From: Gemmatimonadota bacterium
GTDB taxonomy: Bacteria; JAAXHH01
Reading direction: 5' to 3'
DNA length: 64,000 bases
Assembly: GCA_009838645.1 (NCBI GenBank)
Contig: VXRC01000049.1
Span: forward strand, 248,001 to 312,000
Part shown: positions 1 to 64,000 of the stretch, one piece after another
Numbering within the stretch: the first letter of the stretch is position 1
How the letters are laid out: every line of letters begins with the position of its first letter
Program-made: the position numbers and the translations under genes
The notes under the pieces: generated by a model
What the model saw: only the letters and a program-made list of their open reading frames with translations
Told to the model about the DNA's origin: nothing
Database searches by the model: none

Positions 1-602
1 AGGCGCCCCTCTTCCCCCGGTGAAAAAGGCGCGTCGAGCGAAAGGTGGGGACTGAACGTCCGCATGATGTCGACCACTTCACGGTGGTCCTGCGACAATC
101 TGCCCGCGATTTCGAGGGTCGTGGGCTCCCGGCCCAATTCCTGCTTGAGGCCCCGTACGACCTTGTTGATCCTTCGCAGCTCCTCGGCCCGGTTCAACGG
201 AAGACGGAAGATCCGGGACTGTTCGGCCAGGGCCTGCATGATCGCCTGGCGCACCCACCAGACCGCGTAGGAAATGAATTTGAATCCCTTGTGCTCGTCG
301 TAGCGCTGCGCGGCCTTGATCAGGCCGATATTGCCCTCGTTGATCAGGTCGGACAGCGGCAGGCCCTGGTTCTGGTACTGCCTGGCCACAACGACGACAA
401 ACCGCAGGTTGGCCTGGATCAGCTTGTTGATGGCGCCGTTCACTCCGTTGCGCGCATCGCGCGCCAGCGCCATTTCTTCTTCCAGATTCAATACCGGGAT
501 GGTCCTGATTTCTTTCAGGTAGGTATCGAGCGACCGGTCATCACCGGAATTCCGTGATCCAACCCGGGAAATGTTGACTTCCGACTGGGCGGACTTGGGC
601 AT
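1..602 (-). CDS. rpoD: RNA polymerase sigma-70 factor, primary type (3' part missing)
   Basis: Directs RNA polymerase to promoters. I translated the minus strand from the ATG at 600-602, preceded by GGAGAAAG. About 200 residues are present and the gene runs off the window start, so regions 3.2-4 are missing. The product has a short N-terminus, then region 1.2 (DRSLDTYLKEI, about residue 23), QANLRFVVVVARQ, the region 2 core (GNIGLIKAAQRYDEHKG, then FISYAVWWVRQAI) and the start of region 3. Region 2.4 residues that read the -10 element are intact. There is no region 1.1. That short layout is known for primary sigma factors of Bacteroidota and relatives, so this is likely the housekeeping sigma factor, although a group 2 factor is possible. 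Confidence 0.9.
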   Translation of the reverse strand, partial: MPKSAQSEVNISRVGSRNSGDDRSLDTYLKEIRTIPVLNLEEEMALARDARNGVNGAINKLIQANLRFVVVVARQYQNQGLPLSDLINEGNIGLIKAAQRYDEHKGFKFISYAVWWVRQAIMQALAEQSRIFRLPLNRAEELRRINKVVRGLKQELGREPTTLEIAGRLSQDHREVVDIMRTFSPHLSLDAPFSPGEEGR

Positions 603-752
603 GAACTTTCTCCGGTACCGAATGCAGACCGGTTGAAGACAGCCGGATGCTGTCCCGCCGAACTGTTTGTGGCAGCGGTTGTTGCGGATTTGGATCGGTT
701 AAAGGCGAACCGACACCTGCGTGATACATCCGGTTCTTTAGAAACTTACAAA

Positions 753-782
753 ACTATAATAGTGGCCCGGTCGGGGCGTCAA
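753..782 (-). promoter_or_regulatory. Predicted sigma-70 promoter of the sigma factor gene
   Basis: On the minus strand TTGACG (777-782) is followed after 18 bases by TATAGT (753-758). An alternative -10, TATTAT, lies at 756-761. The leader to the sigma factor ATG would be about 145 bases. Prediction from consensus only. Confidence 0.45.
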
Positions 783-821
783 GGTATTTTAAGGCAAACT
801 CCGCAGTGAGGCAACCCCGGC

Positions 822-2534
822 TTAGAACACCCGTTTCTCGACGTTGTTGCCGATATAGATGTCCATCATCGTGGTCCGGTTGCCCCAGAAGTGATCCTGT
901 CCCCACGAATTGGGCTCCAGGCCTTTGAACCAGGGCTTGCGCAGGTCCAGCACGTGGGTGTGATAGATGAAAACGCCCCCCGCGTCTTCCACCAGGATGC
1001 GTTCGGCCTGCCCGTAGTACGCCATGCGTTTCACCTCGTCCATCGTCGTTCCCCCGGCCTGCAGCAGCCGGTCGAAGGCGTCGTTCTTCCAGTCATGCCG
1101 GCCGTGGCCGACCGGTTGAGAATGCCAGACCTGGGACAGCATGTTGTCGGGATCGGGGTAGTCGTACTGGTAGGGGATCAGCCCGAAGGGAATGGCGTAC
1201 TGGTACATGTTGTCCATGTAGAGTCCGATTTCCTGGTTCCGGATCTCGACGCGCATGCCCAGGGTTTCCAGCAGCATGCCCTGGATCGCCTGGGCGATGC
1301 CCATCTGGGTCGGGTCCGCCTGGCGAAGCCAGAATTCAATCTCGGGCAGGCCCTTGCCGTCCGGATAGCCGGCTTCCGCGAGCAGGCGCCGCGCCTCGGG
1401 CGGGTCGTAACGCTGGACATCCTTCAGCAGGTCGCCCGTGTATCCGGGGAAGTTGGGCGGCAGCATCGTGTAGGCGGGCGTGCCGTGGCCCTGCAGGATG
1501 ACCCGGCAGATGGTCTCGCGGTCGATGGCGTGGCCGACGGCCCGGCGGACCCGCACGTCGTCGAAGGGAGGGATCGCGGTCCGGAAGAAGAGGTACCAGG
1601 TCTGGAAATGGGCGTTGGAAGACAAATCCCGGGTCAGTTCGGGGCTGTTTTCGATCTCTCCCAGGAATTGGGCAAAGACGCCCTGGCGGTCGACTTCGTT
1701 GTTCTCGTAGGGCGCGATGCCGGGATGGGTGCCGGCGATGATGAACTTCAGCAGGATCTTCTCCAGGTAGCCCGGGTAAGGCCCGTTATAGTGGGGATTC
1801 AGGTCGTAGGAGATGTACCGGTCGGTGATCCATTCATCCAGCTTGTAACTGTAGTTGCTGACCATATTGCCGGGCTCGGTCCAGCGACGGCCGTATTTCT
1901 GCACCTGCCAGGGCGGCACGGGCGCCGCGGAATTGTAGGCCATGATGTGGGGAAGAAAGGGGCAGGGGGCCTCGGCCTCGATTTCCAGCGTCAGGTCGTC
2001 GATGGCGCGAACGCCCACCGAGTCGGGATCGCTGATGTTGCCGTGGTTGAAGTCCCGCGCGTTCTTGATATTGTAGAAGAGAAAGGCGAAGACGTTGCCC
2101 TCGTCCGGGTCCAGGAAACGCTTGAAGGTGTACTCGAAATCGTGGGCGGTCACGTCCCGGCCGTCGCTCCAGCGCGCACCCTCCCGGAGATGGAAGGTCC
2201 AGGTACGCCCATCCGGGGACGGTTCCCAGCGGTCGGCGGCCCCCGGGATCAGGACATCGTCGGCGTCGAACATGGTAAGTCGTTCGAACAGATAAGGATC
2301 CGCGCCTTTCACGCCGTAGTTGTCCATGCTCACGTCCAGCGTCTTGGGCTCTTCGATGAAGTACATCAGGATCTGTTCGTGGAGCGGTGCGGCGTCGGGC
2401 GGCAACTGCTTCCCCAGGCTGTTGACCACGGGACCTTCGGCGATCTGAACCTGGGTGCTTTCGTCTCCGCCGCAGGCCGCTGCGCAGAAGAAAACGAGGA
2501 GGAGGGCACGGACCCCGAGGGCATGGGAGGACAT
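822..2534 (-). CDS. Peptide/nickel-type ABC transporter substrate-binding lipoprotein (SBP_bac_5)
   Basis: Periplasmic binding component of a DppA/OppA-type importer, expected to bind oligopeptides or similar ligands. The reading frame is open to 2618, but I choose the ATG at 2534 because it gives a lipoprotein signal (basic start, LLLVFFCAAAC, then GGDES), with the mature protein starting at the Cys. The mature part has the SBP_bac_5 hallmarks: a DPYLFERLTMFD-like opening, then WTFHLREGARWSDGRDVTAHDF, and later VRRAVGHAIDRETI. At 570 residues it has the usual family length. No permease or ATPase gene lies nearby, so the partners must be elsewhere or it is an orphan. The ligand cannot be read from sequence. 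Confidence 0.88.
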   Translation of the reverse strand: MSSHALGVRALLLVFFCAAACGGDESTQVQIAEGPVVNSLGKQLPPDAAPLHEQILMYFIEEPKTLDVSMDNYGVKGADPYLFERLTMFDADDVLIPGAADRWEPSPDGRTWTFHLREGARWSDGRDVTAHDFEYTFKRFLDPDEGNVFAFLFYNIKNARDFNHGNISDPDSVGVRAIDDLTLEIEAEAPCPFLPHIMAYNSAAPVPPWQVQKYGRRWTEPGNMVSNYSYKLDEWITDRYISYDLNPHYNGPYPGYLEKILLKFIIAGTHPGIAPYENNEVDRQGVFAQFLGEIENSPELTRDLSSNAHFQTWYLFFRTAIPPFDDVRVRRAVGHAIDRETICRVILQGHGTPAYTMLPPNFPGYTGDLLKDVQRYDPPEARRLLAEAGYPDGKGLPEIEFWLRQADPTQMGIAQAIQGMLLETLGMRVEIRNQEIGLYMDNMYQYAIPFGLIPYQYDYPDPDNMLSQVWHSQPVGHGRHDWKNDAFDRLLQAGGTTMDEVKRMAYYGQAERILVEDAGGVFIYHTHVLDLRKPWFKGLEPNSWGQDHFWGNRTTMMDIYIGNNVEKRVF

Positions 2535-2638
2535 AGTACGTGCATCCTTAGTATGGGGTTTTGCGAGTTTCCTGTAAAATGACCACCCACCGTCGCGCGG
2601 GTCAACAGAAAAGCGCAAGGGCGGTCAGACGTGCCTGC

Positions 2639-2667
2639 TTGACACCGGGGATGCGGATAGATAGGTT
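2639..2667 (+). promoter_or_regulatory. Possible promoter of the APC permease
   Basis: A perfect -35 TTGACA (2639-2644) is followed after 17 bases by a weak -10 TAGGTT (2662-2667). It lies about 65 bases before the permease ATG. The weak -10 keeps confidence low. Confidence 0.35.
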
Positions 2668-2732
2668 GATGGCGGCCCGTCCCGCTCACCCGAGTCGTCG
2701 CTTAAAACATAACACGCCAGGCAGTCCGGACC

Positions 2733-4073
2733 ATGTCCCAACCGCACGCCGAACCTTCCCGCCCCACACTGCGCAAGTCCCTTGGGCTGTTCGACGGCAT
2801 CACCATCCTCGTCGGTATCACCATCGGGGCCGGCATTTTCTCGGCACCTCAGATCATCGCGGGATTCACCGGATCCTTCACGCCCATCCTCTGGCTCTGG
2901 ATCGCGGGCGGGGCCTTCATTTTCATCGGCGGCCTGGTCTATGCGGAACTGGGCAGCCGGATGCCGGACACGGGCGGCGAATACATGTACATCAGCCGCG
3001 CTTTCGGTCCCTTTGCCGGGTTCATGTTCGGCTGGTCCCAGCTGTTCATCATCCGCACCAGCCCCCTCGCCGGCCTGGCCATCGTGACCGTCAACTATTT
3101 TACCTATTTCGTCGACATGACGCACGTCGAACGGATCGCCGTAGCCCTGTTCATCATCCTGCTGCTGACCATCCTGAACTACGTGGGCGTGCACCGGGCC
3201 GGCTTCTACCAGCGCCTGACCACAGTGCTCAAGGTCGCCGGCCTGATGCTCCTCGTTGTGCTCGGATTCACCCTGGATTACGGGGGCGAAAACCTGCTGG
3301 GCACCGCTGCGGCGCCGACCGGTACGCTGGGGCCCGTCGGCAATATCATCGCCGCCGCCTTCATGGTGGTCTTCGCCTACATGGGATTCGAACGGGTGGG
3401 TTACTCGGCGGGCGAGATGAAGGACCCCCGGCGCACCATACCCCTGACCATGTTCGTGGGGATCACCGCGATCGTCCTGATCTATGTCCTGGCGAATCTC
3501 CTCTATCACCAGACCCTCGGCATGGAAGGCGTCCGGTCGAGCCGCATCGTGGCATCGGACACGGCCGTCCTGCTGCTGGGACCCATCGGCGCGGGGTTCA
3601 TCGCGGTCACCGTCATGATCTCCACGACCGGCAGCATGAACGGGACCTTCATGACCGCCACGCGGGTCTATTACGCCATGGCGCGGGATGGACTCTTCTT
3701 CAGGTGGCTGGACTACATCCATCCCGTGTACCGTACGCCTTCGCGGGCCATCATCGCCCACGCCGTGTGGGGAACGGTCATATTGCTGTTCCGGGGGACC
3801 TTCGAGACCATCATGGCGGGGATGGTGTTCGCGGTGCTCATCTTCTTCGGGGCCAACACCCTGGCCCTGTTCAGGCTTCGCCGGATGGGCGTCGGCGCCG
3901 ACGGCGGATACCGGGTGCCGCTCTATCCCTGGACACCGGCCCTTTTCCTGGCGGGCATCGTCGTCCTCGTGGTGCTGCGCGCCACCTTCGAATGGTACAA
4001 CTCGCTGATCGACCTCGCCTTTATCGTCACCGGCCTGCCGTTCTGGTTGATCTGGCGCAAGACGAGGGGCTGA
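2733..4073 (+). CDS. APC family amino acid permease
   Basis: Inner-membrane secondary transporter, probably importing an amino acid or amine with protons or by exchange. The 446-residue product has about 12 hydrophobic segments. TM1 carries the broken-helix motif IGAGIFSAP (residues 31-39), which in APC proteins binds the substrate backbone. MPDTGGEYMYISRAFGP after TM2 and FAYMGFERVGYSAGEMKDPRRTIP around TM6 are also family signatures. The next gene downstream is on the opposite strand, so this is probably monocistronic. The substrate is unknown. Neighbouring arginase and ilvD make amino acid use plausible but do not prove it. Confidence 0.9.
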   Translation: MSQPHAEPSRPTLRKSLGLFDGITILVGITIGAGIFSAPQIIAGFTGSFTPILWLWIAGGAFIFIGGLVYAELGSRMPDTGGEYMYISRAFGPFAGFMFGWSQLFIIRTSPLAGLAIVTVNYFTYFVDMTHVERIAVALFIILLLTILNYVGVHRAGFYQRLTTVLKVAGLMLLVVLGFTLDYGGENLLGTAAAPTGTLGPVGNIIAAAFMVVFAYMGFERVGYSAGEMKDPRRTIPLTMFVGITAIVLIYVLANLLYHQTLGMEGVRSSRIVASDTAVLLLGPIGAGFIAVTVMISTTGSMNGTFMTATRVYYAMARDGLFFRWLDYIHPVYRTPSRAIIAHAVWGTVILLFRGTFETIMAGMVFAVLIFFGANTLALFRLRRMGVGADGGYRVPLYPWTPALFLAGIVVLVVLRATFEWYNSLIDLAFIVTGLPFWLIWRKTRG

Positions 4074-4137
4074 ATGCGGGCGTCGACCCGGCCCAGCCAT
4101 CAGCTAGAGCCAAACCTGGCCATCGTCAGAAGCCGGA

Positions 4138-4830
4138 TCAGAAGCGGATCCGACCGCCGACGAATACGCCGTGGTCTCCGCCTCGATCATATCTGACATT
4201 GATGGCCGGCCGGAAGGAAACCCCGCCCAGGCCGGCGACCGGTATTTCCTCCCAGGATTCCGACTTTACCATGTACCCGACCGCGAGACCGGGCAGCGCG
4301 CCGACGAGGTTTCCCAGCGTCACCAGGCCGACCCATGCTTTGCCGGTGTCTACATCATCGGCAAATGTCAAGACGACCAATGCCGTCCCCACGCCGCAGC
4401 CGATGAGCAGCCCCTTCCCAACGTTGCGCTCCATGCCCAGGCTGCGCTCGAGGCGAACGATGTCCTTGACGTAGTGGCGCCCAGGCATGTTACCCGACGT
4501 CACCAGGTCAAAACCGTCCGAGTAGGTCCCCGAGATCCTGCCGGTCATCCGGTTGTCGTGCAGCGTAACGCGGACCCGTTGCCCGGCAAGCTGTTGCACG
4601 ATCGCGTTCACCGGTTCCTTCACGATCCTGTCGATCTCTGACATCTCGATGACCCGCATCCTGCCGTCCCGCAATTGAATCTTGATCGTCTCGTTAGGAA
4701 TCTGTTCAATAATGATCCCGCTTACGATGTCTCCGTTTTTCAAATGGACGACGTCTCTCAACTGCTGGGCATCAGCGACAGGGGTTAACACATAAGCGGC
4801 CACGAACAGAACTGCCAGGTGTCGAAGCAT
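4138..4830 (-). CDS. Exported hypothetical protein with a small beta-rich N-terminal domain
   Basis: A 230-residue protein with a cleavable signal peptide (hydrophobic LAVLFVAAYVL, likely cut after ADA near residue 21). Next comes VVHLKNGDIVSGIIIEQ and IKIQLRDGRMRVIEMSEIDRI, then a second similar stretch VRVTLHDNRMTGRISGTYSDGFDLV. These two halves look like a repeated short beta unit, as seen in Sm-like or SH3-like exported domains. A glycine-rich hydrophobic hairpin (GKGLLIGCGVGTALVVLTF and VTLGNLVGALPGLAVGYMV) follows, and the protein ends in IRF. I do not recognise a named family. It has a strong ribosome site (AAGGAGG) and a predicted promoter at 4857-4885. Confidence 0.75.
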   Translation of the reverse strand: MLRHLAVLFVAAYVLTPVADAQQLRDVVHLKNGDIVSGIIIEQIPNETIKIQLRDGRMRVIEMSEIDRIVKEPVNAIVQQLAGQRVRVTLHDNRMTGRISGTYSDGFDLVTSGNMPGRHYVKDIVRLERSLGMERNVGKGLLIGCGVGTALVVLTFADDVDTGKAWVGLVTLGNLVGALPGLAVGYMVKSESWEEIPVAGLGGVSFRPAINVRYDRGGDHGVFVGGRIRF

Positions 4831-4856
4831 GCGAACCTCCTTGATTTCTCCAGTGA

Positions 4857-4885
4857 AATCTAACCAGGCAAATTGGTCTTGGCAA
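4857..4885 (-). promoter_or_regulatory. Predicted promoter of the exported hypothetical protein
   Basis: Minus strand TTGCCA (4880-4885), 17-base spacer, TAGATT (4857-4862). It would start transcription about 20 bases before the ATG at 4830. Confidence 0.45.
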
Positions 4886-4922
4886 CATCCAAAGTCGGCA
4901 GGCAGGAATCATCAGATTTCTC

Positions 4923-4951
4923 TTTACCGAAATGCGTTCTGCGTGTATATT
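4923..4951 (+). promoter_or_regulatory. Predicted promoter of moaA and the ThiF gene
   Basis: Plus strand TTTACC (4923-4928), 17-base spacer, TATATT (4946-4951). It lies about 70 bases before the moaA start, in the AT-richer divergent region. Confidence 0.45.
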
Positions 4952-5029
4952 AAATCGTTCAAAGTCAAGTGTATACAATCATTAAACAATGGGTCGACAA
5001 GGGCCGCCAGTACGGCCACGAGTTATTGG

Positions 5030-6022
5030 ATGAGCTACCAGTTGACGGACAGTTTCGGTCGAACGATCAACAACCTTCGGGTGTCGGTGACGGATCAGTG
5101 TAATTTCCGCTGTATCTACTGCATGCCTGAAGTGGGGATGATCTTCCAGCCGCGCGAAGAGATCCTGACCTTCGAGGAAATCGCCCGATTCGTCGGGATC
5201 GTCACCGGGCTGGGCATCTCCAAGCTGCGGTTGACCGGCGGAGAGCCGACCGTCCGGAAGGACCTGCCGGTACTGGTGCGCATGCTTGCGGAGATACCCG
5301 GCGTCCGGGACATGGCCATGACGACCAACGGCTTCCTGCTCAAGAAATTGTCACGCGACCTGCGTTCGGCGGGTCTGCCCCGGATCAACGTCAGCCTGGA
5401 TACGCTGGACGAGGAGAAGTTCAAGGAGATGACCCGCCGCGACGTCCTGCACAAGGTGCTCGACGGGCTGGAGGAGGCGACCCGGCATTTCCAGCTTCCT
5501 ATCAAGATCAACGTTGTCGCCATGAAGGGATATACCGAGGACGAACTCCTCGATTTCGCGAAACTGGCGCGAACCGGCCCCTACCAGGTGCGCTTCATCG
5601 AGTTCATGCCGCTGGACGCGGACCGTTCCTGGACCCGCGACCAGGTGCTGGACGGCGCCGAGATCATTGAGCGGATCGGCGCGCAGTGGCCCCTGGACGC
5701 CGTGAAGCGGCCCAACCAGCGGGAGCCGGCCGACCTGTTCCGGTTCCGGGACGGCCAGGGCGAGATCGGACTCATCGCTTCGGTCAGCGAACCCTTCTGC
5801 GGCAGCTGCAACCGGATCCGAATCACGGCGGACGGCAAGCTTCGGACCTGCCTGTTCTCCATCAACGAAACTGATATCAAGGCCCTTCTGCGGGGCGGCG
5901 CCTCGGACGCGGAGATCGCCGAGACGGTGATCGAGGCCGTGCGGAACAAGGAACCGGGACATCACATCAACGAACCCGATTTCGTCCAGCCGGAACGGAC
6001 CATGTCCTCCATCGGCGGATAG
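5030..6022 (+). CDS. moaA: GTP 3',8-cyclase (molybdenum cofactor biosynthesis)
   Basis: Radical SAM enzyme for the first step of molybdopterin synthesis, GTP to 3',8-cyclo-GTP. The ATG at 5030 gives a 330-residue protein of normal length. The frame is open further upstream, but that stretch is not MoaA-like. The N-terminal 4Fe-4S motif is C24-x3-C28-x2-C31. The C-terminal cluster motif is C257-x2-C260-x13-C274, followed by the conserved double glycine at the very end (residues 329-330) that is needed for GTP conversion. RLTGGEPTVRKD is the SAM-binding GGE motif. It is followed after 12 bases by the ThiF-family gene, likely in one transcript. moaC, moaE and moaD are not in the window. Confidence 0.95.
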   Translation: MSYQLTDSFGRTINNLRVSVTDQCNFRCIYCMPEVGMIFQPREEILTFEEIARFVGIVTGLGISKLRLTGGEPTVRKDLPVLVRMLAEIPGVRDMAMTTNGFLLKKLSRDLRSAGLPRINVSLDTLDEEKFKEMTRRDVLHKVLDGLEEATRHFQLPIKINVVAMKGYTEDELLDFAKLARTGPYQVRFIEFMPLDADRSWTRDQVLDGAEIIERIGAQWPLDAVKRPNQREPADLFRFRDGQGEIGLIASVSEPFCGSCNRIRITADGKLRTCLFSINETDIKALLRGGASDAEIAETVIEAVRNKEPGHHINEPDFVQPERTMSSIGG

Positions 6023-6034
6023 CAGGAGATCATC

Positions 6035-7216
6035 ATGAGTCAGCGGTTGTCATCTCAGGAGCTTCTCGCCCAGGTCAAGGGCGAAGTTAAAGAGATGTCC
6101 ATGGAACAACTTAAGGAAAAGCTGGACCGGAAGAACGACCTGGTCCTGATCGACGTGCGTGAGCAGGACGAAGTCGACCAGGGCGTTATCGTCGGGGCGA
6201 CCCATATTCCGAGGGGCTTTCTCGAGCTAAGGATCGAGAACACCGAGAGCGACCGGGACCGGGAAATCGTGCTGTACTGCGCGGGCGGCAACCGCTCGGC
6301 GCTGGCGGCGCAGTCGCTGGAAGCCATGGGCTACACCAACGTCATCTCCATGCGGGAAGGATATACGGGATGGAGCGCGGCCGGCTTTCCCACGGTCCAG
6401 GAGCGTGCCTTGAGCAAGGATGAACGCCTCCGGTATTCCCGGCACCTGATCGTGCCCGAGATCGGGGAGAAGGGCCAGGTTAAGATCCTCGAATCCAAGG
6501 TGCTGCTGGTGGGCACGGGCGGATTGGGATCCCCGTCGGCCTACTATCTCGCGGCCGCGGGAGTGGGCACCATCGGGCTCATCGACTTCGACGTGGTGGA
6601 CGTGACGAACCTGCAGCGGCAGATCATCCACGGAACGTCCGACATCGGCCGTCCCAAGGTGGTATCCGCCCAGGAGACGATCAACGACCTGAACCCCGAC
6701 TGCAACGTGATCCTCCATGAAACCCGCCTCATGGCCGAGAACATCATGGAAATCATCAAGGACTACGACATCATCGTCGACGGCTGCGACAATTTCCCGA
6801 CGCGGTACCTGGTGAACGACGCCTGCGTGCTGGCCGGCAAGCCGAACGTCCACGGAAGCATCTACCAGTTCGACGGCTACGCCACGGTGTTTCATCCGGA
6901 TAAAGGACCGTGTTACCGCTGTCTCTATCCCGAACCGCCGCCGCCCGGCGCCGTACCCAGTTGCGACGAAGCGGGCGTGCTCGGCGTCCTCCCCGGGACG
7001 GTGGGACTCATTCAGGCCACCGAGGCCCTCAAGCTCGTACTCGACGAGGGCGATTCGCTCATCGGCCGGATCCTGATGTACGACGCGCTGGACATGACCT
7101 TCCAGACCTTCAACGTGCAGAAGGATCCGTCCTGTCCCCTGTGCGGCGAAAACCCCACGGTTACCGAGTTAATCGACTACGAAGCCTTCTGCGGCTTCGC
7201 GCCGGCCGCCGGATGA
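6035..7216 (+). CDS. moeB: Rhodanese-ThiF/MoeB fusion, molybdopterin-synthase adenylyltransferase type
   Basis: E1-like enzyme that would adenylate the C-terminal Gly-Gly of a sulfur carrier (MoaD/ThiS type) and help load sulfur. Residues 20-115 are a rhodanese domain with active-site loop YCAGGNRS (Cys82). Residues 125-393 are a ThiF domain with GTGGLG (160-165), the arginine stretch TNLQRQIIHG, zinc cysteines C293/C296 and C367/C370, and the conserved PSCDEAGVLG cysteine (Cys310). In eukaryotic MOCS3/Uba4 the rhodanese part is C-terminal; here it is N-terminal. RBS AGGAG lies just upstream. Position after moaA supports a molybdopterin role, but thiamine or tRNA thiolation remains possible. 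Confidence 0.88.
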   Translation: MSQRLSSQELLAQVKGEVKEMSMEQLKEKLDRKNDLVLIDVREQDEVDQGVIVGATHIPRGFLELRIENTESDRDREIVLYCAGGNRSALAAQSLEAMGYTNVISMREGYTGWSAAGFPTVQERALSKDERLRYSRHLIVPEIGEKGQVKILESKVLLVGTGGLGSPSAYYLAAAGVGTIGLIDFDVVDVTNLQRQIIHGTSDIGRPKVVSAQETINDLNPDCNVILHETRLMAENIMEIIKDYDIIVDGCDNFPTRYLVNDACVLAGKPNVHGSIYQFDGYATVFHPDKGPCYRCLYPEPPPPGAVPSCDEAGVLGVLPGTVGLIQATEALKLVLDEGDSLIGRILMYDALDMTFQTFNVQKDPSCPLCGENPTVTELIDYEAFCGFAPAAG

Positions 7217-7370
7217 CAGTTGGCCGGGCGTTGCCTCCTTGCCGTACGTAGGCCGGGTCCCGCATGGGGAAACATCCCCGGACGACCGCGCGGTAAGGGG
7301 ATATTCATGTTCATTCGTGTTTGATGGTTTTCCATTCAGTTTAGCCGTTAACCCATAAGGAATCCATACC

Positions 7371-8261
7371 ATGGCGGAAAGAATCGGTTTCATCGGCCTC
7401 GGCATCATGGGCGAGCCGATGTGTCGCAACCTCATGAAGGCAGGTTATGCCTGCACCGTGCATACCCGGACGAAATCGCGGGCCGAAAAGCTCCTGTCGG
7501 AAGGCGCGGTCTGGGCCGACAGCCCGGAAGAAACGGCGGGCAAGTCGGACGTAATCATCACGATCGTGACCGACACACCGGACGTGGAGAAGGTGATTCT
7601 GGGTGAAGGGGGGATCATCGAGGGCATAAGTCCGGATTCGGTGGTCATCGACATGAGCACCATCTCCCCCTCGGCCACGCGGACCATGGCCGCGGCGCTC
7701 GGGGAGAAGGGCGCGGACATGCTCGACGCGCCGGTCAGCGGCGGCGACACCGGGGCGATCGCGGGGACCCTGTCCATCATGGTGGGCGGCAGGCAGGAGG
7801 TCTTCGACCGGTGCCTGCCCGTCTTCGAAGCCATGGGCAAGAGCATCAACCTGATCGGCGATCACGGCGCGGGACAGATGACCAAGCTCTGCAACCAGGT
7901 GGCCGTGAGCGTGGCCAACCTCGCCATGGCGGAGGCGCTCCTCCTGGCCGCCAAAGCCGGCCTGGACATGGAGAAGATGCTCGCCGCGATCAGCGGAGGC
8001 GCAGCGGGTTCCTGGCAGCTGTCCAACCTGGCGCCGCGCATCATAAAGCGGGACTTCGATCCGGGATTCATGGTGAAACTGCAGCAGAAGGACCTGCGGC
8101 TCGTGCTGGGTACCGCCTCGGAACTCGGACTGGGACTGCCCGGCGCGAGCCTTGCCCACCAGTTGTTCAATGCCGTCGAGGCCGCGGGCGAGGGCGACGA
8201 GGGCACGCAGGCCCTGGTGAAATCCCTGGAACGCATGTCCGGGGTGGAAGTACACGGCTAG
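7371..8261 (+). CDS. NAD(P)-dependent beta-hydroxyacid dehydrogenase (tartronate semialdehyde reductase-like)
   Basis: Cytosolic oxidoreductase of the 3-hydroxyisobutyrate dehydrogenase family, interconverting a 3-hydroxy acid and its semialdehyde. The 296-residue sequence has the Rossmann motif GFIGLGIMG (6-14), the substrate-binding DAPVSGGDTGA (119-129), catalytic Lys172 in GQMTKLCNQ, and KDLRLVLG near the C-terminus. The closest named relatives by motif are GarR/GlxR (2-hydroxy-3-oxopropionate reductase), but hydroxyisobutyrate or glyoxylate/succinic-semialdehyde reductase activity cannot be excluded. RBS AAGGA lies 10 bases before the ATG. It leads a set with the cytochrome c and ilvD genes (gaps 23 and 29 bases). 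An mmsA-type gene occurs 22 kb away. Confidence 0.88.
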   Translation: MAERIGFIGLGIMGEPMCRNLMKAGYACTVHTRTKSRAEKLLSEGAVWADSPEETAGKSDVIITIVTDTPDVEKVILGEGGIIEGISPDSVVIDMSTISPSATRTMAAALGEKGADMLDAPVSGGDTGAIAGTLSIMVGGRQEVFDRCLPVFEAMGKSINLIGDHGAGQMTKLCNQVAVSVANLAMAEALLLAAKAGLDMEKMLAAISGGAAGSWQLSNLAPRIIKRDFDPGFMVKLQQKDLRLVLGTASELGLGLPGASLAHQLFNAVEAAGEGDEGTQALVKSLERMSGVEVHG

Positions 8262-8284
8262 AAACGACCCCTTAAAGGAGATCG

Positions 8285-8758
8285 ATGCGTTTCAGCGTCC
8301 TGTTGACCCTCTTCGGCGTCGGTGCGGTCCTGATGGCGGTCGCCGTAGTCTTCATGTACGGGACGGACGGAGCGGGCGAACCGAGAACGCCGGTCGAGCA
8401 CGGCAGAAGACTCTTCCGGCTGCAGGGCTGTGCAACGTGCCACGCCATTGGTGGAGGGATCTCACGGGGACCCGACCTGGCCGGGTTGATCCCCCGGCTT
8501 TCCGCCCGCCTGACCGACACGGCGTATCAGCATCACCTGGATTCGCTCCGGGTGGCCGGACCGGATGCGTACGCTTATTTCGCGTCGCGGTACGAGCAGG
8601 TGCTGGACACGCAGGGCGAAGAGCGGATCAAGGCCTGGTTCGCGGAGCACCTGCGGAATCCCCGGTTCGACCACTTCACGGGACTGATGCCCGACTACGA
8701 TCATTTGACGGAAGAACAAGTGGGTCGACTGACGGCCTTCATACTGACTTTGCGGTAG
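8285..8758 (+). CDS. Membrane-anchored monoheme cytochrome c
   Basis: Small electron carrier. An N-terminal hydrophobic segment (residues about 5-24) can serve as signal or anchor. One CxxCH heme site is present, CATCH at residues 49-53 (Cys49, Cys52, axial His53), preceded by GRRLFRLQGC as in class I cytochromes. The likely axial Met is in FTGLMPDYDHL near the C-terminus, before LTAFILTL, the usual terminal helix. RBS AAGGAG lies 5 bases before the ATG. It sits between a hydroxyacid dehydrogenase and ilvD. Their functional link is not obvious and co-transcription is inferred from spacing only. Confidence 0.85.
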   Translation: MRFSVLLTLFGVGAVLMAVAVVFMYGTDGAGEPRTPVEHGRRLFRLQGCATCHAIGGGISRGPDLAGLIPRLSARLTDTAYQHHLDSLRVAGPDAYAYFASRYEQVLDTQGEERIKAWFAEHLRNPRFDHFTGLMPDYDHLTEEQVGRLTAFILTLR

Positions 8759-8787
8759 CACAATCCTCGCAGAACGGAGACCGAAAC

Positions 8788-10464
8788 ATGACAGACGCTG
8801 GAAAGAGACACAGCAGGACGATCACCGACGGACCCTCTCGCGCCCCGGCCCGGGCTATGCTCAAGGCATCCGGGTTCACCGACGCGGACCTTGCCCGGCC
8901 TATCATCGGGATCGCCAACACCTGGATCGAGATCGGTCCCTGCACCTACCACCTGCGCGACCTGGCCGAATATGTGAAGGAGGGCGTCCGGGAGGCCGGC
9001 GGCACGCCCATGGAGTTCAACACCGTCTCCATCTCCGACGGGATCACCATGGGCAGCCAGGGTATGAAGGCCTCGCTGGTCAGCCGCGAGGTGATCGCCG
9101 ATTCCATCGAGCTGGTCACGATCGGGAACATGTTCGACGGGCTCATCGCACTGTCCGGTTGCGACAAGACGATCCCGGGCACGGTCATGGCCCTCGGCCG
9201 GGTGAACGTGCCGTCGCTCATGCTCTACGGTGGCTCGATCATGCCGGGCAGCTTCCAGCAGCACGACGTCACTATCCAGGACGTCTTCGAGGCCGTGGGC
9301 GCACATGCGTCAGGCAAGATGAGCGACCTGGAGCTTAAAGACATGGAAGATCACGCCTGTCCGGGCGCCGGCGCCTGCGGCGGCCAGTTCACGGCCAACA
9401 CCATGGCCATCGCCTTCGAAATGCTGGGGATCTCGCCCATCGGCAGCGCGAGCGTACCCGCCACCCACCCGGACAAGCCGGAGGTGGGCCGCGAATGCGG
9501 ACGCCAGGTCATGGAACTGGTGCGCAGGAACCTCTGCCCAAGGGACATCATGACCCGGAAGGCCTTTGAAAACGCCATCGCCGCCGTGCTCACCACCGGG
9601 GGTTCCACCAACAGCGTGCTGCACCTGCTGGCCGTCGCCCAGGAGTCGGGCGTGGACCTGCAGATCGAGGATTTCGACCGGATCAGCGAGAAGACGCCGC
9701 TGCTCGCCGATCTGAAACCGGGTGGGCGGTTCGTCGCCAACGACCTGTTCGCGGCGGGCGGCAACCGGCTCGTGGCCAGGCGCATGCTGGAGGGCGGCAT
9801 GCTCCACGAGGACGCGATCACTGTTTCGGGCCGGACCATCGCCGAGGAAGCCGCGGAGGCGTCCGAGACGCCGGGCCAGGTGGTCGTCCGGGATCTCGAG
9901 GACCCGCTCAAGCCCACCGGCGGCTACGTGATCCTCAAGGGCAACCTGGCCCCCGAAGGCTGTGTATTGAAGGTCGCGGGCCACGAGAAGACCCACCATC
10001 GGGGTCCCGCACGGGTATTCGACTGCGAGGAAGACGCCATGGCGGAGGTGATGAACGGGGGGATACAGCCCAATGACGTTGTGGTCATCCGTTACGAGGG
10101 GCCGAAGGGCGGTCCGGGCATGCGGGAGATGCTGGCCGTCACCGGCGCCCTCGTCGGCCGGGGACTGGGAGAATCGGTGGCCCTGATGACCGACGGCCGT
10201 TTTTCCGGGGCAACCCACGGCTTCATGGTGGGGCACGTGGCGCCTGAAGCCGCGGTGCGCGGTCCCATCGCCGCGCTGCGCGACGGAGACACCGTGGTCT
10301 TCGACGTGGCGTCCCGCCGGCTGGACGTGGAGTTGCCCGATGAGGTCATCGCCGAACGCCTTTCCGACTGGACCGAACGTTCATCCCGTTTCGGCGACGG
10401 CGTCATGACCAAGTACGCCCGGCTCGTCTCTTCGGCAGCCACGGGGGCGGTAACGCGGGCCTGA
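8788..10464 (+). CDS. ilvD: Dihydroxy-acid dehydratase
   Basis: Branched-chain amino acid biosynthesis: dehydrates 2,3-dihydroxy-isovalerate or -methylvalerate to the 2-oxo acid, using an Fe-S cluster and Mg. The ATG at 8788 gives 558 residues, the family norm; the frame upstream overlaps the cytochrome gene and is ignored. Cluster cysteines are Cys52, Cys125 (SGCDKT) and Cys197 (CPGAGACGGQ). TDGRFSGATHGFMVGHVAPEA near the C-terminus is the other signature. Sugar-acid dehydratases share this superfamily, but length and motifs fit IlvD. No other ilv gene is nearby. Confidence 0.93.
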   Translation: MTDAGKRHSRTITDGPSRAPARAMLKASGFTDADLARPIIGIANTWIEIGPCTYHLRDLAEYVKEGVREAGGTPMEFNTVSISDGITMGSQGMKASLVSREVIADSIELVTIGNMFDGLIALSGCDKTIPGTVMALGRVNVPSLMLYGGSIMPGSFQQHDVTIQDVFEAVGAHASGKMSDLELKDMEDHACPGAGACGGQFTANTMAIAFEMLGISPIGSASVPATHPDKPEVGRECGRQVMELVRRNLCPRDIMTRKAFENAIAAVLTTGGSTNSVLHLLAVAQESGVDLQIEDFDRISEKTPLLADLKPGGRFVANDLFAAGGNRLVARRMLEGGMLHEDAITVSGRTIAEEAAEASETPGQVVVRDLEDPLKPTGGYVILKGNLAPEGCVLKVAGHEKTHHRGPARVFDCEEDAMAEVMNGGIQPNDVVVIRYEGPKGGPGMREMLAVTGALVGRGLGESVALMTDGRFSGATHGFMVGHVAPEAAVRGPIAALRDGDTVVFDVASRRLDVELPDEVIAERLSDWTERSSRFGDGVMTKYARLVSSAATGAVTRA

Positions 10465-10550
10465 GATGCGACAGCACGCGCTTGACGGCACTCGCCCGAC
10501 AGCGAGTGGCGCGTTTGTGGCCGGTCGGCTGAAGGCGTCGCGAGCAAGGG

Positions 10551-10593
10551 CGGGCTAGGCGGACTAGGCGGGCTAGGCGGACTAGGCGGACTA
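10551..10593. repeat. 9-bp tandem repeat spanning the arginase stop codon
   Basis: About 4.8 copies of the unit CGGRCTAGG (plus strand). On the minus strand, the arginase direction, the unit is a multiple of three and carries TAG, so it places five in-frame stop codons in a row starting with the true stop at 10591-10593. Confidence 0.85.
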
Positions 10594-11499
10594 CAAGATC
10601 CCGCGGCCGAGGGCGGAAAGCAGGAGTTCCACGCCCAGTTCGGCCGTGGCGTTCCCCATGTCGAGAATGGGATTCAGTTCGACCACGTCCAGGGCGCGCA
10701 GCAGTCCGCTGTCGGCCACCGTTTCCATGAGCAGGTGAACTTCCCGGTAGCTGAGTCCGCCCTTGACCGGCGTGCCCACGCCCGGTGCGATGCCCGGATC
10801 GCACACGTCGAGATCGAAAGACACGTGCACGCCCGCCGTACCGTTCCCCGCGAGCTCCAGCGCTTTCTGGGCCACCCGGGCCATCCCAAGCTGGTCCACG
10901 TCTTTCATCGTGTAGACATGGATACCGGACTCGAGCACCAGGTTACGCTCGGCGGGGTCGAGATTGCGTACGCCGACGAGTACGGTGTGCTCCGCTTCGA
11001 CGGCCGGTCCGGCCGGACCGAAACCCGACAGTTCGGTTGGTTCACCGCCCAGCAGTGCGGACAGCGCCATCCCGTGGACGTTGCCGCTCGCGCTGATGTC
11101 GGGCGTATTCATGTCTCCGTGAGCGTCCACCCACAGCAGGCCGATGCGTTCGCCGTCGTCCCGTGCGCGCGTGGCGGTGGCCACAACCGAACCGGCGGCA
11201 AGACTGTGATCGCCGCCCAGGACGATGGGCACCGCGCCGTCGCGGTGCACGGCTAGCGCTGTATCGTAGAGGTTGCGGCAAACCTCAGCGATGTCTTCGA
11301 TGTACTTCCTGGACGCGTCGCCCGGACTGCACAGTTCCCGGATGGGCGCGGACAGGTCGCCCCGGTCCGTCACCGTTCTCCCCAGGGCGGAGACCCGTTC
11401 GCCCACGCCGGCGATGCGCATGGCGGATGGGCCCATGTCGACACCGCGGCGTCCCGCGCCGAGGTCGAGAGGCACTCCGATGATTTGGATGGGGTTCAT
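10591..11499 (-). CDS. rocF: Arginase
   Basis: Ureohydrolase that splits arginine to ornithine and urea with a binuclear Mn site. All six metal ligands are visible: His98 (GGDHSLAAG), Asp125, His127 and Asp129 (DAHGDMNT), Asp229 and Asp231 (SFDLDVCDPG). VNGVxxxxG-type substrate positions are replaced by NVHGMALSALLG, which fits arginase better than agmatinase. The length of 302 residues is typical. It is the last gene of a possible minus-strand group with the cupin and PEP-hydrolase-like genes (gaps 63 bases each). The stop codon lies inside a 9-bp tandem repeat. Confidence 0.92.
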   Translation of the reverse strand: MNPIQIIGVPLDLGAGRRGVDMGPSAMRIAGVGERVSALGRTVTDRGDLSAPIRELCSPGDASRKYIEDIAEVCRNLYDTALAVHRDGAVPIVLGGDHSLAAGSVVATATRARDDGERIGLLWVDAHGDMNTPDISASGNVHGMALSALLGGEPTELSGFGPAGPAVEAEHTVLVGVRNLDPAERNLVLESGIHVYTMKDVDQLGMARVAQKALELAGNGTAGVHVSFDLDVCDPGIAPGVGTPVKGGLSYREVHLLMETVADSGLLRALDVVELNPILDMGNATAELGVELLLSALGRGIL

Positions 11500-11562
11500 C
11501 GTTCGTATTGCCTTACCGATTGTTCAAAATCGAACGGGTAATGTTCGGACTACGGCCGGATT

Positions 11563-11991
11563 CTAGTCCCGCACAGGCAGCTCGCCCGGCGGTGCGATGC
11601 GGCAGCCGGGCAGGGTGCGGAGAAAGGCCTCGGGACCGGGCGGACAGTAGATGGCGATGATGCGCATGGGTTCCCATCCGGTGTTGATCGTTTCGTGGAA
11701 CATGTCGGCGGGAATATGGCACATCATGCCGGGTCCGACCTTCCGGCGAATCTCCTGCCCGTCTTCCTCCACCATCTGCTCGCCTTCCCCGGAAATGTAG
11801 TAGAGGATCTCCTCCACGCCGGGGTGGTTGTGCCGTTCGTGGCCCTTGCCCGGCTCGAGCACGACCAGCCCCATGCTGAAGCGTTCGGTCTCGGTAACCC
11901 GGGGTTCGCTGAACCACTTGATATTGCCCCAGTCGAACATCATGGTTTCCACGTCGTCCGGTTCTACGAATCGAATGCCCGGTTCTGGCAT
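11563..11991 (-). CDS. Single-domain cupin protein
   Basis: A 142-residue small beta-barrel of the cupin superfamily. Start chosen at the ATG at 11991 because GGGAGG lies 7 bases upstream; a longer frame to 12042 lacks such a site. Cupin motif 1 is visible as GKGHERHNHPGVEEILYYIS with metal-type His residues and Glu, and motif 2 as MCHIPADMFHETINTG. Such proteins bind a metal and act as isomerases, dioxygenases or sensors; the exact reaction is not readable. It lies between the arginase and PEP-hydrolase-like genes on the same strand. Confidence 0.85.
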   Translation of the reverse strand: MPEPGIRFVEPDDVETMMFDWGNIKWFSEPRVTETERFSMGLVVLEPGKGHERHNHPGVEEILYYISGEGEQMVEEDGQEIRRKVGPGMMCHIPADMFHETINTGWEPMRIIAIYCPPGPEAFLRTLPGCRIAPPGELPVRD

Positions 11992-12054
11992 GGCTGCCTC
12001 CCTAGTTAGCGCTCGGCGCGGTGCCGCAATCAGCGTGTCCAAACCCCTACAGAT

Positions 12055-12882
12055 TTAAATCGCCAGTCCCTTGAAGTGACGGACCTGTTCCGTCAGCGCC
12101 CGTTCCACGGGAAGGCGCTCGATGCTCGACGCCCCGAAGAAACCGACGACTCCGGTCGTGTTATTCAGCACGTATTCGGCGTCATCGGGTTCGGCGATCG
12201 GTCCGCCGTGGCACAATACGAGGATATCTTCCCTCACCCCGACGGCCGCGTCCCGGATGGCCTGGACCCTGGCCGCGGCCTCTTCGAGCGTCATGGCCGT
12301 CTGGGCACCGATCGTGCCGCTGGTGGTCAAGCCCATGTGAGGGACAAGCACGTCCGCTCCTGCCTCGGCCATCTTCACCGCCTCCTCCTCGTCGAAGACG
12401 TAGGGACAGGTGAGAAGTCCCGCCTGGTGGGCCTCCGCGATCATCTCGACCTCCAGGTCGTATCCCATGTTCGTTTCTTCCAGGTTCTGGCGGAACAGCC
12501 CGTCGATGAGGCCGACCGTGGGGAAATTCTGAACGCCCGAGAAGCCCTGGTCCTTGAGCTGTCGTACGAAGACGCTCATGATGCGGAAGGGATCCGTGCC
12601 GCAGACCCCCGCCAGCACGGGTGTGTCCTCCACGATGGTCAGGACCTCCTGGCCCATCTCGACCACCACCTGGTTGGCGTCACCGTAAGGCATCATGCCG
12701 GAGAGCGAACCGCGCCCGCCCATGCGGTAGCGACCTGAGTTGTAGATGATGATGATGTCGGCGCCTCCGGCTTCCGCGCACTTGGCGGATAGACCCGTGC
12801 CGGCGCCCGTGCCGATGATCGGTTTGCCTTCGGAAACCTGCGCGCGCAATCGCCGCAGGCATTCGTCATAAGGGATGGCCAT
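12055..12882 (-). CDS. TIM-barrel protein of the phosphoenolpyruvate hydrolase-like family (PF09370)
   Basis: A 275-residue protein resembling the domain that forms the C-terminal half of plant Tm-1 and occurs alone in bacteria under the name PEP hydrolase family. Visible signatures are [23 protein letters not shown] near the N-terminus, [38 protein letters not shown], and [17 protein letters not shown] near the end. The start at 12882 is set by GGAG 7 bases upstream. A good promoter (12986-13014) precedes it. True substrates of this family are poorly known, so the name should be taken as a family label only. Confidence 0.85.
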
Positions 12883-12985
12883 GGTTTGCTCCGGGATGAA
12901 CAGGGTGATGCATGATGAGGTACTGTTGTAAACGTGGTTTTCGCGACTATGAATCCGTTGACTGTCGAACCCGTAGTATGATTCG

Positions 12986-13014
12986 AGTATAGAAATCCAT
13001 GGAACCAGCGTCAA
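12986..13014 (-). promoter_or_regulatory. Predicted promoter of the PEP-hydrolase/cupin/arginase group
   Basis: Minus strand TTGACG (13009-13014), spacer of exactly 17 bases, TATACT (12986-12991), each 5 of 6 to consensus. The leader would be about 97 bases. Confidence 0.6.
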
Positions 13015-13065
13015 CGAAATTGGCGCGCGATCATGGCGTACCGGAACAAGGGGCCGGCAATCTGA

Positions 13066-13094
13066 TTGAATCGGCGCTGGCCGCGCTGTATTTT
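13066..13094 (+). promoter_or_regulatory. Possible promoter of the alpha-toroid/PhyH unit
   Basis: Plus strand TTGAAT (13066-13071), 17-base spacer, TATTTT (13089-13094), 4 of 6 each. It is placed about 100 bases before the ATG at 13192. Confidence 0.35.
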
Positions 13095-13191
13095 CTCGGA
13101 TATGAGCGCCGTCCGCCTTTTACCACAGCCCATCCTGACTGCCCACCAGGGAGGACCGGCGCAAGAACGGATGCCTTGAGAGAACCATCCC

Positions 13192-15585
13192 ATGATCTGT
13201 ACCGAACACCTGCGGATTGTGCCAATGCAGTACGGGGATGCCCACCTCCTTCGTTTCGAAGTCTGTGATCCTGAGCGTGGCTGGCGCACCGTGCTGTCCC
13301 ACCGGGCCGAAAACAAGCACCGGCCCTGGGAGAAAGATGAGGGGTCGTCAGTTGAAGACCTGGAAGTCGCGCCTTCAACGGGTGTAGCGGCCGCGGTCTT
13401 CACGGAAATCGCCGAACAGGGTACGAACGGACTCATCCGTCGCGGAAAGATCGGTGTTCACAGGATCGAGGAACGGATAATCGTCGAGTCCGCCAACCGG
13501 TTCCGCGTCGAGGTATGCGATCGCCTCACCCGTTCTGGCATACTTCTGGCAAGAGTGATGAATCACTACTATTTCGTACCCGATGACCGGGCGATGGGTT
13601 ACGCCCTGCCCCTGGATTTTGCGTGGATTCCCGGGTTGCACGACCATGAAAACCACGTGGCCGGCGACTGGTTCTTTAGGTCGCCCTGTGCAATCGTATT
13701 GGCCCACGGCGTCTATGCCGCCATCGTGCCCGACCTGGACCGCATGCAGGAGCACCCGGACCTGCCCCACGCCCTCGATCTGCGCGCCTGGCATCATCCC
13801 GGCAGTGGAGAGACCTACGGGCTCCCCCGCATTTCCTATGGAATCTGCAGATGGAAACCGGACGGTCATGTGCTGACGGCCCGTGATGATGCCGCGCCGG
13901 TCAGCGGGACCGAGATCACCTATGGCTTTGATCTCCTGATCGGCACCGGAGAGGGTCCTGAATCGATCGTGGCCCAGGTCACGGAGTTGTTGTGGGACAA
14001 ATACGGGTCGCGGTACTTGAAGGATATTCGGCCCCAGGTCATGCCCTTCGAGGAGTACGGAAGACGGTACAGCTACAGGCATGAACTGAATCTATGGGCA
14101 AAGCCCGTATCCTTTGGCAGTCTAGAAGGTTATGGCATCGAAAACACCTGGCGCAGGGGGATAAACTACCATGCCTGGGAGAATGACTTTCAGGCGGGCT
14201 TCGGACTCATGCATTACGGAAGGAAATGGGAGGACGACCATCTCTCTTCCATCGCCGAGGGGATGATCCATCTGCGGCTTTCTTCGCCCAGGCGAGACGG
14301 CGCATTTCCCTGTATATACCATGTAGATACTGCATCCTGGGAAGGGGCCATGTACTGGACCTCGTGGCCCGCACACCCCATGGATGGATACGACCTCCAG
14401 TCCATGGGCGTTACAGCCTGGTGGATGCTTTATTGGTATGAGCAATTCCCCGATCTCGAACGCGGATCAGAAGTACTGAATTGGGTCATCAATTTCTGCC
14501 GGTTCCTGGTCGACGCCCAGCTCCCGTCCGGCGCCATCCCTACCTATTTCGACCGTGAGCTCCACCCCGCACCGCAGCTGAAAGAAGACGCGCCGACGGC
14601 CATCGGCGGCGCGGTGCTGGCGAAGACCGCGCGTATTGTCGGAGATCCTGAAATGGAACGAGCCGCCGCGAAGGCCGGCGCGTTTATGAACCGGGAAATC
14701 GTACCGCGGATGAAGTTCCAGGATTTCGAACTCTTCTATTCCTGCGCGCCGAGACCGCTGTACTGGGTCGATCCACTCAACGGGATCCCGCCGGTCAATA
14801 CGCTGGCTGTTCAGTGGGCCGCCGACCACTACTTGGCCCTGTACCAACTGACGGAAGAGGGTCAGTGGCTGCGACAGGGCGAGTACTGCTTGGGCCTGCT
14901 GTCCCTGTTTCAGCAGGTTTGGGCGCCGAACCGGTTCGGCAAGGCCTATCTCTTTGGCGGTTTCGGCGTGATGAACTGCGACGGGGAATGGAACGACGGG
15001 CGGCAATCCCGTATCGTACCCACCTATGCCGACTACTACGTGGCCACAGGCAAAATCGAATACCTCGAGCGCGCCGTGGCCGCATCCCGAGCCGCCTTCG
15101 CCGCCATGGACATGGAGCATAACCACGCCAATGGCATCAACGACTACCGCATCACCATGGCCGAGCAGGAACAGGTGAAGCCGGGAATCGGGATGTCCCC
15201 CGAAAGTCTCATGCATGGTGATCCCAGGGTGCATTCCGGTGAAGGCGGCGGCTGGACGGGCTTCAACTGGGGTCCCGGCGGCGGTCTGGCCGCGACTGCT
15301 TACCTGGAGCGGCATTTCGGCGGCGTGTGGGTGGACGGTTCATCCAGGAAAGCGGTTGCCATAGATGGTGTCACCGCGGAAGTGACGGGATGGTGGGACA
15401 ATGCCATAAAACTGTCCGTGGTCAACGCGCTGGGAGACCTCGCGATGCCATACTCGGTGCGGCGAGAAATCCCGCTGAAATTTTGCCATCTGGTCGAAGA
15501 CGCATACCGCATCGTGGTGAATGAACAGTATCTGGGAGATATACCACGTGAGACGCTGGAGATGGGACTGAAAATCGAAGTATGA
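13192..15585 (+). CDS. Large probable (alpha/alpha)-toroid protein, function unknown
   Basis: A 797-residue protein without signal peptide. The first third looks beta-rich. The middle and C-terminal part is rich in Trp, Tyr and paired helices spaced like six-hairpin glycosidases, polysaccharide lyases or uronyl epimerases, for example WVINFCRFLVDAQLPSG, AVLAKTARIVGDPEMERAAA, AVQWAADHYLALYQLTEEG and YLERAVAASRAAFAAM. A conserved-looking patch with WENDFQAGFGLMHYGRKWED and GAMYWTSWPAHPMDGYD could line an active site. I do not recognise a named family. It is followed after 28 bases by a PhyH dioxygenase gene, so the two probably act in one pathway, perhaps on a sugar-containing compound. That role is inference. 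Confidence 0.8.
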   Translation: MICTEHLRIVPMQYGDAHLLRFEVCDPERGWRTVLSHRAENKHRPWEKDEGSSVEDLEVAPSTGVAAAVFTEIAEQGTNGLIRRGKIGVHRIEERIIVESANRFRVEVCDRLTRSGILLARVMNHYYFVPDDRAMGYALPLDFAWIPGLHDHENHVAGDWFFRSPCAIVLAHGVYAAIVPDLDRMQEHPDLPHALDLRAWHHPGSGETYGLPRISYGICRWKPDGHVLTARDDAAPVSGTEITYGFDLLIGTGEGPESIVAQVTELLWDKYGSRYLKDIRPQVMPFEEYGRRYSYRHELNLWAKPVSFGSLEGYGIENTWRRGINYHAWENDFQAGFGLMHYGRKWEDDHLSSIAEGMIHLRLSSPRRDGAFPCIYHVDTASWEGAMYWTSWPAHPMDGYDLQSMGVTAWWMLYWYEQFPDLERGSEVLNWVINFCRFLVDAQLPSGAIPTYFDRELHPAPQLKEDAPTAIGGAVLAKTARIVGDPEMERAAAKAGAFMNREIVPRMKFQDFELFYSCAPRPLYWVDPLNGIPPVNTLAVQWAADHYLALYQLTEEGQWLRQGEYCLGLLSLFQQVWAPNRFGKAYLFGGFGVMNCDGEWNDGRQSRIVPTYADYYVATGKIEYLERAVAASRAAFAAMDMEHNHANGINDYRITMAEQEQVKPGIGMSPESLMHGDPRVHSGEGGGWTGFNWGPGGGLAATAYLERHFGGVWVDGSSRKAVAIDGVTAEVTGWWDNAIKLSVVNALGDLAMPYSVRREIPLKFCHLVEDAYRIVVNEQYLGDIPRETLEMGLKIEV

Positions 15586-15613
15586 CATAGCCATTTAGGA
15601 GAAAGGAACGTCC

Positions 15614-16456
15614 TTGAAACTGTCGTTGTCACAGCTCGAAGCGTATCACCGGGACGGATGTGTCATTGTCGACTGCCCCTTTCCGCAGACCCTGGCGCAG
15701 GACTGCCAGAGTGCCGTGGAAAAGGTCGCCATCGATCCTGAGTCGGTCACCGCAGATACCCGACGGAATCATTTTCGGCTGGCTCCGCAGATTCCCGGCT
15801 CCTACTGGTGCGCGCTCGACCATACCGTGCCTTTCCTGAAGATCATGCTCCATCCGGAAATCCTCGAAATGGCCAGGCAACTCTCCGGCGACGACGATGT
15901 CTATTTCCGCAACGGCGGCATCAATGAACTGGCGCCCGACCACTCGTTCTGGTGGCACCGCGACAGCGAAATGGTATACACCGAGTTCATGCACTACTTC
16001 TCGGGCGCATCGGTAGCGCAGGGCTGTCTCCGGGTCATTCCCGGCAGTCACATCGGGTCCGCCGACCGGTTCAAGGAAGAAGCGGAACGGCGGCGGCGCA
16101 ACCAGGGATATCCCGAAGAATACTGGGTCGATGGCATTGCGGACGTGGAATTGCCTGGAGAGGTCCCGCTCGAGGTGAGGCCGGATCAACTCATCGTACG
16201 TGATTCAAGGATCTTTCACGCGACCGGGCTAAATACCTCGAATGAAGGCAGGTCGATGAGCCACTGGCTGTTTCGAGATGGAGCGAGTAACGACCACCGG
16301 TTCCGTTTCGAGGATGTGCTTACCGAGGAACTGATTGAAGCGCTTTCACCTGAGCAGCGGGACGCGCTGTGGCTGGGAAGGGATTTCGATATCGCCGAGG
16401 GATATCGGGATGAACGGGAACGAGAGGATGGGAAGGTGATGTGGGGGGTGGTGTGA
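15614..16456 (+). CDS. Phytanoyl-CoA dioxygenase (PhyH) family protein
   Basis: Fe(II)/2-oxoglutarate-dependent oxygenase, 280 residues, that would hydroxylate or otherwise oxidise a small molecule. It starts with TTG at 15614, supported by AGGAGAAAGGA just upstream. The iron triad is His115-x-Asp117 (WWHRDSE) and His202 (FHATG); Arg213 (EGRSMSHW) is placed to bind 2-oxoglutarate. GCLRVIPGSHIGS is also typical of the family. It is the second gene of a pair with the 797-residue toroid-like protein. PhyH proteins act on many substrates, and phytanoyl-CoA itself is unlikely to be the substrate here. Confidence 0.88.
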   Translation: MKLSLSQLEAYHRDGCVIVDCPFPQTLAQDCQSAVEKVAIDPESVTADTRRNHFRLAPQIPGSYWCALDHTVPFLKIMLHPEILEMARQLSGDDDVYFRNGGINELAPDHSFWWHRDSEMVYTEFMHYFSGASVAQGCLRVIPGSHIGSADRFKEEAERRRRNQGYPEEYWVDGIADVELPGEVPLEVRPDQLIVRDSRIFHATGLNTSNEGRSMSHWLFRDGASNDHRFRFEDVLTEELIEALSPEQRDALWLGRDFDIAEGYRDEREREDGKVMWGVV

Positions 16457-16519
16457 GTAGATTCTCTGAGTCCGGGACAGAAAGCGTCTTCGCACAATCC
16501 TAGTTAGCCGGCGGAGAGT

Positions 16520-17386
16520 TCAAAACCCATAGCGCAGCGACATCCTGAATCCCTGCCCTCTGAGCATCGCCCAGGTTTCGGCGAGGTCTAACTCCAGCGG
16601 TTCGCGGCTGCCGTCCTTCCAGATGACCCGGCCGGTGGCTCTTCCGGTCTCTACGATTCCCCAATTCACGTATCGCCATGCAAGATCGAGCGTGATCCTA
16701 TCCGAAAGAGACGTAGCCACTCCGGCTGCCAGCATTACGGAGAAATCGACCCGCCGGCCGTCCGGAACTATGGTCTGCGTCCTGGGAAACGTCATAAGGT
16801 ATTCGCTGATATCGACATAATGCAGTCCCGCGCCGGCACCCGCGAACACACTAAAGGGACCGTGCGCTATGAAATCCATGTACGCGGTGACCGTACCGGA
16901 AGCGGCCTGCAGGTCCGCCGAAACGGACTGTAGTACATCGGTCTGAAGGAAGTTGGCGGTCCCTTCGAAGGCGAAACTCGGACGGTAGGATATGGACGTT
17001 TCCAGGCGCAGATCCGGTGTCGCGACGTATCCGAGGCCGACCTCGACACCGCCCGCCATGCTGTAATCACCCCGCGTACCTCTAGCGATGCCGTCGCCCC
17101 CTGTTCCACACCCGTAGAGCGCCGCAGGAGACGTACTCAGACAGTTCCTGTCCCCGAACCTGGTTGTCGAGGACAGATCGAGGCTCGCACCGACCCGAAG
17201 GTAGAAATTGGTTCGGTGGGTGGTGAGACCGGATGCGGATTTGGTAGTCTCGGTCTGGAGAGAAGGACCGCTTTCTGAGAAGTTTTGAGCATGGGCGACC
17301 GACGGAATGATAGCCATGGCGCACACGATCGAAGCCAAAGCAGTAAGCGTTCCGGAACAGATGGCGATCTTGCTTTCGTTGGTCAT
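16520..17386 (-). CDS. Outer-membrane beta-barrel protein
   Basis: A 288-residue exported protein. A signal peptide covers about residues 1-34 (hydrophobic core then PSVAHAQ). The rest alternates short beta strands such as TNFYLRVGASLDLSS, AGGVEVGLGYVATPDLRLETSISY, FSVFAGAGAGLHYVDIS and FSVMLAAGVATSLSDRITLDLAWRY, and it ends in MSLRYGF with the terminal Phe used for outer-membrane insertion. This fits an OmpA-like or 8-strand porin-family barrel. It is evidence that the cell has an outer membrane. Function unknown. It lies downstream of the sulfotransferase gene on the same strand, 157 bases apart. Confidence 0.8.
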   Translation of the reverse strand: MTNESKIAICSGTLTALASIVCAMAIIPSVAHAQNFSESGPSLQTETTKSASGLTTHRTNFYLRVGASLDLSSTTRFGDRNCLSTSPAALYGCGTGGDGIARGTRGDYSMAGGVEVGLGYVATPDLRLETSISYRPSFAFEGTANFLQTDVLQSVSADLQAASGTVTAYMDFIAHGPFSVFAGAGAGLHYVDISEYLMTFPRTQTIVPDGRRVDFSVMLAAGVATSLSDRITLDLAWRYVNWGIVETGRATGRVIWKDGSREPLELDLAETWAMLRGQGFRMSLRYGF

Positions 17387-17543
17387 GTTTAGCTTACTGT
17401 TAAGTGCAAACGCGCGGTGCTCAATGCTCGTGCAACCTGTCCGGTGGCGAAACCTCTGAGCGAGAGCGGAATTCTGTCGGCGCGATGTTCAAATGCTGGT
17501 CGGATGATGCCAGATTCCAAATAACACCGTTCCGATGTCCGTG

Positions 17544-18332
17544 TTAAGCGTACTTGTCATGTCCGGACTCCGAGGAAGTATCAATCCGTTCTTTGATTCC
17601 TGCTCGGTAGCGGTCAATCCATTCGGCGTTGAGTTCGTCTGCAAGACGTCTGTTATGAGTCGAAATCTGGCGTCCGGGTGGTAGCTTGAGGCCGAGGAAG
17701 TCAAGGATTTCACAGACTACTTTGACGGGGTCAGCGTCCAGGTCTTCATACCGCACCATATGCGGCTGAATTCCAGCGGAAGCAAACCACGCCCGCCAAG
17801 ACGAATTGTGATCTTCTATTACTTGCACCAACTTATGGATCAGATCGAAGTCGAAACGTGGTTCTATTACCGGCTGTTTCAGCTTCTCCCGATCGGTCTG
17901 GTGCCAAACATTGGATTGCTCAGCCCGGTGCCACGACACAGCCTGCGCCAGCACATCGTCACGTTGCAGATAGATGAACCCCGTATGACCGAGCGCCTGG
18001 TTCAACAGTTCGATATCGTGACCAGCGGGAGCAGGATAGACGGTACCCAGTCTGTCGAACAAATAATCCAAAGTACCCCACATAATCCGGGCGGCAAATA
18101 CTCCGTTTTCTGACCTGCCCGCGGCGAGGGCAGCACGTATGAACTCGGAATACTCGAAGATCCTATGGGAAGAGCGGACAATGTCCCATCGCTCAGCCCA
18201 CAACTGCTCATCGGGTTGTCGGAAGTACGACTCGGGCTGACCCGCGAATTTCGTAGACGCCATCAATCCACACAACAAGGTACTGCCCGTACGTGGGGTG
18301 GCGCAGATCAAATACGAATCGATGCGTCCCAT
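17544..18332 (-). CDS. Stf0-type sulfotransferase
   Basis: Transfers sulfate from PAPS to a hydroxyl, probably of a sugar or lipid. The start at 18332 is set by AGGAAGG 7 bases upstream; a longer frame exists but lacks support. The 262-residue product opens with YLICATPRTGSTLLCGLM, whose TPRTGSTLL (12-20) is the PAPS 5'-phosphosulfate loop, followed by GQPESYFR as in Stf0 proteins. Later parts include IYLQRDDVLAQAVSWHRAEQ and VRYEDLDADPVKVVCEILDFLG, both family signatures. Mycobacterial Stf0 sulfates trehalose; the acceptor here is unknown. Confidence 0.85.
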   Translation of the reverse strand: MGRIDSYLICATPRTGSTLLCGLMASTKFAGQPESYFRQPDEQLWAERWDIVRSSHRIFEYSEFIRAALAAGRSENGVFAARIMWGTLDYLFDRLGTVYPAPAGHDIELLNQALGHTGFIYLQRDDVLAQAVSWHRAEQSNVWHQTDREKLKQPVIEPRFDFDLIHKLVQVIEDHNSSWRAWFASAGIQPHMVRYEDLDADPVKVVCEILDFLGLKLPPGRQISTHNRRLADELNAEWIDRYRAGIKERIDTSSESGHDKYA

Positions 18333-18536
18333 CCAACAACCTTCCTCACTGGTTCTTGATAACCTGTCTACGCAGGCCAAACACACCATCCAACCTGTTA
18401 TCGAACCTTAGTCTATGCGAGATGATTGTCGTCAGGGTTAAGGCAGAGCAACCGGCGCAGGTCGACGATAGGCGGCCCACCCCGTTCATCCGATTTTGAT
18501 GCGGAGACAACGTTGACCCGGCCAGTGAGAATCCCC

Positions 18537-19610
18537 TCACCCAACCTTCGCCTCGAACGCCGCTATCTCTTCCGCACCCTCCATTACACCGATCTCTAGG
18601 TGAAAATCCCGTATCTCGTCGGGCTCGATGTGCTGCAGGTAGCCGTTCTTGCGGTTCCAGGCCCGGCCGAGCATGCTGACGTTGCCCGGTTCGATGCCGG
18701 TGACGTAGGTACCCCTATGGAAGTGCTGCCAGTGGCTTACGAGGGGGATCTCCGCCTTGGGGAAGGACCAGTACAGACCCAGACCCAGCCGGTCATTGAT
18801 CAGTCCTACGTGGCACAGACCGCTGGCATCGGCCCGGGGACGGAGGACGTAGACGTCGTCGTGCGCTTCGTCTGCGGGTGCAGAGACCGTAGAAAAGGTA
18901 TCGGGATCGACCTCCCGGTCTTCGAGCCATTCCGTCGACTTTTCGCTGTCGATGACGACGCGCGTGCCCTCGTCGAGGATGGGGAAACCGGGGTTGCAAT
19001 GATAGACGAACATCAGGGGTGAGCGATCGACGGATTGGTTGTGTATACGGTCGTGAATGTGCAGCGATTTCTCGCCCAGGACCGTCGAGATTTCCCGGGT
19101 GAGTTCCAGGTTGGTGCCGAAGACGACGGCTTCCCTGATCTTCCCGCGCACTTTGATGACATAGTCGTCGCCGTCCCATTGGCCATCGGTATGGACCTGC
19201 CGGGCGGGAAGGAATGAAAGGCGTCCGTGGAGGCCGAGTTCTTCGTTTTCTTCTTCGGGATCGACTTCCGGATGGCCCGTGAACGTCATCCCGCAGCTCA
19301 GGACCAGCCCGCCGTAAAACCCGCGCATCCAGCCGTAGCCCTGCGGTTCGTAAAACGCTGGCCCCACGTCGCCCGTGTTGCTGCGGAAGCAGAGCGACAT
19401 GCCCTTGTAGTGGGCCGAGGCCACGTCAAGTGCCCGCCCGGGCAGCAGGGAGAAGCACAGGCCCGAGGCGTTGAATACCTCGATGAGATCGGCGCCCCGG
19501 TCGCTGCCTTCGCGCAGTTCGCCGTACCGGGCGTGGGCCACCTGGCTCATGTCACCAACGAGATCGAGCAGTTCCCTGCGTGTATACTCTTTTCCGAATA
19601 GACGTGCCAT
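18537..19610 (-). CDS. DUF4432 / aldose 1-epimerase-like protein
   Basis: A 357-residue protein resembling the DUF4432 branch of the galactose mutarotase-like fold, expected to bind a sugar. The ATG at 19610 is preferred because AGGAAG sits 6 bases before it; an upstream GTG at 19616 overlaps that site. Recognisable stretches are GLCFSLLPGRALDVASAHYKGMSLCF, FYGGLVLSCGMTFTG, FVYHCNPGFPILDEGTRV, and EPGNVSMLGRAWNRKNG near the C-terminus. The reaction is not established for this family. It lies 60 bases downstream of glnS on the same strand. Confidence 0.82.
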   Translation of the reverse strand: MARLFGKEYTRRELLDLVGDMSQVAHARYGELREGSDRGADLIEVFNASGLCFSLLPGRALDVASAHYKGMSLCFRSNTGDVGPAFYEPQGYGWMRGFYGGLVLSCGMTFTGHPEVDPEEENEELGLHGRLSFLPARQVHTDGQWDGDDYVIKVRGKIREAVVFGTNLELTREISTVLGEKSLHIHDRIHNQSVDRSPLMFVYHCNPGFPILDEGTRVVIDSEKSTEWLEDREVDPDTFSTVSAPADEAHDDVYVLRPRADASGLCHVGLINDRLGLGLYWSFPKAEIPLVSHWQHFHRGTYVTGIEPGNVSMLGRAWNRKNGYLQHIEPDEIRDFHLEIGVMEGAEEIAAFEAKVG

Positions 19611-19670
19611 GGTCACCTTCCTGGATGGAATCGTCTCTGTGAGTTGCGTGAACTCGTATCTACTTTTGTT

Positions 19671-21347
19671 CTACTTCTGCTGGATCTTCGCCCAGGTATC
19701 GCGGAGGGTGATCGTACGGTTGAACACCGGTCCGTTGGGCTGCGTTTCGACGGCGTCGATACAGAAGTAGCCCAGCCGCTCGAACTGGTAGTTTACACCG
19801 GGTTCGGCGTCTGCCAGCCCGGGCTCGACCTTGCAGTCCGTGACGGTCTTGAGCGAATCAGGATTCAATAAGGACCGGTCATCGTCGACTTCACCCGGAC
19901 GGGGATCCGGGTCGCTGAAAAGCCGGTCGTAGAGACGCACGGTGGCGTTCAGGGCGTGCGCGGCCGATACCCAGTGAATGGTGCCGCGTACCTTCCGGCC
20001 GTCCGGCGTAGACCCGCCCCGGGATTCGGGATCGTAGGTGCAATGCAGTTCGACCACTTGCCCGTCATCGTCCTTGATCACGTCCGTGCAGGTGATGTAG
20101 TAGCCGTATCGCAGGCGGACTTCCCGGCCCAGCGCCAGCCGGAAGAACTTCCGCGGCGGATCTTCCATAAAGTCGTTTCGCTCGATATAGATTTCACGGG
20201 TGAAAGGCACCTGCCGCGTCCCCATGCCCTCGTCTTCCGGGTTGTTCACGGCTTCCATCTGCTCGGTGCGGTCGGTGGGGTAATTGGTGATCACGACCTT
20301 CAGCGGGTCGAGCACGCCCATGACCCGAGGTGCCCGTTTGTTCAGGTCCTCCCGGATGATGAAGTCCGCCAGGGCCATGTCGATGAGATTGTGGTTCTTG
20401 GCCACACCGACGCGGTCGCAGAGGGTCCGGACGGCCACGGGGGTGTATCCCCGGCGCCGCAGGCCGGACAGCGTGGGCATGCGGGGGTCGTCCCACCCGG
20501 ACAGCACGCCTTCTTCGATGAGCGGCCGGTAGAAGCGCTTCGAAAGCACGGTGTGGGCCAGCGCCAGCGGCGCGAATTCGATCTGCTGAGGGTGGTAGAC
20601 GTCCAGTCGGTCCAGGATCCAATCGTAGAGCGGCCGGTTGTTCTCGAACTCCAGGGTGCAGAGCGAATGGGTGATGCCTTCGATGGAGTCCGAAAGGCAG
20701 TGGGTGAAGTCGTACATGGGATACACGCGCCACTTGTCCCCGGTGCGGTAATGATGGGCGTGTCGGATCCGGTACAGCACGGGGTCGCGCATCGTCAGAT
20801 TCGGATGGGCCATGTCGATCCGGGCCCTCAGGACGTGCGTACCGTCCGGAAACTCCCCGGCCTGCATGCGTTCGAAAAGGTCCCGGTTCTCCGCGACAGT
20901 CCGGTCGCGGTACGGACTGTTTCGGCCCGGTTCCGTGGGCGTGCCACGGTGATCCCGCATTTCTTCCCAGGTCAGGCTGTCCACGTAGGCGTCGCCCTGG
21001 TCCACGAGTTGCTGCGCGTAGGCGTACAGCTGATCGAAGTAACCGGAGGCGAAGTACAGGCGATCTTCCCAGTCGAATCCCAGCCACCGGATGTCCCGCT
21101 TGATCCCCTCCACGAAGTCCACGTTCTCCGTCTCGGGATTGGAATCGTCGAACCGGAGATTGCACAGGCCGGAGTACTCCTCCGCCACTCCGAAATTCAG
21201 GCAGATCGACTTGGCGTGACCGATATGGAGATAGCCATTCGGCTCCGGAGGAAAACGGGTATGCACCTTGCCCCCGAATTTCCCACTTTCCATGTCCGTG
21301 TCGATAATTTCGCGTATGAAATCCCTGTACTGTTTTTCTGTGCTCAT
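19671..21347 (-). CDS. glnS: Glutaminyl-tRNA synthetase
   Basis: Class I aminoacyl-tRNA synthetase charging tRNA-Gln directly. The 558-residue protein has [15 protein letters not shown] with HIGH at 41-44, the KMSKS-equivalent VLSKR at 267-271, [24 protein letters not shown], and a C-terminal two-barrel anticodon-binding region typical of GlnRS. The DDSNPETE motif separates GlnRS/GluRS from other synthetases, and the length plus the VLSKR form indicate GlnRS rather than GltX. Bacterial glnS is generally held to be of eukaryotic origin and patchily distributed. A strong promoter lies about 45 bases upstream. Confidence 0.95.
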
Positions 21348-21391
21348 AAGTTCCTGATCGGGTTACCGTTAGAGCAGATTCAAGACCGTGT

Positions 21392-21420
21392 AATATAGGG
21401 CGTTAGAGGAGAAATGGCAA
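21392..21420 (-). promoter_or_regulatory. Predicted promoter of glnS
   Basis: Minus strand TTGCCA (21415-21420), exact 17-base spacer, TATATT (21392-21397), each 5 of 6 to consensus. The leader is about 40 bases with AGGA before the ATG. The 288-bp gap around it is AT-rich and otherwise unexplained. Confidence 0.6.
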
Positions 21421-21635
21421 GGTGAAGATAGGGCAGCGAGAGGCACGGAATCATTCGTAATATAGTAAGGTGCTTATAGCATTCTGACTATAATACAGAA
21501 CTCAGTCGGTCCTATATTATAGCCTGTGTTGAATACAATCACAGAATCAGGCCTTATACCAGCCTAACTTTAATAGCGAATTTGTCTCGCTAAGTCGCAA
21601 CAAACAGGAAAATCGAAAGCGGCGCTATTGATTTT

Positions 21636-22469
21636 CTACATTGTCCTCGCCCACGCCCCGATATGCGGCGGAATAACAACTGGTCGCTTCGCCGCGACGA
21701 TTTCCTCCCGTACCCGCCGGGGAATGGTGTCGATGTCCACCTCTTCGGCGGTCGCGATCCCGTAGTGTTCCAGCAGCGGGACGACGCTACGGAATGAATT
21801 CGCGACGTACGAATACCCCGGCCAGTCGGCGGATCCGCCGAGCAGCATGCCGGCGTCCAGGGTGGGCTCGGGCAGGCCGGCCTCGATGAACACCCGGTGC
21901 AGGTCCAGTCCCATATTCGGGTTCGCCCCGGATCGCTCAAATACCTCCACGATCCAATCGACCAACTGGCGCATGAGCGGAGTATCTTCGTTACTGTACG
22001 ACCGGGTCATCGTGAAATCGATCTCCTGGAAGACAACGAGACCGCGGGGGCGCAAGCGGGTTGCGAGTTGTTTGAGTGTGGCCACGGGATCGGGCAGGTA
22101 CATGAGCACCAGTCTTCCGATCAGGGCGTCGAAATCGCCGCCAAGTTCCAGGGTATGCACGTCGCCGGCAAGGAACTCCACGTTTCGGTGCCCCGCCTGC
22201 CGGACCCGTTCCCGGGCGGTCTCCAGGATCTCCGGATTCATGTCCACGCCCACGACTTCCCCTTCGGGACCTACGAGCTCCGCCGCGACCAGGACCACGT
22301 CGCCCGCGCCGCTGCCGATGTCGAGGACCCTCATGCCCCGAGCAAGGCCGGCCGACTTCAGAAACCGCTCCGTGATCGGCCTTAAGAGCCGGGACTGCTC
22401 GATCAGGCGTTCAGTCTCTTCGTCGCTGCGTCCCATCGTGTATTGCCGATCGCGGTCTTGATCCGTCAT
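21636..22469 (-). CDS. SAM-dependent methyltransferase (UbiE/Methyltransf_11 type)
   Basis: Class I methyltransferase, substrate unknown. Start chosen at 22469 (MTDQDRDRQYTMGRSDEE), with AAGGAG 11 bases upstream; the frame continues to 22511 without a better site. The 277-residue product has motif I VLDIGSGAGDVVLVAAELVG, an acidic motif II GVDMNPEILETAR, FLAGDVHTLEL and LVLMYLPDPVATLKQLATRLRPRG. YTMGRSDEETERLIEQSRL before the core is common in small-molecule methyltransferases of this type. The C-terminal half likely caps the active site. Confidence 0.82.
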   Translation of the reverse strand: MTDQDRDRQYTMGRSDEETERLIEQSRLLRPITERFLKSAGLARGMRVLDIGSGAGDVVLVAAELVGPEGEVVGVDMNPEILETARERVRQAGHRNVEFLAGDVHTLELGGDFDALIGRLVLMYLPDPVATLKQLATRLRPRGLVVFQEIDFTMTRSYSNEDTPLMRQLVDWIVEVFERSGANPNMGLDLHRVFIEAGLPEPTLDAGMLLGGSADWPGYSYVANSFRSVVPLLEHYGIATAEEVDIDTIPRRVREEIVAAKRPVVIPPHIGAWARTM

Positions 22470-22655
22470 TTCAGATACTTCTCCTTTCCATCCTTCTACT
22501 TGCACATACATGCGCTGGTTTGGACTCGGCTGCTCGCGAATCGCTCAAATTGTGGCCCATAGCGTCACACGTCAACGACTTTAAGTCGCGCTTACCATTC
22601 TCACCTGTCACACGCATCACATGCGTCATAACTAGGAGTTACTGTCCATCCTCCC

Positions 22656-23480
22656 TCACTCCTTCACCGCCCCCAACGTGATCCCCTGCACGAACTCCCG
22701 CTGCATCGCGAGGAACAGGGCCATGATGGGCAGGATGGACAGCAGTGTCCCGGCCATGAGCATGCCGTATTCCTGGCGGTAGACGCCCACCAGGCTGGCC
22801 AGGCCGAGGGGCAGGGTGTACTTGGCGGCGTCCCGCAGCACGATCATGGGCCAGAGGAACTCGTTCCAGGCCCCCAGGAACCCGAAGATGCTCAGGGCGC
22901 CCATGGCCGGCTTCACGGTCGGGATGATGACGCGCCAGTAGATACCGAATTCGGAGGTGCCGTCGATCCGCGCCGCATCGAGCAGATCCGAGGGTACGCC
23001 GAGAATGAACTGCCGCATGAGGAACACGCCGAAGCCACTGGATGCCAGGTAGGGCAGGATCACGCCCTGGTAGGTGTCGAGCCAGCCAAATTTGTACAAC
23101 AGGGTGAACAGGGGCACCAGCACCAGGTGAAAGGGGATCATCATGGAGGCGAGGACGATGGCGAAGAGGACGCCGCGGCCCCGGAACGAGTACTTGGCAA
23201 AGGCGAATCCGCCCATGGTGGCGATGGCGAGAAGCAGCAGCGTGTGCGAGGTGGCCAGGAAGGTGCTGTTGACGACGTACTGGATGATCGGCATTTCCTG
23301 GAACAGCCGGGTGAAGTTCTCGAGTGTGGGGTCCTGGGGGAGAAAGGTCGGCGGGTAGGTGAAGATTTCGCCCGACGGCTTGAAGGAAGCGGATACCACC
23401 CAGAACAGCGGCGTCAGGACCAGGACGGTCAGCATTATCAGGAGCACATAGGTGATGGTGGTGCGAACAGGGTTTCTCAT
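22656..23480 (-). CDS. Sugar ABC transporter permease (MalG/UgpE type)
   Basis: Inner-membrane subunit of a carbohydrate importer. The 274-residue product has six predicted membrane segments and the cytoplasmic EAA loop DAARIDGTSEFGIYWRVIIP, which docks the ATPase. It also shows the typical N-terminal pattern LTPLFWVVSASFKPSGEIF. It starts 4 bases after the stop of the partner permease, so the two are translated together. This is the last gene of the transport block; no ATP-binding subunit follows, so a shared ATPase encoded elsewhere must energise it. Confidence 0.9.
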   Translation of the reverse strand: MRNPVRTTITYVLLIMLTVLVLTPLFWVVSASFKPSGEIFTYPPTFLPQDPTLENFTRLFQEMPIIQYVVNSTFLATSHTLLLLAIATMGGFAFAKYSFRGRGVLFAIVLASMMIPFHLVLVPLFTLLYKFGWLDTYQGVILPYLASSGFGVFLMRQFILGVPSDLLDAARIDGTSEFGIYWRVIIPTVKPAMGALSIFGFLGAWNEFLWPMIVLRDAAKYTLPLGLASLVGVYRQEYGMLMAGTLLSILPIMALFLAMQREFVQGITLGAVKE

Positions 23481-23484
23481 GGTG

Positions 23485-24336
23485 TCAGTTTTCCCTGAGT
23501 ACGCCGAAAAACCGGACCTGTATGATGGAAATGACCCCGATGATCACGGCCAGGGCCCAGCCGATGGTCGCCGCGTAGCCGAGGTTGATGAACTCGAATC
23601 CATGCTTGTACAGGTACATCACCATGGTCATGCTCGCATTGCCGGGGCCGCCCTCCGTGAGTACGTAGGGCAGATCGAAGAGCTGGAACGAGCCAATCAT
23701 GGACGTGATCACCACGAAAGCGATGACGGGCTTGAGGGCGGGGACCGTCACGTGCACGAAGCTCTGCCAGGGTCCCGCGCCGTCCACCGCGGCCGCTTCG
23801 TAGAGCTCCTGCCGAATGCTCTGAAGCCCGGCGAGGAAGTAGACCATGTTGAATCCCGCCCACCGCCATACCCCGGCCAGTACGAGGGCGGGCATGACCA
23901 GGTCGGGATCCTGAAGCCACGGGATTTCGGAACCGAGCACCCTGTTCACCAGGCCGTAGCGCCGGTCGTACAGCAGGTAGAAGATCACGGCGATGAAGAC
24001 GCCGGAGATCAGCACCGGCGAGAAGAAGGAAAGACGGAACAGGTTCCGGCCTTTCAGGCGGGCGTTGCTGAGGAGCAGGGCGAGGGCCAGGGCCACCGGC
24101 AGTTGCAGGAGCAGGCTGCCCGCGGCGAAATAGGCCGTGTTCCAGAGGGCGGTCCAGAAGAGCGGGTCGGCGATCAACCGTTCGATGTTCTCCAGGCCTA
24201 CGAAGGTCTGGTTCTGCATGCCCCGGACACTGTACGTGCTAAGACGGATCGAATCAAACAGGGGGTAGACCATGAAGACGCCGAAGAGCGCGAAGAATGG
24301 CGCGAGGAAGAAGTAGGGGGCGTACCGGGGTTTCAT
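23485..24336 (-). CDS. Sugar ABC transporter permease (MalF/UgpA type)
   Basis: Membrane partner of the MalG-type subunit. The 283-residue protein has six membrane segments and the EAA loop EAAAVDGAGPWQSFVHVTVP. APYFFLAPFFALFGVFMVYPLFDSI at the N-terminus is typical of the UgpA branch. Its ATG overlaps the stop of the binding-protein gene by four bases (ATGA), a sign of translational coupling. The substrate is probably a sugar or a glycerol-phosphate-like compound; not readable. Confidence 0.9.
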   Translation of the reverse strand: MKPRYAPYFFLAPFFALFGVFMVYPLFDSIRLSTYSVRGMQNQTFVGLENIERLIADPLFWTALWNTAYFAAGSLLLQLPVALALALLLSNARLKGRNLFRLSFFSPVLISGVFIAVIFYLLYDRRYGLVNRVLGSEIPWLQDPDLVMPALVLAGVWRWAGFNMVYFLAGLQSIRQELYEAAAVDGAGPWQSFVHVTVPALKPVIAFVVITSMIGSFQLFDLPYVLTEGGPGNASMTMVMYLYKHGFEFINLGYAATIGWALAVIIGVISIIQVRFFGVLREN

Positions 24337-25643
24337 TCGGTCTCTGCTGTGTTATCCCGCAGCGCGCGGACCTGCTCTGCCAGGTGGGACAGCGCATCGG
24401 CGGGCGTCCGAATCCCATTGGCGGCTTCGTACACGGCCTGCCGCAGCAGATCGTTGGCTTCGGCCCAATACGGGTTCAGGTGAAATCCGGGGATGTCGGG
24501 CGCGAGTTCCGTCAGGCTTCTGCCCAGGACCTGCCCGTCCAGGTACGCCTCGGACTCGCCGTACACCGGGTTGGACCACGCCGACCGGATCGGCGGGATG
24601 ATAAAGGTCTTGCGGTAACGGTTCGCGAGGGCCTCGTCGTCCATGTAGGCGAACTTGGCGAATTCCCAGGCGAGATCCGGGTTCTCGGCCTGTTTGGTAA
24701 CCGCGATCATGGTGCCGCCCCAGGTCGAGGTGCGTCGCTCGCCTTCCCGCCAGGCCGGCAGGGGCATGGCACGCCATTTCCCTTCCAGTTCCGGGACGAA
24801 CCTCCGAACGAAGCTAATGTACCAGTCCGGTGCCAGCACACCCAGAATGACGTTTTCCTTCATGGCGGCGTAGCTGGCCGGGTCCTGGGAGAATTCGGGG
24901 ATGGCCAGTTGCGCCTCGTTGAGCAGGCTGCAGTAGAATTCCAGGGTGGAAACGGCGATGTCGTTGTCGATGATGACCCCGCCGTCCTCATCGAACATGC
25001 CGCCGCCGTTCTGCAGGAGCATAAGCCAGAAATGGCCCGGCTTGTGGGCGCTCAGCATGATCGGATAGCGGTCGGGCCGCCCGTCTCCGTCCTCGTCGCG
25101 GGCAAGGGGTCTCGTCTCGCGGACGAAATCATCCCAGGTTTCGATGGATGCCGGATCGATCCCCGCTTCCTCATACACGTCGTGACGGTACAGGAGCATG
25201 ACGGGATGGACGTCGCGGGGCAGGCCGTACACCCGGCCGCCTAAGGACCAGGGTGCGAGGCGCGCCTGTACGAACTCATCCGCGATCCCCTCGCGCTCGA
25301 TGCGGTCGGTCAGGTCCACGAAGCCGATTTCTTCCTTCGTGCCCTTGAAGAACCGGCCTACCGATGAGATTTCTACCTCGGAAAGATCGGGGCCGCCGAT
25401 GCCGGACAGGAAGGCGGCAAGGAGCTTGTCGTGCAGTTTCGAGATCAGCCGCAGTTCGACCCTGACGCCGGGATGGGCTGCCTCGAACGCCGGGATCCTG
25501 GCACTGAACTCATCGTAGTGCGTCTGCGCGAAGATCCAGAACTCCAGCGTGTCCGAGCGGTCATCGCCGCGGAACACGATGACGGGAAAGGCCAGGAGGA
25601 AGAGCAGGCCGAAGATCAGGGGAGCCTTGCCGAGGTGGTTCAT
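24333..25643 (-). CDS. Sugar ABC transporter substrate-binding protein, probably membrane-anchored
   Basis: Binding subunit (SBP_bac_1 family, 436 residues) of the importer encoded downstream. The N-terminal hydrophobic stretch (PLIFGLLFLLAFPVIVF) is followed by RGDDRSDTLEFW without a lipobox Cys and without a clear cleavage site, so an uncleaved anchor is likely. The core shows FSARIPAFEAAHPGVRVELR, DLSEVEISSVGRFF, TWDDFVRETRPLA and an EF-hand-like Ca loop DEDGDGRPDRYP. Later STWGGTMIAVTKQAENPDLAWEFAKF fits sugar-binding proteins. It overlaps the next permease by four bases. Confidence 0.87.
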   Translation of the reverse strand: MNHLGKAPLIFGLLFLLAFPVIVFRGDDRSDTLEFWIFAQTHYDEFSARIPAFEAAHPGVRVELRLISKLHDKLLAAFLSGIGGPDLSEVEISSVGRFFKGTKEEIGFVDLTDRIEREGIADEFVQARLAPWSLGGRVYGLPRDVHPVMLLYRHDVYEEAGIDPASIETWDDFVRETRPLARDEDGDGRPDRYPIMLSAHKPGHFWLMLLQNGGGMFDEDGGVIIDNDIAVSTLEFYCSLLNEAQLAIPEFSQDPASYAAMKENVILGVLAPDWYISFVRRFVPELEGKWRAMPLPAWREGERRTSTWGGTMIAVTKQAENPDLAWEFAKFAYMDDEALANRYRKTFIIPPIRSAWSNPVYGESEAYLDGQVLGRSLTELAPDIPGFHLNPYWAEANDLLRQAVYEAANGIRTPADALSHLAEQVRALRDNTAETE

Positions 25644-25687
25644 ATGCTACGCCTGTTGCCGGCGAACGGGTGGACGGTCATACGCGG

Positions 25688-27157
25688 TCAACCATCTCCC
25701 ATGGCCTGCCGGATCGGGGTCATCACCGGTTCGGTAACCGATTCCGGCGGCGGGGTTGTGAAAAGCGACACCACGACGCCCACGATGGAAGTGGCCATGA
25801 AACTCCACGCGACGGGGATGAGGCCCGGGTTCGGCAGCCATTCGTAGAACATGGCGACGAGCACGGCGTTCCCCGCGATGATGGCCGTGATGGCGCCCGG
25901 GGCCGTGAACCGCCTCCAGTGCAAACCGAGCAGCCAGATAGGGGTCAGCGTGACGAAACCGGAGAAGGACAACTGGGCCAGGGCGAAGATGGAGGCCGGC
26001 CGGAGGATCACGATGTAGTAGGCGATCGCGCCGAGTATGACGAGGAACAGCCGGCCCAGCACGACCTGTCGGCGCTGGGACAGCCCGTACCACACGTCGC
26101 GGGTGAGCATGGACGAAAGGGTCAGCATCTGGGCGTCCAGGGTGGACATGACCGCCGCCAGGATACCGGCCAGGGCGAGTCCCTGGATCAGGGGACCGAA
26201 GTGGCTGCGGATCACCATGGGGAAGACCATGTCGGAATCCCGGCCCACGAAATCCGGGAATTCGATGCGTCCCCACACGCCGTAGAGCGTGGCCACCAGC
26301 ATCAGCCCGATCATGATGATGGGGTAGTACCGGATGGAGTTCTTCAGCGATTTCACGTCTTTCGCGGCGAATACGCGCACCAGCAGGTGGGGAAAGGCGA
26401 GGACGACCAGCCCCATGGCCATGCCCCAGACGAACCAGTTGCCCGTAGTGAAGGGCGGAGTATCCTTTGTGGCCGTGAGCTCCGGGAACCGCCGGGCGAC
26501 CTCCTGCATGACGCCCGAGACGCCGCCGAAATCGGCCGCGACGACGAAGATCGATACGTAGAGGAACACGCCGAAGACGAGGCCCTGGAACACGTTGGTC
26601 CACATGGTGGCCCGCATGCCGCCCGTGGTGGTGTAGAGCAGCGTGATGACCAGGATGCCGGCCGCCGCGACTTCGAAGGAGATCGCCTGTTGGGTAAAGA
26701 CGTCGACGGCCAGCCCCACGCCGGCGACGCCGGTGGACAGGTAGGGCAGCATGAATACGAAGTACACGACGAAGAGCAGGCGGCCGAGGTTAGGGCTGTC
26801 GAGCCGGCGGGCGAGCAGTTCGGCGGGCGTCACGGCCTTCAGTTTCCGGGACGCGATCCACGCGGGGTAGCCGATGACATAGTAGGCCACGGGGATGATC
26901 AGGGCCGCCATGGCCGCCGTATAACCGAACACCCCGTAGCCGTGATGGTAGGCGAGCCCCGAAATGCCCATGATCAGGAAGGGCGTGATGTTCGTGCCGA
27001 AGAGGGCCATGAACATAACGAGCGACCGGGCGAGGCGGCCCCCGAGGAAGTAGTCTTCGGCCGTCGGCTGGGACCGGCGGAACGCGGCGGCGCCGATGCC
27101 CAGCACCACGGCGAAGTACACCACCACCACGACGAATATGGTCGTTTCAGGACTCAT
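25688..27157 (-). CDS. Sodium:solute symporter (SSS family)
   Basis: Na+-driven importer of the SSS/PanF-PutP family, 489 residues with about 13 membrane helices. ATG at 27157 preferred (GGGA 6 bases upstream); another ATG lies at 27175. Family marks are EDYFLGGRLARSLVMFMALFGTNITPFLIMG, GYPAWIASRKLKAVTPAELLARR, LSTGVAGVGLAVDVF and LDAQMLTLSSMLTRD. It overlaps the DUF3311-like small gene by 11 bases, matching the known pairing of such symporters with a small membrane subunit. Substrate unknown (sugar, carboxylate or vitamin). Confidence 0.9.
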   Translation of the reverse strand: MSPETTIFVVVVVYFAVVLGIGAAAFRRSQPTAEDYFLGGRLARSLVMFMALFGTNITPFLIMGISGLAYHHGYGVFGYTAAMAALIIPVAYYVIGYPAWIASRKLKAVTPAELLARRLDSPNLGRLLFVVYFVFMLPYLSTGVAGVGLAVDVFTQQAISFEVAAAGILVITLLYTTTGGMRATMWTNVFQGLVFGVFLYVSIFVVAADFGGVSGVMQEVARRFPELTATKDTPPFTTGNWFVWGMAMGLVVLAFPHLLVRVFAAKDVKSLKNSIRYYPIIMIGLMLVATLYGVWGRIEFPDFVGRDSDMVFPMVIRSHFGPLIQGLALAGILAAVMSTLDAQMLTLSSMLTRDVWYGLSQRRQVVLGRLFLVILGAIAYYIVILRPASIFALAQLSFSGFVTLTPIWLLGLHWRRFTAPGAITAIIAGNAVLVAMFYEWLPNPGLIPVAWSFMATSIVGVVVSLFTTPPPESVTEPVMTPIRQAMGDG

Positions 27158-27359
27158 CGAAGTCCCGCCATACATATCGGGTGAAGTAGAGGACGAGCGC
27201 GGCGGCGGCGATCACCCATACGACGTGGTAGGCCAGGTCGACAGGAAGCCATCCGAAGAGCGGCGGAGGAGAGATGCCGTGGTTGAAGAAATCGACGTGG
27301 AGCGCGGCCAGCACGACCACGAGCACCCAGAATATCCTTCTATGCTGTCTTCGTGTCAT
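27147..27359 (-). CDS. Small membrane protein, DUF3311-like symporter partner
   Basis: A 70-residue protein with two hydrophobic segments ([16 protein letters not shown] and [22 protein letters not shown]) separated by the Pro-rich loop [11 protein letters not shown]. This is the layout of the DUF3311-type small subunits found beside SSS symporters. It overlaps the upstream AGCS gene by 20 bases and the downstream symporter by 11 bases, so translation is probably coupled. It may aid assembly or gating of the symporter; that is inference. Confidence 0.75.
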
Positions 27360-28695
27360 GTCTGCCGAAGTATCGCCGGGTTTCCGCGGCGACGATGGGA
27401 GATAGGAAGAGCAGGGCGACCAGGTTGGGGAAGGCCATGAGGCCGTTCATGATGTCGGAGACTCCCCAGACCAGTTCCAGTTCCGAAACGGCGCCGACCC
27501 CCACGAAGAGGCAGAACAGCATGCGATAGGGCAATGCGGAGCGTTCGCCGAGCAGGTATACGACCGATTTCTCGCCGTAGTAGCTCCAGCCCAGGATCGT
27601 CGAATAGGCGAACAGTACCAGGCCCACGGCGACCAGATAACCTCCGAATCCGCCAGGCAGGCCGCTGGCGAAAGCCGCCGCAGTGAGCGGCGCGCCCGTG
27701 TCGCCCGACAGCCAGACGCCCGTACCGATAATGGTGAAACCCGTGATCGTGCATACGACCAGGGTATCGATGAAGGTCTGGGTCATGGACACCAGGGCCT
27801 GCGTGACCGGGTCCTTCGTCTGGGCGGCCGCGGCGGCGATGCCCGCGCTGCCCAGGCCGGACTCGTTGGAGAAGATGCCTCTGGCCACGCCGAACTGTAC
27901 CGCCTGCCGGACCATCGCGCCCGCGAAGCCCCCGGCGGCCGCGGCGGGCGTGAAGGCGTGGGTGACCACGAGCTCGAAGATGCCCGGGATCGCCGAGGCG
28001 TTCATCAGGATGGCGGTAAGTCCGCCGAGGATGTACAGCACGATCATCGTGGGGACGATCAGGCTGGCGACCCGGCCGATGCTCTTGATCCCACCGATCA
28101 GGACCAGGCCCGTGCCGATCATCAGGACGATGCCGGTGACCCACGGGTCCACGCCGAAGCTGCTCTGGAGCACGTCGGCCATGGAGTTCGACTGGGTCAT
28201 GTTGCCGATGCCGAAGGCCGCGAGCGCCGCGAACAGTGCGTAGGCGGCCCCCATCCACTTCCAGCCCATGGTGTTGGAGATGTAATACATGGGGCCGCCC
28301 TTCATGAGCCCCTTCGAATCCGTCTCGCGGTACTTGACCGACAGGACCGCTTCCGCGTATTTCGTGGCCATACCCACCAGGCCCGTCATCCACATCCAGA
28401 AGAGTGCGCCTGGGCCCCCGGCCGCGATGGCCGTGGCCACGCCGGCGATGTTTCCCGTACCGACGGTCGCCGCCAGCGCGGTCATCAGGGCCTGGAAGTG
28501 GCTGATGTCGCCTTCGGCGCCGGCTTCCCGGCGCCTGACGAACGCCAGGTAGAGCGCGTGCCACAGGGAGCGGAACTGCACGCCTTTTAACAGTATGGTA
28601 AGGTAGAGTCCCGTGCCGCCCAGCAGCACCAGCAAGGGCACTCCCCATACCAGGGCCTGCACGTTGCCGACATATTCAAGCAGCGGGTTATCCAT
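27340..28695 (-). CDS. Alanine/glycine:cation symporter (AGCS family)
   Basis: Na+- or H+-coupled importer of alanine or glycine. About 451 residues with 10-11 membrane helices. Signatures are [70 protein letters not shown] and [11 protein letters not shown]. Start at 28695 has GGAAG 5 bases before it; an in-frame ATG at 28707 has no visible ribosome site. It is first in a minus-strand transport block with the DUF3311-like protein, SSS symporter and sugar ABC genes. Confidence 0.9.
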
Positions 28696-28744
28696 GAGGT
28701 CTTCCATGTAAGGGTGATGAGGCAGACAACGATGGCCAACCTAA

Positions 28745-28767
28745 GAGCCCGGCGGAACGCCTGTCAA
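28745..28767 (-). promoter_or_regulatory. Possible promoter of the transport block
   Basis: Minus strand has a perfect TTGACA (28762-28767), then 17 bases, then a poor -10 (TTAGGT). A weak -10 with a perfect -35 might reflect need for an activator; uncertain. Confidence 0.3.
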
Positions 28768-28786
28768 GCACTTTCCATTTTGCTGC

Positions 28787-28815
28787 TTGATCTTTAAACG
28801 CCCCGTTTTTATAGT
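28787..28815 (+). promoter_or_regulatory. Predicted promoter of the Gfo/Idh/MocA-aldehyde dehydrogenase-IDO gene run
   Basis: Plus strand TTGATC (28787-28792), exact 17-base spacer, TATAGT (28810-28815). It lies about 90 bases before the ATG at 28907 and is divergent from the transport block. Confidence 0.55.
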
Positions 28816-28906
28816 GAACCATCGCCGGTGACGGTCGGCAACGACCGGGTCCGGTTTCCATTTCACCTTTGCAGCAGGAAGCATATCACCTAGAGGACCG
28901 CGCAAC

Positions 28907-29896
28907 ATGGAAACACTCCATATCGGTATCGCGGGCGCCGGCGGCATGGGCGGCCACCACGCCCGGTTGCTGTCCGCCCGAGAAGACGTCCGGGTCGTGT
29001 CTCTGTTCGATACCGATCCGGTCGCGATGAACCGGATGGAAAAGACCCTGGGGCCTTCCGCACAGGGCTTGAACCACTACGCTTCGCTCGAGTCGATGAT
29101 CGACGCGGAGAAACTGGACGCCATCGTCATCGCGACCCCCCATACCCGGCACGCGGACCAGGTCCGGACCAGCCTCGAGGCGGGACTGCACGTGCTCGTG
29201 GAGAAACCCATGGCGACGACGACACGGGACGCCAGGGACTTCATCGAATATTCGGAAAGGGCGGACCGGGTGCTGGCCGTCGCCTACCAGCGTCACGGCG
29301 AGGGGAAGTTCATCAAGGCCCGGGAGATGATCGGGGACGGCGTCATCGGCGACGTGCGCCTCGTCCACGTCATCATCGCCCAGGACTGCCTGGGGATCTT
29401 CAGCCCCGGTGCCTCATGGCGCGCCGATCCCGAGCTGTCCGGCGGCGGGCACTTCATGGACACGGGCAGTCATATCAATGACATCCTGCTGTGGACGACG
29501 GGCCTGGAAGCGAAGTCCGTCCACGCGTTTATCAACCCCGAAGGCACCCTGGTCGACGTGAATACGGCCATCTCGGTGGAGTTCACGAACGGCGCCGTCG
29601 GCAACCTGTCCTACACCTCCATGTCGCCCGAATGGCGCGAGGAATTCACCTTCTACGGCACCGAAGGCGTGATGCGTTTCGGCGCTTCCGAGCCCCTCTT
29701 CGTCCATCGGAAGGGAGAGGATATCCGGTTGCCGCAGACCCCGGGCCGGGGGAAGCCGCCGGCGGAGAACTTCATCGAGGCCATCCTGGGCGAAGCGGAA
29801 GTACAGGCCCCGCCGGTCTGCGGCCTGCGCGTCGTGCAGTTGACCGAGGCGGCCTACAAATCGGCCGAGAGCGGAAAACCCGAAGCCGTGGGCTGA
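28907..29896 (+). CDS. Gfo/Idh/MocA family oxidoreductase
   Basis: NAD(P)-dependent dehydrogenase, probably acting on a sugar, inositol or sugar acid. The 329-residue protein begins with the Rossmann motif GIAGAGGMGGHHARLL. It has the EKP motif (VLVEKPMATTTRDARDF) whose Lys is catalytic in the family, and GGGHFMDTGSHINDILLW in the C-terminal alpha/beta domain, where the His is the usual catalytic base. RBS GAGGA lies 9 bases before the ATG. It heads a same-strand run of an aldehyde dehydrogenase, DUF362 and IDO, suggesting a catabolic locus. Substrate unknown. Confidence 0.88.
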   Translation: METLHIGIAGAGGMGGHHARLLSAREDVRVVSLFDTDPVAMNRMEKTLGPSAQGLNHYASLESMIDAEKLDAIVIATPHTRHADQVRTSLEAGLHVLVEKPMATTTRDARDFIEYSERADRVLAVAYQRHGEGKFIKAREMIGDGVIGDVRLVHVIIAQDCLGIFSPGASWRADPELSGGGHFMDTGSHINDILLWTTGLEAKSVHAFINPEGTLVDVNTAISVEFTNGAVGNLSYTSMSPEWREEFTFYGTEGVMRFGASEPLFVHRKGEDIRLPQTPGRGKPPAENFIEAILGEAEVQAPPVCGLRVVQLTEAAYKSAESGKPEAVG

Positions 29897-30002
29897 TTGA
29901 TTTCGCCAATCGATTTCGCAGTCCCCTGAAGGGTTGCATTGATTTAAACTAATTACATGAAACGTATTCAAATCATAACTGAGGAAGACATCGAGGTTGC
30001 AC

Positions 30003-31461
<1,459 letters not shown>

Positions 31462-31469
<8 letters not shown>

Positions 31470-31522
31470 TCGCGGTGGCGCCCAGGCGCCCACGACGGCC
31501 CGCAGGGCGTGATCGCGGCGGC
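31462..31522. repeat. 18-bp direct repeat beginning at the mmsA stop codon
   Basis: Copy 1 (31462-31479) contains the mmsA stop; copy 2 is at 31505-31522, matching 16 of 18 bases, 43 bases apart. Both sit in the gap before the DUF362 gene. Confidence 0.6.
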
Positions 31523-31562
31523 TTGTTGGGGACGAGATAAGCGGCCCACGGGAGATGAGAAA

Positions 31563-32645
31563 ATGTCCAAACCCGATGTGTATATCCTGAAAACCCGCCT
31601 GGACGGCGAAGACGCGTTGAGCGATGCGGCCTTCGCCGTACCGGCCCGTGAGATGCTGCACGCCCTGGGCGTCGATCCCGGCAACCGCGCCGTGATGATG
31701 AAGCCCAACGTCACCGCCGGGGCGCCGCGGAACAGCGGTATCGTCACCCATCCGGCCTTCGTGGCCGGTCTCGTCGATTACTTCGTCGAAGACGCGGGCG
31801 TTCCGGTCGGCGAGGTATACGTCGGCGAAGCGACCAGCCGGCTGACTTCGAAGGCCCAGCGCGACCTGGCCTGGGCCCGAAGCGGCTACACGGAGATGGC
31901 GCGCGAAAAACGCGTGCGGTTGCTCGAGCTGGCGGACTACGGCAACGTGCGCGTCACCCCGGGGAACACGGTACGGCTTCACAACATCGGGATTTCCCGC
32001 TGGGCGGCCGCGGAGAACGTATTCTACGTTAACGTGCCCAAGCTGAAGACCCACAACCTGGGCGTGGTCACCCTGTGCGGCAAGAACCAGCAGGGCGTCA
32101 TGATACCGGTCACGGAACGGCACCTCTGTTCGGACGCGTGGCGTGCCACGTTCGGGCGCGACGACCGGCGAAAGCAGGGACGGGAATGGATGCGCGTCGA
32201 AGACCACGAGGCCTGGCAGCGGACCATCGCCCACATGCACTGGGACGTCTACCTGGCCTGCCAGCCAGATTTCAACGTGGTGGAGGGCATCGTGGGACGG
32301 GACGGCAACGCCTTCTACCAGGGCCGAAACTTTCCCACCGGCCTCGTCGTCGCCGGCGCATCCATGGCCGCGGTGGACCTCGTGGCGGCCCATCTCATGG
32401 GTTTCGAACCCGAGAACCTGGTGTATCTGCAGGTAGGGATCGAACGGGGACTGTGCCCACCCTCGATCGATGACGTGAACGTGCATCTGGTTCGGGACGG
32501 CGAGGTGGCCGGATTGGCCGATCCGGATCGTTACCGGGCATATCCGCCCTTTGTAGTGTACCGCGACATCCCCGCGGACTACGGCAAGAAAGACCTATTC
32601 GACGAATACGATCCGAACGCCGAGGATTTCCAGATCACGGCCTGA
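31563..32645 (+). CDS. DUF362 domain protein
   Basis: A 360-residue protein of the DUF362 family, whose molecular function is not well established. Family marks are RAVMMKPNVTAGAPRNSGIVTHPAFVAGLVDYF near the N-terminus, VNVPKLKTHNLGVVTLCGKNQQG in the middle, and NVVEGIVGRDGNAFYQGR then GASMAAVDLVAAHLMGF later. There is no ferredoxin-like Cys motif, which some DUF362 proteins carry. The ATG at 31563 has GGAGATGAG upstream. It lies between mmsA and IDO genes with gaps of 93 and 57 bases; co-transcription is likely but its role in the group is unknown. Confidence 0.85.
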   Translation: MSKPDVYILKTRLDGEDALSDAAFAVPAREMLHALGVDPGNRAVMMKPNVTAGAPRNSGIVTHPAFVAGLVDYFVEDAGVPVGEVYVGEATSRLTSKAQRDLAWARSGYTEMAREKRVRLLELADYGNVRVTPGNTVRLHNIGISRWAAAENVFYVNVPKLKTHNLGVVTLCGKNQQGVMIPVTERHLCSDAWRATFGRDDRRKQGREWMRVEDHEAWQRTIAHMHWDVYLACQPDFNVVEGIVGRDGNAFYQGRNFPTGLVVAGASMAAVDLVAAHLMGFEPENLVYLQVGIERGLCPPSIDDVNVHLVRDGEVAGLADPDRYRAYPPFVVYRDIPADYGKKDLFDEYDPNAEDFQITA

Positions 32646-32662
32646 AGAAAGGCCTGAAGATG
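32639..32662. repeat. 12-bp tandem duplication over the DUF362 stop codon
   Basis: Two near-identical 12-base units (GGCCTGAAGAAA then GGCCTGAAGATG). Since 12 is a multiple of three, the second unit repeats the TGA stop in frame. Confidence 0.75.
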
Positions 32663-32702
32663 GACCGGATCCCTTGGCGGGACGCATCCCGGAGGGTCTC
32701 CC

Positions 32703-33887
32703 ATGACCCAGGTGGAACCGGATCCCCTGTACGCCGCCTTGATGTCGCCCGAAACACGCGACTTTACCTACGGTTTTCTTCCGCCCGAAGACCCCCTTTC
32801 CCGCCTGCCTGAACCCTTCGGGGAATGGGAACAGGCCGGCCGCGTGCTGCCCAAGCTGGCTCTGACGCGCCATATCCGCCCCACGATAGAGGATCTTCCC
32901 CCCTTTCCGGGGAGCATCCTGGAAACCCTGGCCGAGCATGAACGGGCCATGAGCCTGCTTTCCTTCCTGGCCAACATGTACGTCTTCGCCCCCGATCACC
33001 CGGTGGCCACAGCCATCCCCCGGAACCTGGCCACGGCCTGGCACGGCGTGGCCTGCCGCCTTGGACGGCCTCCCATGCTGACCTACGCCTCCCAGGTCAT
33101 GTACAACTGGCGCAGGTTCGACCGCCAGGGCCCCGTCGAAGTCGGCAATCTCCACATGATGCTGAATTTCCTCGGCGGGATGGACGAGGAGTGGTTCGTC
33201 ACGATCCACGTGCATATCGAGGCGGTCTCGGGAAAAGCGCTCTCCATGCTGATTCCCGGCCAGGACGCGGTGTCGCGGGGAGACGCCGGGACCGTCGCGC
33301 GCTGCCTGGACGCCGTGACCGGGACGCTCCTCGAAATGCGGGCGGTCCTGGAACGCATGACGGAACGGTGTGATCCCAATACCTACTATCACCGGGTCAG
33401 GCCGTACATGTTCGGCTGGAAGAACAACCCCGAACTGCCCGATGGCATGGTGTATTCGGGCGTGGAGGCCTATGGAGGGAAGCCCCGGCAGTTCCGCGGC
33501 GAAACCGGGGCGCAGAGCGCGGTCATTTACGCCGTGGACGGTTTTCTCGGGGTCGAGCACGGCTACGATGAGATGCGGGCCTACCTGATGGAAATGCGAG
33601 ACTATATGCCCGTGCAGGACCGGCACTTCATCGAAACGGTGGAAGCGGGACCGTCCGTGCGGAAGTTCGTCCGGGACCGAGAGAACGACCAGCCCGGCTT
33701 GCGAGACGCCTACAATGCCTCGGTGGAAGCGCTGTACGAATTCCGTCGGCTGCATATCGAGTACGCCGCCATGTACGTGCTCAAACCCGGGCAGCGGGAG
33801 AACAAGGGTCACGTGGGCACGGGCGGCACACCCTTTACCGTCTATTTGAAAAAGCACATCGACGAAACCCTCGCGCATCGGATCTGA
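32703..33887 (+). CDS. Indoleamine 2,3-dioxygenase family heme protein
   Basis: Heme dioxygenase that would open the indole ring of tryptophan to N-formylkynurenine. The 394-residue sequence has the likely proximal heme ligand His351 in FRRLHIEYAAMYV. It also has the C-terminal GTGGTPF loop (372-378), the substrate-side FRGETGAQSAVIYAVDGFLGV and DRHFIETVE, all IDO signatures; TDO is a different family. RBS GGAGGG lies 6 bases upstream. No kynurenine formamidase, kynureninase or kynurenine monooxygenase gene is in the window, so a complete pathway cannot be shown. Bacterial IDOs often have weak activity on tryptophan, so another indole substrate is possible. Confidence 0.88.
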   Translation: MTQVEPDPLYAALMSPETRDFTYGFLPPEDPLSRLPEPFGEWEQAGRVLPKLALTRHIRPTIEDLPPFPGSILETLAEHERAMSLLSFLANMYVFAPDHPVATAIPRNLATAWHGVACRLGRPPMLTYASQVMYNWRRFDRQGPVEVGNLHMMLNFLGGMDEEWFVTIHVHIEAVSGKALSMLIPGQDAVSRGDAGTVARCLDAVTGTLLEMRAVLERMTERCDPNTYYHRVRPYMFGWKNNPELPDGMVYSGVEAYGGKPRQFRGETGAQSAVIYAVDGFLGVEHGYDEMRAYLMEMRDYMPVQDRHFIETVEAGPSVRKFVRDRENDQPGLRDAYNASVEALYEFRRLHIEYAAMYVLKPGQRENKGHVGTGGTPFTVYLKKHIDETLAHRI

Positions 33888-33910
33888 CCGGATCCGACCG
33901 GATCGCGCCG
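33881..33910. repeat. 10-bp tandem repeat over the IDO stop codon
   Basis: Three imperfect copies of GATCYGACCG (33881-33890, 33891-33900, 33901-33910). The TGA stop of the dioxygenase gene is in copy 1. Confidence 0.7.
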
Positions 33911-33928
33911 GTACGAAGCCGAAAACCG

Positions 33929-33957
33929 TTGCCCTCGCGGGCGCTCCGTGTTAAATT
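33929..33957 (+). promoter_or_regulatory. Possible promoter of ispH
   Basis: Plus strand TTGCCC (33929-33934), 17-base spacer, TAAATT (33952-33957), about 40 bases before the ATG. Confidence 0.4.
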
Positions 33958-33995
33958 GATATACCGGTAAAGGCCATATCCACAAGGGCTTAGCG

Positions 33996-35252
33996 ATGGC
34001 GCGCCAGTTCGACATTCCCAGTTACTACAAGAGCGAAATCACCTCCCGGATCAAGCAGGGCCGGCGGCTGGTCGATCCCAAGAAGAAGGATCTGACGCCC
34101 TCCGTACTGAATTTCGGCGGCGTACGGTTCGTTTTCGCCCGGCATTTCGGGTTCTGCTACGGCGTGGAAAACGCCATCGAGATCGTGTACAAGACGCTGG
34201 AGGAGAACCCGGACAAGCGGATCTTCCTGCTCAGCGAGATGATCCACAATCCGAACGTCAATACCGACCTGCAGTCCAGGGGCATCCAGTTCATCCATAC
34301 CACCCTCGGCGAACAGCTCATTCCCTGGGACGAACTGACACGGGACGACCTGGTCGTCGTCCCCGCCTTCGGCACCACGGTGGAGATCAAGGAAATGCTG
34401 ACCCGCCGCGGCATCGACTTCTGCACCTATGACACGACCTGCCCCTTCGTCGAAAAGGTCTGGACCCGGGGCGGTCAGATCGGGCAGCAGGGTTTCACGG
34501 TCGTCATACACGGCAAACCCCGGCACGAAGAGACGCGCGCGACCTTTTCCCACAGCGTCCAGCAGGCCCCGACCGTCGTGGTGCGGAACCGGGAGGAGAC
34601 CCTCATCCTCGCCGATATCATCACGGGAAAGGCCGACGGGGACCGGTTTTTCGAAGTATTCGGCGACAACTGTTCGGAGGGATTCGAACCGGAAGTCCAT
34701 CTGAACCGGGTCGGCGTAATCAACCAGACCACCATGCTCGCCAGCGAGACCCACGAGATCGCGCGGCTGATCAGGGAAGCGCTGGAGGAACGGCACGGCG
34801 CCGAGCGCATCGCCGATCATTTCGCCGATACTTCCGACACCCTGTGCTACGCGAGTAACGAGAACCAGAACGCCACCTACGCGATGATCGAAAAGGGGGC
34901 GGACGTCGCCCTTGTGGTCGGCGGCTACAACTCGTCCAACACCTCCCACCTGGTGGAGCTCTGCGAGGAAACGATCAGCACCTTCTTCATCAACAGCAGC
35001 AAGGACATTCTGTCGGACCGGCAGATCCGCCACTTCGACCTGGAATCCAAGTCGATCGTCGCGACCATCGACTGGCTGCCGATCACCCGGCCCGTCGACA
35101 TCATCCTGACCTGTGGCGCGTCCTGTCCCGATATCATGCTGGACGACGTATTGCTGCGCATCCTCTCTTTCTTCCCCGACGCACCGCCGGTAGCTGAAGT
35201 CATCGCCGAGTACGAGCATACGGTCCGCCAACCCGTCGTTTCCGCCACGTGA
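33996..35252 (+). CDS. ispH: 4-hydroxy-3-methylbut-2-enyl diphosphate reductase, long cyanobacterial/plant type
   Basis: Last enzyme of the MEP isoprenoid pathway, making IPP and DMAPP with a 4Fe-4S cluster. The three cluster cysteines are Cys54 (FGFCYGVENA), Cys149 (TTCPFVEKVW) and Cys377 (GASCPD). Diphosphate-binding histidines are His84 (IHNPNVN) and those in IHGKPRHEET. The 418-residue length, the N-terminal extension (SYYKSEITSRIKQG) and the insert after HEET are features of the cyanobacterial/plant form, about 100 residues longer than E. coli IspH. It is followed by a sugar-isomerase gene after only 17 bases. Confidence 0.92.
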   Translation: MARQFDIPSYYKSEITSRIKQGRRLVDPKKKDLTPSVLNFGGVRFVFARHFGFCYGVENAIEIVYKTLEENPDKRIFLLSEMIHNPNVNTDLQSRGIQFIHTTLGEQLIPWDELTRDDLVVVPAFGTTVEIKEMLTRRGIDFCTYDTTCPFVEKVWTRGGQIGQQGFTVVIHGKPRHEETRATFSHSVQQAPTVVVRNREETLILADIITGKADGDRFFEVFGDNCSEGFEPEVHLNRVGVINQTTMLASETHEIARLIREALEERHGAERIADHFADTSDTLCYASNENQNATYAMIEKGADVALVVGGYNSSNTSHLVELCEETISTFFINSSKDILSDRQIRHFDLESKSIVATIDWLPITRPVDIILTCGASCPDIMLDDVLLRILSFFPDAPPVAEVIAEYEHTVRQPVVSAT

Positions 35253-35269
35253 GCCCACCAGGGAGCGCC

Positions 35270-36136
35270 ATGCAGATCGGGGTCAGTTCTTACAGCTACA
35301 GCCGGTTGGTCCGAAGCGGCGAGATGACGGAATTCGACGCCATCCGCAAGACGGCGGAACTCGGATGCGACGTGATCGAGTTCTCCTCGCTTCACCCGCC
35401 CGGAAGCGAGCCGTTCGAAAAGTACGCCCCCGACGTACGCGCGGCCTGCGATGAGGCGGGACTTCCCATCGCCAACTACACGGTCGGCGCGGATTTCATC
35501 AACGGTAGCGGGGGAGACTGGCAACGCGAGGTGGAGCGGGTGAAAGACGAGGTGCGCATTGCCCACCTGCTCGGCGCGCCCGGCATGCGCCACGACGCCA
35601 CGAGGGGATTCCCCGACAGCCGTCCCGGTGAGCGCTCATTCGATGATGCCCTGGCCGTCCTCGTGCCGGCGATCCGGGCGGTCACGGAGTTCGCGGCGGA
35701 CCTGGGCGTTCGGACCATGGTGGAGAACCATGGGATGTTCTGCCAGGACAGTGAACGGGTGGAAAGGCTGGTCAACGCCGTGAATCACGAGAATTTCGGC
35801 GTGCTCATCGACATCGGCAACTTCCTGTGCGTGGACGAACCGCCCGACGCCGCCGTGGGACGTCTGATCCCCTACGCCTTTCATGTGCACGCCAAGGACT
35901 TCCACACCAGGCCGGGCACGGATACCGACCCTGGTGAGGGATGGTTCCGGACCCGGGGCGGCAACTATCTCAGGGGCGCCATCGTCGGCCACGGGGAAGT
36001 CCCTCTGGCGTCCTGCCTGCACGTCCTCTCACGCCACGGATACGATGGCGTGCTTTCCATCGAATTCGAAGGACTCGAACATCCCGTCGACGGCGTTCGC
36101 ATCGGGCTCGATAACCTCAGGCGCTGCCTGGGCTGA
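35270..36136 (+). CDS. Sugar phosphate isomerase/epimerase family TIM barrel (AP endonuclease 2-like)
   Basis: A 288-residue xylose-isomerase-like barrel that would isomerise or epimerise a keto sugar or act on inosose. Start at 35270 has GGGAG 5 bases before it. The beta strands are visible as IGVSSYSYSRL, GCDVIEFSSLHPP, IANYTVGADF, GVRTMVENHGMFCQ, FGVLIDIGNFLC and AFHVHAKDFHTR, with metal-type Glu/Asp/His/His/Glu residues, and it ends in GVLSIEFEGLEHPVDGVRIGLDNLR. It probably shares a transcript with ispH, though their functions are not clearly related; its sense partner may be the Gfo/Idh enzymes nearby. Confidence 0.87.
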   Translation: MQIGVSSYSYSRLVRSGEMTEFDAIRKTAELGCDVIEFSSLHPPGSEPFEKYAPDVRAACDEAGLPIANYTVGADFINGSGGDWQREVERVKDEVRIAHLLGAPGMRHDATRGFPDSRPGERSFDDALAVLVPAIRAVTEFAADLGVRTMVENHGMFCQDSERVERLVNAVNHENFGVLIDIGNFLCVDEPPDAAVGRLIPYAFHVHAKDFHTRPGTDTDPGEGWFRTRGGNYLRGAIVGHGEVPLASCLHVLSRHGYDGVLSIEFEGLEHPVDGVRIGLDNLRRCLG

Positions 36137-36200
36137 CCAGGCTGGCGGCGGTACCGTCCGGTTCCCCGCATCCACCGTGCTTTCGGGCTGACCGTGCCGT

Positions 36201-37166
36201 CTACGCGAGGTGAACGACTTCGCCCGACGCCATGGATTCGTTCGCCGCGAGGGTGACGGCGAGGCTGTTGACGACGTCGCCGTAGGCCGATCGGATGAGG
36301 GACGGATTCTCCTCTTCGATGGCCTGAAGGAAGAGTTCGTTCTCAAGCTGGTAAGGGTTGTTCCGGCCGGGATACCGCACCGTTTCGTCTTCGCGCACGA
36401 CGTGCAGATTGCCTCCGGCGATCTTCACCGTGAGCCCCCGGGCAATGACCTCGAGCGCGGTTCCATAACCCTGTTCGGCGACACAGGAAGAGAGTATGGT
36501 GGCCACGGCGCCGCTTTCGAACACGAGCGACACCGTACTGGCGTCTTCCACGTCGTAGTTCGGCAGATCCAGCATCCGTCCCTTCGTTCCCGCCGCGTAG
36601 ACGCTGACCACGTCCCCCATGAGGTACCGCGCGCAGTCGTACACGTGTGTGGTCTGCTCCACGATCTGTCCGCCCGACTTCGCCTTCACACGCCACCAGG
36701 GGGATCCGGGCGTGTTTCCGATCCAGTATCCGATCGCGAGGGCCGGCCGCACGCCGGATAACAGGTCCCGGGCCTTTTCCGTCACGTCCAGGTACCGCCA
36801 GTTGTACCCCACGCACGAGAGGACGCCACATTCTTCGACCTTTGCCGCGATGTCACGCGCGGTATCGACGTCCAGCGCTTGGGGTTTCTCGACAAACAGG
36901 TGGAGGTTGCGTTCCAGTACGGCCATTTCGGGATCGCCGTGGGCGAAGGGCGGGAGGCATACGTACACGGCATCCAGTTCTTCCCGGTCCAGCATCTCGC
37001 GGTAGTCGCCGTACGCGCGGCCTCCGCACCGGTCGGCCGCCGCCTGCGCGCGCTCGACCTGGATGTCCGCGTACGCCACGAGTTCGGCCCGCTCGATATC
37101 CGGCAGGAGTCCCAGGTGCATGCCCGCAATGCCGCCGGTTCCGATAAATCCTATACGAACGCCCAT
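36201..37166 (-). CDS. Gfo/Idh/MocA family oxidoreductase
   Basis: Second member of this family in the window, 321 residues, only distantly similar to the one at 28.9 kb. It has the Rossmann motif GFIGTGGIAGMHLGLL, AYADIQVERAQAAADRCGG, VCLPPFAHGDPEMAVLERNLHLFVEKPQALD (EKP motif), and GGQIVEQTTHVYDCARYLMG in the C-terminal domain, where the usual catalytic His is replaced in part by an EQTTH arrangement found in several subfamilies. RBS GGAGG lies 7 bases before the ATG. Convergent with the isomerase gene; substrate unknown. Confidence 0.88.
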   Translation of the reverse strand: MGVRIGFIGTGGIAGMHLGLLPDIERAELVAYADIQVERAQAAADRCGGRAYGDYREMLDREELDAVYVCLPPFAHGDPEMAVLERNLHLFVEKPQALDVDTARDIAAKVEECGVLSCVGYNWRYLDVTEKARDLLSGVRPALAIGYWIGNTPGSPWWRVKAKSGGQIVEQTTHVYDCARYLMGDVVSVYAAGTKGRMLDLPNYDVEDASTVSLVFESGAVATILSSCVAEQGYGTALEVIARGLTVKIAGGNLHVVREDETVRYPGRNNPYQLENELFLQAIEEENPSLIRSAYGDVVNSLAVTLAANESMASGEVVHLA

Positions 37167-37272
37167 GCGTAGTCCTCCGCTGTTCCCTGCGCGTGAATCC
37201 CGCGATGCCCGGTCCAGCCTGCCGCCGGTCCACCCTTGAAATCTATGGTTCCTTCTTTCATAGCTCCTTATC

Positions 37273-39027
37273 TCATGATTCCTTCTTTACGACGATCATC
37301 GTCGTGTCGTCGTCCAGCCTGCCGCCGCCCACGAAGGCGCGCCACACTGCGACGACGTGGTCCCGGATCTCCTCGACCGGACAGTCATGACAGTCCTTGA
37401 TCGCCTGTTCCAGCCGTTCGATGCCGAAAATCTCGTCTTCCATGATGGACTTCTCGATGAGGCCGTCCGAATACAGGACCACGACGTCTCCATCATCCAG
37501 GTACACGCGACCGTCCTCGAAACTCGCGTCCTCGAACGAACCCACGATCAGTCCCCCGGTGTGGAGATTGACCGTTTCACCGGATTTCCGGCACAGCAGG
37601 GGCGGTGGATGGCCGGCGTTGCAATAGACGAAGGTGTTTTCCTGCAGGTTCGCGATACCGTAGAACAGGGTGGCGAATCGGTCCGCGGACGTGACCTCGT
37701 ACAGGACCTCGTTGACGTGACCGATGACGTAACTCGGAAGGTAGACGTAATAATTGGCGAATTCGTGGAAAGACGTATAGAGCGAAGCCATGGTCAGCGC
37801 GGCGGGAATGCCCTTGCCGACCACGTCGCCCACAGCCACGCCCAGTTGCTTGTCGGAAAAGGGAATGAAATCGTAGAAGTCGCCCCCGACCTCCCGGCTG
37901 GGTTCGCTGAATGCGGCCAGGGAGAGGCCGCGCACTACAGGCACGGCGCGCGGCAGCAGGGCGCGCTGAATCTCGCCGGCGACCTCCAGTTCCCGGTCCA
38001 GCAGCCGGCTCCGCCGCGCGTCATCGAACAGGCGCGCGTTCTGAATGGCGATACTCGCCTGGGATGCAAAGGCCTCCAGCAGGGACTGGGCCTCCGCGTC
38101 GTAGGCGTTCGCCCGGTCGTTTTCGATGTTGAAGACCCCGATGACCTGGTTACCGGAAAGCATGGGTACGGCCATTTCCGATTTCGTGCCCGGCCGGTGC
38201 TGCACGTACCGGTCATCCAGGGACACGTCCGGCACGATAATCGCCCTTCCGGTCTCGGCCGCGGACCCGCTGATGCCTTCGCCCATCTTCAGGTTGATCG
38301 CGTCCAGATCCGGCGAATATCCCCGGATGGTCTGTTCGACAACCGCGTCCTGGTCCTCGTCGAGCAGGAAGATGACCGCCGCATCGTAGGGCACCACGGT
38401 CTGCAGCGCGTCGATGATAAGGTTCAGGACCTCGCTCAGGTCCAGCGAACTGCTGATCCGTTTGCCCACCTCGTACAGGGCGGTCCGGTGGATCATCTCC
38501 CGCCGGGCCAGTTTGAAATGCAGCAGCCGCGTGACCGCGTAGCCGGCGTGGCGCGCCAGGGAGATGGTTACCTCGAGGCGTTCGGGGTCGATGCCGGTCT
38601 CGCCGGAAGCCATGACCGCGAGCAGGACGCAGTGAAACCGTTCGTCGATCTGGTGATGAAAAAGTACGGCCTGTCCGTTCAGCACTTCGCGGCCGGATGC
38701 GGTCTGCAGGGGCCAGTCCAGCTGCCGGACGTCCTCGACCAACCGGGTGCTCGGTTGGGACCGCAGCCAGGACAGCAATGCCTCAACCTCCCGCTCCGGC
38801 CCAGGCAGGACGAAATCACGGCCGGCGGTTTCGAAGACGATCCGGTTCGCTTCGCAGTCCACCATGAAGAAACGGCAGACTTCCGCGCCGGACAGCTCGA
38901 GCGAAATCTCTTCGATGGCGGCGGACAGGTCGGCTTCTCCCGTTGCGGCCGTCATGCGGGTCAGCCCATCGACCACACGGTGCCACAGGATGTCCGAACG
39001 TGCTTCTACGGCTGTTGAATCGAGCAT
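37273..39027 (-). CDS. GAF-domain PP2C (SpoIIE/RsbU-type) serine phosphatase
   Basis: Signalling phosphatase that would dephosphorylate an anti-anti-sigma (STAS) protein. The 584-residue protein has an N-terminal sensor-like region (about 1-170), a GAF domain (about 185-330, LIIDALQTVVPYDAAVIFLL then VPMLSGNQVIGVFNIEN), and a short coiled linker (RELEVAGEIQRALLP). A complete SpoIIE domain follows with metal motifs GGDFYD, GDVVGKG, YCNAGHPPP, YSDGLIE and DDDTTMIVV. No membrane segment is seen. It is the last gene of the yggS-rluD operon; no STAS or anti-sigma kinase gene is adjacent, so its partner lies elsewhere. Confidence 0.9.
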   Translation of the reverse strand: MLDSTAVEARSDILWHRVVDGLTRMTAATGEADLSAAIEEISLELSGAEVCRFFMVDCEANRIVFETAGRDFVLPGPEREVEALLSWLRSQPSTRLVEDVRQLDWPLQTASGREVLNGQAVLFHHQIDERFHCVLLAVMASGETGIDPERLEVTISLARHAGYAVTRLLHFKLARREMIHRTALYEVGKRISSSLDLSEVLNLIIDALQTVVPYDAAVIFLLDEDQDAVVEQTIRGYSPDLDAINLKMGEGISGSAAETGRAIIVPDVSLDDRYVQHRPGTKSEMAVPMLSGNQVIGVFNIENDRANAYDAEAQSLLEAFASQASIAIQNARLFDDARRSRLLDRELEVAGEIQRALLPRAVPVVRGLSLAAFSEPSREVGGDFYDFIPFSDKQLGVAVGDVVGKGIPAALTMASLYTSFHEFANYYVYLPSYVIGHVNEVLYEVTSADRFATLFYGIANLQENTFVYCNAGHPPPLLCRKSGETVNLHTGGLIVGSFEDASFEDGRVYLDDGDVVVLYSDGLIEKSIMEDEIFGIERLEQAIKDCHDCPVEEIRDHVVAVWRAFVGGGRLDDDTTMIVVKKES

Positions 39028-39066
39028 GGCGATATCGGGAAGTGCGCCTCGTTATATCAGGCGGTT

Positions 39067-40101
39067 TCAGGACCCATGTCGTTCCGATCGGGGGCCGGTC
39101 GTACACGTACTGCCGGACAGAATAGCGACAGCCTGTTTCATGTCGTCGGGCAGGATCGCCTTGAAGGAATGGGGCCGGCCCGAGAATGGATGGATAAACT
39201 CCAGTTCGGATGCATGCAGCGCCTGCCGCCGCAGGACATCCAGCATCTTTTTCAACATCGGGCGGCGCCGAGGCGCCGTGCCGGCCAGCCGCTTGAGCCT
39301 TCCCCCGTAGACCGGATCGCCGATGACGGGATGGCCCAGGTGGGCCAGGTGAACCCTGATCTGGTGCGTACGGCCGGTTTCCAGCACCAGGGCCAGCAAC
39401 GTCCCGTCCTCTAATGATTCACTTACGCGGTAATGGGTGACGGCTCGGCGGCCACGGCTTTCTTCCACCACGGCCATCCGCTGCCTGAACCGCGGATGCC
39501 GTCCTACCGGCGCGTCGATCGTCCCCGAGGGTTCGGCGAAACGGCCCCATGCCAGGCCGGTGTAACCACGTTTTATGCGGCGTTCGGCCAGCTGTCGGGA
39601 GAGAAACGCGTGGGCGTCTTCGCGTTTCGCCACGATCATCAGACCGGACGTATCCTTGTCCAGCCGATGCACGATACCCGGCCGGACCGGATCGTCGAAC
39701 TGCTCCAGGTTCCCACAGTGGTGCAACAGGGCATTTACCAGCGTCGAACGCGCATGTCCGCAGGCCGGATGCACGACCATGCCCGCCGCCTTGTTCACCA
39801 CCAGGAGCGCTTCGTCTTCGTAGACGATGTCCAGTGGGAGGGGCTCCGGTTCCGCGGTCAAGGGAGGGGTTTCGGGTATGGTCACGGCGACGACGTCGCC
39901 TCCGGAAACCCCATGGCCGCACTTTTCCACGACGACCGAGTTGACCGAAACCGCGCCGGCCCGGATCCAGCGCTGGATTCTCGACCTGGTTACCGGCAGG
40001 TCCGTTTCCGACAGGTACCGATCCAGCCGCCACTGGGACTGCGAGGCGGGCACCACGGTCTCGACGAAGGATCCCTCCCAGTCATCCGGAAGGCGCTTCA
40101 T
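39067..40101 (-). CDS. rluD: RluA/RluD family pseudouridine synthase
   Basis: Makes pseudouridine in 23S rRNA (RluD type) or related RNA. Residues about 22-85 form an S4 RNA-binding domain ([23 protein letters not shown]); the catalytic domain has [15 protein letters not shown] with catalytic Asp148, and [24 protein letters not shown]. The 344-residue length fits RluD. Its start overlaps the end of lspA by 20 bases, the lspA-rluD pairing being very common in bacteria. No ribosome site is visible, so re-initiation from lspA translation is likely. Confidence 0.92.
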
Positions 40102-40558
40102 CGTTCAATATCCGGTTGATGGCGGCCAGACGGGTAAACAGGAGGATGATCCCGATGGTGATGGCGGAATCCGCCACGTTGAATACGGGCCATCGGTACG
40201 CTCCCATCCCGATATCGATGAAATCCGTAACGGCGCCGTAGACCGCGCGATCGATCAGGTTGCCGATCGCGCCGCCCAGTATGCTCATCATGGCATACCG
40301 TCCCCACCGTTCGACGGGGGGAATCCTGAACAGGTAGTAGATCATGACCGCGCAGGCGATGACCGACAGCACCAGGTAGAACCAGCGGCCGCCGAGAGTA
40401 ATGCCGAACGCGGCTCCGGGATTCAAAATGTACGTTAACTGGACCACTTCCCCCAGGAGGGGATAGGACTGGTGAAGCGCCATCCCCTGCTGAACGGCTA
40501 TCTTGGTAATCTGGTCCAGGATCAGGATACCGGCGCAGATGACGGCCGGCTTTGCCAA
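40082..40558 (-). CDS. lspA: Lipoprotein signal peptidase (signal peptidase II)
   Basis: Inner-membrane aspartyl protease that removes signal peptides from lipoproteins, consistent with the several lipoproteins in this window. The 158-residue product has four membrane helices, N-terminal ILDQITK, NPGAAFG, and the two catalytic aspartates Asp103 ([10 protein letters not shown]) and Asp130 (FNVADSAI). The start is a TTG at 40558, since no ATG fits; the true start could differ by a few codons. It overlaps rluD and follows the DksA/TraR gene by 19 bases. Confidence 0.93.
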
Positions 40559-40577
40559 AGCTTTCAGTCCGGAGATG

Positions 40578-40952
40578 TTAGATCAGACCTCGTTCTTCCT
40601 TGGATTTACACTCAATGCACATCCGGGCGTGGGGTACGGCCTCGAGCCTGGCCTTGCCGATTTCTCCATTGCATACGTAGCAAAGTCCGTAAGCGCCGTT
40701 CTTGATGCGCTCCAGGGCTTCGTCGATATGAAACAGGAATCGTCCTTCGCGGGAGGCGAGGTCATAGGCCTGTTCCTGCTCCATCGATTCGGTACCCTGG
40801 TCCGCCGGGTGTTCCGAAAAGGGATAGCTGCCCGCGACATCGCGCGCCGCGGAGTTAATCGTCTTGTTTCCGAAATAGCCCAACTCATGCAAAAGCGTTT
40901 CGCGCTTTTCGAGCAGGAGCTTTTCGAATCGTTTCAGATCTTCACCCGTCAT
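40578..40952 (-). CDS. DksA/TraR-type zinc finger protein
   Basis: A 124-residue regulator of the DksA/TraR family, with an N-terminal helical hairpin ([21 protein letters not shown]) and a four-Cys zinc finger, Cys91/Cys94 (CYVC) and Cys112/Cys115 (CIEC). Members bind RNA polymerase through the secondary channel or act as general stress factors. The acidic DxxDxA tip of E. coli DksA is not obvious, so ppGpp co-regulator activity is uncertain. Start at 40952 has GGAGG 5 bases upstream and overlaps the PNP-like gene by 11 bases. Placement before lspA is common in bacteria. Confidence 0.87.
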
Positions 40953-41700
40953 CCATACCTCCACGGCAAAGCAGACAATGATCGATGATAGCTGCCAACC
41001 TTCCGTAATCCTCACTTCGCGCGAGTATCGACGAACATAAGACTTTTCCGTCGACCGTCAAACTCTTTTCAATGACACCTACCGCGGCGACCGGCAGGCC
41101 ACAGTGTGCGGCCGTGATCACTTCATCCAGCAAACCTTCGCCGACCACGTCGATTCCCGCCCGGACCCACGCGGCGAGCTCATCACAGGAACCGGACCGC
41201 GCGACCCGTCCATACACGACGCCCCGCAACTCAAGACCCAGGGAAGCCGCGCCCCTTTTGAGGCCATTCGACCAGCGTGCGTCATAGGGCGCACTCATGT
41301 CCGGATACCTCGGCCCCAGCCGTTCGTCGTTCGGTCCCCGCAGCGGATTCTCGCCGGTGCAGTTTACATGGTCGTCCACGATCACGAATGAACCCGCTTC
41401 GCAACCGAGATTCAGCGCGGAACAGCCGAAGGCGCTCAAAAGGCTTTCGGCCCGCAGCATCCGCAGGACCCGCACCGCATCGATGCGGCGTTCCGCGTCC
41501 ATGGCGCTTCCAAGACAGGGGAGCAGTACCGGCCCGGCCCGGTAGACGGCTTCGAAGGGCGCCCAGGACCCGGGCGCATTCACCGCGCTCCAGGGACAGG
41601 CCTCCGGAGATACATCCGGCAACGACAGGCCAACGATCCTGTTTCCCCGCAGGTAGTCGCCTATCCTGCCGGCCAGCTGCGAGATTCGCTCGTGCGTCAT
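40942..41700 (-). CDS. Purine nucleoside phosphorylase-like protein, divergent
   Basis: A 252-residue protein of the nucleoside phosphorylase fold. The recognisable part is ALNLGCEAGSFVIVDDHVNCTGENPLRGPNDERLGPRYPDMSAPYD, which matches the DHxNxxxxNPLxGPN and PDMSxAYD region of trimeric PNP/MTA phosphorylases. Other PNP landmarks are altered: the phosphate-binding GGSGLG and RxHxYEG motifs near the N-terminus are not visible, and GPSFETPAE is replaced by ARSGSCDELAAW. It may therefore be catalytically different or inactive. Position in the divIVA-lspA operon is where punA homologues occur in other bacteria. Confidence 0.72.
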   Translation of the reverse strand: MTHERISQLAGRIGDYLRGNRIVGLSLPDVSPEACPWSAVNAPGSWAPFEAVYRAGPVLLPCLGSAMDAERRIDAVRVLRMLRAESLLSAFGCSALNLGCEAGSFVIVDDHVNCTGENPLRGPNDERLGPRYPDMSAPYDARWSNGLKRGAASLGLELRGVVYGRVARSGSCDELAAWVRAGIDVVGEGLLDEVITAAHCGLPVAAVGVIEKSLTVDGKVLCSSILARSEDYGRLAAIIDHCLLCRGGMDDG

Positions 41701-41744
41701 TCGTTACCGTGTGTCTGCCTTTAGATATCGGGCGGCCCCGGGAA

Positions 41745-42230
41745 TCAGCCCGGTGCCGGATGCTCGCCGCTATCCCGGTCCATGCTCCGCATGGTGTCCA
41801 GTTGCTCCTGGTGGGATTCGAGCAGAATCCTGAATTTGACCTCGTAATCCTTCCTCAACGTGGTAAGCGCGCCCAGTTCCCGCTTGATTTCAGCGACCTG
41901 GTTGTTCGCGTCGGAGATCCACCGGTCCGCCTTGTTCTCCGCATCTTTCAACACGTTTTCCGCTTCTTTCATTGCGTTGGCCTTCATGTCGTGAATGACC
42001 TTCTGCGCGGACACGAGCGCGTCCTCGAGCAGTTTCCGCCTCCGGCCCACATCGGACAACTCGCCGTCCATCTCCGCCATCCTCGCCCGCAGCGATTCGT
42101 TTTCCTTCGCGAGGTTTTCGAACGCGCCTGCGGTGCTGTTCAGAAACGCTTCCACTTCATCCATATCGTAGCCGCTGACCCAGCGCGTCTTGAACTTCCG
42201 TTCCCGAATTTCCTCCGGACTGATGTCCAT
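41745..42230 (-). CDS. DivIVA domain coiled-coil protein
   Basis: A 161-residue cytoplasmic protein with the DivIVA N-terminal membrane-curvature-binding domain (SPEEIRERKFKTRWVSGYDMDEVEAFLN), followed by a long coiled coil (from about residue 35 to 150, with many Glu, Lys and Leu heptads). In Gram-positives DivIVA marks poles and septa; in other phyla it occurs, as here, next to yggT and yggS. GAGGTG lies 6 bases before the ATG. Likely role in cell division or envelope growth. Confidence 0.9.
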   Translation of the reverse strand: MDISPEEIRERKFKTRWVSGYDMDEVEAFLNSTAGAFENLAKENESLRARMAEMDGELSDVGRRRKLLEDALVSAQKVIHDMKANAMKEAENVLKDAENKADRWISDANNQVAEIKRELGALTTLRKDYEVKFRILLESHQEQLDTMRSMDRDSGEHPAPG

Positions 42231-42270
42231 GCGTTCACCTCTGTTTCCTGGTCCGCCGGTCGCGCTCCTG

Positions 42271-43095
42271 TCAGATCCGCAGCAACAGGGGCAGGAGACT
42301 CACCTGGATAAACCTCAGTATCAGAATGGCGATCAGCGGCGAAAAATCGATGCCGTACGTCGACGGCAGGATCCTGCGGATCGGCGCCAGAATGGGATCG
42401 CTGAAGAGAATGAGTATCTGGAACAGCGCGTTGCCCGTGTCCGGGTTGAAGAACGAAAGCACCGCGCGTACGAGTATCACGATGAAGAGCACGTCGAAAA
42501 TGAAGTCGATCACGTAGACGATGCTCTCGAGGATCATGTCCACCGGAGCGCCGGCGGCCTGTGCCACCAACGCGCCGGCCTGGTACAGTACGAGACCGTG
42601 CAGAACGCCCAGCAGTACGATGCCCATCAGTGCGGAAACGTCCGGCCGCCCGATCCGGTAGCCGGTGAAACGGCGGATCGGGGCCAGGAAGAAGTGGGCG
42701 ATGTTGTGCATCATATGCCCGGACTGGCTGAAGGCGAAAGGAGACTCGATGGAGATGAAAAAAGCGCCGAGGAACAGGATGGCGAGCACCCGCACCACGA
42801 AATCGAATACGTCCAGCATTCCGGCGGCCAGGGAAGTGGGCAGTGGCACGCCCATGACGGCCGTCACCAGGAATCCCCGCACGATCACGAGAGCGATTAT
42901 GGCAAAAACGGGCGACCAGTCGAAACGCGGTTCGCCGCGCATGATCACCTGGCGGATGGGCCGAAGCACCGGTTCGGTCGCCGTGTACAGTCCCCGCTGG
43001 ATCGGGTTCTCGCTGAAGGGGCTCGCGGCGGGCATGAACAGGCGGAGTCCGAAGGCCAGCATGTAGATGTTGATGATGAATTCGATCAGTCCCAT
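42271..43095 (-). CDS. YggT family membrane protein with two YggT units
   Basis: Inner-membrane protein, 274 residues. The first YggT unit spans about residues 5-100 (SENPIQRGLYTATEPVLRPIRQVI) and the second about residues 165-270 (FFNPDTGNALFQILILFSDPILAPIRRIL, then FSPLIAILILRFIQVSLLPLLL), so the ancestral two-helix unit is duplicated with extra helices between. Single-unit YggT is about 100 residues; the double form is common in proteobacteria. YggT is linked to cell shape or division through its genomic neighbours yggS and divIVA; its molecular activity is not settled. Confidence 0.9.
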   Translation of the reverse strand: MGLIEFIINIYMLAFGLRLFMPAASPFSENPIQRGLYTATEPVLRPIRQVIMRGEPRFDWSPVFAIIALVIVRGFLVTAVMGVPLPTSLAAGMLDVFDFVVRVLAILFLGAFFISIESPFAFSQSGHMMHNIAHFFLAPIRRFTGYRIGRPDVSALMGIVLLGVLHGLVLYQAGALVAQAAGAPVDMILESIVYVIDFIFDVLFIVILVRAVLSFFNPDTGNALFQILILFSDPILAPIRRILPSTYGIDFSPLIAILILRFIQVSLLPLLLRI

Positions 43096-43129
43096 GTAGA
43101 GTCCCGTTCACTGCCGGATAAACGGCGTT

Positions 43130-43819
43130 TCATGCCTGGCGTGCACCGAAAACGGCCGTACCGATGCGGACCATGTCCGCGCCTTCCTCTATGGCGACCT
43201 CGAAGTCATGGGACATGCCCATGGAGAGTACGTCCATGTCTACGCCCGCGACCCCGGCGGAAGCAATGCGGTCTCGCGTTTCACGGAGCAGCCGGAAAGC
43301 GGGCCGGGCATCTTCGGGATCGGGCGTGAACGCGGGGATCGTCATCAGTCCCCTTACGGACAGCCCAGGCAGGACGGACAACTGCTCCGCGAGCTCCAGG
43401 GCGCAGTCCGGCTCCACGCCGGCCTTCGTCTCCTCCGACGACGTATTGACCTGGATCAATACGGGCATGGTCCTTCCCGCGGCCTGCAGACGCCGGTCGA
43501 GTTCCTGTCCAAGGGAAAGGCGGTCGACGGAATGAATCATGTCGAACATCCGCACGGCGAACCTGGCCTTGTTGCGCTGCAGCGGACCGATCAGGTGCCA
43601 GGTTGCTCCGTCGTCCTGCCGGATCTTCTCGAGCGCTTCCTGGACCCTGTTTTCACCGAAATCCGTGACACCGGCCCGCCTGGCCTCTTCGATCATCGAA
43701 AGGGGCTTGGTCTTCGATACGGCGATGAGCTGAATGGACGAGGCCTCGCGGCCGGCTCGCTCGGCAGCCCTGGATATACGGTCGTACACCCGGACCAGAT
43801 TGTCTTTGATCGTGGACAA
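43130..43819 (-). CDS. yggS: YggS/PLPBP pyridoxal-phosphate homeostasis protein
   Basis: Single-domain PLP-binding TIM barrel that controls free PLP levels. Start placed at a TTG (43819), with GAGG 8 bases upstream, giving MSTIKDNLVRVYDRISRAAERAGR, the normal N-terminus; the frame extends to 43879 but that part is not YggS-like. The 229 residues include IQLIAVSKTKP (PLP Lys), FGENRVQEALEK, WHLIGPLQRNKAR, QVNTSSEETKAG and LSMGMSHDFEVAIEEGADMVRIGTAVFGAR. It is the first gene of the operon that runs down to the PP2C phosphatase; a strong promoter lies at 43851-43879. Confidence 0.92.
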   Translation of the reverse strand: MSTIKDNLVRVYDRISRAAERAGREASSIQLIAVSKTKPLSMIEEARRAGVTDFGENRVQEALEKIRQDDGATWHLIGPLQRNKARFAVRMFDMIHSVDRLSLGQELDRRLQAAGRTMPVLIQVNTSSEETKAGVEPDCALELAEQLSVLPGLSVRGLMTIPAFTPDPEDARPAFRLLRETRDRIASAGVAGVDMDVLSMGMSHDFEVAIEEGADMVRIGTAVFGARQA

Positions 43820-43850
43820 AAGATCAACCTCACCGAAAAACCAGTCTGCT

Positions 43851-43879
43851 AATATATGCGAACAGGGGCCTGGTCGCAA
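43851..43879 (-). promoter_or_regulatory. Predicted promoter of the yggS-to-PP2C operon
   Basis: Minus strand TTGCGA (43874-43879), exact 17-base spacer, TATATT (43851-43856). Leader about 25 bases. Confidence 0.6.
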
Positions 43880-44026
43880 CAGAAATCAGTAAACTTCGAG
43901 GGTGCGAAAGGAAACGAGATCCCGCCCCGTCCCGCCGACTGATATGAATGTGCTAGCGCCGATTGAATCCATCCTGATTGGTCGGTTGATGATTCGAGAC
44001 GGTACCATTATTCGAAGGAGGACAGC

Positions 44027-45568
44027 TTGTTATCACGTGTATCGAGCGGCGCCGTGCAGGGGATCGAAGCGATTCCCGTGGTGGTGGAAACCCACATCGC
44101 CAACGGCCTCCCTCATTTTTCGACCGTCGGACTGCCGGACAGCGCCGTGCGGGAGAGCAAAGACCGCGTCGTGGCCGCCATCAAGCAGTCCGGTTTTAAC
44201 TATCCGTACCGGCGTATCACCGTCAACCTGGCCCCCGCGGACGTGCGCAAGGCGGGCACTTCCTTCGACCTGCCCATTGCCGTGGGCATTCTCGCCGCGT
44301 CGGCACAATTGCCGGCCCAGTCGCTCGAAGACACGATCCTGCTGGGTGAGTTGTCGCTGGACGGCGCGCTCCGGCCGATCCGGGGCGCACTGCCCGTTGC
44401 GCTCGCCGCGCACCGCCTCGGCGCGCGCAGGCTGATCGTTCCGAGCGAGAACGCGGAAGAAGCCGCGATGGGCGGCGGTATCGACGTCTACGGCGTGCCT
44501 TCTTTGGAATCCGCGGTCCACTTCCTCCAGGGTCGGAAGCGATTTGAACGGTCCCGGTACGATGCCGGCCCGATGCTCTCTTCCGGCGCCGATTATCCCT
44601 TCGATTTCTCCATCGTCAAAGGACAGGATCACGCCAAGCGCGCCATCGAAGTGGCCGCCGCGGGATCACACAACCTGCTGCTCATCGGTCCACCGGGTTC
44701 CGGCAAGACGCTGCTTGCCCGTTGCGTGCCGTCCATACTGCCCGATTTCACCCTGGAGGAAGCGCTGGAAACGACCCAGATTCACAGTGTAGCGGGGAAA
44801 ATCCCGCCCTTTACCCCCCTGGTCACCACCCGGCCCTTCCGGGCGCCTCACCACACCATCACGGAAGCGGGCCTGATCGGCGGCGGGAGCATACCGAAAC
44901 CCGGAGAGGTGTCGCTCGCCCACAACGGCGTGCTTTTTCTGGACGAGCTGCCCGAATTCCGGAAGCATGTGCTCGAAATGCTCCGGCAGCCCCTGGAAGA
45001 CGGCAAGGTCAACCTGTCCCGCGTCTCCAGGTCCCTATCCTATCCCGCACGGTTTACCCTGGTCGCCGCCATGAATCCGTGTCCATGCGGATACCTCGGC
45101 GATCCGAGCCGCGAATGCACCTGTCCGCCTGCACGGATTCACCAGTACATGTCCCGGATCTCGGGACCGCTGCTCGACAGGATCGATTTGCACGTCGAGG
45201 TGCCGCCGGTGCCGTGCGGGGACCTCGGCGGCGGTTCCGGCGGTGAACCTTCCCGCCGCGTCAGAGACCGGATCAACCGGGCCAGGGAACGACAGTTGAC
45301 GCGTTTTGCCGACCATCCCGGGACATTTGGTAACGCGCACATGACTCCTCGCGAACTGCGTCGGTTCTGTGGATTGGACGGCAGGGCCCGCGACTTGTTG
45401 CGGAACGCCATTGCCCGCCTGGGTCTTTCGGCCAGGGCCTACGATCGCGTGCTGAAAGTCGCCCGGACCATCAGCGACCTGGCCGGCGGGGAAACGATAG
45501 GTGCCGAGCATGTGGCTGAAGCCATACAGTACCGGTCCCTGGACCGCGGCAAATGGATGGATCACTGA
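44027..45568 (+). CDS. comM: YifB/ComM family Mg-chelatase-like AAA+ ATPase
   Basis: Hexameric helicase-like ATPase that promotes branch migration during integration of incoming DNA in natural transformation (ComM); general recombination roles are possible. The 513-residue protein starts with TTG at 44027, supported by AGGAGG 5 bases before it. Residues 1-165 are the Lon-protease-like ChlI domain (GLPDSAVRESKDRV). Walker A is GPPGSGKTLL (221-230), Walker B LFLDELPEF, with the arginine-rich HHTITEAGLIGGG between, and a C-terminal Mg-chelatase lid (MTPRELRRFCGLD, LSARAYDRVLKVARTISDL). Length is normal. Confidence 0.93.
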   Translation: MLSRVSSGAVQGIEAIPVVVETHIANGLPHFSTVGLPDSAVRESKDRVVAAIKQSGFNYPYRRITVNLAPADVRKAGTSFDLPIAVGILAASAQLPAQSLEDTILLGELSLDGALRPIRGALPVALAAHRLGARRLIVPSENAEEAAMGGGIDVYGVPSLESAVHFLQGRKRFERSRYDAGPMLSSGADYPFDFSIVKGQDHAKRAIEVAAAGSHNLLLIGPPGSGKTLLARCVPSILPDFTLEEALETTQIHSVAGKIPPFTPLVTTRPFRAPHHTITEAGLIGGGSIPKPGEVSLAHNGVLFLDELPEFRKHVLEMLRQPLEDGKVNLSRVSRSLSYPARFTLVAAMNPCPCGYLGDPSRECTCPPARIHQYMSRISGPLLDRIDLHVEVPPVPCGDLGGGSGGEPSRRVRDRINRARERQLTRFADHPGTFGNAHMTPRELRRFCGLDGRARDLLRNAIARLGLSARAYDRVLKVARTISDLAGGETIGAEHVAEAIQYRSLDRGKWMDH

Positions 45569-45594
45569 GCGGGTTGCTTCGTCCATAAACAACT

Positions 45595-45622
45595 TTGAAT
45601 CCACCGTGCCCTGTGCTATAGT
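45595..45622 (+). promoter_or_regulatory. Predicted promoter of the conserved lipoprotein gene
   Basis: Plus strand TTGAAT (45595-45600), 16-base spacer, TATAGT (45617-45622), about 65 bases before the ATG. Confidence 0.5.
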
Positions 45623-45687
45623 AAATAAGAATTGTGAGACCTGAACGACGAACCGACAGTCCACCGAAATACCCGGGAAAGGAATCC

Positions 45688-46818
45688 ATGCTCAGAACCG
45701 GTACGGCGTTGGCCGGCCTTTCCGCCATGCTCCTTCTGATCGCGGGATGCGGCGGTGCCGGGCAGGCGGAATCCGCCGTTTCCTTTTCTCCGGAACGCTA
45801 TGCGGCCCTTGTGGATACCCTTTCAGAGCCCGGCGGGTTTTTCGACAGCGACAACCTCGTTTCCAACGAGGCCGGCTATCTCCACGTAAAGCATACGCTT
45901 AAGCGGCTCGGTGTCGAGGGCGGCGTCTACATCGGCGTGGGGCCGGACCAGAATTTCACCTACATCGCGCAGGTTCGTCCGCGGTACGCCTTCATTCTCG
46001 ATATCCGCCGGGACAACCTCATCGAGCATCTGCTCTACAAGGCCATTTTCGCCCTTTCGGAATCGCGGGCGGAATTCCTTTCCATCCTCTTCAGCAAACC
46101 CATATCGCGTGCCGGATTCACTGACGGCCAGCCCACGATCGAAGCGTTGGTGACGTATTTCGATCGAACGGACGGCGACGAAGATCTATTCCGCCGCAAC
46201 CTGGAGCGCATTCGGGCTCAGGTAAGGGCTTTCGAAGTCCTGTCGGGAGATCGTGATGCCCGGCGCGTGTCCGAGTTGTACCGTTCATTCTTCGAGCGGC
46301 ATCTGGACCTGAGGTGGGAGTACCGGTCGGACGGGGACCGGGGCATATCCTTCATTACCTACAGGAAGTTCCTTCTGGGCCGGGACCTTGAGGGTGCTTA
46401 CGGCAATTTCCTGGCTTCGGACGAAGACTACCGGTTCATCCGCGATATGCAGGCTCGCAACGCCATCATTCCCGTCACGGGAGACTTCGCGGGCGGCCAC
46501 GCCCTCAAGGCCATTGGGGATTTCGTTCGGGGAAGGGAGGACCGCATCTCCGCGTTCTATCTTTCGAACGTAGAGTACTACCTCCAGCCCGAGGGCCGCC
46601 TCGACGAGTTCGCGGCAAACGTCCGGTATCTGCCGACGGACGGACGGAGCGTATTGATTCGCGCCTTCGTAAACCTGAGGCAGCGCGCTCATCCGTTACG
46701 TGTGGAACGGGAACTGATGACCACGGTACTCCAGTACACGCGCTCGTTCAGCCAGCTATTCGCCGACGGGGCCTACCGGTCCTACCTGGACCTGGGCGTG
46801 AAGAACTACATGCAGTAG
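45688..46818 (+). CDS. Conserved lipoprotein, possibly LIC_10091-like
   Basis: A 376-residue exported protein with lipobox LLLIAGC near residue 20, so it is a lipoprotein of the inner or outer membrane. Start at 45688 is set by AAAGGA and the signal. The core has DSDNLVSNEAGYLHV, GGVYIGVGPDQNFTYIAQVRPRYAFILDIRRDNLIEHLLYKAIF, which has the shape of a Rossmann-like or methyltransferase-like opening (glycine loop then acidic strand end), and NAIIPVTGDFAGGHALKAIGDFV. The wording resembles the LIC_10091 family as I recall it, which I cannot check. Activity unknown. It is followed by a 16-bp tandem repeat. Confidence 0.75.
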   Translation: MLRTGTALAGLSAMLLLIAGCGGAGQAESAVSFSPERYAALVDTLSEPGGFFDSDNLVSNEAGYLHVKHTLKRLGVEGGVYIGVGPDQNFTYIAQVRPRYAFILDIRRDNLIEHLLYKAIFALSESRAEFLSILFSKPISRAGFTDGQPTIEALVTYFDRTDGDEDLFRRNLERIRAQVRAFEVLSGDRDARRVSELYRSFFERHLDLRWEYRSDGDRGISFITYRKFLLGRDLEGAYGNFLASDEDYRFIRDMQARNAIIPVTGDFAGGHALKAIGDFVRGREDRISAFYLSNVEYYLQPEGRLDEFAANVRYLPTDGRSVLIRAFVNLRQRAHPLRVERELMTTVLQYTRSFSQLFADGAYRSYLDLGVKNYMQ

Positions 46819-46865
46819 GGTCGAAGCGTACCAGGATCGGAGCGTCCCAGGGTCAGAGCGTCCGC
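46818..46865. repeat. 16-bp tandem repeat between convergent genes
   Basis: Three imperfect copies of GGRTCRRAGCGTMCCA-like units at 46818-46833, 46834-46849 and 46850-46865. It begins on the last base of the lipoprotein stop codon and includes the stop region of the aminotransferase gene on the other strand. Confidence 0.75.
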
Positions 46866-48145
46866 TCGACGGCTACAACTGCTTCGCGGAGCACCTTGGC
46901 TATCCTGTCCACCTCGCCTTCGCTGACGGTGTATGGCGGACTGATCGCGACGTGATCGCCGTAGACGCCGTCCATGGGTCCCGGCGCTCCCGGCATGATC
47001 AGTACGCCGCGGTCGAAGGCTTCACGGACCACCCGACCCGTCACGCCCAGCGACGGTTCGAAAGGTGCGCCTTGTGCCTTGTCCGCTGTAAACTCGACTC
47101 CGCAGAGCAGGCCCTTTCCGCGCACCGTGCTCACCATGGGCAGTTCGGTCAGCGTCTGCAGCTGTTCCAGCATCACCTCGCCCATTTCAGCGCAATGCGC
47201 GACGAGATCATGACGATCGACATATTCCTGCACGGCCAGCGCGGTGGCGCAGGAAAGGGGATTGCCGCCGTAGGTATGGCCATGTACGAAGGTTGGCGCG
47301 GTTTCATAGATGGTCTCGTAAATCTCGTCCCTCGCTATCGTCGCGGCGATGGGCGTGTATCCGCTGCTCAGGCCCTTCCCGGTAGCCATCAGGTCCGGCA
47401 CGACGCCCCAGTGGTCGATCCCGAAGTCGACCCCGGTCCTTCCGTACCCGGTGACGACTTCATCGATGATCAGGAGAATCCGGTAGTGATCGCAGAGGTC
47501 CCTGACCGTGCTGAAGTAATTGTCCGGCGGCGCCATCCCGGCGGCTGAGGTTCCCAGGACAGGTTCTACGATAAAGGCGGAAATGTATTCCGCGCCGACC
47601 TGGCGGATCACGCGTTCCAGTTCGTCGGCGCTGTGTTGCGAGATGTGAGGAAAATCCAGCAGGTACGGCGTATAGTCTTTCCGCCAGGCCGACCGGCCCG
47701 ACATGGACAGGGCGCCGATCGTATTGCCGTGCCAGCTCTGCCAGCATGAAATGACCTGGTACTTGGACGGGTTGCCGGATTCCAGGTGGTATTTCCGCGC
47801 GATCTTCAGCGCCGCTTCCGTGGCCTCCGACCCGCCGGACACGAAAAACACCCGGTCCATTCCCTCCGGAGCCATATCGGTGATCTTCCGGGCCAGGTCG
47901 ATTTGCGGCTGACTGATGAACTGGCCGTAGGCGAAGGCGACCTTCCGGGCCTGATCGGCCATGGCCTCCGCGATTTCCTCCACACCGTGGCCTATGCTGA
48001 CCACGTGCACGCCGGCACAGGCGTCCAGGTAGGCCATGCCGTCGGTATCATACAGGTAGCATCCACGGCCGTGTGAAATCCGCGGCCAGTGGTCCTTCCG
48101 CGCACGGTGGAAGATTCGCTCTGTCGGTTCGCTCCGACCGTCCAT
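46853..48145 (-). CDS. Class III PLP-dependent aminotransferase
   Basis: Omega-type aminotransferase moving an amino group from an amine or amino acid to a keto acid. Start at 48145 has GGAG 5 bases upstream. The 430-residue product has SGGSEATEAALKIARKYH, WQSWHGNTIGALS, LLIIDEVVTGYGRTG (Asp228/Glu229 near PLP), and catalytic Lys257 in MATGKGLSSGYTPIA. THGHTYGGNPLSCA-like sequence (FVHGHTYGGNPLSCA) supports the class III, taurine/beta-alanine/polyamine-like group. Substrate unknown. The neighbour upstream on the same strand is an acetoacetate-decarboxylase-like gene. Confidence 0.9.
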   Translation of the reverse strand: MDGRSEPTERIFHRARKDHWPRISHGRGCYLYDTDGMAYLDACAGVHVVSIGHGVEEIAEAMADQARKVAFAYGQFISQPQIDLARKITDMAPEGMDRVFFVSGGSEATEAALKIARKYHLESGNPSKYQVISCWQSWHGNTIGALSMSGRSAWRKDYTPYLLDFPHISQHSADELERVIRQVGAEYISAFIVEPVLGTSAAGMAPPDNYFSTVRDLCDHYRILLIIDEVVTGYGRTGVDFGIDHWGVVPDLMATGKGLSSGYTPIAATIARDEIYETIYETAPTFVHGHTYGGNPLSCATALAVQEYVDRHDLVAHCAEMGEVMLEQLQTLTELPMVSTVRGKGLLCGVEFTADKAQGAPFEPSLGVTGRVVREAFDRGVLIMPGAPGPMDGVYGDHVAISPPYTVSEGEVDRIAKVLREAVVAVERTL

Positions 48146-48201
48146 GTACTCTCCAGGAATCGCGCGTGCTGCCCGCAAATGGTGTGGTCGATCCGGCCCG
48201 C

Positions 48202-49152
48202 CTACCTCAGGATGCGCTGGTCGCTCAGGTCCTTGCCCCCTACGGTCTCCACGATACTTGCGCCCACGAAGGCGATTTGCTCCAGGCCCGCCAGGGCGTT
48301 AACGATATGGTACTGCGTGGGCAGGTCCCGCCATTCCGCCCGGTGGAACCGCACCTTTCCCCGGCCTGTGCGCTGCGCCGTCACCCTGCGGTTCGGGGTG
48401 GCAGATGGGGTCAGTACGGCGTACTCCGCGTCGGCCTCGTCCCATTCTCCGGTCCGTGGTATGTATTTGTAGTGCAAGGTTCCGGTAAGCTCGGTGTCCA
48501 CCGCTTCTGCCACGGGGGCTTCGCCCTGGGTTGGGGGCGCTTCGGCCTCCGCCGCGGATTCCGCGACTGGCCCCGTGGGCGCTTTGGCCTCCGCCGTGGA
48601 TTCCGCGACTGGCCCCGTGGGCGCTTTGGCCTCCGCCGCGGGTGGCGTTTCCATTTCCGACAGATTCATTTCCATGAAGCGAAATCCTAGCCAGTCCGCC
48701 GTGCACCGCGTCTCGCCCTTCAGCACGGATGGCGGAGGGATCGCGCAGTATATCTTCGAGAAACCGAGTTGTTCCCTCCCGGTGAGAATCGGATCGGCCA
48801 GGTTCTCCCACAACACCGCGAGGAAGGGGCCGAGGGCCCGGTCCCGTTTCCCCCTGTACTCGGCCGGGAAACTCACGCCGAGTGTATTGTAACCCCTTCC
48901 GGCCAGCCACTCGATCTCGGTCATACAGGAAACCGTCACGGTCACCGCGGGATCTCCGGCCAGCCGGAACTTCGCCGGCAGCAGCACTTCGAGCTGTTCC
49001 GGCCGGGTCAGGAAACTCACCGAATACGAGGTGGTCCGCGGCGAGTCCACACCGTCGAACCGGCCTCCATCGGGCCCCTGCCGAGGACCCGCGGCAGGGC
49101 CGAAATGGGTCGGCATCATGTGCATCCGGCCGGGCTGAAGCTTGTAGGGCAT
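48202..49152 (-). CDS. Acetoacetate decarboxylase-like protein with an Ala/Pro-rich repeat insert
   Basis: A 316-residue ADC-family protein; ADC enzymes use a Schiff-base Lys to decarboxylate or add to small keto acids. SVSFLTRPEQLEVLLPAKFRL, GYNTLGVSFPAEYRG and LADPILTGREQLGFSKIYC match ADC; the Lys in GFSK is at the place of the catalytic lysine. The middle is interrupted by about 45 residues of Ala/Glu/Pro-rich sequence that includes a 14-residue repeat (AEAKAPTGPVAEST) encoded by a 42-bp tandem repeat. Start at 49152 is preferred (GAGAG upstream); a longer frame reaches 49221. The role is unknown. Confidence 0.78.
   Translation of the reverse strand: MPYKLQPGRMHMMPTHFGPAAGPRQGPDGGRFDGVDSPRTTSYSVSFLTRPEQLEVLLPAKFRLAGDPAVTVTVSCMTEIEWLAGRGYNTLGVSFPAEYRGKRDRALGPFLAVLWENLADPILTGREQLGFSKIYCAIPPPSVLKGETRCTADWLGFRFMEMNLSEMETPPAAEAKAPTGPVAESTAEAKAPTGPVAESAAEAEAPPTQGEAPVAEAVDTELTGTLHYKYIPRTGEWDEADAEYAVLTPSATPNRRVTAQRTGRGKVRFHRAEWRDLPTQYHIVNALAGLEQIAFVGASIVETVGGKDLSDQRILR
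48544..48642. repeat. 42-bp tandem repeat inside the ADC-like gene
   Basis: About 2.4 copies starting at 48544, 48586 and 48628, nearly identical. In frame, it encodes a 14-residue Ala/Pro/Thr repeat that splits the decarboxylase-like fold. Confidence 0.85.
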
Positions 49153-49319
49153 GGACGTTCTCTCACTGAAACCGCCGGTCCGCCGTCCGGTCGAGGTACG
49201 TACCGGGACGCGTGAACACACACCGGTCTATCGAATATATGCTGGCGTTGCGATGGTCGGACTATATACAATCCACTCCAGACCTGTCAAGTGGAGGGAA
49301 TCGGCACACGGAGGCAGTC

Positions 49320-50306
49320 ATGCGACACAGGATCCTCGGGAAGACCGGTTTACGGGTCAGCGAGATTGGAATGGGCGGCCTGTTCGTTTCATCCCATGGC
49401 TCGGACCGGGCCGAGGGTATTCGGGCGGTGCGTCGGGGACTGGAACTCGGCATAAACTACGTGGACACGGCGCCTTCGTACCGCGATTCCGAGGAAGTGA
49501 TGGGGCTGGCTCTGGATGGGGTGACGCAACCCTTCATCCTTTCGACCAAACTCGGTGGGCGGCCCCAACCCTTCGATCCCAGGGACCCGGATCTGTTGCG
49601 CCGGTCCGTGGAGACCAGCCTGGAACTGTTGAAGAGAGCCGCGATCGACATCCTCATGATCCACGAACCCGACCGCCCCGGCCAGTACGACTGGTTTACG
49701 GACTGGGAACTGTTTCACGGTCCCGTCTGCGAGCTGCTCGAAGCGCTGAAATCCGAAGGCGTGATCCGGTACACCGGGCTGGGGGGCACCACGGCATATA
49801 CACTGCCCGCCATCATGGCGACCGGCGCGTACGACGTCGTGCTTACTGCGTTCAACTACAGCCTGCTCTGGCAGGAAGCGATCCACGCGGTGCTTCCCGA
49901 AGCCGAGAAGCAGCACATGGGGGTTGTCGTGGGATCCCCCCTGCAGCAAGGGGCGCTTTCCGCGTGTTACTCGGAGCAGGTGGAGCGCGGGGCGCCCTGG
50001 TTGTCGCCGCCCCGGCGCGAGCAGTTCAGACGGCTGTACGCCCTGGTTGCAGAACTGGATATGCCGCTGCCGGAACTGGCGATCCGGTGGGTATTGTCCA
50101 ATCCCGCCGTCTCCACGGTCCTGTCGGGATCGAGATCGGTCGAGGAGGTCGAGCAGAACGTCGGTTACGTAAAGTCGGGGCCGCTCCCGGAGGCGGTTCT
50201 GGACCGGGTGCAGGAGATCGCGGGCCTGGTGCCCTTCCGGCCCTTCGAGGAACCCTTCGGCCTGCCCTTCACACGCGCCTACCGGGGGCCCGGCATGGCG
50301 CGGTAG
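49320..50306 (+). CDS. Aldo/keto reductase
   Basis: NADPH-dependent reductase of the aldo/keto reductase family, 328 residues; related proteins include D-threo-aldose 1-dehydrogenase and L-galactose dehydrogenase. Start at 49320 has GGAGG 5 bases upstream. Catalytic tetrad: Asp49 and Tyr54 (NYVDTAPSYRDSEEVMG), Lys77 (STKLGG) and His115 (MIHEPDR). The LPELAIRWVLSNPAVSTVLSGSRSVEEVEQN stretch binds the cofactor. Its end is separated from the TolC gene end by only 20 bases that form a hairpin. Confidence 0.9.
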   Translation: MRHRILGKTGLRVSEIGMGGLFVSSHGSDRAEGIRAVRRGLELGINYVDTAPSYRDSEEVMGLALDGVTQPFILSTKLGGRPQPFDPRDPDLLRRSVETSLELLKRAAIDILMIHEPDRPGQYDWFTDWELFHGPVCELLEALKSEGVIRYTGLGGTTAYTLPAIMATGAYDVVLTAFNYSLLWQEAIHAVLPEAEKQHMGVVVGSPLQQGALSACYSEQVERGAPWLSPPRREQFRRLYALVAELDMPLPELAIRWVLSNPAVSTVLSGSRSVEEVEQNVGYVKSGPLPEAVLDRVQEIAGLVPFRPFEEPFGLPFTRAYRGPGMAR

Positions 50307-50308
50307 AC

Positions 50309-50326
50309 CGCAACGAACCGGTTGCG
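50309..50326. terminator. Possible bidirectional terminator hairpin
   Basis: Perfect inverted repeat CGCAAC-N6-GTTGCG that fills the gap between the convergent aldo/keto reductase and TolC genes. There is no T tract on either side, so intrinsic termination is uncertain. Confidence 0.35.
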
Positions 50327-51679
50327 TTACCGGTCATCCGATCGATCGTCCATCATGCCCAGGACATTCCGCAGGTTCGCGGCGGCCGTGGCGTAGTCGT
50401 ACTTCGCCGTAACGTGATCGGTCTCGGCCTGTTTCAGGACGAACTGGGCGTCGATGAGTTCGAGCTGCGTGCTGACGCCGCCCTCGTACTGAACCTGCGC
50501 GATGGACAGGCCGCGGCTTGCCAGTTCGACGGCCTCCTCGCCCGCCCTTACGCGTTCCGACGCCTCCACCACGTTGAGCACGGCCTCGGTGGCGTCCACC
50601 TCGATCTGCTTCCCGAGCTGGCGTTCGACGTAACGCGACAGTTCATAGTCCGCCTGGGCCTGCATGATGCGGCCCGAGTTCTGCCTTCCGTCGAAGACCG
50701 GAATCGATACGTTGATGAGCGTGTTCCAGCTCCGGGAGAAGTCGTTGAACCCAAGTGACTTGAAACCGGGATCGTTTACCTGGGCCTGCATCAGGTATCC
50801 CGCGGAAAGCGATACGTCGAGTCCGTTTTCTCCCCGGGCGAGCCGGATCGCCGCATCGTTCATCGTGGTCTGCAACCGGGCGGCTTTCAGGTCCGATCGA
50901 TTCGTCAACGCCCGGTCCACGGCCGTTTCGATGTCCTCCGGCAAGCCGGATACGTCTACGTCGAGGCTGCCGGTACACCGTATACGCGCCTTCCGCGGCA
51001 GCCCGATCAGGCGCTTTAAGTCCGCTTTCGCGATCGCGAGCCGGTTCCTGGCCTGGGTGACCGGCGGGAGGGCGTTGGTCACTTCCACCCGGGCCCTGAG
51101 TACGTCATAATCCGATACCGTCCCGGCTTCGTAAAACCGCTGTACGCCTTCGTACTGGGCCTCGGCACGGTCATAGGCCGCCGTGGAGACCTCCAGCGTG
51201 GCTTCGGCCAACAAGACATCGTAGTACCCGTCGTGGATCTGGTGCACGATGTTTCCTCTCATCCGGTCCGTGTTGGATGCCGAAATCCGCTGGTAGTAAC
51301 GCGCGATTCTCAGGCCGACTCCGACCTGTCCGCCCCGATAGATGGTCTGGGAAAGATCGAGTCCGAAGTTGATTACGTTGTCGGTGCCTACCTTGAAGGT
51401 CTGACCGCCGAAATTAAACTCCGGAAGGGCCCAGTTCCGGGTGATGGAGCTGCTGAAGTCTAGCTTGGGCAGCGCTTCTGAATACGCTTCCCGCACGCGC
51501 GCCCGGGCACGGTCTTCCTCCACCCTGGTGCTCAGCAGGGCTTCGTTATTCCTGAGCGCAAGCTCGACGGCCCGATCGAGCGAAAGCACGATCTCGTCGT
51601 CCTGCTGGGCGGACGAGGGAAGTGCGACGCCGGCCGAAATGACGATCGACACCACTGCATTTATCACGGTGCGAATCAT
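50327..51679 (-). CDS. TolC-family outer-membrane efflux channel
   Basis: Outer-membrane exit duct of the RND pump encoded upstream. Start at 51679 has GGAGG 5 bases upstream; 450 residues with signal peptide (cleavage after SSA near residue 25). OEP repeats show LDRAVELALRNNEALLSTRVEEDRARARVREAYSEALP and a second copy from about 225-430, such as LEVSTAAYDRAEAQYEGV and YEGGVSTQLELIDAQFVLKQAE. The gap to the RND gene is 32 bases, so one transcript is likely. Confidence 0.9.
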   Translation of the reverse strand: MIRTVINAVVSIVISAGVALPSSAQQDDEIVLSLDRAVELALRNNEALLSTRVEEDRARARVREAYSEALPKLDFSSSITRNWALPEFNFGGQTFKVGTDNVINFGLDLSQTIYRGGQVGVGLRIARYYQRISASNTDRMRGNIVHQIHDGYYDVLLAEATLEVSTAAYDRAEAQYEGVQRFYEAGTVSDYDVLRARVEVTNALPPVTQARNRLAIAKADLKRLIGLPRKARIRCTGSLDVDVSGLPEDIETAVDRALTNRSDLKAARLQTTMNDAAIRLARGENGLDVSLSAGYLMQAQVNDPGFKSLGFNDFSRSWNTLINVSIPVFDGRQNSGRIMQAQADYELSRYVERQLGKQIEVDATEAVLNVVEASERVRAGEEAVELASRGLSIAQVQYEGGVSTQLELIDAQFVLKQAETDHVTAKYDYATAAANLRNVLGMMDDRSDDR

Positions 51680-51711
51680 GCTATCCTCCAGCTTAACTCT
51701 CCGGCTTACGG

Positions 51712-54700
51712 TCATACTGCTGGTACGGGCTGCTCCACGACGGTCACGTCGTCCCGCCCGCTTTCTTCCTCTGCCTTCGATTCCCCGTCACCCCGTTCGG
51801 TCCATCCCGACACGAAGTCGTACATGACGGGAACCACGACCAGGGTCAGCACCGTGGCTATGGCCAGTCCGAAGATCACGGCCACCCCCATGGGACCCCA
51901 CCACTGCGAGCTTTCTCCACCGATCTCGAGCGTGAGCGTCATGAAATTGAAGCTGAACCCGGTGGTCAGGGGAATAAGGCCGAGAATCGTCGTCATCGCC
52001 GTCAAAAGGACCGGCCGCAGCCGGGTCACCCCGCCCTGGACGATCGCTTCCCTTCTCCGCAGGCCGCGGTTTCGTAGCTTCCTTATGTAGTCGATCAGCA
52101 CGATGGCGTTGTTGACGACCACCCCGGCCAAGCTGATGACCCCGATTCCGGTCATGATGATGCCGAAAGGCGTGGCCGTCACGATCAGTCCCAACAGGAC
52201 GCCGATCAGCGACAACACCACGGACATCATGATGATGAAGGGCATGGTGACGGAATTGAACTGCGTGACGAGCACGAGCGTGATCATGATCAGGGCGATG
52301 AAAAAGGCCCTGGACAGAAAGTCGGTCGCTTCCTCCTGCTCGACGTTCTCACCGGCGTACCGAATGGCGTATCCCTCGGGCAGATCGAGATCCGCCAGGG
52401 TGGCCTGTACGTCCGCGAGCACATCGTTCGCGAGCCGGCCTTCCACGTCGCCTTCGATGGTCAGCACGCGTTCCTGGTCCTTCCGCCTGATGGACCCCAC
52501 GCCGCCGTCCACACGGGTCCGCGCCAGGGTGCTTAGCGAGACCAGTTCGTCTTCATGGATGATATGTATGCGTTCCAGGTCGGCGAAGGTGGCCCGTTCG
52601 GGTTCGGCGAACCGGACCACGATGTCGTATTCTTCCTCACCGACCCGGTACTTGGAGGCTTCCGTGCCGTTGATGGCGGTGCGCACCGCCCGCGCGATCT
52701 CGGCGGTGTTCATTTCCAACAGGGCGGCCTGTTCGCGGTCGATTTCGACTTTCAGTTCAGGCTTGCCCGAATCGTAGTCGTCCTTGAGGTCCACCAGCCC
52801 CGGGATGTTCTCGATGCGCAGCATCACCTGGTCGGCCAGCCCGCCAAGTACGACGAAATCATCCCCCACGATTTCGATATTGACGGGCGCCGCGGTGGGC
52901 GGACCGGGCTGCGGGGTGATGATTTCCACGTCGGCGCCGATGAGACGTTCCATCCGCCGCCGGATCATCTCCACCGTTTCGAAAGAGGACTGCGCCCTGT
53001 CCTGCCGTTCAAAAAGGTCGACGATGATCCGCGACCTGTGGGGCGTTCCACCGCCGCCGCCACCGCCGGGATTCTGGGAATCCGAGGCCGCTCCCACGCT
53101 GGCGACGTACTGGTTCATGTCGGGCACGTCCTGTATGTAATCCTCCGCCTCCCGGACCACGCCGTCGGAGACGTCCAGCTGGGTGCCGATCGCCGTGTTT
53201 ACGTCGATGTAAGCCTGGTTCGGTTCGGTCTCCGGGAAAAACTCGACGCCTTTGCCGATCAACCCGTAAAGTACGATCATACCGACGAGCACGCTGCAGG
53301 TGACGAACATGACCGGCGCCCTGTGGCCCAGCGCCCACATGAGAAACCGGCTGTACCGCCCGCGCAGTGCTATCAGCCACTTCTGGTCCTTCCGGGCTGT
53401 ATTTACGGTGAGCAGCACGGAGCAGACCGTGGGATTGATGATGAGGGCGACGAAAAGCGAGGCGGACAGGGTGATGATCAGCGTGGCCGGGAGGTAACTC
53501 ATGAAGTCGCCGATGATGCCCGGCCAGAACAGCATGGGGGCGAAGGCGCACAGCGTGGTGAGGGTGGAGGTGCAGACCGGCACGGCCACCTCGCCCACGC
53601 CTTCACGGGCGGCGCGGACCAGGGGCCTGCCTTCCTCGCGGTGGCGGTAGATGTTCTCGACGATGACGATGGCGTTGTCCACCAGCATGCCGAGGGCCAG
53701 GATCAGGCTGAAGAGCACGATCATGTTCAGGGTGTAGCCCAGGATATCGAGCACGATGAAGGAGATCAGCATGGACAGCGGAATCGCTATGGCCACGAAA
53801 AGGGCGTTACGCACGCCCATGAACATGAACAGCACGCAGACCACGAGGATCAGGCCCGAGATGATATTGTTCTCCAGGTCGCTGACCATGGAACGGATGT
53901 CCTTGGACTGGTCCGCCAGTACCGCCAGGCTTACGGTCTGCGGTAAACGCCCCCGTTCTTCGTCCAGCAGCCCCTTTACGGCGTCGGCGATCTGGATCAG
54001 GTTTTCCCCGCTGCGTTTCTGTACGTTCAGGGTAACACATGGCAGGCCGTTCAGCCGGGCGAAGGAGGTTTCTTCCTTGAAACCGAACCGGACCTCCGCC
54101 ACGTCCGCGATGGATATGGGTTGACGATTGCGGGTCTCGACCACCAGCGCCCCGATCTCTTCCGGTGTCGTGAATTCGCCCGGTACCCTGACGGCGTAAC
54201 GCAGGGTTCCGGTCTTGATCGATCCGCCGGGCATATTCAGGTTTTCCTGGCGAATCGTTTCGATGATATCATCGAGCTCAAGTTCGTAGTATACCAACCG
54301 GTCCGGATCGATGTTTACCTGGACTTCACGTTCCAACCCGCCGGCGACCGTTACATCCAGCACGCCCGGGATCTGTTCGATCCGCTGCTCCAGGTCCTCC
54401 GCGATGTCTTTCAGCGTTACGAGGCTGTGGGTTCCCGCGACGTTGATCACCAGGATGGGGATGTCGTCGAAGTTGATCTCCTGGATGGTGGATTCCTCCG
54501 CGTCTTCCGGAATCTCGGTCCGCGCGATGTCGACCTCTTCACGCACCTTCTGGAGCGCATTGTTGATGTCGACGTCGGTTTCGAATTCGATGACCACCGT
54601 CGAGATCCCCTCGCTGGAGGTAGAGGTGATCACCTTCACGTTGGACAGTTCTTCGAGATGCTTCTCGATCGGCTGGGTAACGAGGTTCTCGATGTCCGCG

Positions 54701-54867
54701 GGAGCCACGCCGAAATAGGGGGTGGCGACAAAGACGATCGGTATGGTGATCGAGGGGGTTGATTCGCGCGGCAGGGACAGGTAGGACATGAAGCCGAGGA
54801 GTATGACGGCTCCGGTCAAGACGAAGATGCTGATTCTGTTTTTGATCGCCAGGTCAGAGACTTTCAA
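51712..54867 (-). CDS. RND efflux pump inner-membrane transporter (AcrB/HAE type)
   Basis: Proton-driven tripartite pump core, 1051 residues with 12 membrane helices. N-terminal helix is AIKNRISIFVLTGAVILLG; TM4 has GMLVDNAIVIVENIYRHREEG with one of the proton-relay acids (Asp) and Asn instead of the second Asp, a variant seen in many AcrB-like pumps. The porter loops have VNIDPDRLVYYELELDDIIETI and a seven-Gly tract in the second large loop (about residues 603-609). The C-terminal half repeats the layout with GVVVNNAIVLIDYI. Drug or lipid export is likely, substrate unknown. It is the middle gene of the adaptor-RND-TolC operon. Confidence 0.93.
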   Translation of the reverse strand: MKVSDLAIKNRISIFVLTGAVILLGFMSYLSLPRESTPSITIPIVFVATPYFGVAPADIENLVTQPIEKHLEELSNVKVITSTSSEGISTVVIEFETDVDINNALQKVREEVDIARTEIPEDAEESTIQEINFDDIPILVINVAGTHSLVTLKDIAEDLEQRIEQIPGVLDVTVAGGLEREVQVNIDPDRLVYYELELDDIIETIRQENLNMPGGSIKTGTLRYAVRVPGEFTTPEEIGALVVETRNRQPISIADVAEVRFGFKEETSFARLNGLPCVTLNVQKRSGENLIQIADAVKGLLDEERGRLPQTVSLAVLADQSKDIRSMVSDLENNIISGLILVVCVLFMFMGVRNALFVAIAIPLSMLISFIVLDILGYTLNMIVLFSLILALGMLVDNAIVIVENIYRHREEGRPLVRAAREGVGEVAVPVCTSTLTTLCAFAPMLFWPGIIGDFMSYLPATLIITLSASLFVALIINPTVCSVLLTVNTARKDQKWLIALRGRYSRFLMWALGHRAPVMFVTCSVLVGMIVLYGLIGKGVEFFPETEPNQAYIDVNTAIGTQLDVSDGVVREAEDYIQDVPDMNQYVASVGAASDSQNPGGGGGGGTPHRSRIIVDLFERQDRAQSSFETVEMIRRRMERLIGADVEIITPQPGPPTAAPVNIEIVGDDFVVLGGLADQVMLRIENIPGLVDLKDDYDSGKPELKVEIDREQAALLEMNTAEIARAVRTAINGTEASKYRVGEEEYDIVVRFAEPERATFADLERIHIIHEDELVSLSTLARTRVDGGVGSIRRKDQERVLTIEGDVEGRLANDVLADVQATLADLDLPEGYAIRYAGENVEQEEATDFLSRAFFIALIMITLVLVTQFNSVTMPFIIMMSVVLSLIGVLLGLIVTATPFGIIMTGIGVISLAGVVVNNAIVLIDYIRKLRNRGLRRREAIVQGGVTRLRPVLLTAMTTILGLIPLTTGFSFNFMTLTLEIGGESSQWWGPMGVAVIFGLAIATVLTLVVVPVMYDFVSGWTERGDGESKAEEESGRDDVTVVEQPVPAV

Positions 54868-54912
54868 GTACGGATACTCCAGTGGATGTGTGGGGCGAAC
54901 AGGGTCACCGGG

Positions 54913-55980
54913 CTACATCCCTTCGTTTCTGACCTGAATGGATTCACCGTTGACCAGGTTCCGGTGGCCCACGACGATCAGGGAATCACCGACCGACAGT
55001 CCGTTGGTGACCAGGACCTGGTCGCCCGAAGTCGAACCCAGTGCTACCGGTACGGACCGGGCGACGTTCTGATCCGCCAGGAATACGATCCGCCCCTGGT
55101 CGGTGTCGATTACGGCGTCCTGGGGGATGACGATGGCTTCTGGTATGTTATCTTTGACGACGCGGATGGTGGCGGCCATTTCTGGTTTGAGCCGGTGCGC
55201 CGGATTGTCCAGTATGATCTCGAACGGTACGGTGCGGCTGTCCGGGTCCAGCGTCGTGCCTATATAGGAGATGTCCGCTTCCAGGGTGAGGTCCGGATAA
55301 GCGGGAAACGTCAGAGTAGCCCGCGTGCCGTCGGTGACGTGTTGCAGATGCCGTTCAGGGACACCGGCCACGATCTTGACCCGGTCGATCTCCACCAGGT
55401 CCATGAACTCTACTCCGGGTGCGGCCAGTTCGCCCACCTCGAGATTGCGGCTGTCCACCACCCCGGAGATCGGCGCCCGGATGATCGTCTTGCTCAGGTA
55501 GGTCTGGGCCTGCTGATGCCGCGCGAGATTCATGTCATGGCGATATTTGGTGTCGAGGTATACGGATTCCGCCAGGGCTTTCTGCTCCAACAGTCGTTTC
55601 TGGTTGCGCAGGGTCAGGCCACTGGCGTTCACGGCTGCTTCGGCCTCGTCCGCGGCAGCCGTGAGCAGCTCGTCGTCCAAACGGGCCAACACGGCATTCT
55701 GTCGTACAGACTCGCCCTTTTCGACCTCGATGCGCTCAACCAGACCGGTCGCTTCGATACTCACCACGACGCGCCGGACCGGCTTGACCTCGCCCACCAG
55801 CCTGAGGTGATTAATAAACTCCCGAGGCTCGACCACCCGGGTCACCACGTTTACAGACCGCGTCTCCTCCACGGCGGACGCTTCGTTGGCGGCACTGCCG
55901 CTTTCACTGCAGCCCGCGGCCGCCAGTACGACCGCAATGCATACGGCCGAACCCAACCAGTGCCTGGCGCGGTTGATCAT
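54913..55980 (-). CDS. RND efflux periplasmic adaptor (HlyD family lipoprotein)
   Basis: Periplasmic adaptor linking the RND pump to TolC. Start at 55980 has AAGGAG 9 bases before it; upstream frame is not used. The 355-residue protein has lipobox VLAAAGC (about residue 23), then a barrel-sandwich half (VSIEATGLVERIEVEKGESV), a short alpha hairpin (LTAAADEAEAAVNASGLTLRNQKRLL), the second lipoyl half (IIRAPISGVVDSRNLEVGELA) and beta barrels. First gene of the efflux operon, 45 bases before the RND gene. Confidence 0.9.
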   Translation of the reverse strand: MINRARHWLGSAVCIAVVLAAAGCSESGSAANEASAVEETRSVNVVTRVVEPREFINHLRLVGEVKPVRRVVVSIEATGLVERIEVEKGESVRQNAVLARLDDELLTAAADEAEAAVNASGLTLRNQKRLLEQKALAESVYLDTKYRHDMNLARHQQAQTYLSKTIIRAPISGVVDSRNLEVGELAAPGVEFMDLVEIDRVKIVAGVPERHLQHVTDGTRATLTFPAYPDLTLEADISYIGTTLDPDSRTVPFEIILDNPAHRLKPEMAATIRVVKDNIPEAIVIPQDAVIDTDQGRIVFLADQNVARSVPVALGSTSGDQVLVTNGLSVGDSLIVVGHRNLVNGESIQVRNEGM

Positions 55981-56151
55981 CGATGTCTGCTCCTTCGCAA
56001 AATCTCGTATCTCACGTATAGTTATCAAGTATTGAACTGTTCCATATGACAACGGGCACGGGGCAATGGTTTCCATTATCTCTGCATATCTGCCGTGTCC
56101 GTTTCCAACGGCCAACACCGACTTGCCGGGACGGCCGAAATAACGTAATAT

Positions 56152-56163
56152 CAGGACATCCTG
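56152..56163. promoter_or_regulatory. Inverted repeat in the efflux/GT9 divergent region
   Basis: CAGGA-CA-TCCTG, overlapping on the minus strand a perfect TTGACA (56161-56166) whose -10 is weak. Possible operator for the efflux operon; short, so chance is not excluded. Confidence 0.3.
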
Positions 56164-56234
56164 TCAAGTACATCTATACAAAAGGGGACGGGGCGTCATT
56201 CAATAAAACCGCGGTACGTACCGAGGTCGATTCG

Positions 56235-57491
56235 ATGTCCGGGGAACCACGCCGCGCACGTCGCCGACAGGTTATGTGGAAAACGATCAACAACATCGCG
56301 TACCGGCTCTACTTCGCGTACCGGAATCGGATATCGCGCCGTGAAAACAGGCGATGGACGGTCCGGGTTGCACGATCGCCGGACCCGGAGCCCAGACCCG
56401 TGCTATACGTGGCATGGGGAAGGATCGGAGACGTGGTCCTGGCCACCGGGCATCTCAAACGGATGCGGCGGTGGTTTCACCCCAGTCCGGTCTGGTTCCT
56501 GGGAAGGTCCCGCGTTAGGCCGCTCGTCGAACCGCACGTGGACGCCTTCCTGCCGTTCCCCGAACCGGCCGCACACCTGACCGGGTCCGGCGTCAACCCG
56601 GCCGCATCGCTCGAAGGTATCGCGGACCGGTCGTTCCGATGCGTCATCGCAGACATCCACACGTTCTACGGCGGGCTCTTCGCCCTGGATGCCGTGCTAG
56701 CCGCCGTGCGGGCGGACCACAGGTTCGTCTACGAAGGATACCACCTCGGCGAAGACCTGGCACCGGAACGGCCCTATCCGGCCGGGTTCGAGGTCGTGCC
56801 GAAGTTCGAGGACGGGGATGGCGGGGGAAAGGACAGCGCCCCAGGCCATCTACTGCATCACAACGGCCATTACATCCGACGCGTGCTGGAGCACTGTGGT
56901 GTCGAATCGGATGACGGGGAAGCGTGGCGGCCGGAACTGGATCACGTCGGATCGGGTGCCGACGCATGCCATCGGTTCGGGATCGAACCCGGGGAGTACG
57001 TGGCGTGGCAACCTCGCAGCGACAATCGGAGGAAGGACTACCCGACGGCGCGTTGGGCGGAGACGATCCGCGCATTCCCTGAATTGCAGTTTGTAGCACT
57101 GGCCGAGCCCGGCAGGGCCGATGAAGTGAACCGGACGGTGCCACCCGGCGTTCGCTTGATTGAAACCTCACTAACCGGGGTGATGAAGTTGATAAGGGAA
57201 GCACGCCTGTTTGTCGGACTGGACTCTGGACTGAGCCACATCTCGACGGTCATGGGAACACCCACGGTATGTGTCTGTCCGGACAGCCACCTCGGGTACT
57301 TCTTTCCCTATCCGGAAAGCTACGGTTTCCGCAACCTGCACACCGTCTCACATTCGGACTACCTGCCGTGCCGGGGTTGTTTCATGACCTGCCGTCACGA
57401 ACCCCTCACGTCGACGATCACCCGGGGCGCCCTCTGCCTCCGCACGTTGCCTTCCCGGCTGGTCATCGAGGCCATCCGGTACGCATTGTAG
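56235..57491 (+). CDS. Glycosyltransferase family 9 (ADP-heptose:LPS heptosyltransferase-like)
   Basis: Transfers a heptose or similar sugar, probably in lipopolysaccharide core synthesis at the inner membrane. The 418-residue product starts at 56235 (GAGG 8 bases upstream) with a basic amphipathic stretch. Family marks are VLYVAWGRIGDVVLATGHLKRMR near the N-terminus, FVGLDSGLSHISTVMGTPTVCVCP in the C-terminal domain (where GT9 binds the nucleotide sugar), and a Cys-rich end (PCRGCFMTCRH). It stands alone between two minus-strand blocks. The donor cannot be read. Confidence 0.87.
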   Translation: MSGEPRRARRRQVMWKTINNIAYRLYFAYRNRISRRENRRWTVRVARSPDPEPRPVLYVAWGRIGDVVLATGHLKRMRRWFHPSPVWFLGRSRVRPLVEPHVDAFLPFPEPAAHLTGSGVNPAASLEGIADRSFRCVIADIHTFYGGLFALDAVLAAVRADHRFVYEGYHLGEDLAPERPYPAGFEVVPKFEDGDGGGKDSAPGHLLHHNGHYIRRVLEHCGVESDDGEAWRPELDHVGSGADACHRFGIEPGEYVAWQPRSDNRRKDYPTARWAETIRAFPELQFVALAEPGRADEVNRTVPPGVRLIETSLTGVMKLIREARLFVGLDSGLSHISTVMGTPTVCVCPDSHLGYFFPYPESYGFRNLHTVSHSDYLPCRGCFMTCRHEPLTSTITRGALCLRTLPSRLVIEAIRYAL

Positions 57492-57501
57492 TTCCGTGCC
57501 G

Positions 57502-59481
57502 TCAAAGTTCGGCGGCCGATCTGAGTTCGACCCGGGCGGGGCGGACCAGCGCGATGAGATCCTCGATATCGAATTCTGCCAACAGTCCAAAGCAGAACAG
57601 GGGCGAGAGGGATTCGTACCGTCCGGGTTCATCGATCAACCGGTGCAGGCTGGCAAGGCCGCGATGCAGTATAATTTTGTCGACCGCCCGGCCGCAAAGG
57701 GACGCTGCCATCAGGGCGATGACCGAGGACACGGGACCTTGCGACGCGAGCCCCAGCGGGGCCGCCACGCCCGGACGGACCGGGTCCGGACGGGCCGGGC
57801 TCATATGCTGCATGACCGCCGCGAGCTGGGCGACCTGGAGACCCAGCATCCGGCCTCCGCTCGACGCCATCATCATCGTCCACTGATGCGGTGCCTTGCC
57901 CAGTCCGCAGGCGCCCTGCATGACCACTTCCACCTCCGTGGCCGTGGCCTGGTCCCGCAGGGCTTCCTCTGCCAGGACTTCCGTCCCCTGCCGCCCTTCA
58001 TCCGCCAGGATCAGAAGCTTCCTTCCGGAGCCCTGGCCCGTGGGTACGGTGGTCACGGCGGGTAGTTCCCATCCGTCCCTCAAATGGTAACAGGCGTATG
58101 CCGGCCGGCGGCCGTTTCCTGTGCGCGAAGCCTGACCGGTCACGCGTTCAACGGTCAGGGACCGGTAACGCAGCAAGGACGTCAGCCGTTCCCTGCCCGC
58201 CGCCTGCCACCGGGGGAACGCGGCGGGATTCTCCGGCGGCTTCCGGCGTTTCAGTCCACGGGCCAGGGACCGTGCCAGGGAGACGAAATCGGCGTTATCC
58301 GCCGGCGTTCCGACCCACAGTGCTTCTTCGGTGCGGACTTCGTCTTCCGAGGGAATCTCTTCTTCGCGGGACGGCGCACCAGGCCGGCCGTCCAGGAAAT
58401 GCCGGTTCAAGAACCTGTAGAAACGCTCCCGGTGTTCCCGCTCGTAGTTGTGGGTGCCCGGATCCAGGTTGTTATGGAATGCAAAGGCGTCCGGTCTTCC
58501 GAGCGAAGCGTACAGCGGCAGAACAGGTTCATAGACCGAGGGACGCGCCCTGGCGGTCTGGAAGCAACAATCGTCATATTCGTTATACATCAGCAGGGCC
58601 GGACGGGGCGCCAGCAGGGCCGTGAGCATGGGATAGTCGGCCGTCACGGCGAAGTCCGAGGCGTTCTGTTCGATGTCACCACGGTCGGCCCTGTGGTTGA
58701 CGCGGCTGTCCAGGCCGATGTAACCGGCATTGGGCGCGGCGAGGCGCACCCTCGTGTCCAGGGCGGCGAGCACGATCGTCTGCCAGCCTCCACCGGACAG
58801 TCCGGTCACTGCGACACGCTCCGGGTCGACCTGCTCCAGGCCCAGCAGCACCTCCAGCGCGCGGCACATGACCAGGTAGAACACGGCAATGCCGGCCACA
58901 CCGCACAGATCCAGGTAGCTCGCGTTGTTGTGCTGGTAGCCCGGGCCCTGCAGTTCTCCGAAGCTCATCCACTCCGGATTCAGCGCAAACACGCCCCGGC
59001 GGACCAGGTTGACGCAACGTATCTGCTTGTAATCTACCGCCTTGCCCGGCGGGCCCACATGCCCGTTCAGGTTCAACACGCCCGGCGCCGAAACCGTCGG
59101 ATCATCCGGTTCGTAAAGCAGGGCGGGAATGACCAGGCCGGGCTGACCGGGCTGACCGGGATGACCCGGCTGGCCGTCCTGACCGGGGAGTGCGCGGTAG
59201 GTCAGCTTGCGAATCCGGTACCCCTTGCCGGTTTCGATCACGTCGCTCCACTCGACGTCGGGCGCGCCGTTTCTCCACGCGTCGGGCACGCCCTTGAAAA
59301 TCACTTCTTCCAGCACGGTCTGTCGCAACTTACCGGCCTCTTCCTCCCAGGTCGCGGGATCGGGAAGGTCAAATCGAGGGATACGGCTCAGCAAGTAAGC
59401 CTTCAGCGTGTCCACCGTGTGCGATTCCCCGATCGGTGTGACGGGGCCATCCTGACGCCCGGGGTTGTCCAGGTCATTCAT
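57502..59481 (-). CDS. Two-domain alpha/beta hydrolase (acetylxylan esterase-like) with a collagen-like insert
   Basis: A 659-residue cytosolic hydrolase. The first alpha/beta hydrolase domain has the nucleophile elbow GLSGGGWQT, APNAGYIGLDSRVN, PRPALLMYNEYDDCC (acid) and a His in DPGTHNYEREHRERFYRFL. The C-terminal part (about 430-659) resembles a second, degenerate hydrolase domain. Before the nucleophile lies a short Gly-X-Y stretch, GQDGQPGHPGQPGQPG, encoded by a 9-bp repeat. No signal peptide. It begins 2 bases after the stop of the transglutaminase gene and belongs to the ATP-grasp operon; it might remove an ester or peptide cap from the ligation product. That role is inference. Confidence 0.82.
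   Translation of the reverse strand: MNDLDNPGRQDGPVTPIGESHTVDTLKAYLLSRIPRFDLPDPATWEEEAGKLRQTVLEEVIFKGVPDAWRNGAPDVEWSDVIETGKGYRIRKLTYRALPGQDGQPGHPGQPGQPGLVIPALLYEPDDPTVSAPGVLNLNGHVGPPGKAVDYKQIRCVNLVRRGVFALNPEWMSFGELQGPGYQHNNASYLDLCGVAGIAVFYLVMCRALEVLLGLEQVDPERVAVTGLSGGGWQTIVLAALDTRVRLAAPNAGYIGLDSRVNHRADRGDIEQNASDFAVTADYPMLTALLAPRPALLMYNEYDDCCFQTARARPSVYEPVLPLYASLGRPDAFAFHNNLDPGTHNYEREHRERFYRFLNRHFLDGRPGAPSREEEIPSEDEVRTEEALWVGTPADNADFVSLARSLARGLKRRKPPENPAAFPRWQAAGRERLTSLLRYRSLTVERVTGQASRTGNGRRPAYACYHLRDGWELPAVTTVPTGQGSGRKLLILADEGRQGTEVLAEEALRDQATATEVEVVMQGACGLGKAPHQWTMMMASSGGRMLGLQVAQLAAVMQHMSPARPDPVRPGVAAPLGLASQGPVSSVIALMAASLCGRAVDKIILHRGLASLHRLIDEPGRYESLSPLFCFGLLAEFDIEDLIALVRPARVELRSAAEL
59131..59187. 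repeat. 9-bp tandem repeat encoding the collagen-like segment
   Basis: Five to six copies of GGGCTGACC-like units, the minus-strand reading giving Gly-Gln-Pro type triplets inside the hydrolase gene. Confidence 0.8.
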
Positions 59482-59483
59482 CT

Positions 59484-60383
59484 TTACAGCTCCTCGTGCA
59501 TCGAATAGGATGAATCGACGGTATTTTCAGGTATCGATTCCATATTCACCTCCACTTCAAGCTCGATATCGCCCCCTCCGAACAGGATGCCTCGCGTGGG
59601 GGACACGTCCTGGTAGTCCCGCCCCACCGCCACCCGTACGTGTCGTTCGTCGGCCAGCGTCGCGTTCGTGGGATCGAATCCCGTCCAGCCGGGTCCGGGC
59701 AACCGGCACTCCACCCAGGCGTGGGAGGTCGTTCCCCCTCCTGCCGCGGACTCGTCATGGAGATAGCCGGATACGTACCTGGCGGGAATGCCCCAGGTCC
59801 GCGCTACGGCGATCATGACGTGGGCGTAATCCTGGCATACGCCGCGGCCGGTATCCAGGATGTGTTCGATCGTGGAAGAGATCGTGGTGCTCCCGGGCAC
59901 GTACTCGAAGCGTTCAAAGAGTGCGCCTGACAGCCGTTTCAGCGCGGCCAGCGGGTCTCCCGCGGGTGCAATGCCGTTCCGTTGCACGAACCTTTCCAGG
60001 GCGGGCGAAGGAAGGGCCAGGCCGCTGTGATCCATAAAGTCCCATTGGTGGAACGAGTCTCGCCAGCCCCGGATGGTCTCCCAAGCGCCTTCTTCGCATT
60101 CCCCGGGCGGTGTGTCCCGTGGCGTAACGTCCACCGTGGAGCGCGCGGTGATGGACAGCGACTGGTGATTGCGGTTCAGGTGAAGCTGGTGGCGCGTATT
60201 GCCGAAGGCGTCCGAGACCGGAAAGACCGTGCCTACCGGTTCCGTCCCGATCCGGAAGGCGGTGACGTGCTGCCAGCGATCCTCGAGCGGTCTGAGCGCC
60301 AGGGACATCGCGCAGTTTCGCACGGGGAAGCCATAACGGTACTTCGTGACATGCTCGATCCGGTATCGCACGTTTTCGGCCAT
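59484..60383 (-). CDS. Transglutaminase-like cysteine peptidase/amidase
   Basis: A 299-residue protein with the bacterial transglutaminase N-terminal domain (about 5-90, RYRIEHVTKYRYGFPVRN) and a transglutaminase core with Cys183 (GRGVCQDYAHV), His221 (SHAWVECRLPGPGW) and Asp237 (GFDPTNAT). In bacteria such enzymes cleave or exchange peptide amide bonds. Start at 60383, four bases after the upstream stop, no separate ribosome site, so coupled. In many genomes it occurs with ATP-grasp and alpha-E proteins. Confidence 0.92.
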   Translation of the reverse strand: MAENVRYRIEHVTKYRYGFPVRNCAMSLALRPLEDRWQHVTAFRIGTEPVGTVFPVSDAFGNTRHQLHLNRNHQSLSITARSTVDVTPRDTPPGECEEGAWETIRGWRDSFHQWDFMDHSGLALPSPALERFVQRNGIAPAGDPLAALKRLSGALFERFEYVPGSTTISSTIEHILDTGRGVCQDYAHVMIAVARTWGIPARYVSGYLHDESAAGGGTTSHAWVECRLPGPGWTGFDPTNATLADERHVRVAVGRDYQDVSPTRGILFGGGDIELEVEVNMESIPENTVDSSYSMHEEL

Positions 60384-60387
60384 GGCG

Positions 60388-61356
60388 TCAGCGGACAGAC
60401 AGGGATTCCAGGGGATAGTCGATGTAGACACCCATAATCTGCTGGTGAAGCTTCCGGCTGTCGCCGTTCACCTGTTCCAGCGTGGCGCGCCATGCCGTAA
60501 CGTCGTTCCTGCCGTCCCGGACGATCGCGCTAAGGGAGGCAATGAGCACCGCCGCTTCCCTGCCCGCGCCGGGAGACGGACCCGAACCGATGGCGTCCAG
60601 CACGGAGGCGATCCCGTCGAGGGACCGGCGCACCGAACCCGGAAGCAGTTCGTCCGTTACGATCAGGTCGAGCACCTGTCCGGGCTGAACCACGACGCTG
60701 TAGGAATGCACGTAGGCGTCGAAGGCGCGGAACACATGCAGCAAGTTCGCCCAGTCCGCGTCAAACGATTCGTCCTGCCCGTCCTGTGCCGCAATCTGCG
60801 ACAACAGGATTGATGCGGAAAGCTGCACCCGTTCGATGTAGCTGCCCAGCTGAATGAAATGCCACCCTTCATCGCGGTACATGGTCGACTCGGCCACGCC
60901 GGTGAAGGTGGCGATATCCTTTGCCGTTCCCGCGTAGAAAGACTCCGGGGCCGTCTTCCAAATCTCCTGGATAGTCAATCCCTGCAGGCGCAGGAAGGTC
61001 ATGTTCAGCGACAGCCACATCTCGGCGCTGATGTAATTGCGGACCTGCCGCGCGTTCTCCCGGGCGTACGCGAAGCAGTTCCATATGGAATCCGGATTCG
61101 TGGGTTCGAAAGTAAGATGATCGGCCAGGGTATAGGAGTCGGCCAGCGCATAGTCGTCGCTCCCGAAGGCTTCCAGCGTACCGGCGGGCGGTAACTGGTT
61201 CATGCTGCTGTACACACGGTTCCATCCAAAGTGGATCTCGCGCAGCGGACGATCCACCAGCGTTTCCACCTGCAGTTGCATCAGCCGGCTGAGGTGTGCG
61301 GCGCGTTCGAGATACCGGCCCATCCAGTACAAGCCCTGTGCGCTTCTGGACAGCAT
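60388..61356 (-). CDS. Alpha-E domain protein
   Basis: A 322-residue all-helical protein of the alpha-E family (SAQGLYWMGRYLERAAHLSRLMQLQVETL at the N-terminus, then RDEGWHFIQLGSYIERVQLSASIL, with the repeated W-x-x-R-x-x-E-R signature). Biochemical role unknown; it is nearly always encoded between the circularly permuted ATP-grasp and the transglutaminase. Its start codon directly follows the ATP-grasp stop (TGA then ATG). Confidence 0.93.
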   Translation of the reverse strand: MLSRSAQGLYWMGRYLERAAHLSRLMQLQVETLVDRPLREIHFGWNRVYSSMNQLPPAGTLEAFGSDDYALADSYTLADHLTFEPTNPDSIWNCFAYARENARQVRNYISAEMWLSLNMTFLRLQGLTIQEIWKTAPESFYAGTAKDIATFTGVAESTMYRDEGWHFIQLGSYIERVQLSASILLSQIAAQDGQDESFDADWANLLHVFRAFDAYVHSYSVVVQPGQVLDLIVTDELLPGSVRRSLDGIASVLDAIGSGPSPGAGREAAVLIASLSAIVRDGRNDVTAWRATLEQVNGDSRKLHQQIMGVYIDYPLESLSVR

Positions 61357-62790
61357 TCAGTCCCCCAGTATCCAGACGTCCTTGCCTCCGCCTCCCTGGC
61401 TGGAGTTTACCACCAGGCTGCCCTCCCGCAGCGCGACCCGGCAGAACGCACCCGGCACGATTCGCGTCTCGCGGCCATGGAGCACGAAGGGCCTCAGGTC
61501 CACGTGCCGCGGCGCGGCGCGGCCCCCGATCAGGCAGGGGGCGCGCGAAAGGTCCAGTACGGGTTGCGAAATGAAGTCCGCGGGGTTTTCCCGCAAATCA
61601 CGGGCGCAGGCTTCCCGTTCATCGGGCGTCGATTCCGGTCCGACCAGCATGCCGTATCCCCCAGACTCGCCCACCCGCTTCACGACGAGTTCCCGCAGGT
61701 TGTCCAGGGTGAATTCGAGGTCCTCCGGCCGGCGGCAGATATAGGTCTTTACGTTTTGCAGCTGCGGTTCTTCGGCCAGGTAATAGCGGATCATGTCGGG
61801 GACGTACGCGTATACGCTCTTGTCGTCCGCGACGCCCGTGCCCGGCGCGTTCACCAGGGTGACGTTCCCGGCCCGGTAGACGCCCATGAGACCCGGGAGA
61901 CCCAGCAGGGAGTCCGGCCGGAATACGAGCGGGTCCAGGAAATCGTCGTCCACCCGGCGGTAGATGACGTCCACCCGTTGCAGCCCCGAGGTGGTGCGCA
62001 TGTACACATATCCGCCGTCGACCAGCAGGTCCCGGCCCTCGACCAGGGTCGCCCCGATCTCGTGCGCCAGGTAGATGTGCTCGTAAAACGCCGCATTGTA
62101 TACGCCGGGCGTCAGCAGCACCACGCAGGGATCGTCTTCCCCGCGAGGCGCGAGTTCCTTAAGCGTTTCGCGGAGCAGGCGCCCGTACTGCTCGACTTCC
62201 CGCACCCGGCAGCTGCGGTAAAGCCGGCGCAGGTTGGCCTTGACCGCTTTCCGGTTGGCGACCATGTAGGATACGCCGGACGGCACGCGCAGGTTGTCCT
62301 CGAGCACGTGGAATCCTTCATTCGTGCGGACCAGGTCGGTGCCGCAGACCGCAACATACGTCCCGTGCGGCACGGGCACCCCCCGCATTTCGACGCGGTA
62401 CTGGGGACAGCCGCGCACCAGGTCGACCGGGACGACACCGTCTTCGACAATACGGGCGGGACCGTATACATCGGCGAGAAACCGGTTCAACGCCTTCAGC
62501 CGCTGGGCAAGTCCGGCTTCGAGCTGCCGCCATTCTTCGGCGGGCAGGATCCGGGGCAGGCAGTCGACGGGCATGATGCGCTCGCCGGCTTCATCTCCGC
62601 CGTATACCGTAAACGTGATGCCTTCGCTGGAAAAGGAATGCGTGACCCGTTCCTGCATGCGAACGAGTTCTTCGACGGGAAGCCGGAGCAGTGATTCGTG
62701 CAGACTGCGGCAATGAGCGCGCGGCGTACCGTCAGGGAGGAACATCTCGTCGTAGAAAGCGCTATCCAGGTCGTATGCGTCGAAATCCAT
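61357..62790 (-). CDS. Circularly permuted type 2 ATP-grasp ligase
   Basis: Predicted peptide-bond-forming (amidoligase-like) enzyme, 477 residues. DAYDLDSAFYDEMF near the N-terminus, VPHGTYVAVCGTDLVRTNEGFHVLEDNLRVPSGVSYM (ATP and Mg site), LVEGRDLLVDGGYVYMRT, RRVDDDFLDPLVFRPDS, and LVVKRVGESGGYGM then QPVLDLSRAPCLIGG match the circularly permuted family. ATG has GGAGACC upstream. First of four genes: ATP-grasp, alpha-E, transglutaminase, hydrolase. The acceptor and amino acids joined are unknown. Confidence 0.93.
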   Translation of the reverse strand: MDFDAYDLDSAFYDEMFLPDGTPRAHCRSLHESLLRLPVEELVRMQERVTHSFSSEGITFTVYGGDEAGERIMPVDCLPRILPAEEWRQLEAGLAQRLKALNRFLADVYGPARIVEDGVVPVDLVRGCPQYRVEMRGVPVPHGTYVAVCGTDLVRTNEGFHVLEDNLRVPSGVSYMVANRKAVKANLRRLYRSCRVREVEQYGRLLRETLKELAPRGEDDPCVVLLTPGVYNAAFYEHIYLAHEIGATLVEGRDLLVDGGYVYMRTTSGLQRVDVIYRRVDDDFLDPLVFRPDSLLGLPGLMGVYRAGNVTLVNAPGTGVADDKSVYAYVPDMIRYYLAEEPQLQNVKTYICRRPEDLEFTLDNLRELVVKRVGESGGYGMLVGPESTPDEREACARDLRENPADFISQPVLDLSRAPCLIGGRAAPRHVDLRPFVLHGRETRIVPGAFCRVALREGSLVVNSSQGGGGKDVWILGD

Positions 62791-62882
62791 TACGAGGGTC
62801 TCCGTCTCCGATCGTCGGACCCGTGAAATCCCTGTACTGGAATCGCAAGGCTTGAAGCGGTCTGGGTTTGACCCTCACGCCT

Positions 62883-62911
62883 TGCTCATGCAATGCTCAT
62901 ATCTTGCTCAT
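62883..62911. promoter_or_regulatory. Three TGCTCAT repeats at 11-bp spacing
   Basis: TGCTCAT at 62883, 62894 and 62905: same face of the helix. A TATATT box (62933-62938) follows about 20 bases later. Layout suits a regulator-binding array for either divergent gene. Confidence 0.5.
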
Positions 62912-63063
62912 GCTTTACACCGGCTAACATGTTATATTGGGTCATGCGGCAGATCAAGGGGAAGTCTGCCGCGTGTTCAACGCCCGGCCGGCATGAATGC
63001 GGAATACGGTGCGGTATTCGGCCGGATCGATCGCGAACCTGCTTTCCGTTATGTACATTTCTA

Positions 63064-63091
63064 TTGCACTTTCAGGTTCTCTCGGTATAAT
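63064..63091 (+). promoter_or_regulatory. Predicted promoter of the metal efflux permease
   Basis: Plus strand TTGCAC (63064-63069), 16-base spacer, perfect -10 TATAAT (63086-63091). Leader about 125 bases. Confidence 0.5.
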
Positions 63092-63223
63092 CACTTTTAC
63101 ACGTATCATCCGCGCGAATCCTTTGATGATATCCGTTGCTTCAGTCTGATCGTCCTGCATTCACGACCTGAGAAATAAGAACCCGAGGTTTCCGCGTCAG
63201 TCAAAACAGCGGGAGATGTATTG

Positions 63224-64000
63224 ATGGGCGTTACGCTGGCGAATTCACTTACCGCGTATTTCGACTTCATCTGGATGTCGTTCCTGTTGCTGGGGCCGAT
63301 GCTGATCCTGGGTCTGCTGCTCTCCGGCCTGATCCACGTGTTCATCTCCCGGGAAGCGATCCTCAAATGGCTCCAGGACGACAGCCTCCGGTCGGTCTCC
63401 GTCAGTTCCGCGGTTGGCGTGCCGGTCCCCCTCTGCAGCTGTTCCGTCGTTCCCGTCGTGGCCGAAATGCGCCGGAAGGGCGCTTCCCGGTCGTCCTGCA
63501 TGGCCTTCCTGATCACCGCGCCGGAAACCGGAGCGGACTCCATCCTCGTCACCAACGCGTTTTTCGGGTTCATCGCCGCCGTGGTACGCCCCGCCATCAG
63601 TTTCATAACGGCCGTCGTGGCGGGCATCTTCTGCATTGGTCTGATCCGGGACGACAGCGGTGAAGTCAAACCGGGCGAGGAAGATCACGACCATCACAGC
63701 CATGATCACGACCACCACGGCCATGACCACGATCACGACCACGATCATGAACACGCGGTCCACGATCCGTTGATATCGGACAAGGACGACTGCTACGTCA
63801 GTCCCGCCGCCATGAAGGTCCTGATGGCGCGATGGATCAAGAGTATAACCACCGTGGCCTCCACCTGGAAGTTCGGATCGTGGATCAAACCCGAATTCTA
63901 CCGCGAAATCGCCGGGGAACAGGCGAAAAAGTCCAGTGAGGCCGTCAAAGTGGACCGGGTGGCGGAGGAATATCCCGGTCTCGATTTCAAGAAGATCGTC
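63224..64000 (+). CDS. Permease of the SO_0444/ArsP-like family (Cu/Zn efflux type), 3' part missing
   Basis: Inner-membrane metal efflux permease (PF03773). I translated it from the ATG at 63224 (GGGAGAT upstream); 259 residues are present and the gene runs off the window end. Helices include FIWMSFLLLGPMLILGLLLSGLI. The signature PVPLCSCSVVPVVAEMRRKGAS and FLITAPETGADSILVT is shared by SO_0444-type transporters and holds the likely metal-binding Cys pair. A cytoplasmic or periplasmic loop around residues 150-175 is almost only His and Asp, a likely metal buffer. Copper or zinc is probable, arsenic possible. Confidence 0.87.
   Translation, partial: MGVTLANSLTAYFDFIWMSFLLLGPMLILGLLLSGLIHVFISREAILKWLQDDSLRSVSVSSAVGVPVPLCSCSVVPVVAEMRRKGASRSSCMAFLITAPETGADSILVTNAFFGFIAAVVRPAISFITAVVAGIFCIGLIRDDSGEVKPGEEDHDHHSHDHDHHGHDHDHDHDHEHAVHDPLISDKDDCYVSPAAMKVLMARWIKSITTVASTWKFGSWIKPEFYREIAGEQAKKSSEAVKVDRVAEEYPGLDFKKIV

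Follow-up and report, generated by a model that had tools for sequence, protein, structure and literature searches.

TOR, a widespread and unnamed family of probable toroid sugar enzymes, and its gene neighbours GH172/DUF2961 and PhyH

The protein of 797 residues that is described here, TOR, belongs to a family that is widespread among bacteria, that carries no name in Pfam or NCBIfam, and that is of a known kind, probably that of the toroid sugar enzymes. For the wider family, GH172/DUF2961 is better supported as a partner than the PhyH-family gene that follows TOR in this genome, and the interest of the locus lies in the TOR family and its link with GH172 and not in the pairing of TOR with PhyH. 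The family combines a clear conserved signature with a statistically supported partner, and it has members in named strains, which makes it accessible to assay; if TOR should prove to be a furanosidase, it would be an added tool for arabinan-type glycans. The results also correct a pairing of TOR with PhyH that is tempting but weak, in a genome that holds more than 100 PhyH matches.

Both genes lie on the same strand of the window (the whole stretch of 64,000 nucleotides that was analysed), whose source genome comprises 3.8 Mb in 50 contigs, and they are separated by 28 bp. The features of the locus are as follows.

13192..15585, + strand: TOR, 797 residues, without a named family and with no signal peptide evident by eye (open reading frame)
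13192..13947, + strand: N-terminal beta-sandwich of TOR, residues 1-252 (AlphaFold2 model)
13957..15318, + strand: helical toroid of TOR, residues 256-709 (AlphaFold2 model)
14722..14745, + strand: conserved TOR motif, residues 511-518, with D511, E513, S517 and C518 in 62/62 rows (alignment)
14956..15003, + strand: TOR signature motif, residues 589-604, with G589, G590, N595, D597, E599, W600, N601, D602 and R604 in 62/62 rows (alignment)
15202..15216, + strand: E671 to H675 of TOR, candidate catalytic or binding residues, 61/62 rows each (alignment)
15325..15582, + strand: C-terminal beta domain of TOR, residues 712-797 (AlphaFold2 model)
15597..15606, + strand: purine-rich stretch, likely the ribosome-binding site of PhyH (sequence)
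15614..16456, + strand: PhyH-family Fe(II)/2OG oxygenase, 280 residues, TTG start (open reading frame, Pfam)

A preliminary description of this DNA, made from its letters alone, had reported the two open reading frames, had called the first protein Trp-rich and without a nameable family, and had identified the second as a PhyH dioxygenase, and all of these observations hold. The two frames exist at 13192-15585 and 15614-16456 and encode 797 and 280 residues, respectively; TOR contains 28 Trp residues (3.5%), as against 0.3-1.7% in five neighbouring proteins; it has no Pfam or NCBIfam match at an E value of 1; and the downstream protein matches PF05721 with 43.5 bits, where the cut-off is 22. 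The median dN/dS values, which are 0.164 for TOR (21 pairs from 7 genomes) and 0.149 for PhyH, indicate that both genes are under purifying selection, and TOR is therefore no chance open reading frame.

The TOR family, its predicted fold and its conserved residues

In a single scan of contigs, 251 pattern matches were obtained, 221 of which are relatives of TOR, and the analyses of TOR loci described in this work rest on the best 80 of these 221. Going by the record labels, the relatives come from over a dozen phyla of bacteria and occur in named strains of Paenibacillus, Cohnella, Sphingobacterium and Zhouia, while the closest labelled ones are from metagenome-assembled genomes (MAGs) labelled Gemmatimonadetes or Candidatus Latescibacterota. 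Viral contigs and plasmids yielded no relative, one of the searches reaching close relatives only, and no paper recognisable as describing this family, which has no name to search by, was found in the open-access literature. The alignment of the family has 64 rows, TOR from the window being joined by 63 stretches out of 81 that were listed. In the tree based on it, TOR from the window groups with the proteins of four members of its genus, then with those from a Latescibacterota MAG (L033) and from a member of Planctomycetota (L028), and the same clade extends to further Planctomycetota and to Caldilineales (12 rows, SH-aLRT 100). Judged by eye on starts chosen by script, no signal peptide is evident in those members of this clade whose N-terminus is complete, and many distant members of the family look exported, their signal peptides being evident.

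Sequence searches connect the family with known enzymes at a low level. A search of the PDB with the TOR sequence gave chance-level matches only (best E 0.26). Across the 64 members, six Pfam families are weakly matched at E 0.01 (best E 3.5e-6), with echoes of GH88 in 20 members, C5-epimerase in 10, GH127 in 6 and GH47 in 5, and one NCBIfam model is matched by a single member (E 0.00093). The echoes of these four Pfam families point in the same direction as the matches of the TOR fold to toroid enzymes. The preliminary description had guessed at such a toroid, and structure prediction together with fold search bears this out, as the AlphaFold2 model built with the 64-row alignment of homologs (pLDDT 87.1, pTM 0.92) has a helical toroid behind a beta-sandwich, and its nearest matches are carbohydrate-active enzymes. 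When this model was compared with the PDB by Foldseek, GH94-type phosphorylases ranked first (E 5.3e-10), followed by the lyase 5no8, GH63, GH52 and unsaturated glucuronyl hydrolases (GH88-type), where some of the family numbers among GH94, PL27, GH63, GH52 and GH88 are presumed by us; the whole-chain TM-scores are low, about 0.3. In VIA-align, for which the best Z of about 14 given by five mostly helical models without a clear Foldseek match serves as a yardstick, residues 284-710 of TOR superpose on the GH76 structure 6u4z with Z 24.6 (rmsd 3.5, 338 residues aligned), and the GH76 structures (6u4z, 4v1s and others) give Z values of 20.8-24.6 over about 300-340 residues. The lyase 5no8 aligns with residues 5-708 (Z 20.9, 500 residues aligned, rmsd 7.6), and cellobiose 2-epimerases match at Z about 20. 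The rows of both searches are fold matches, and families absent from them may still match. Based on the predicted model, it is likely that TOR has a helical-toroid fold and belongs to the sugar-enzyme class.

The alpha-1,6-mannanases of GH76 have the helical toroid in common with TOR (Z 24.6); however, the alignment spans the toroid only, the identity is 9-11%, and the six Pfam families to which one or more of the 64 members show a match at E 0.01 do not include GH76, for which Pfam presumably has a model. In GH76, catalysis depends on an Asp-Asp pair. The lyase BACCELL_00875 (5no8), which we take to be a member of PL27, aligns across the range of both sandwich and toroid (residues 5-708), but it shows 9% identity and an rmsd of 7.6, and its sequence-profile E values are only 0.27 and 0.37. 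The cellobiose and chitobiose phosphorylases of GH94 provide the best Foldseek matches, are similar to TOR in length, and share with it the order of sandwich, toroid and C-terminal beta domain, which we assume to be that of GH94. However, their identity with TOR is about 10%, their superposition over the whole length is poor, and GH94 is absent from the PDB sequence and profile matches of TOR as well as from its Pfam matches. Phosphorylases are intracellular, and the absence, judged by eye, of a clear signal peptide from proteins of the window's clade would, together with the length and the Foldseek ranking, be in keeping with TOR being a phosphorylase with a GH94-like mechanism. We nevertheless consider this improbable, as the TM-scores are about 0.26 with an rmsd near 25 A, and many distant members look exported (by eye), where phosphorolysis is unlikely.

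The relatives of TOR share an acidic signature, DxE...GGFGVMNxDGEWNDxR. Conservation was counted in 62 of the 64 rows, two partial rows being left out, and 22 positions are identical in all 62. Two of them (R163 and H226) are in the sandwich, whereas the other 20 are in the helical part (viz. W268, W329, P366, G370, G447, D511, E513, S517, C518, W577, G589, G590, N595, D597, E599, W600, N601, D602, R604 and F636). Sixteen of these 20 lie in loops, on which the active sites of toroid enzymes are usually located, and E513, D602 and R604 are in short helices that come after these loops. Five of the 22 invariant positions are acids, all of them in the helical part, which has no invariant His in the 62 rows, and TOR has no invariant Tyr. 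E671 and H675 are each the same in 61 of 62 rows, and residue 643 is His in TOR from the window as against Glu in 59 of the 62 rows. This set of five invariant acids, seen together with the lack of an invariant Tyr and, as far as the helical part is concerned, of an invariant His, would favour an acid-base glycosidase over the chemistry that is usual in lyases and epimerases, although H226 of the sandwich could, judging from its conservation, join in catalysis, which would alter this assessment.

The link with GH172/DUF2961 and the function of TOR

Among 97 same-strand neighbours of distant TOR members, selected by us from 168 listed, DUF2961 is the commonest family (10 neighbours). When 79 TOR loci were searched with a profile, 25 had DUF2961 in their flanks, 10 of them within 1.5 kb, and all 25 fall in L053-L101; the one further locus of the 80, L067, was left out of this count and is scored as being without GH172 in the test that follows. 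For this test the 40 loci of at least 12 kb were used from the 54 loci L048-L101 (a choice of ours), and GH172 is present in the flanks of 21 of these 40 distant loci versus 1.1 expected under a uniform-placement model, where a profile of our own making gave the observed hits and PF11175 the copy numbers. At the other 19 of the 40 loci no GH172 is found in the analysed flank, and the flanks of L022-L052, a set of loci to which the window's own clade belongs, have none.

The same link is seen when whole genomes are considered. DUF2961 is present in 40 of the 40 genomes of the distant loci and in 0 of 14 control genomes, and in the class to which L029 belongs, TOR occurs in 10 and DUF2961 in 151 of 396 genomes, the latter including all 10 with TOR (Fisher p 5.4e-5, or about 1e-3 when the ten are counted as seven lineages, four of them being close kin); both counts are confounded by a sugar-degrading lifestyle, and one genome (G422) is shared by the ten-genome and 40-genome samples. 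Within the window's genus, DUF2961 is found in all 12 genomes, inclusive of those that lack TOR, and the three matches in the window's genome are placed on different contigs or at a distance of about 80 kb from the TOR gene. TOR from the window contains no PF11175 (GH172/DUF2961) domain. In L080, however, one open frame encodes a fusion of TOR with DUF2961 (residues 898-1154, 166.6 bits), the latter forming a separate C-terminal domain beyond the TOR part. One example of an operon containing both genes is from Sphingobacterium, where the order is GH172, DUF6786, fucose isomerase, MFS, FGGY kinase, TOR and LacI (the Pfam labels are from L067, while L088 has GH172 and the same order).

Members of GH172 are described as exo-alpha-D-arabinofuranosidases (PMC10115798) and as difructose-dianhydride enzymes (PMC8605356), and the occurrence of TOR beside such furanosidases suggests that TOR may also be a furanosidase. 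A parallel is provided by ExoMA2 of GH116, which is an exo-beta-D-arabinofuranosidase that works beside GH172 in the breakdown of D-arabinan and that consists of a beta-sandwich and an (alpha/alpha)6 catalytic barrel (PMC10509167). TOR is similar to it in having a beta-sandwich, a helical toroid and GH172 as a partner; this likeness is one of architecture and partner, and GH116 is absent from the six Pfam families that the 64 TOR members match at E 0.01.

The explanation that we favour, with moderate confidence, is that TOR acts inside the cell as an exo-type carbohydrate-active enzyme, most likely a glycoside hydrolase, and that its family is an unnamed one. That its reaction is a hydrolysis is, taken by itself, an evenly balanced proposition, and that its substrate is a furanoside is a more tentative one. 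According to this explanation, the beta-sandwich would brace the helical toroid, and the carboxylates of D511/E513, D597/E599/D602 and E671 would line a pocket in which they may supply the general acid and the general base for a reaction at a terminal sugar. In the wider family TOR would work beside GH172 (alpha-D-arabino- and fructofuranosidases), the substrate perhaps being a furanoside-bearing glycan. A further reading, possible but less probable than not, makes TOR the first member of a new toroid furanosidase family, which would be the partner of GH172 in degrading D-arabinose- or D-fructose-bearing glycans and would take the place held by GH116 in known D-arabinan systems. The distant loci without GH172 in the analysed flank (19 of 40) and its absence from the flanks of L022-L052 weigh against the favoured explanation, as does His643 of the window, a position at which Glu is found in 59 of 62 rows.

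The hydrolase reading in particular is weakened by the invariant H226 and by the variety of reactions that are carried out on the same fold, as the toroid also serves lyases, epimerases, phosphorylases and the proposed dehydratases of GH154, a family in which toroid "hydrolase" members have proved to be dehydratases and for which the authors propose a reclassification (PMC12269599). The solved GH154 member 8OI4 is not among the PDB profile matches of TOR at E 1. TOR may instead be non-hydrolytic and prime or rearrange a terminal sugar, acting on it as an epimerase or isomerase or, in the case of a uronate, as a dehydratase or lyase, and we regard this as a possible but less probable alternative. 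It would accord with the long alignment with the lyase 5no8, the Z values of about 20 for cellobiose 2-epimerases, the weak profile echoes of C5-epimerase and GH88, the precedent of GH154, and the presence of the nearly invariant H675 in addition to H226. However, an invariant Tyr is missing, the helical part is also free of an invariant His, and its five invariant acids suit acid-base glycosidases better, and the link of TOR is with hydrolases, viz. those of GH172.

The PhyH neighbour within the genus and outside it

The motif of the PhyH family consists of an HxD...H iron triad and a 2OG-binding Arg. In the PhyH protein of the window, H115-x-D117, H202 and R213 fit these expected places, and they are invariant in all five aligned members of the genus; the AlphaFold2 model based on 5 close sequences has a pLDDT of 32. 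An AGGAG/AAAGG stretch is located directly 5' of its TTG start. TOR is present in 9 of the 12 genomes of the genus, and the two genes are adjacent in 8 of these 9, the contig of the ninth (G010) ending inside TOR. An ortholog of PhyH is present in 10 of the 12 genomes. Two of them, G001 and G008, have PhyH at the same site, between a PEP-hydrolase-like gene and an outer-membrane gene, and they lack TOR both there and elsewhere in the genome. The DNA 5' of TOR, up to about position 13,095, is homologous to the DNA directly 5' of PhyH in these two genomes, and TOR therefore sits between a common upstream region and PhyH, which makes co-transcription plausible.

Outside the genus, no relative of the window's PhyH is found in the flanks of 75 TOR loci (drawn from the best 80 of the 221 relatives), either at E 1e-5 or at E 1 when a profile built from five members of the genus is used, and among 16 genomes of the phylum, relatives of PhyH at E 1e-40 are limited to the genus. 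Among 72 neighbours from the eight close-clade loci, Pfam identified two PhyH proteins, both in L033 and of other kinds. In L033 a different PhyH lies next to TOR on the opposite strand, and it is the only PhyH neighbour found outside the genus. Of the eight TOR genomes in the close clade, three (those of L027, L028 and L034) are without any match to PhyH at E 0.001. PhyH matches number 144 in the genome of L033 and 111 in that of the window, where a PhyH neighbour is expected by chance for about 6% of genes (111 matches, two neighbours per gene and an estimated total of roughly 3,500 genes). With 111 matches in 3.8 Mb, there is nothing unusual in a gene having PhyH next to it. For Poribacteria, too, the number of phyH genes has been described as remarkably high (PMC3909097).

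It had been suggested in the preliminary description that TOR and the oxygenase are coupled and might together open or modify a sugar-bearing compound by a new route, with conserved pairing in other genomes as a check. The pairing is conserved within the genus (8 of 9 TOR-bearing genomes) and it fails outside (0 of 75 loci), and the coupling finds no support, as this PhyH is beside TOR in the genus only and is retained without TOR in G001 and G008. A single pathway, in which PhyH would hydroxylate a glycosylated compound and TOR would remove or alter its sugar, could be argued from the common strand and short gap, from the adjacency within the genus, from the upstream DNA shared with the TOR-less genomes, and from the PhyH, though a different one, next to TOR in L033, the nearest relative outside the genus. 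In view of the retention of PhyH at its site without TOR, of the close-clade TOR genomes that are free of PhyH and of the abundance of PhyH genes, we consider such a pathway unlikely. For these reasons, TOR and PhyH as a conserved pair were rejected. In the explanation that we favour, PhyH is a genus-specific neighbour of TOR, probably co-transcribed with it, whose function does not need TOR.

As to gain or loss of TOR among the genomes of the genus, a DNA tree of two genes that includes outgroups gives little resolution, 8 of its 10 inner branches being open. A five-gene tree, which is midpoint-rooted and includes PhyH itself, places the TOR-less G008 inside the TOR-bearing genomes (100/99) and suggests that TOR was lost in G008. 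TOR has an in-frame stop in G007 and a frame-shifting tandem repeat in G011, and the gene looks damaged in both genomes, be it in reality or by errors of assembly.

The 72 neighbours referred to above are the proteins of L027-L034, exclusive of the eight TOR frames, one frame of 127 residues and one of 1,335 residues, and no partner among them is common to the several lineages that the window's clade comprises beyond the genus. Individual neighbours are nonetheless recognisable: CobW is located beside TOR in Caldilineales, DUF4838 occurs near TOR in L028, and a GH95-like gene and UxuA are found near TOR in L033.

Residue 643 and apparently damaged copies of the toroid protein

In the alignment of homologs of the 797-aa toroid protein (TOR), the codon at window positions 15118-15120 encodes His at residue 643, whereas Glu is present at this position in 59 of the 62 relatives, and the four genus siblings in the alignment also have Glu, unlike the window. 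Within the same genus, the TOR genes of genomes G007 and G011 (loci L003 and L104:7240-7360) are damaged in appearance, the former by an in-frame TAG stop and the latter by a tandem repeat which shifts the frame; this apparent damage may represent either true decay or an assembly error.

Fusion with GH172 and abundance of PhyH

In a distant relative (L080:9560-13045), a single open frame encodes a TOR relative together with a DUF2961/GH172 domain, i.e. a natural fusion. The window genome, 3.8 Mb in size, contains 111 matches to PhyH (PF05721). For L033 the number is 144 in a genome of 6.1 Mb, and for L029-L032 it is 63-69 per genome (all five being loci of the window's TOR clade outside the genus).

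Genes downstream of the pair

16523-17386, outer-membrane beta-barrel protein
17547-18389, Stf0-type sulfotransferase
22659-25643, ABC transporter: solute-binding protein (SBP_bac_1) and two permeases

The beta-barrel gene evolves faster than neighbouring genes (median dN/dS 0.377), and its protein matches the adhesin Adr model weakly, with a score far under the model cut-off. Among the genus loci compared by tblastn, some of which stop short of the site, the sulfotransferase is found only in the window and G008.
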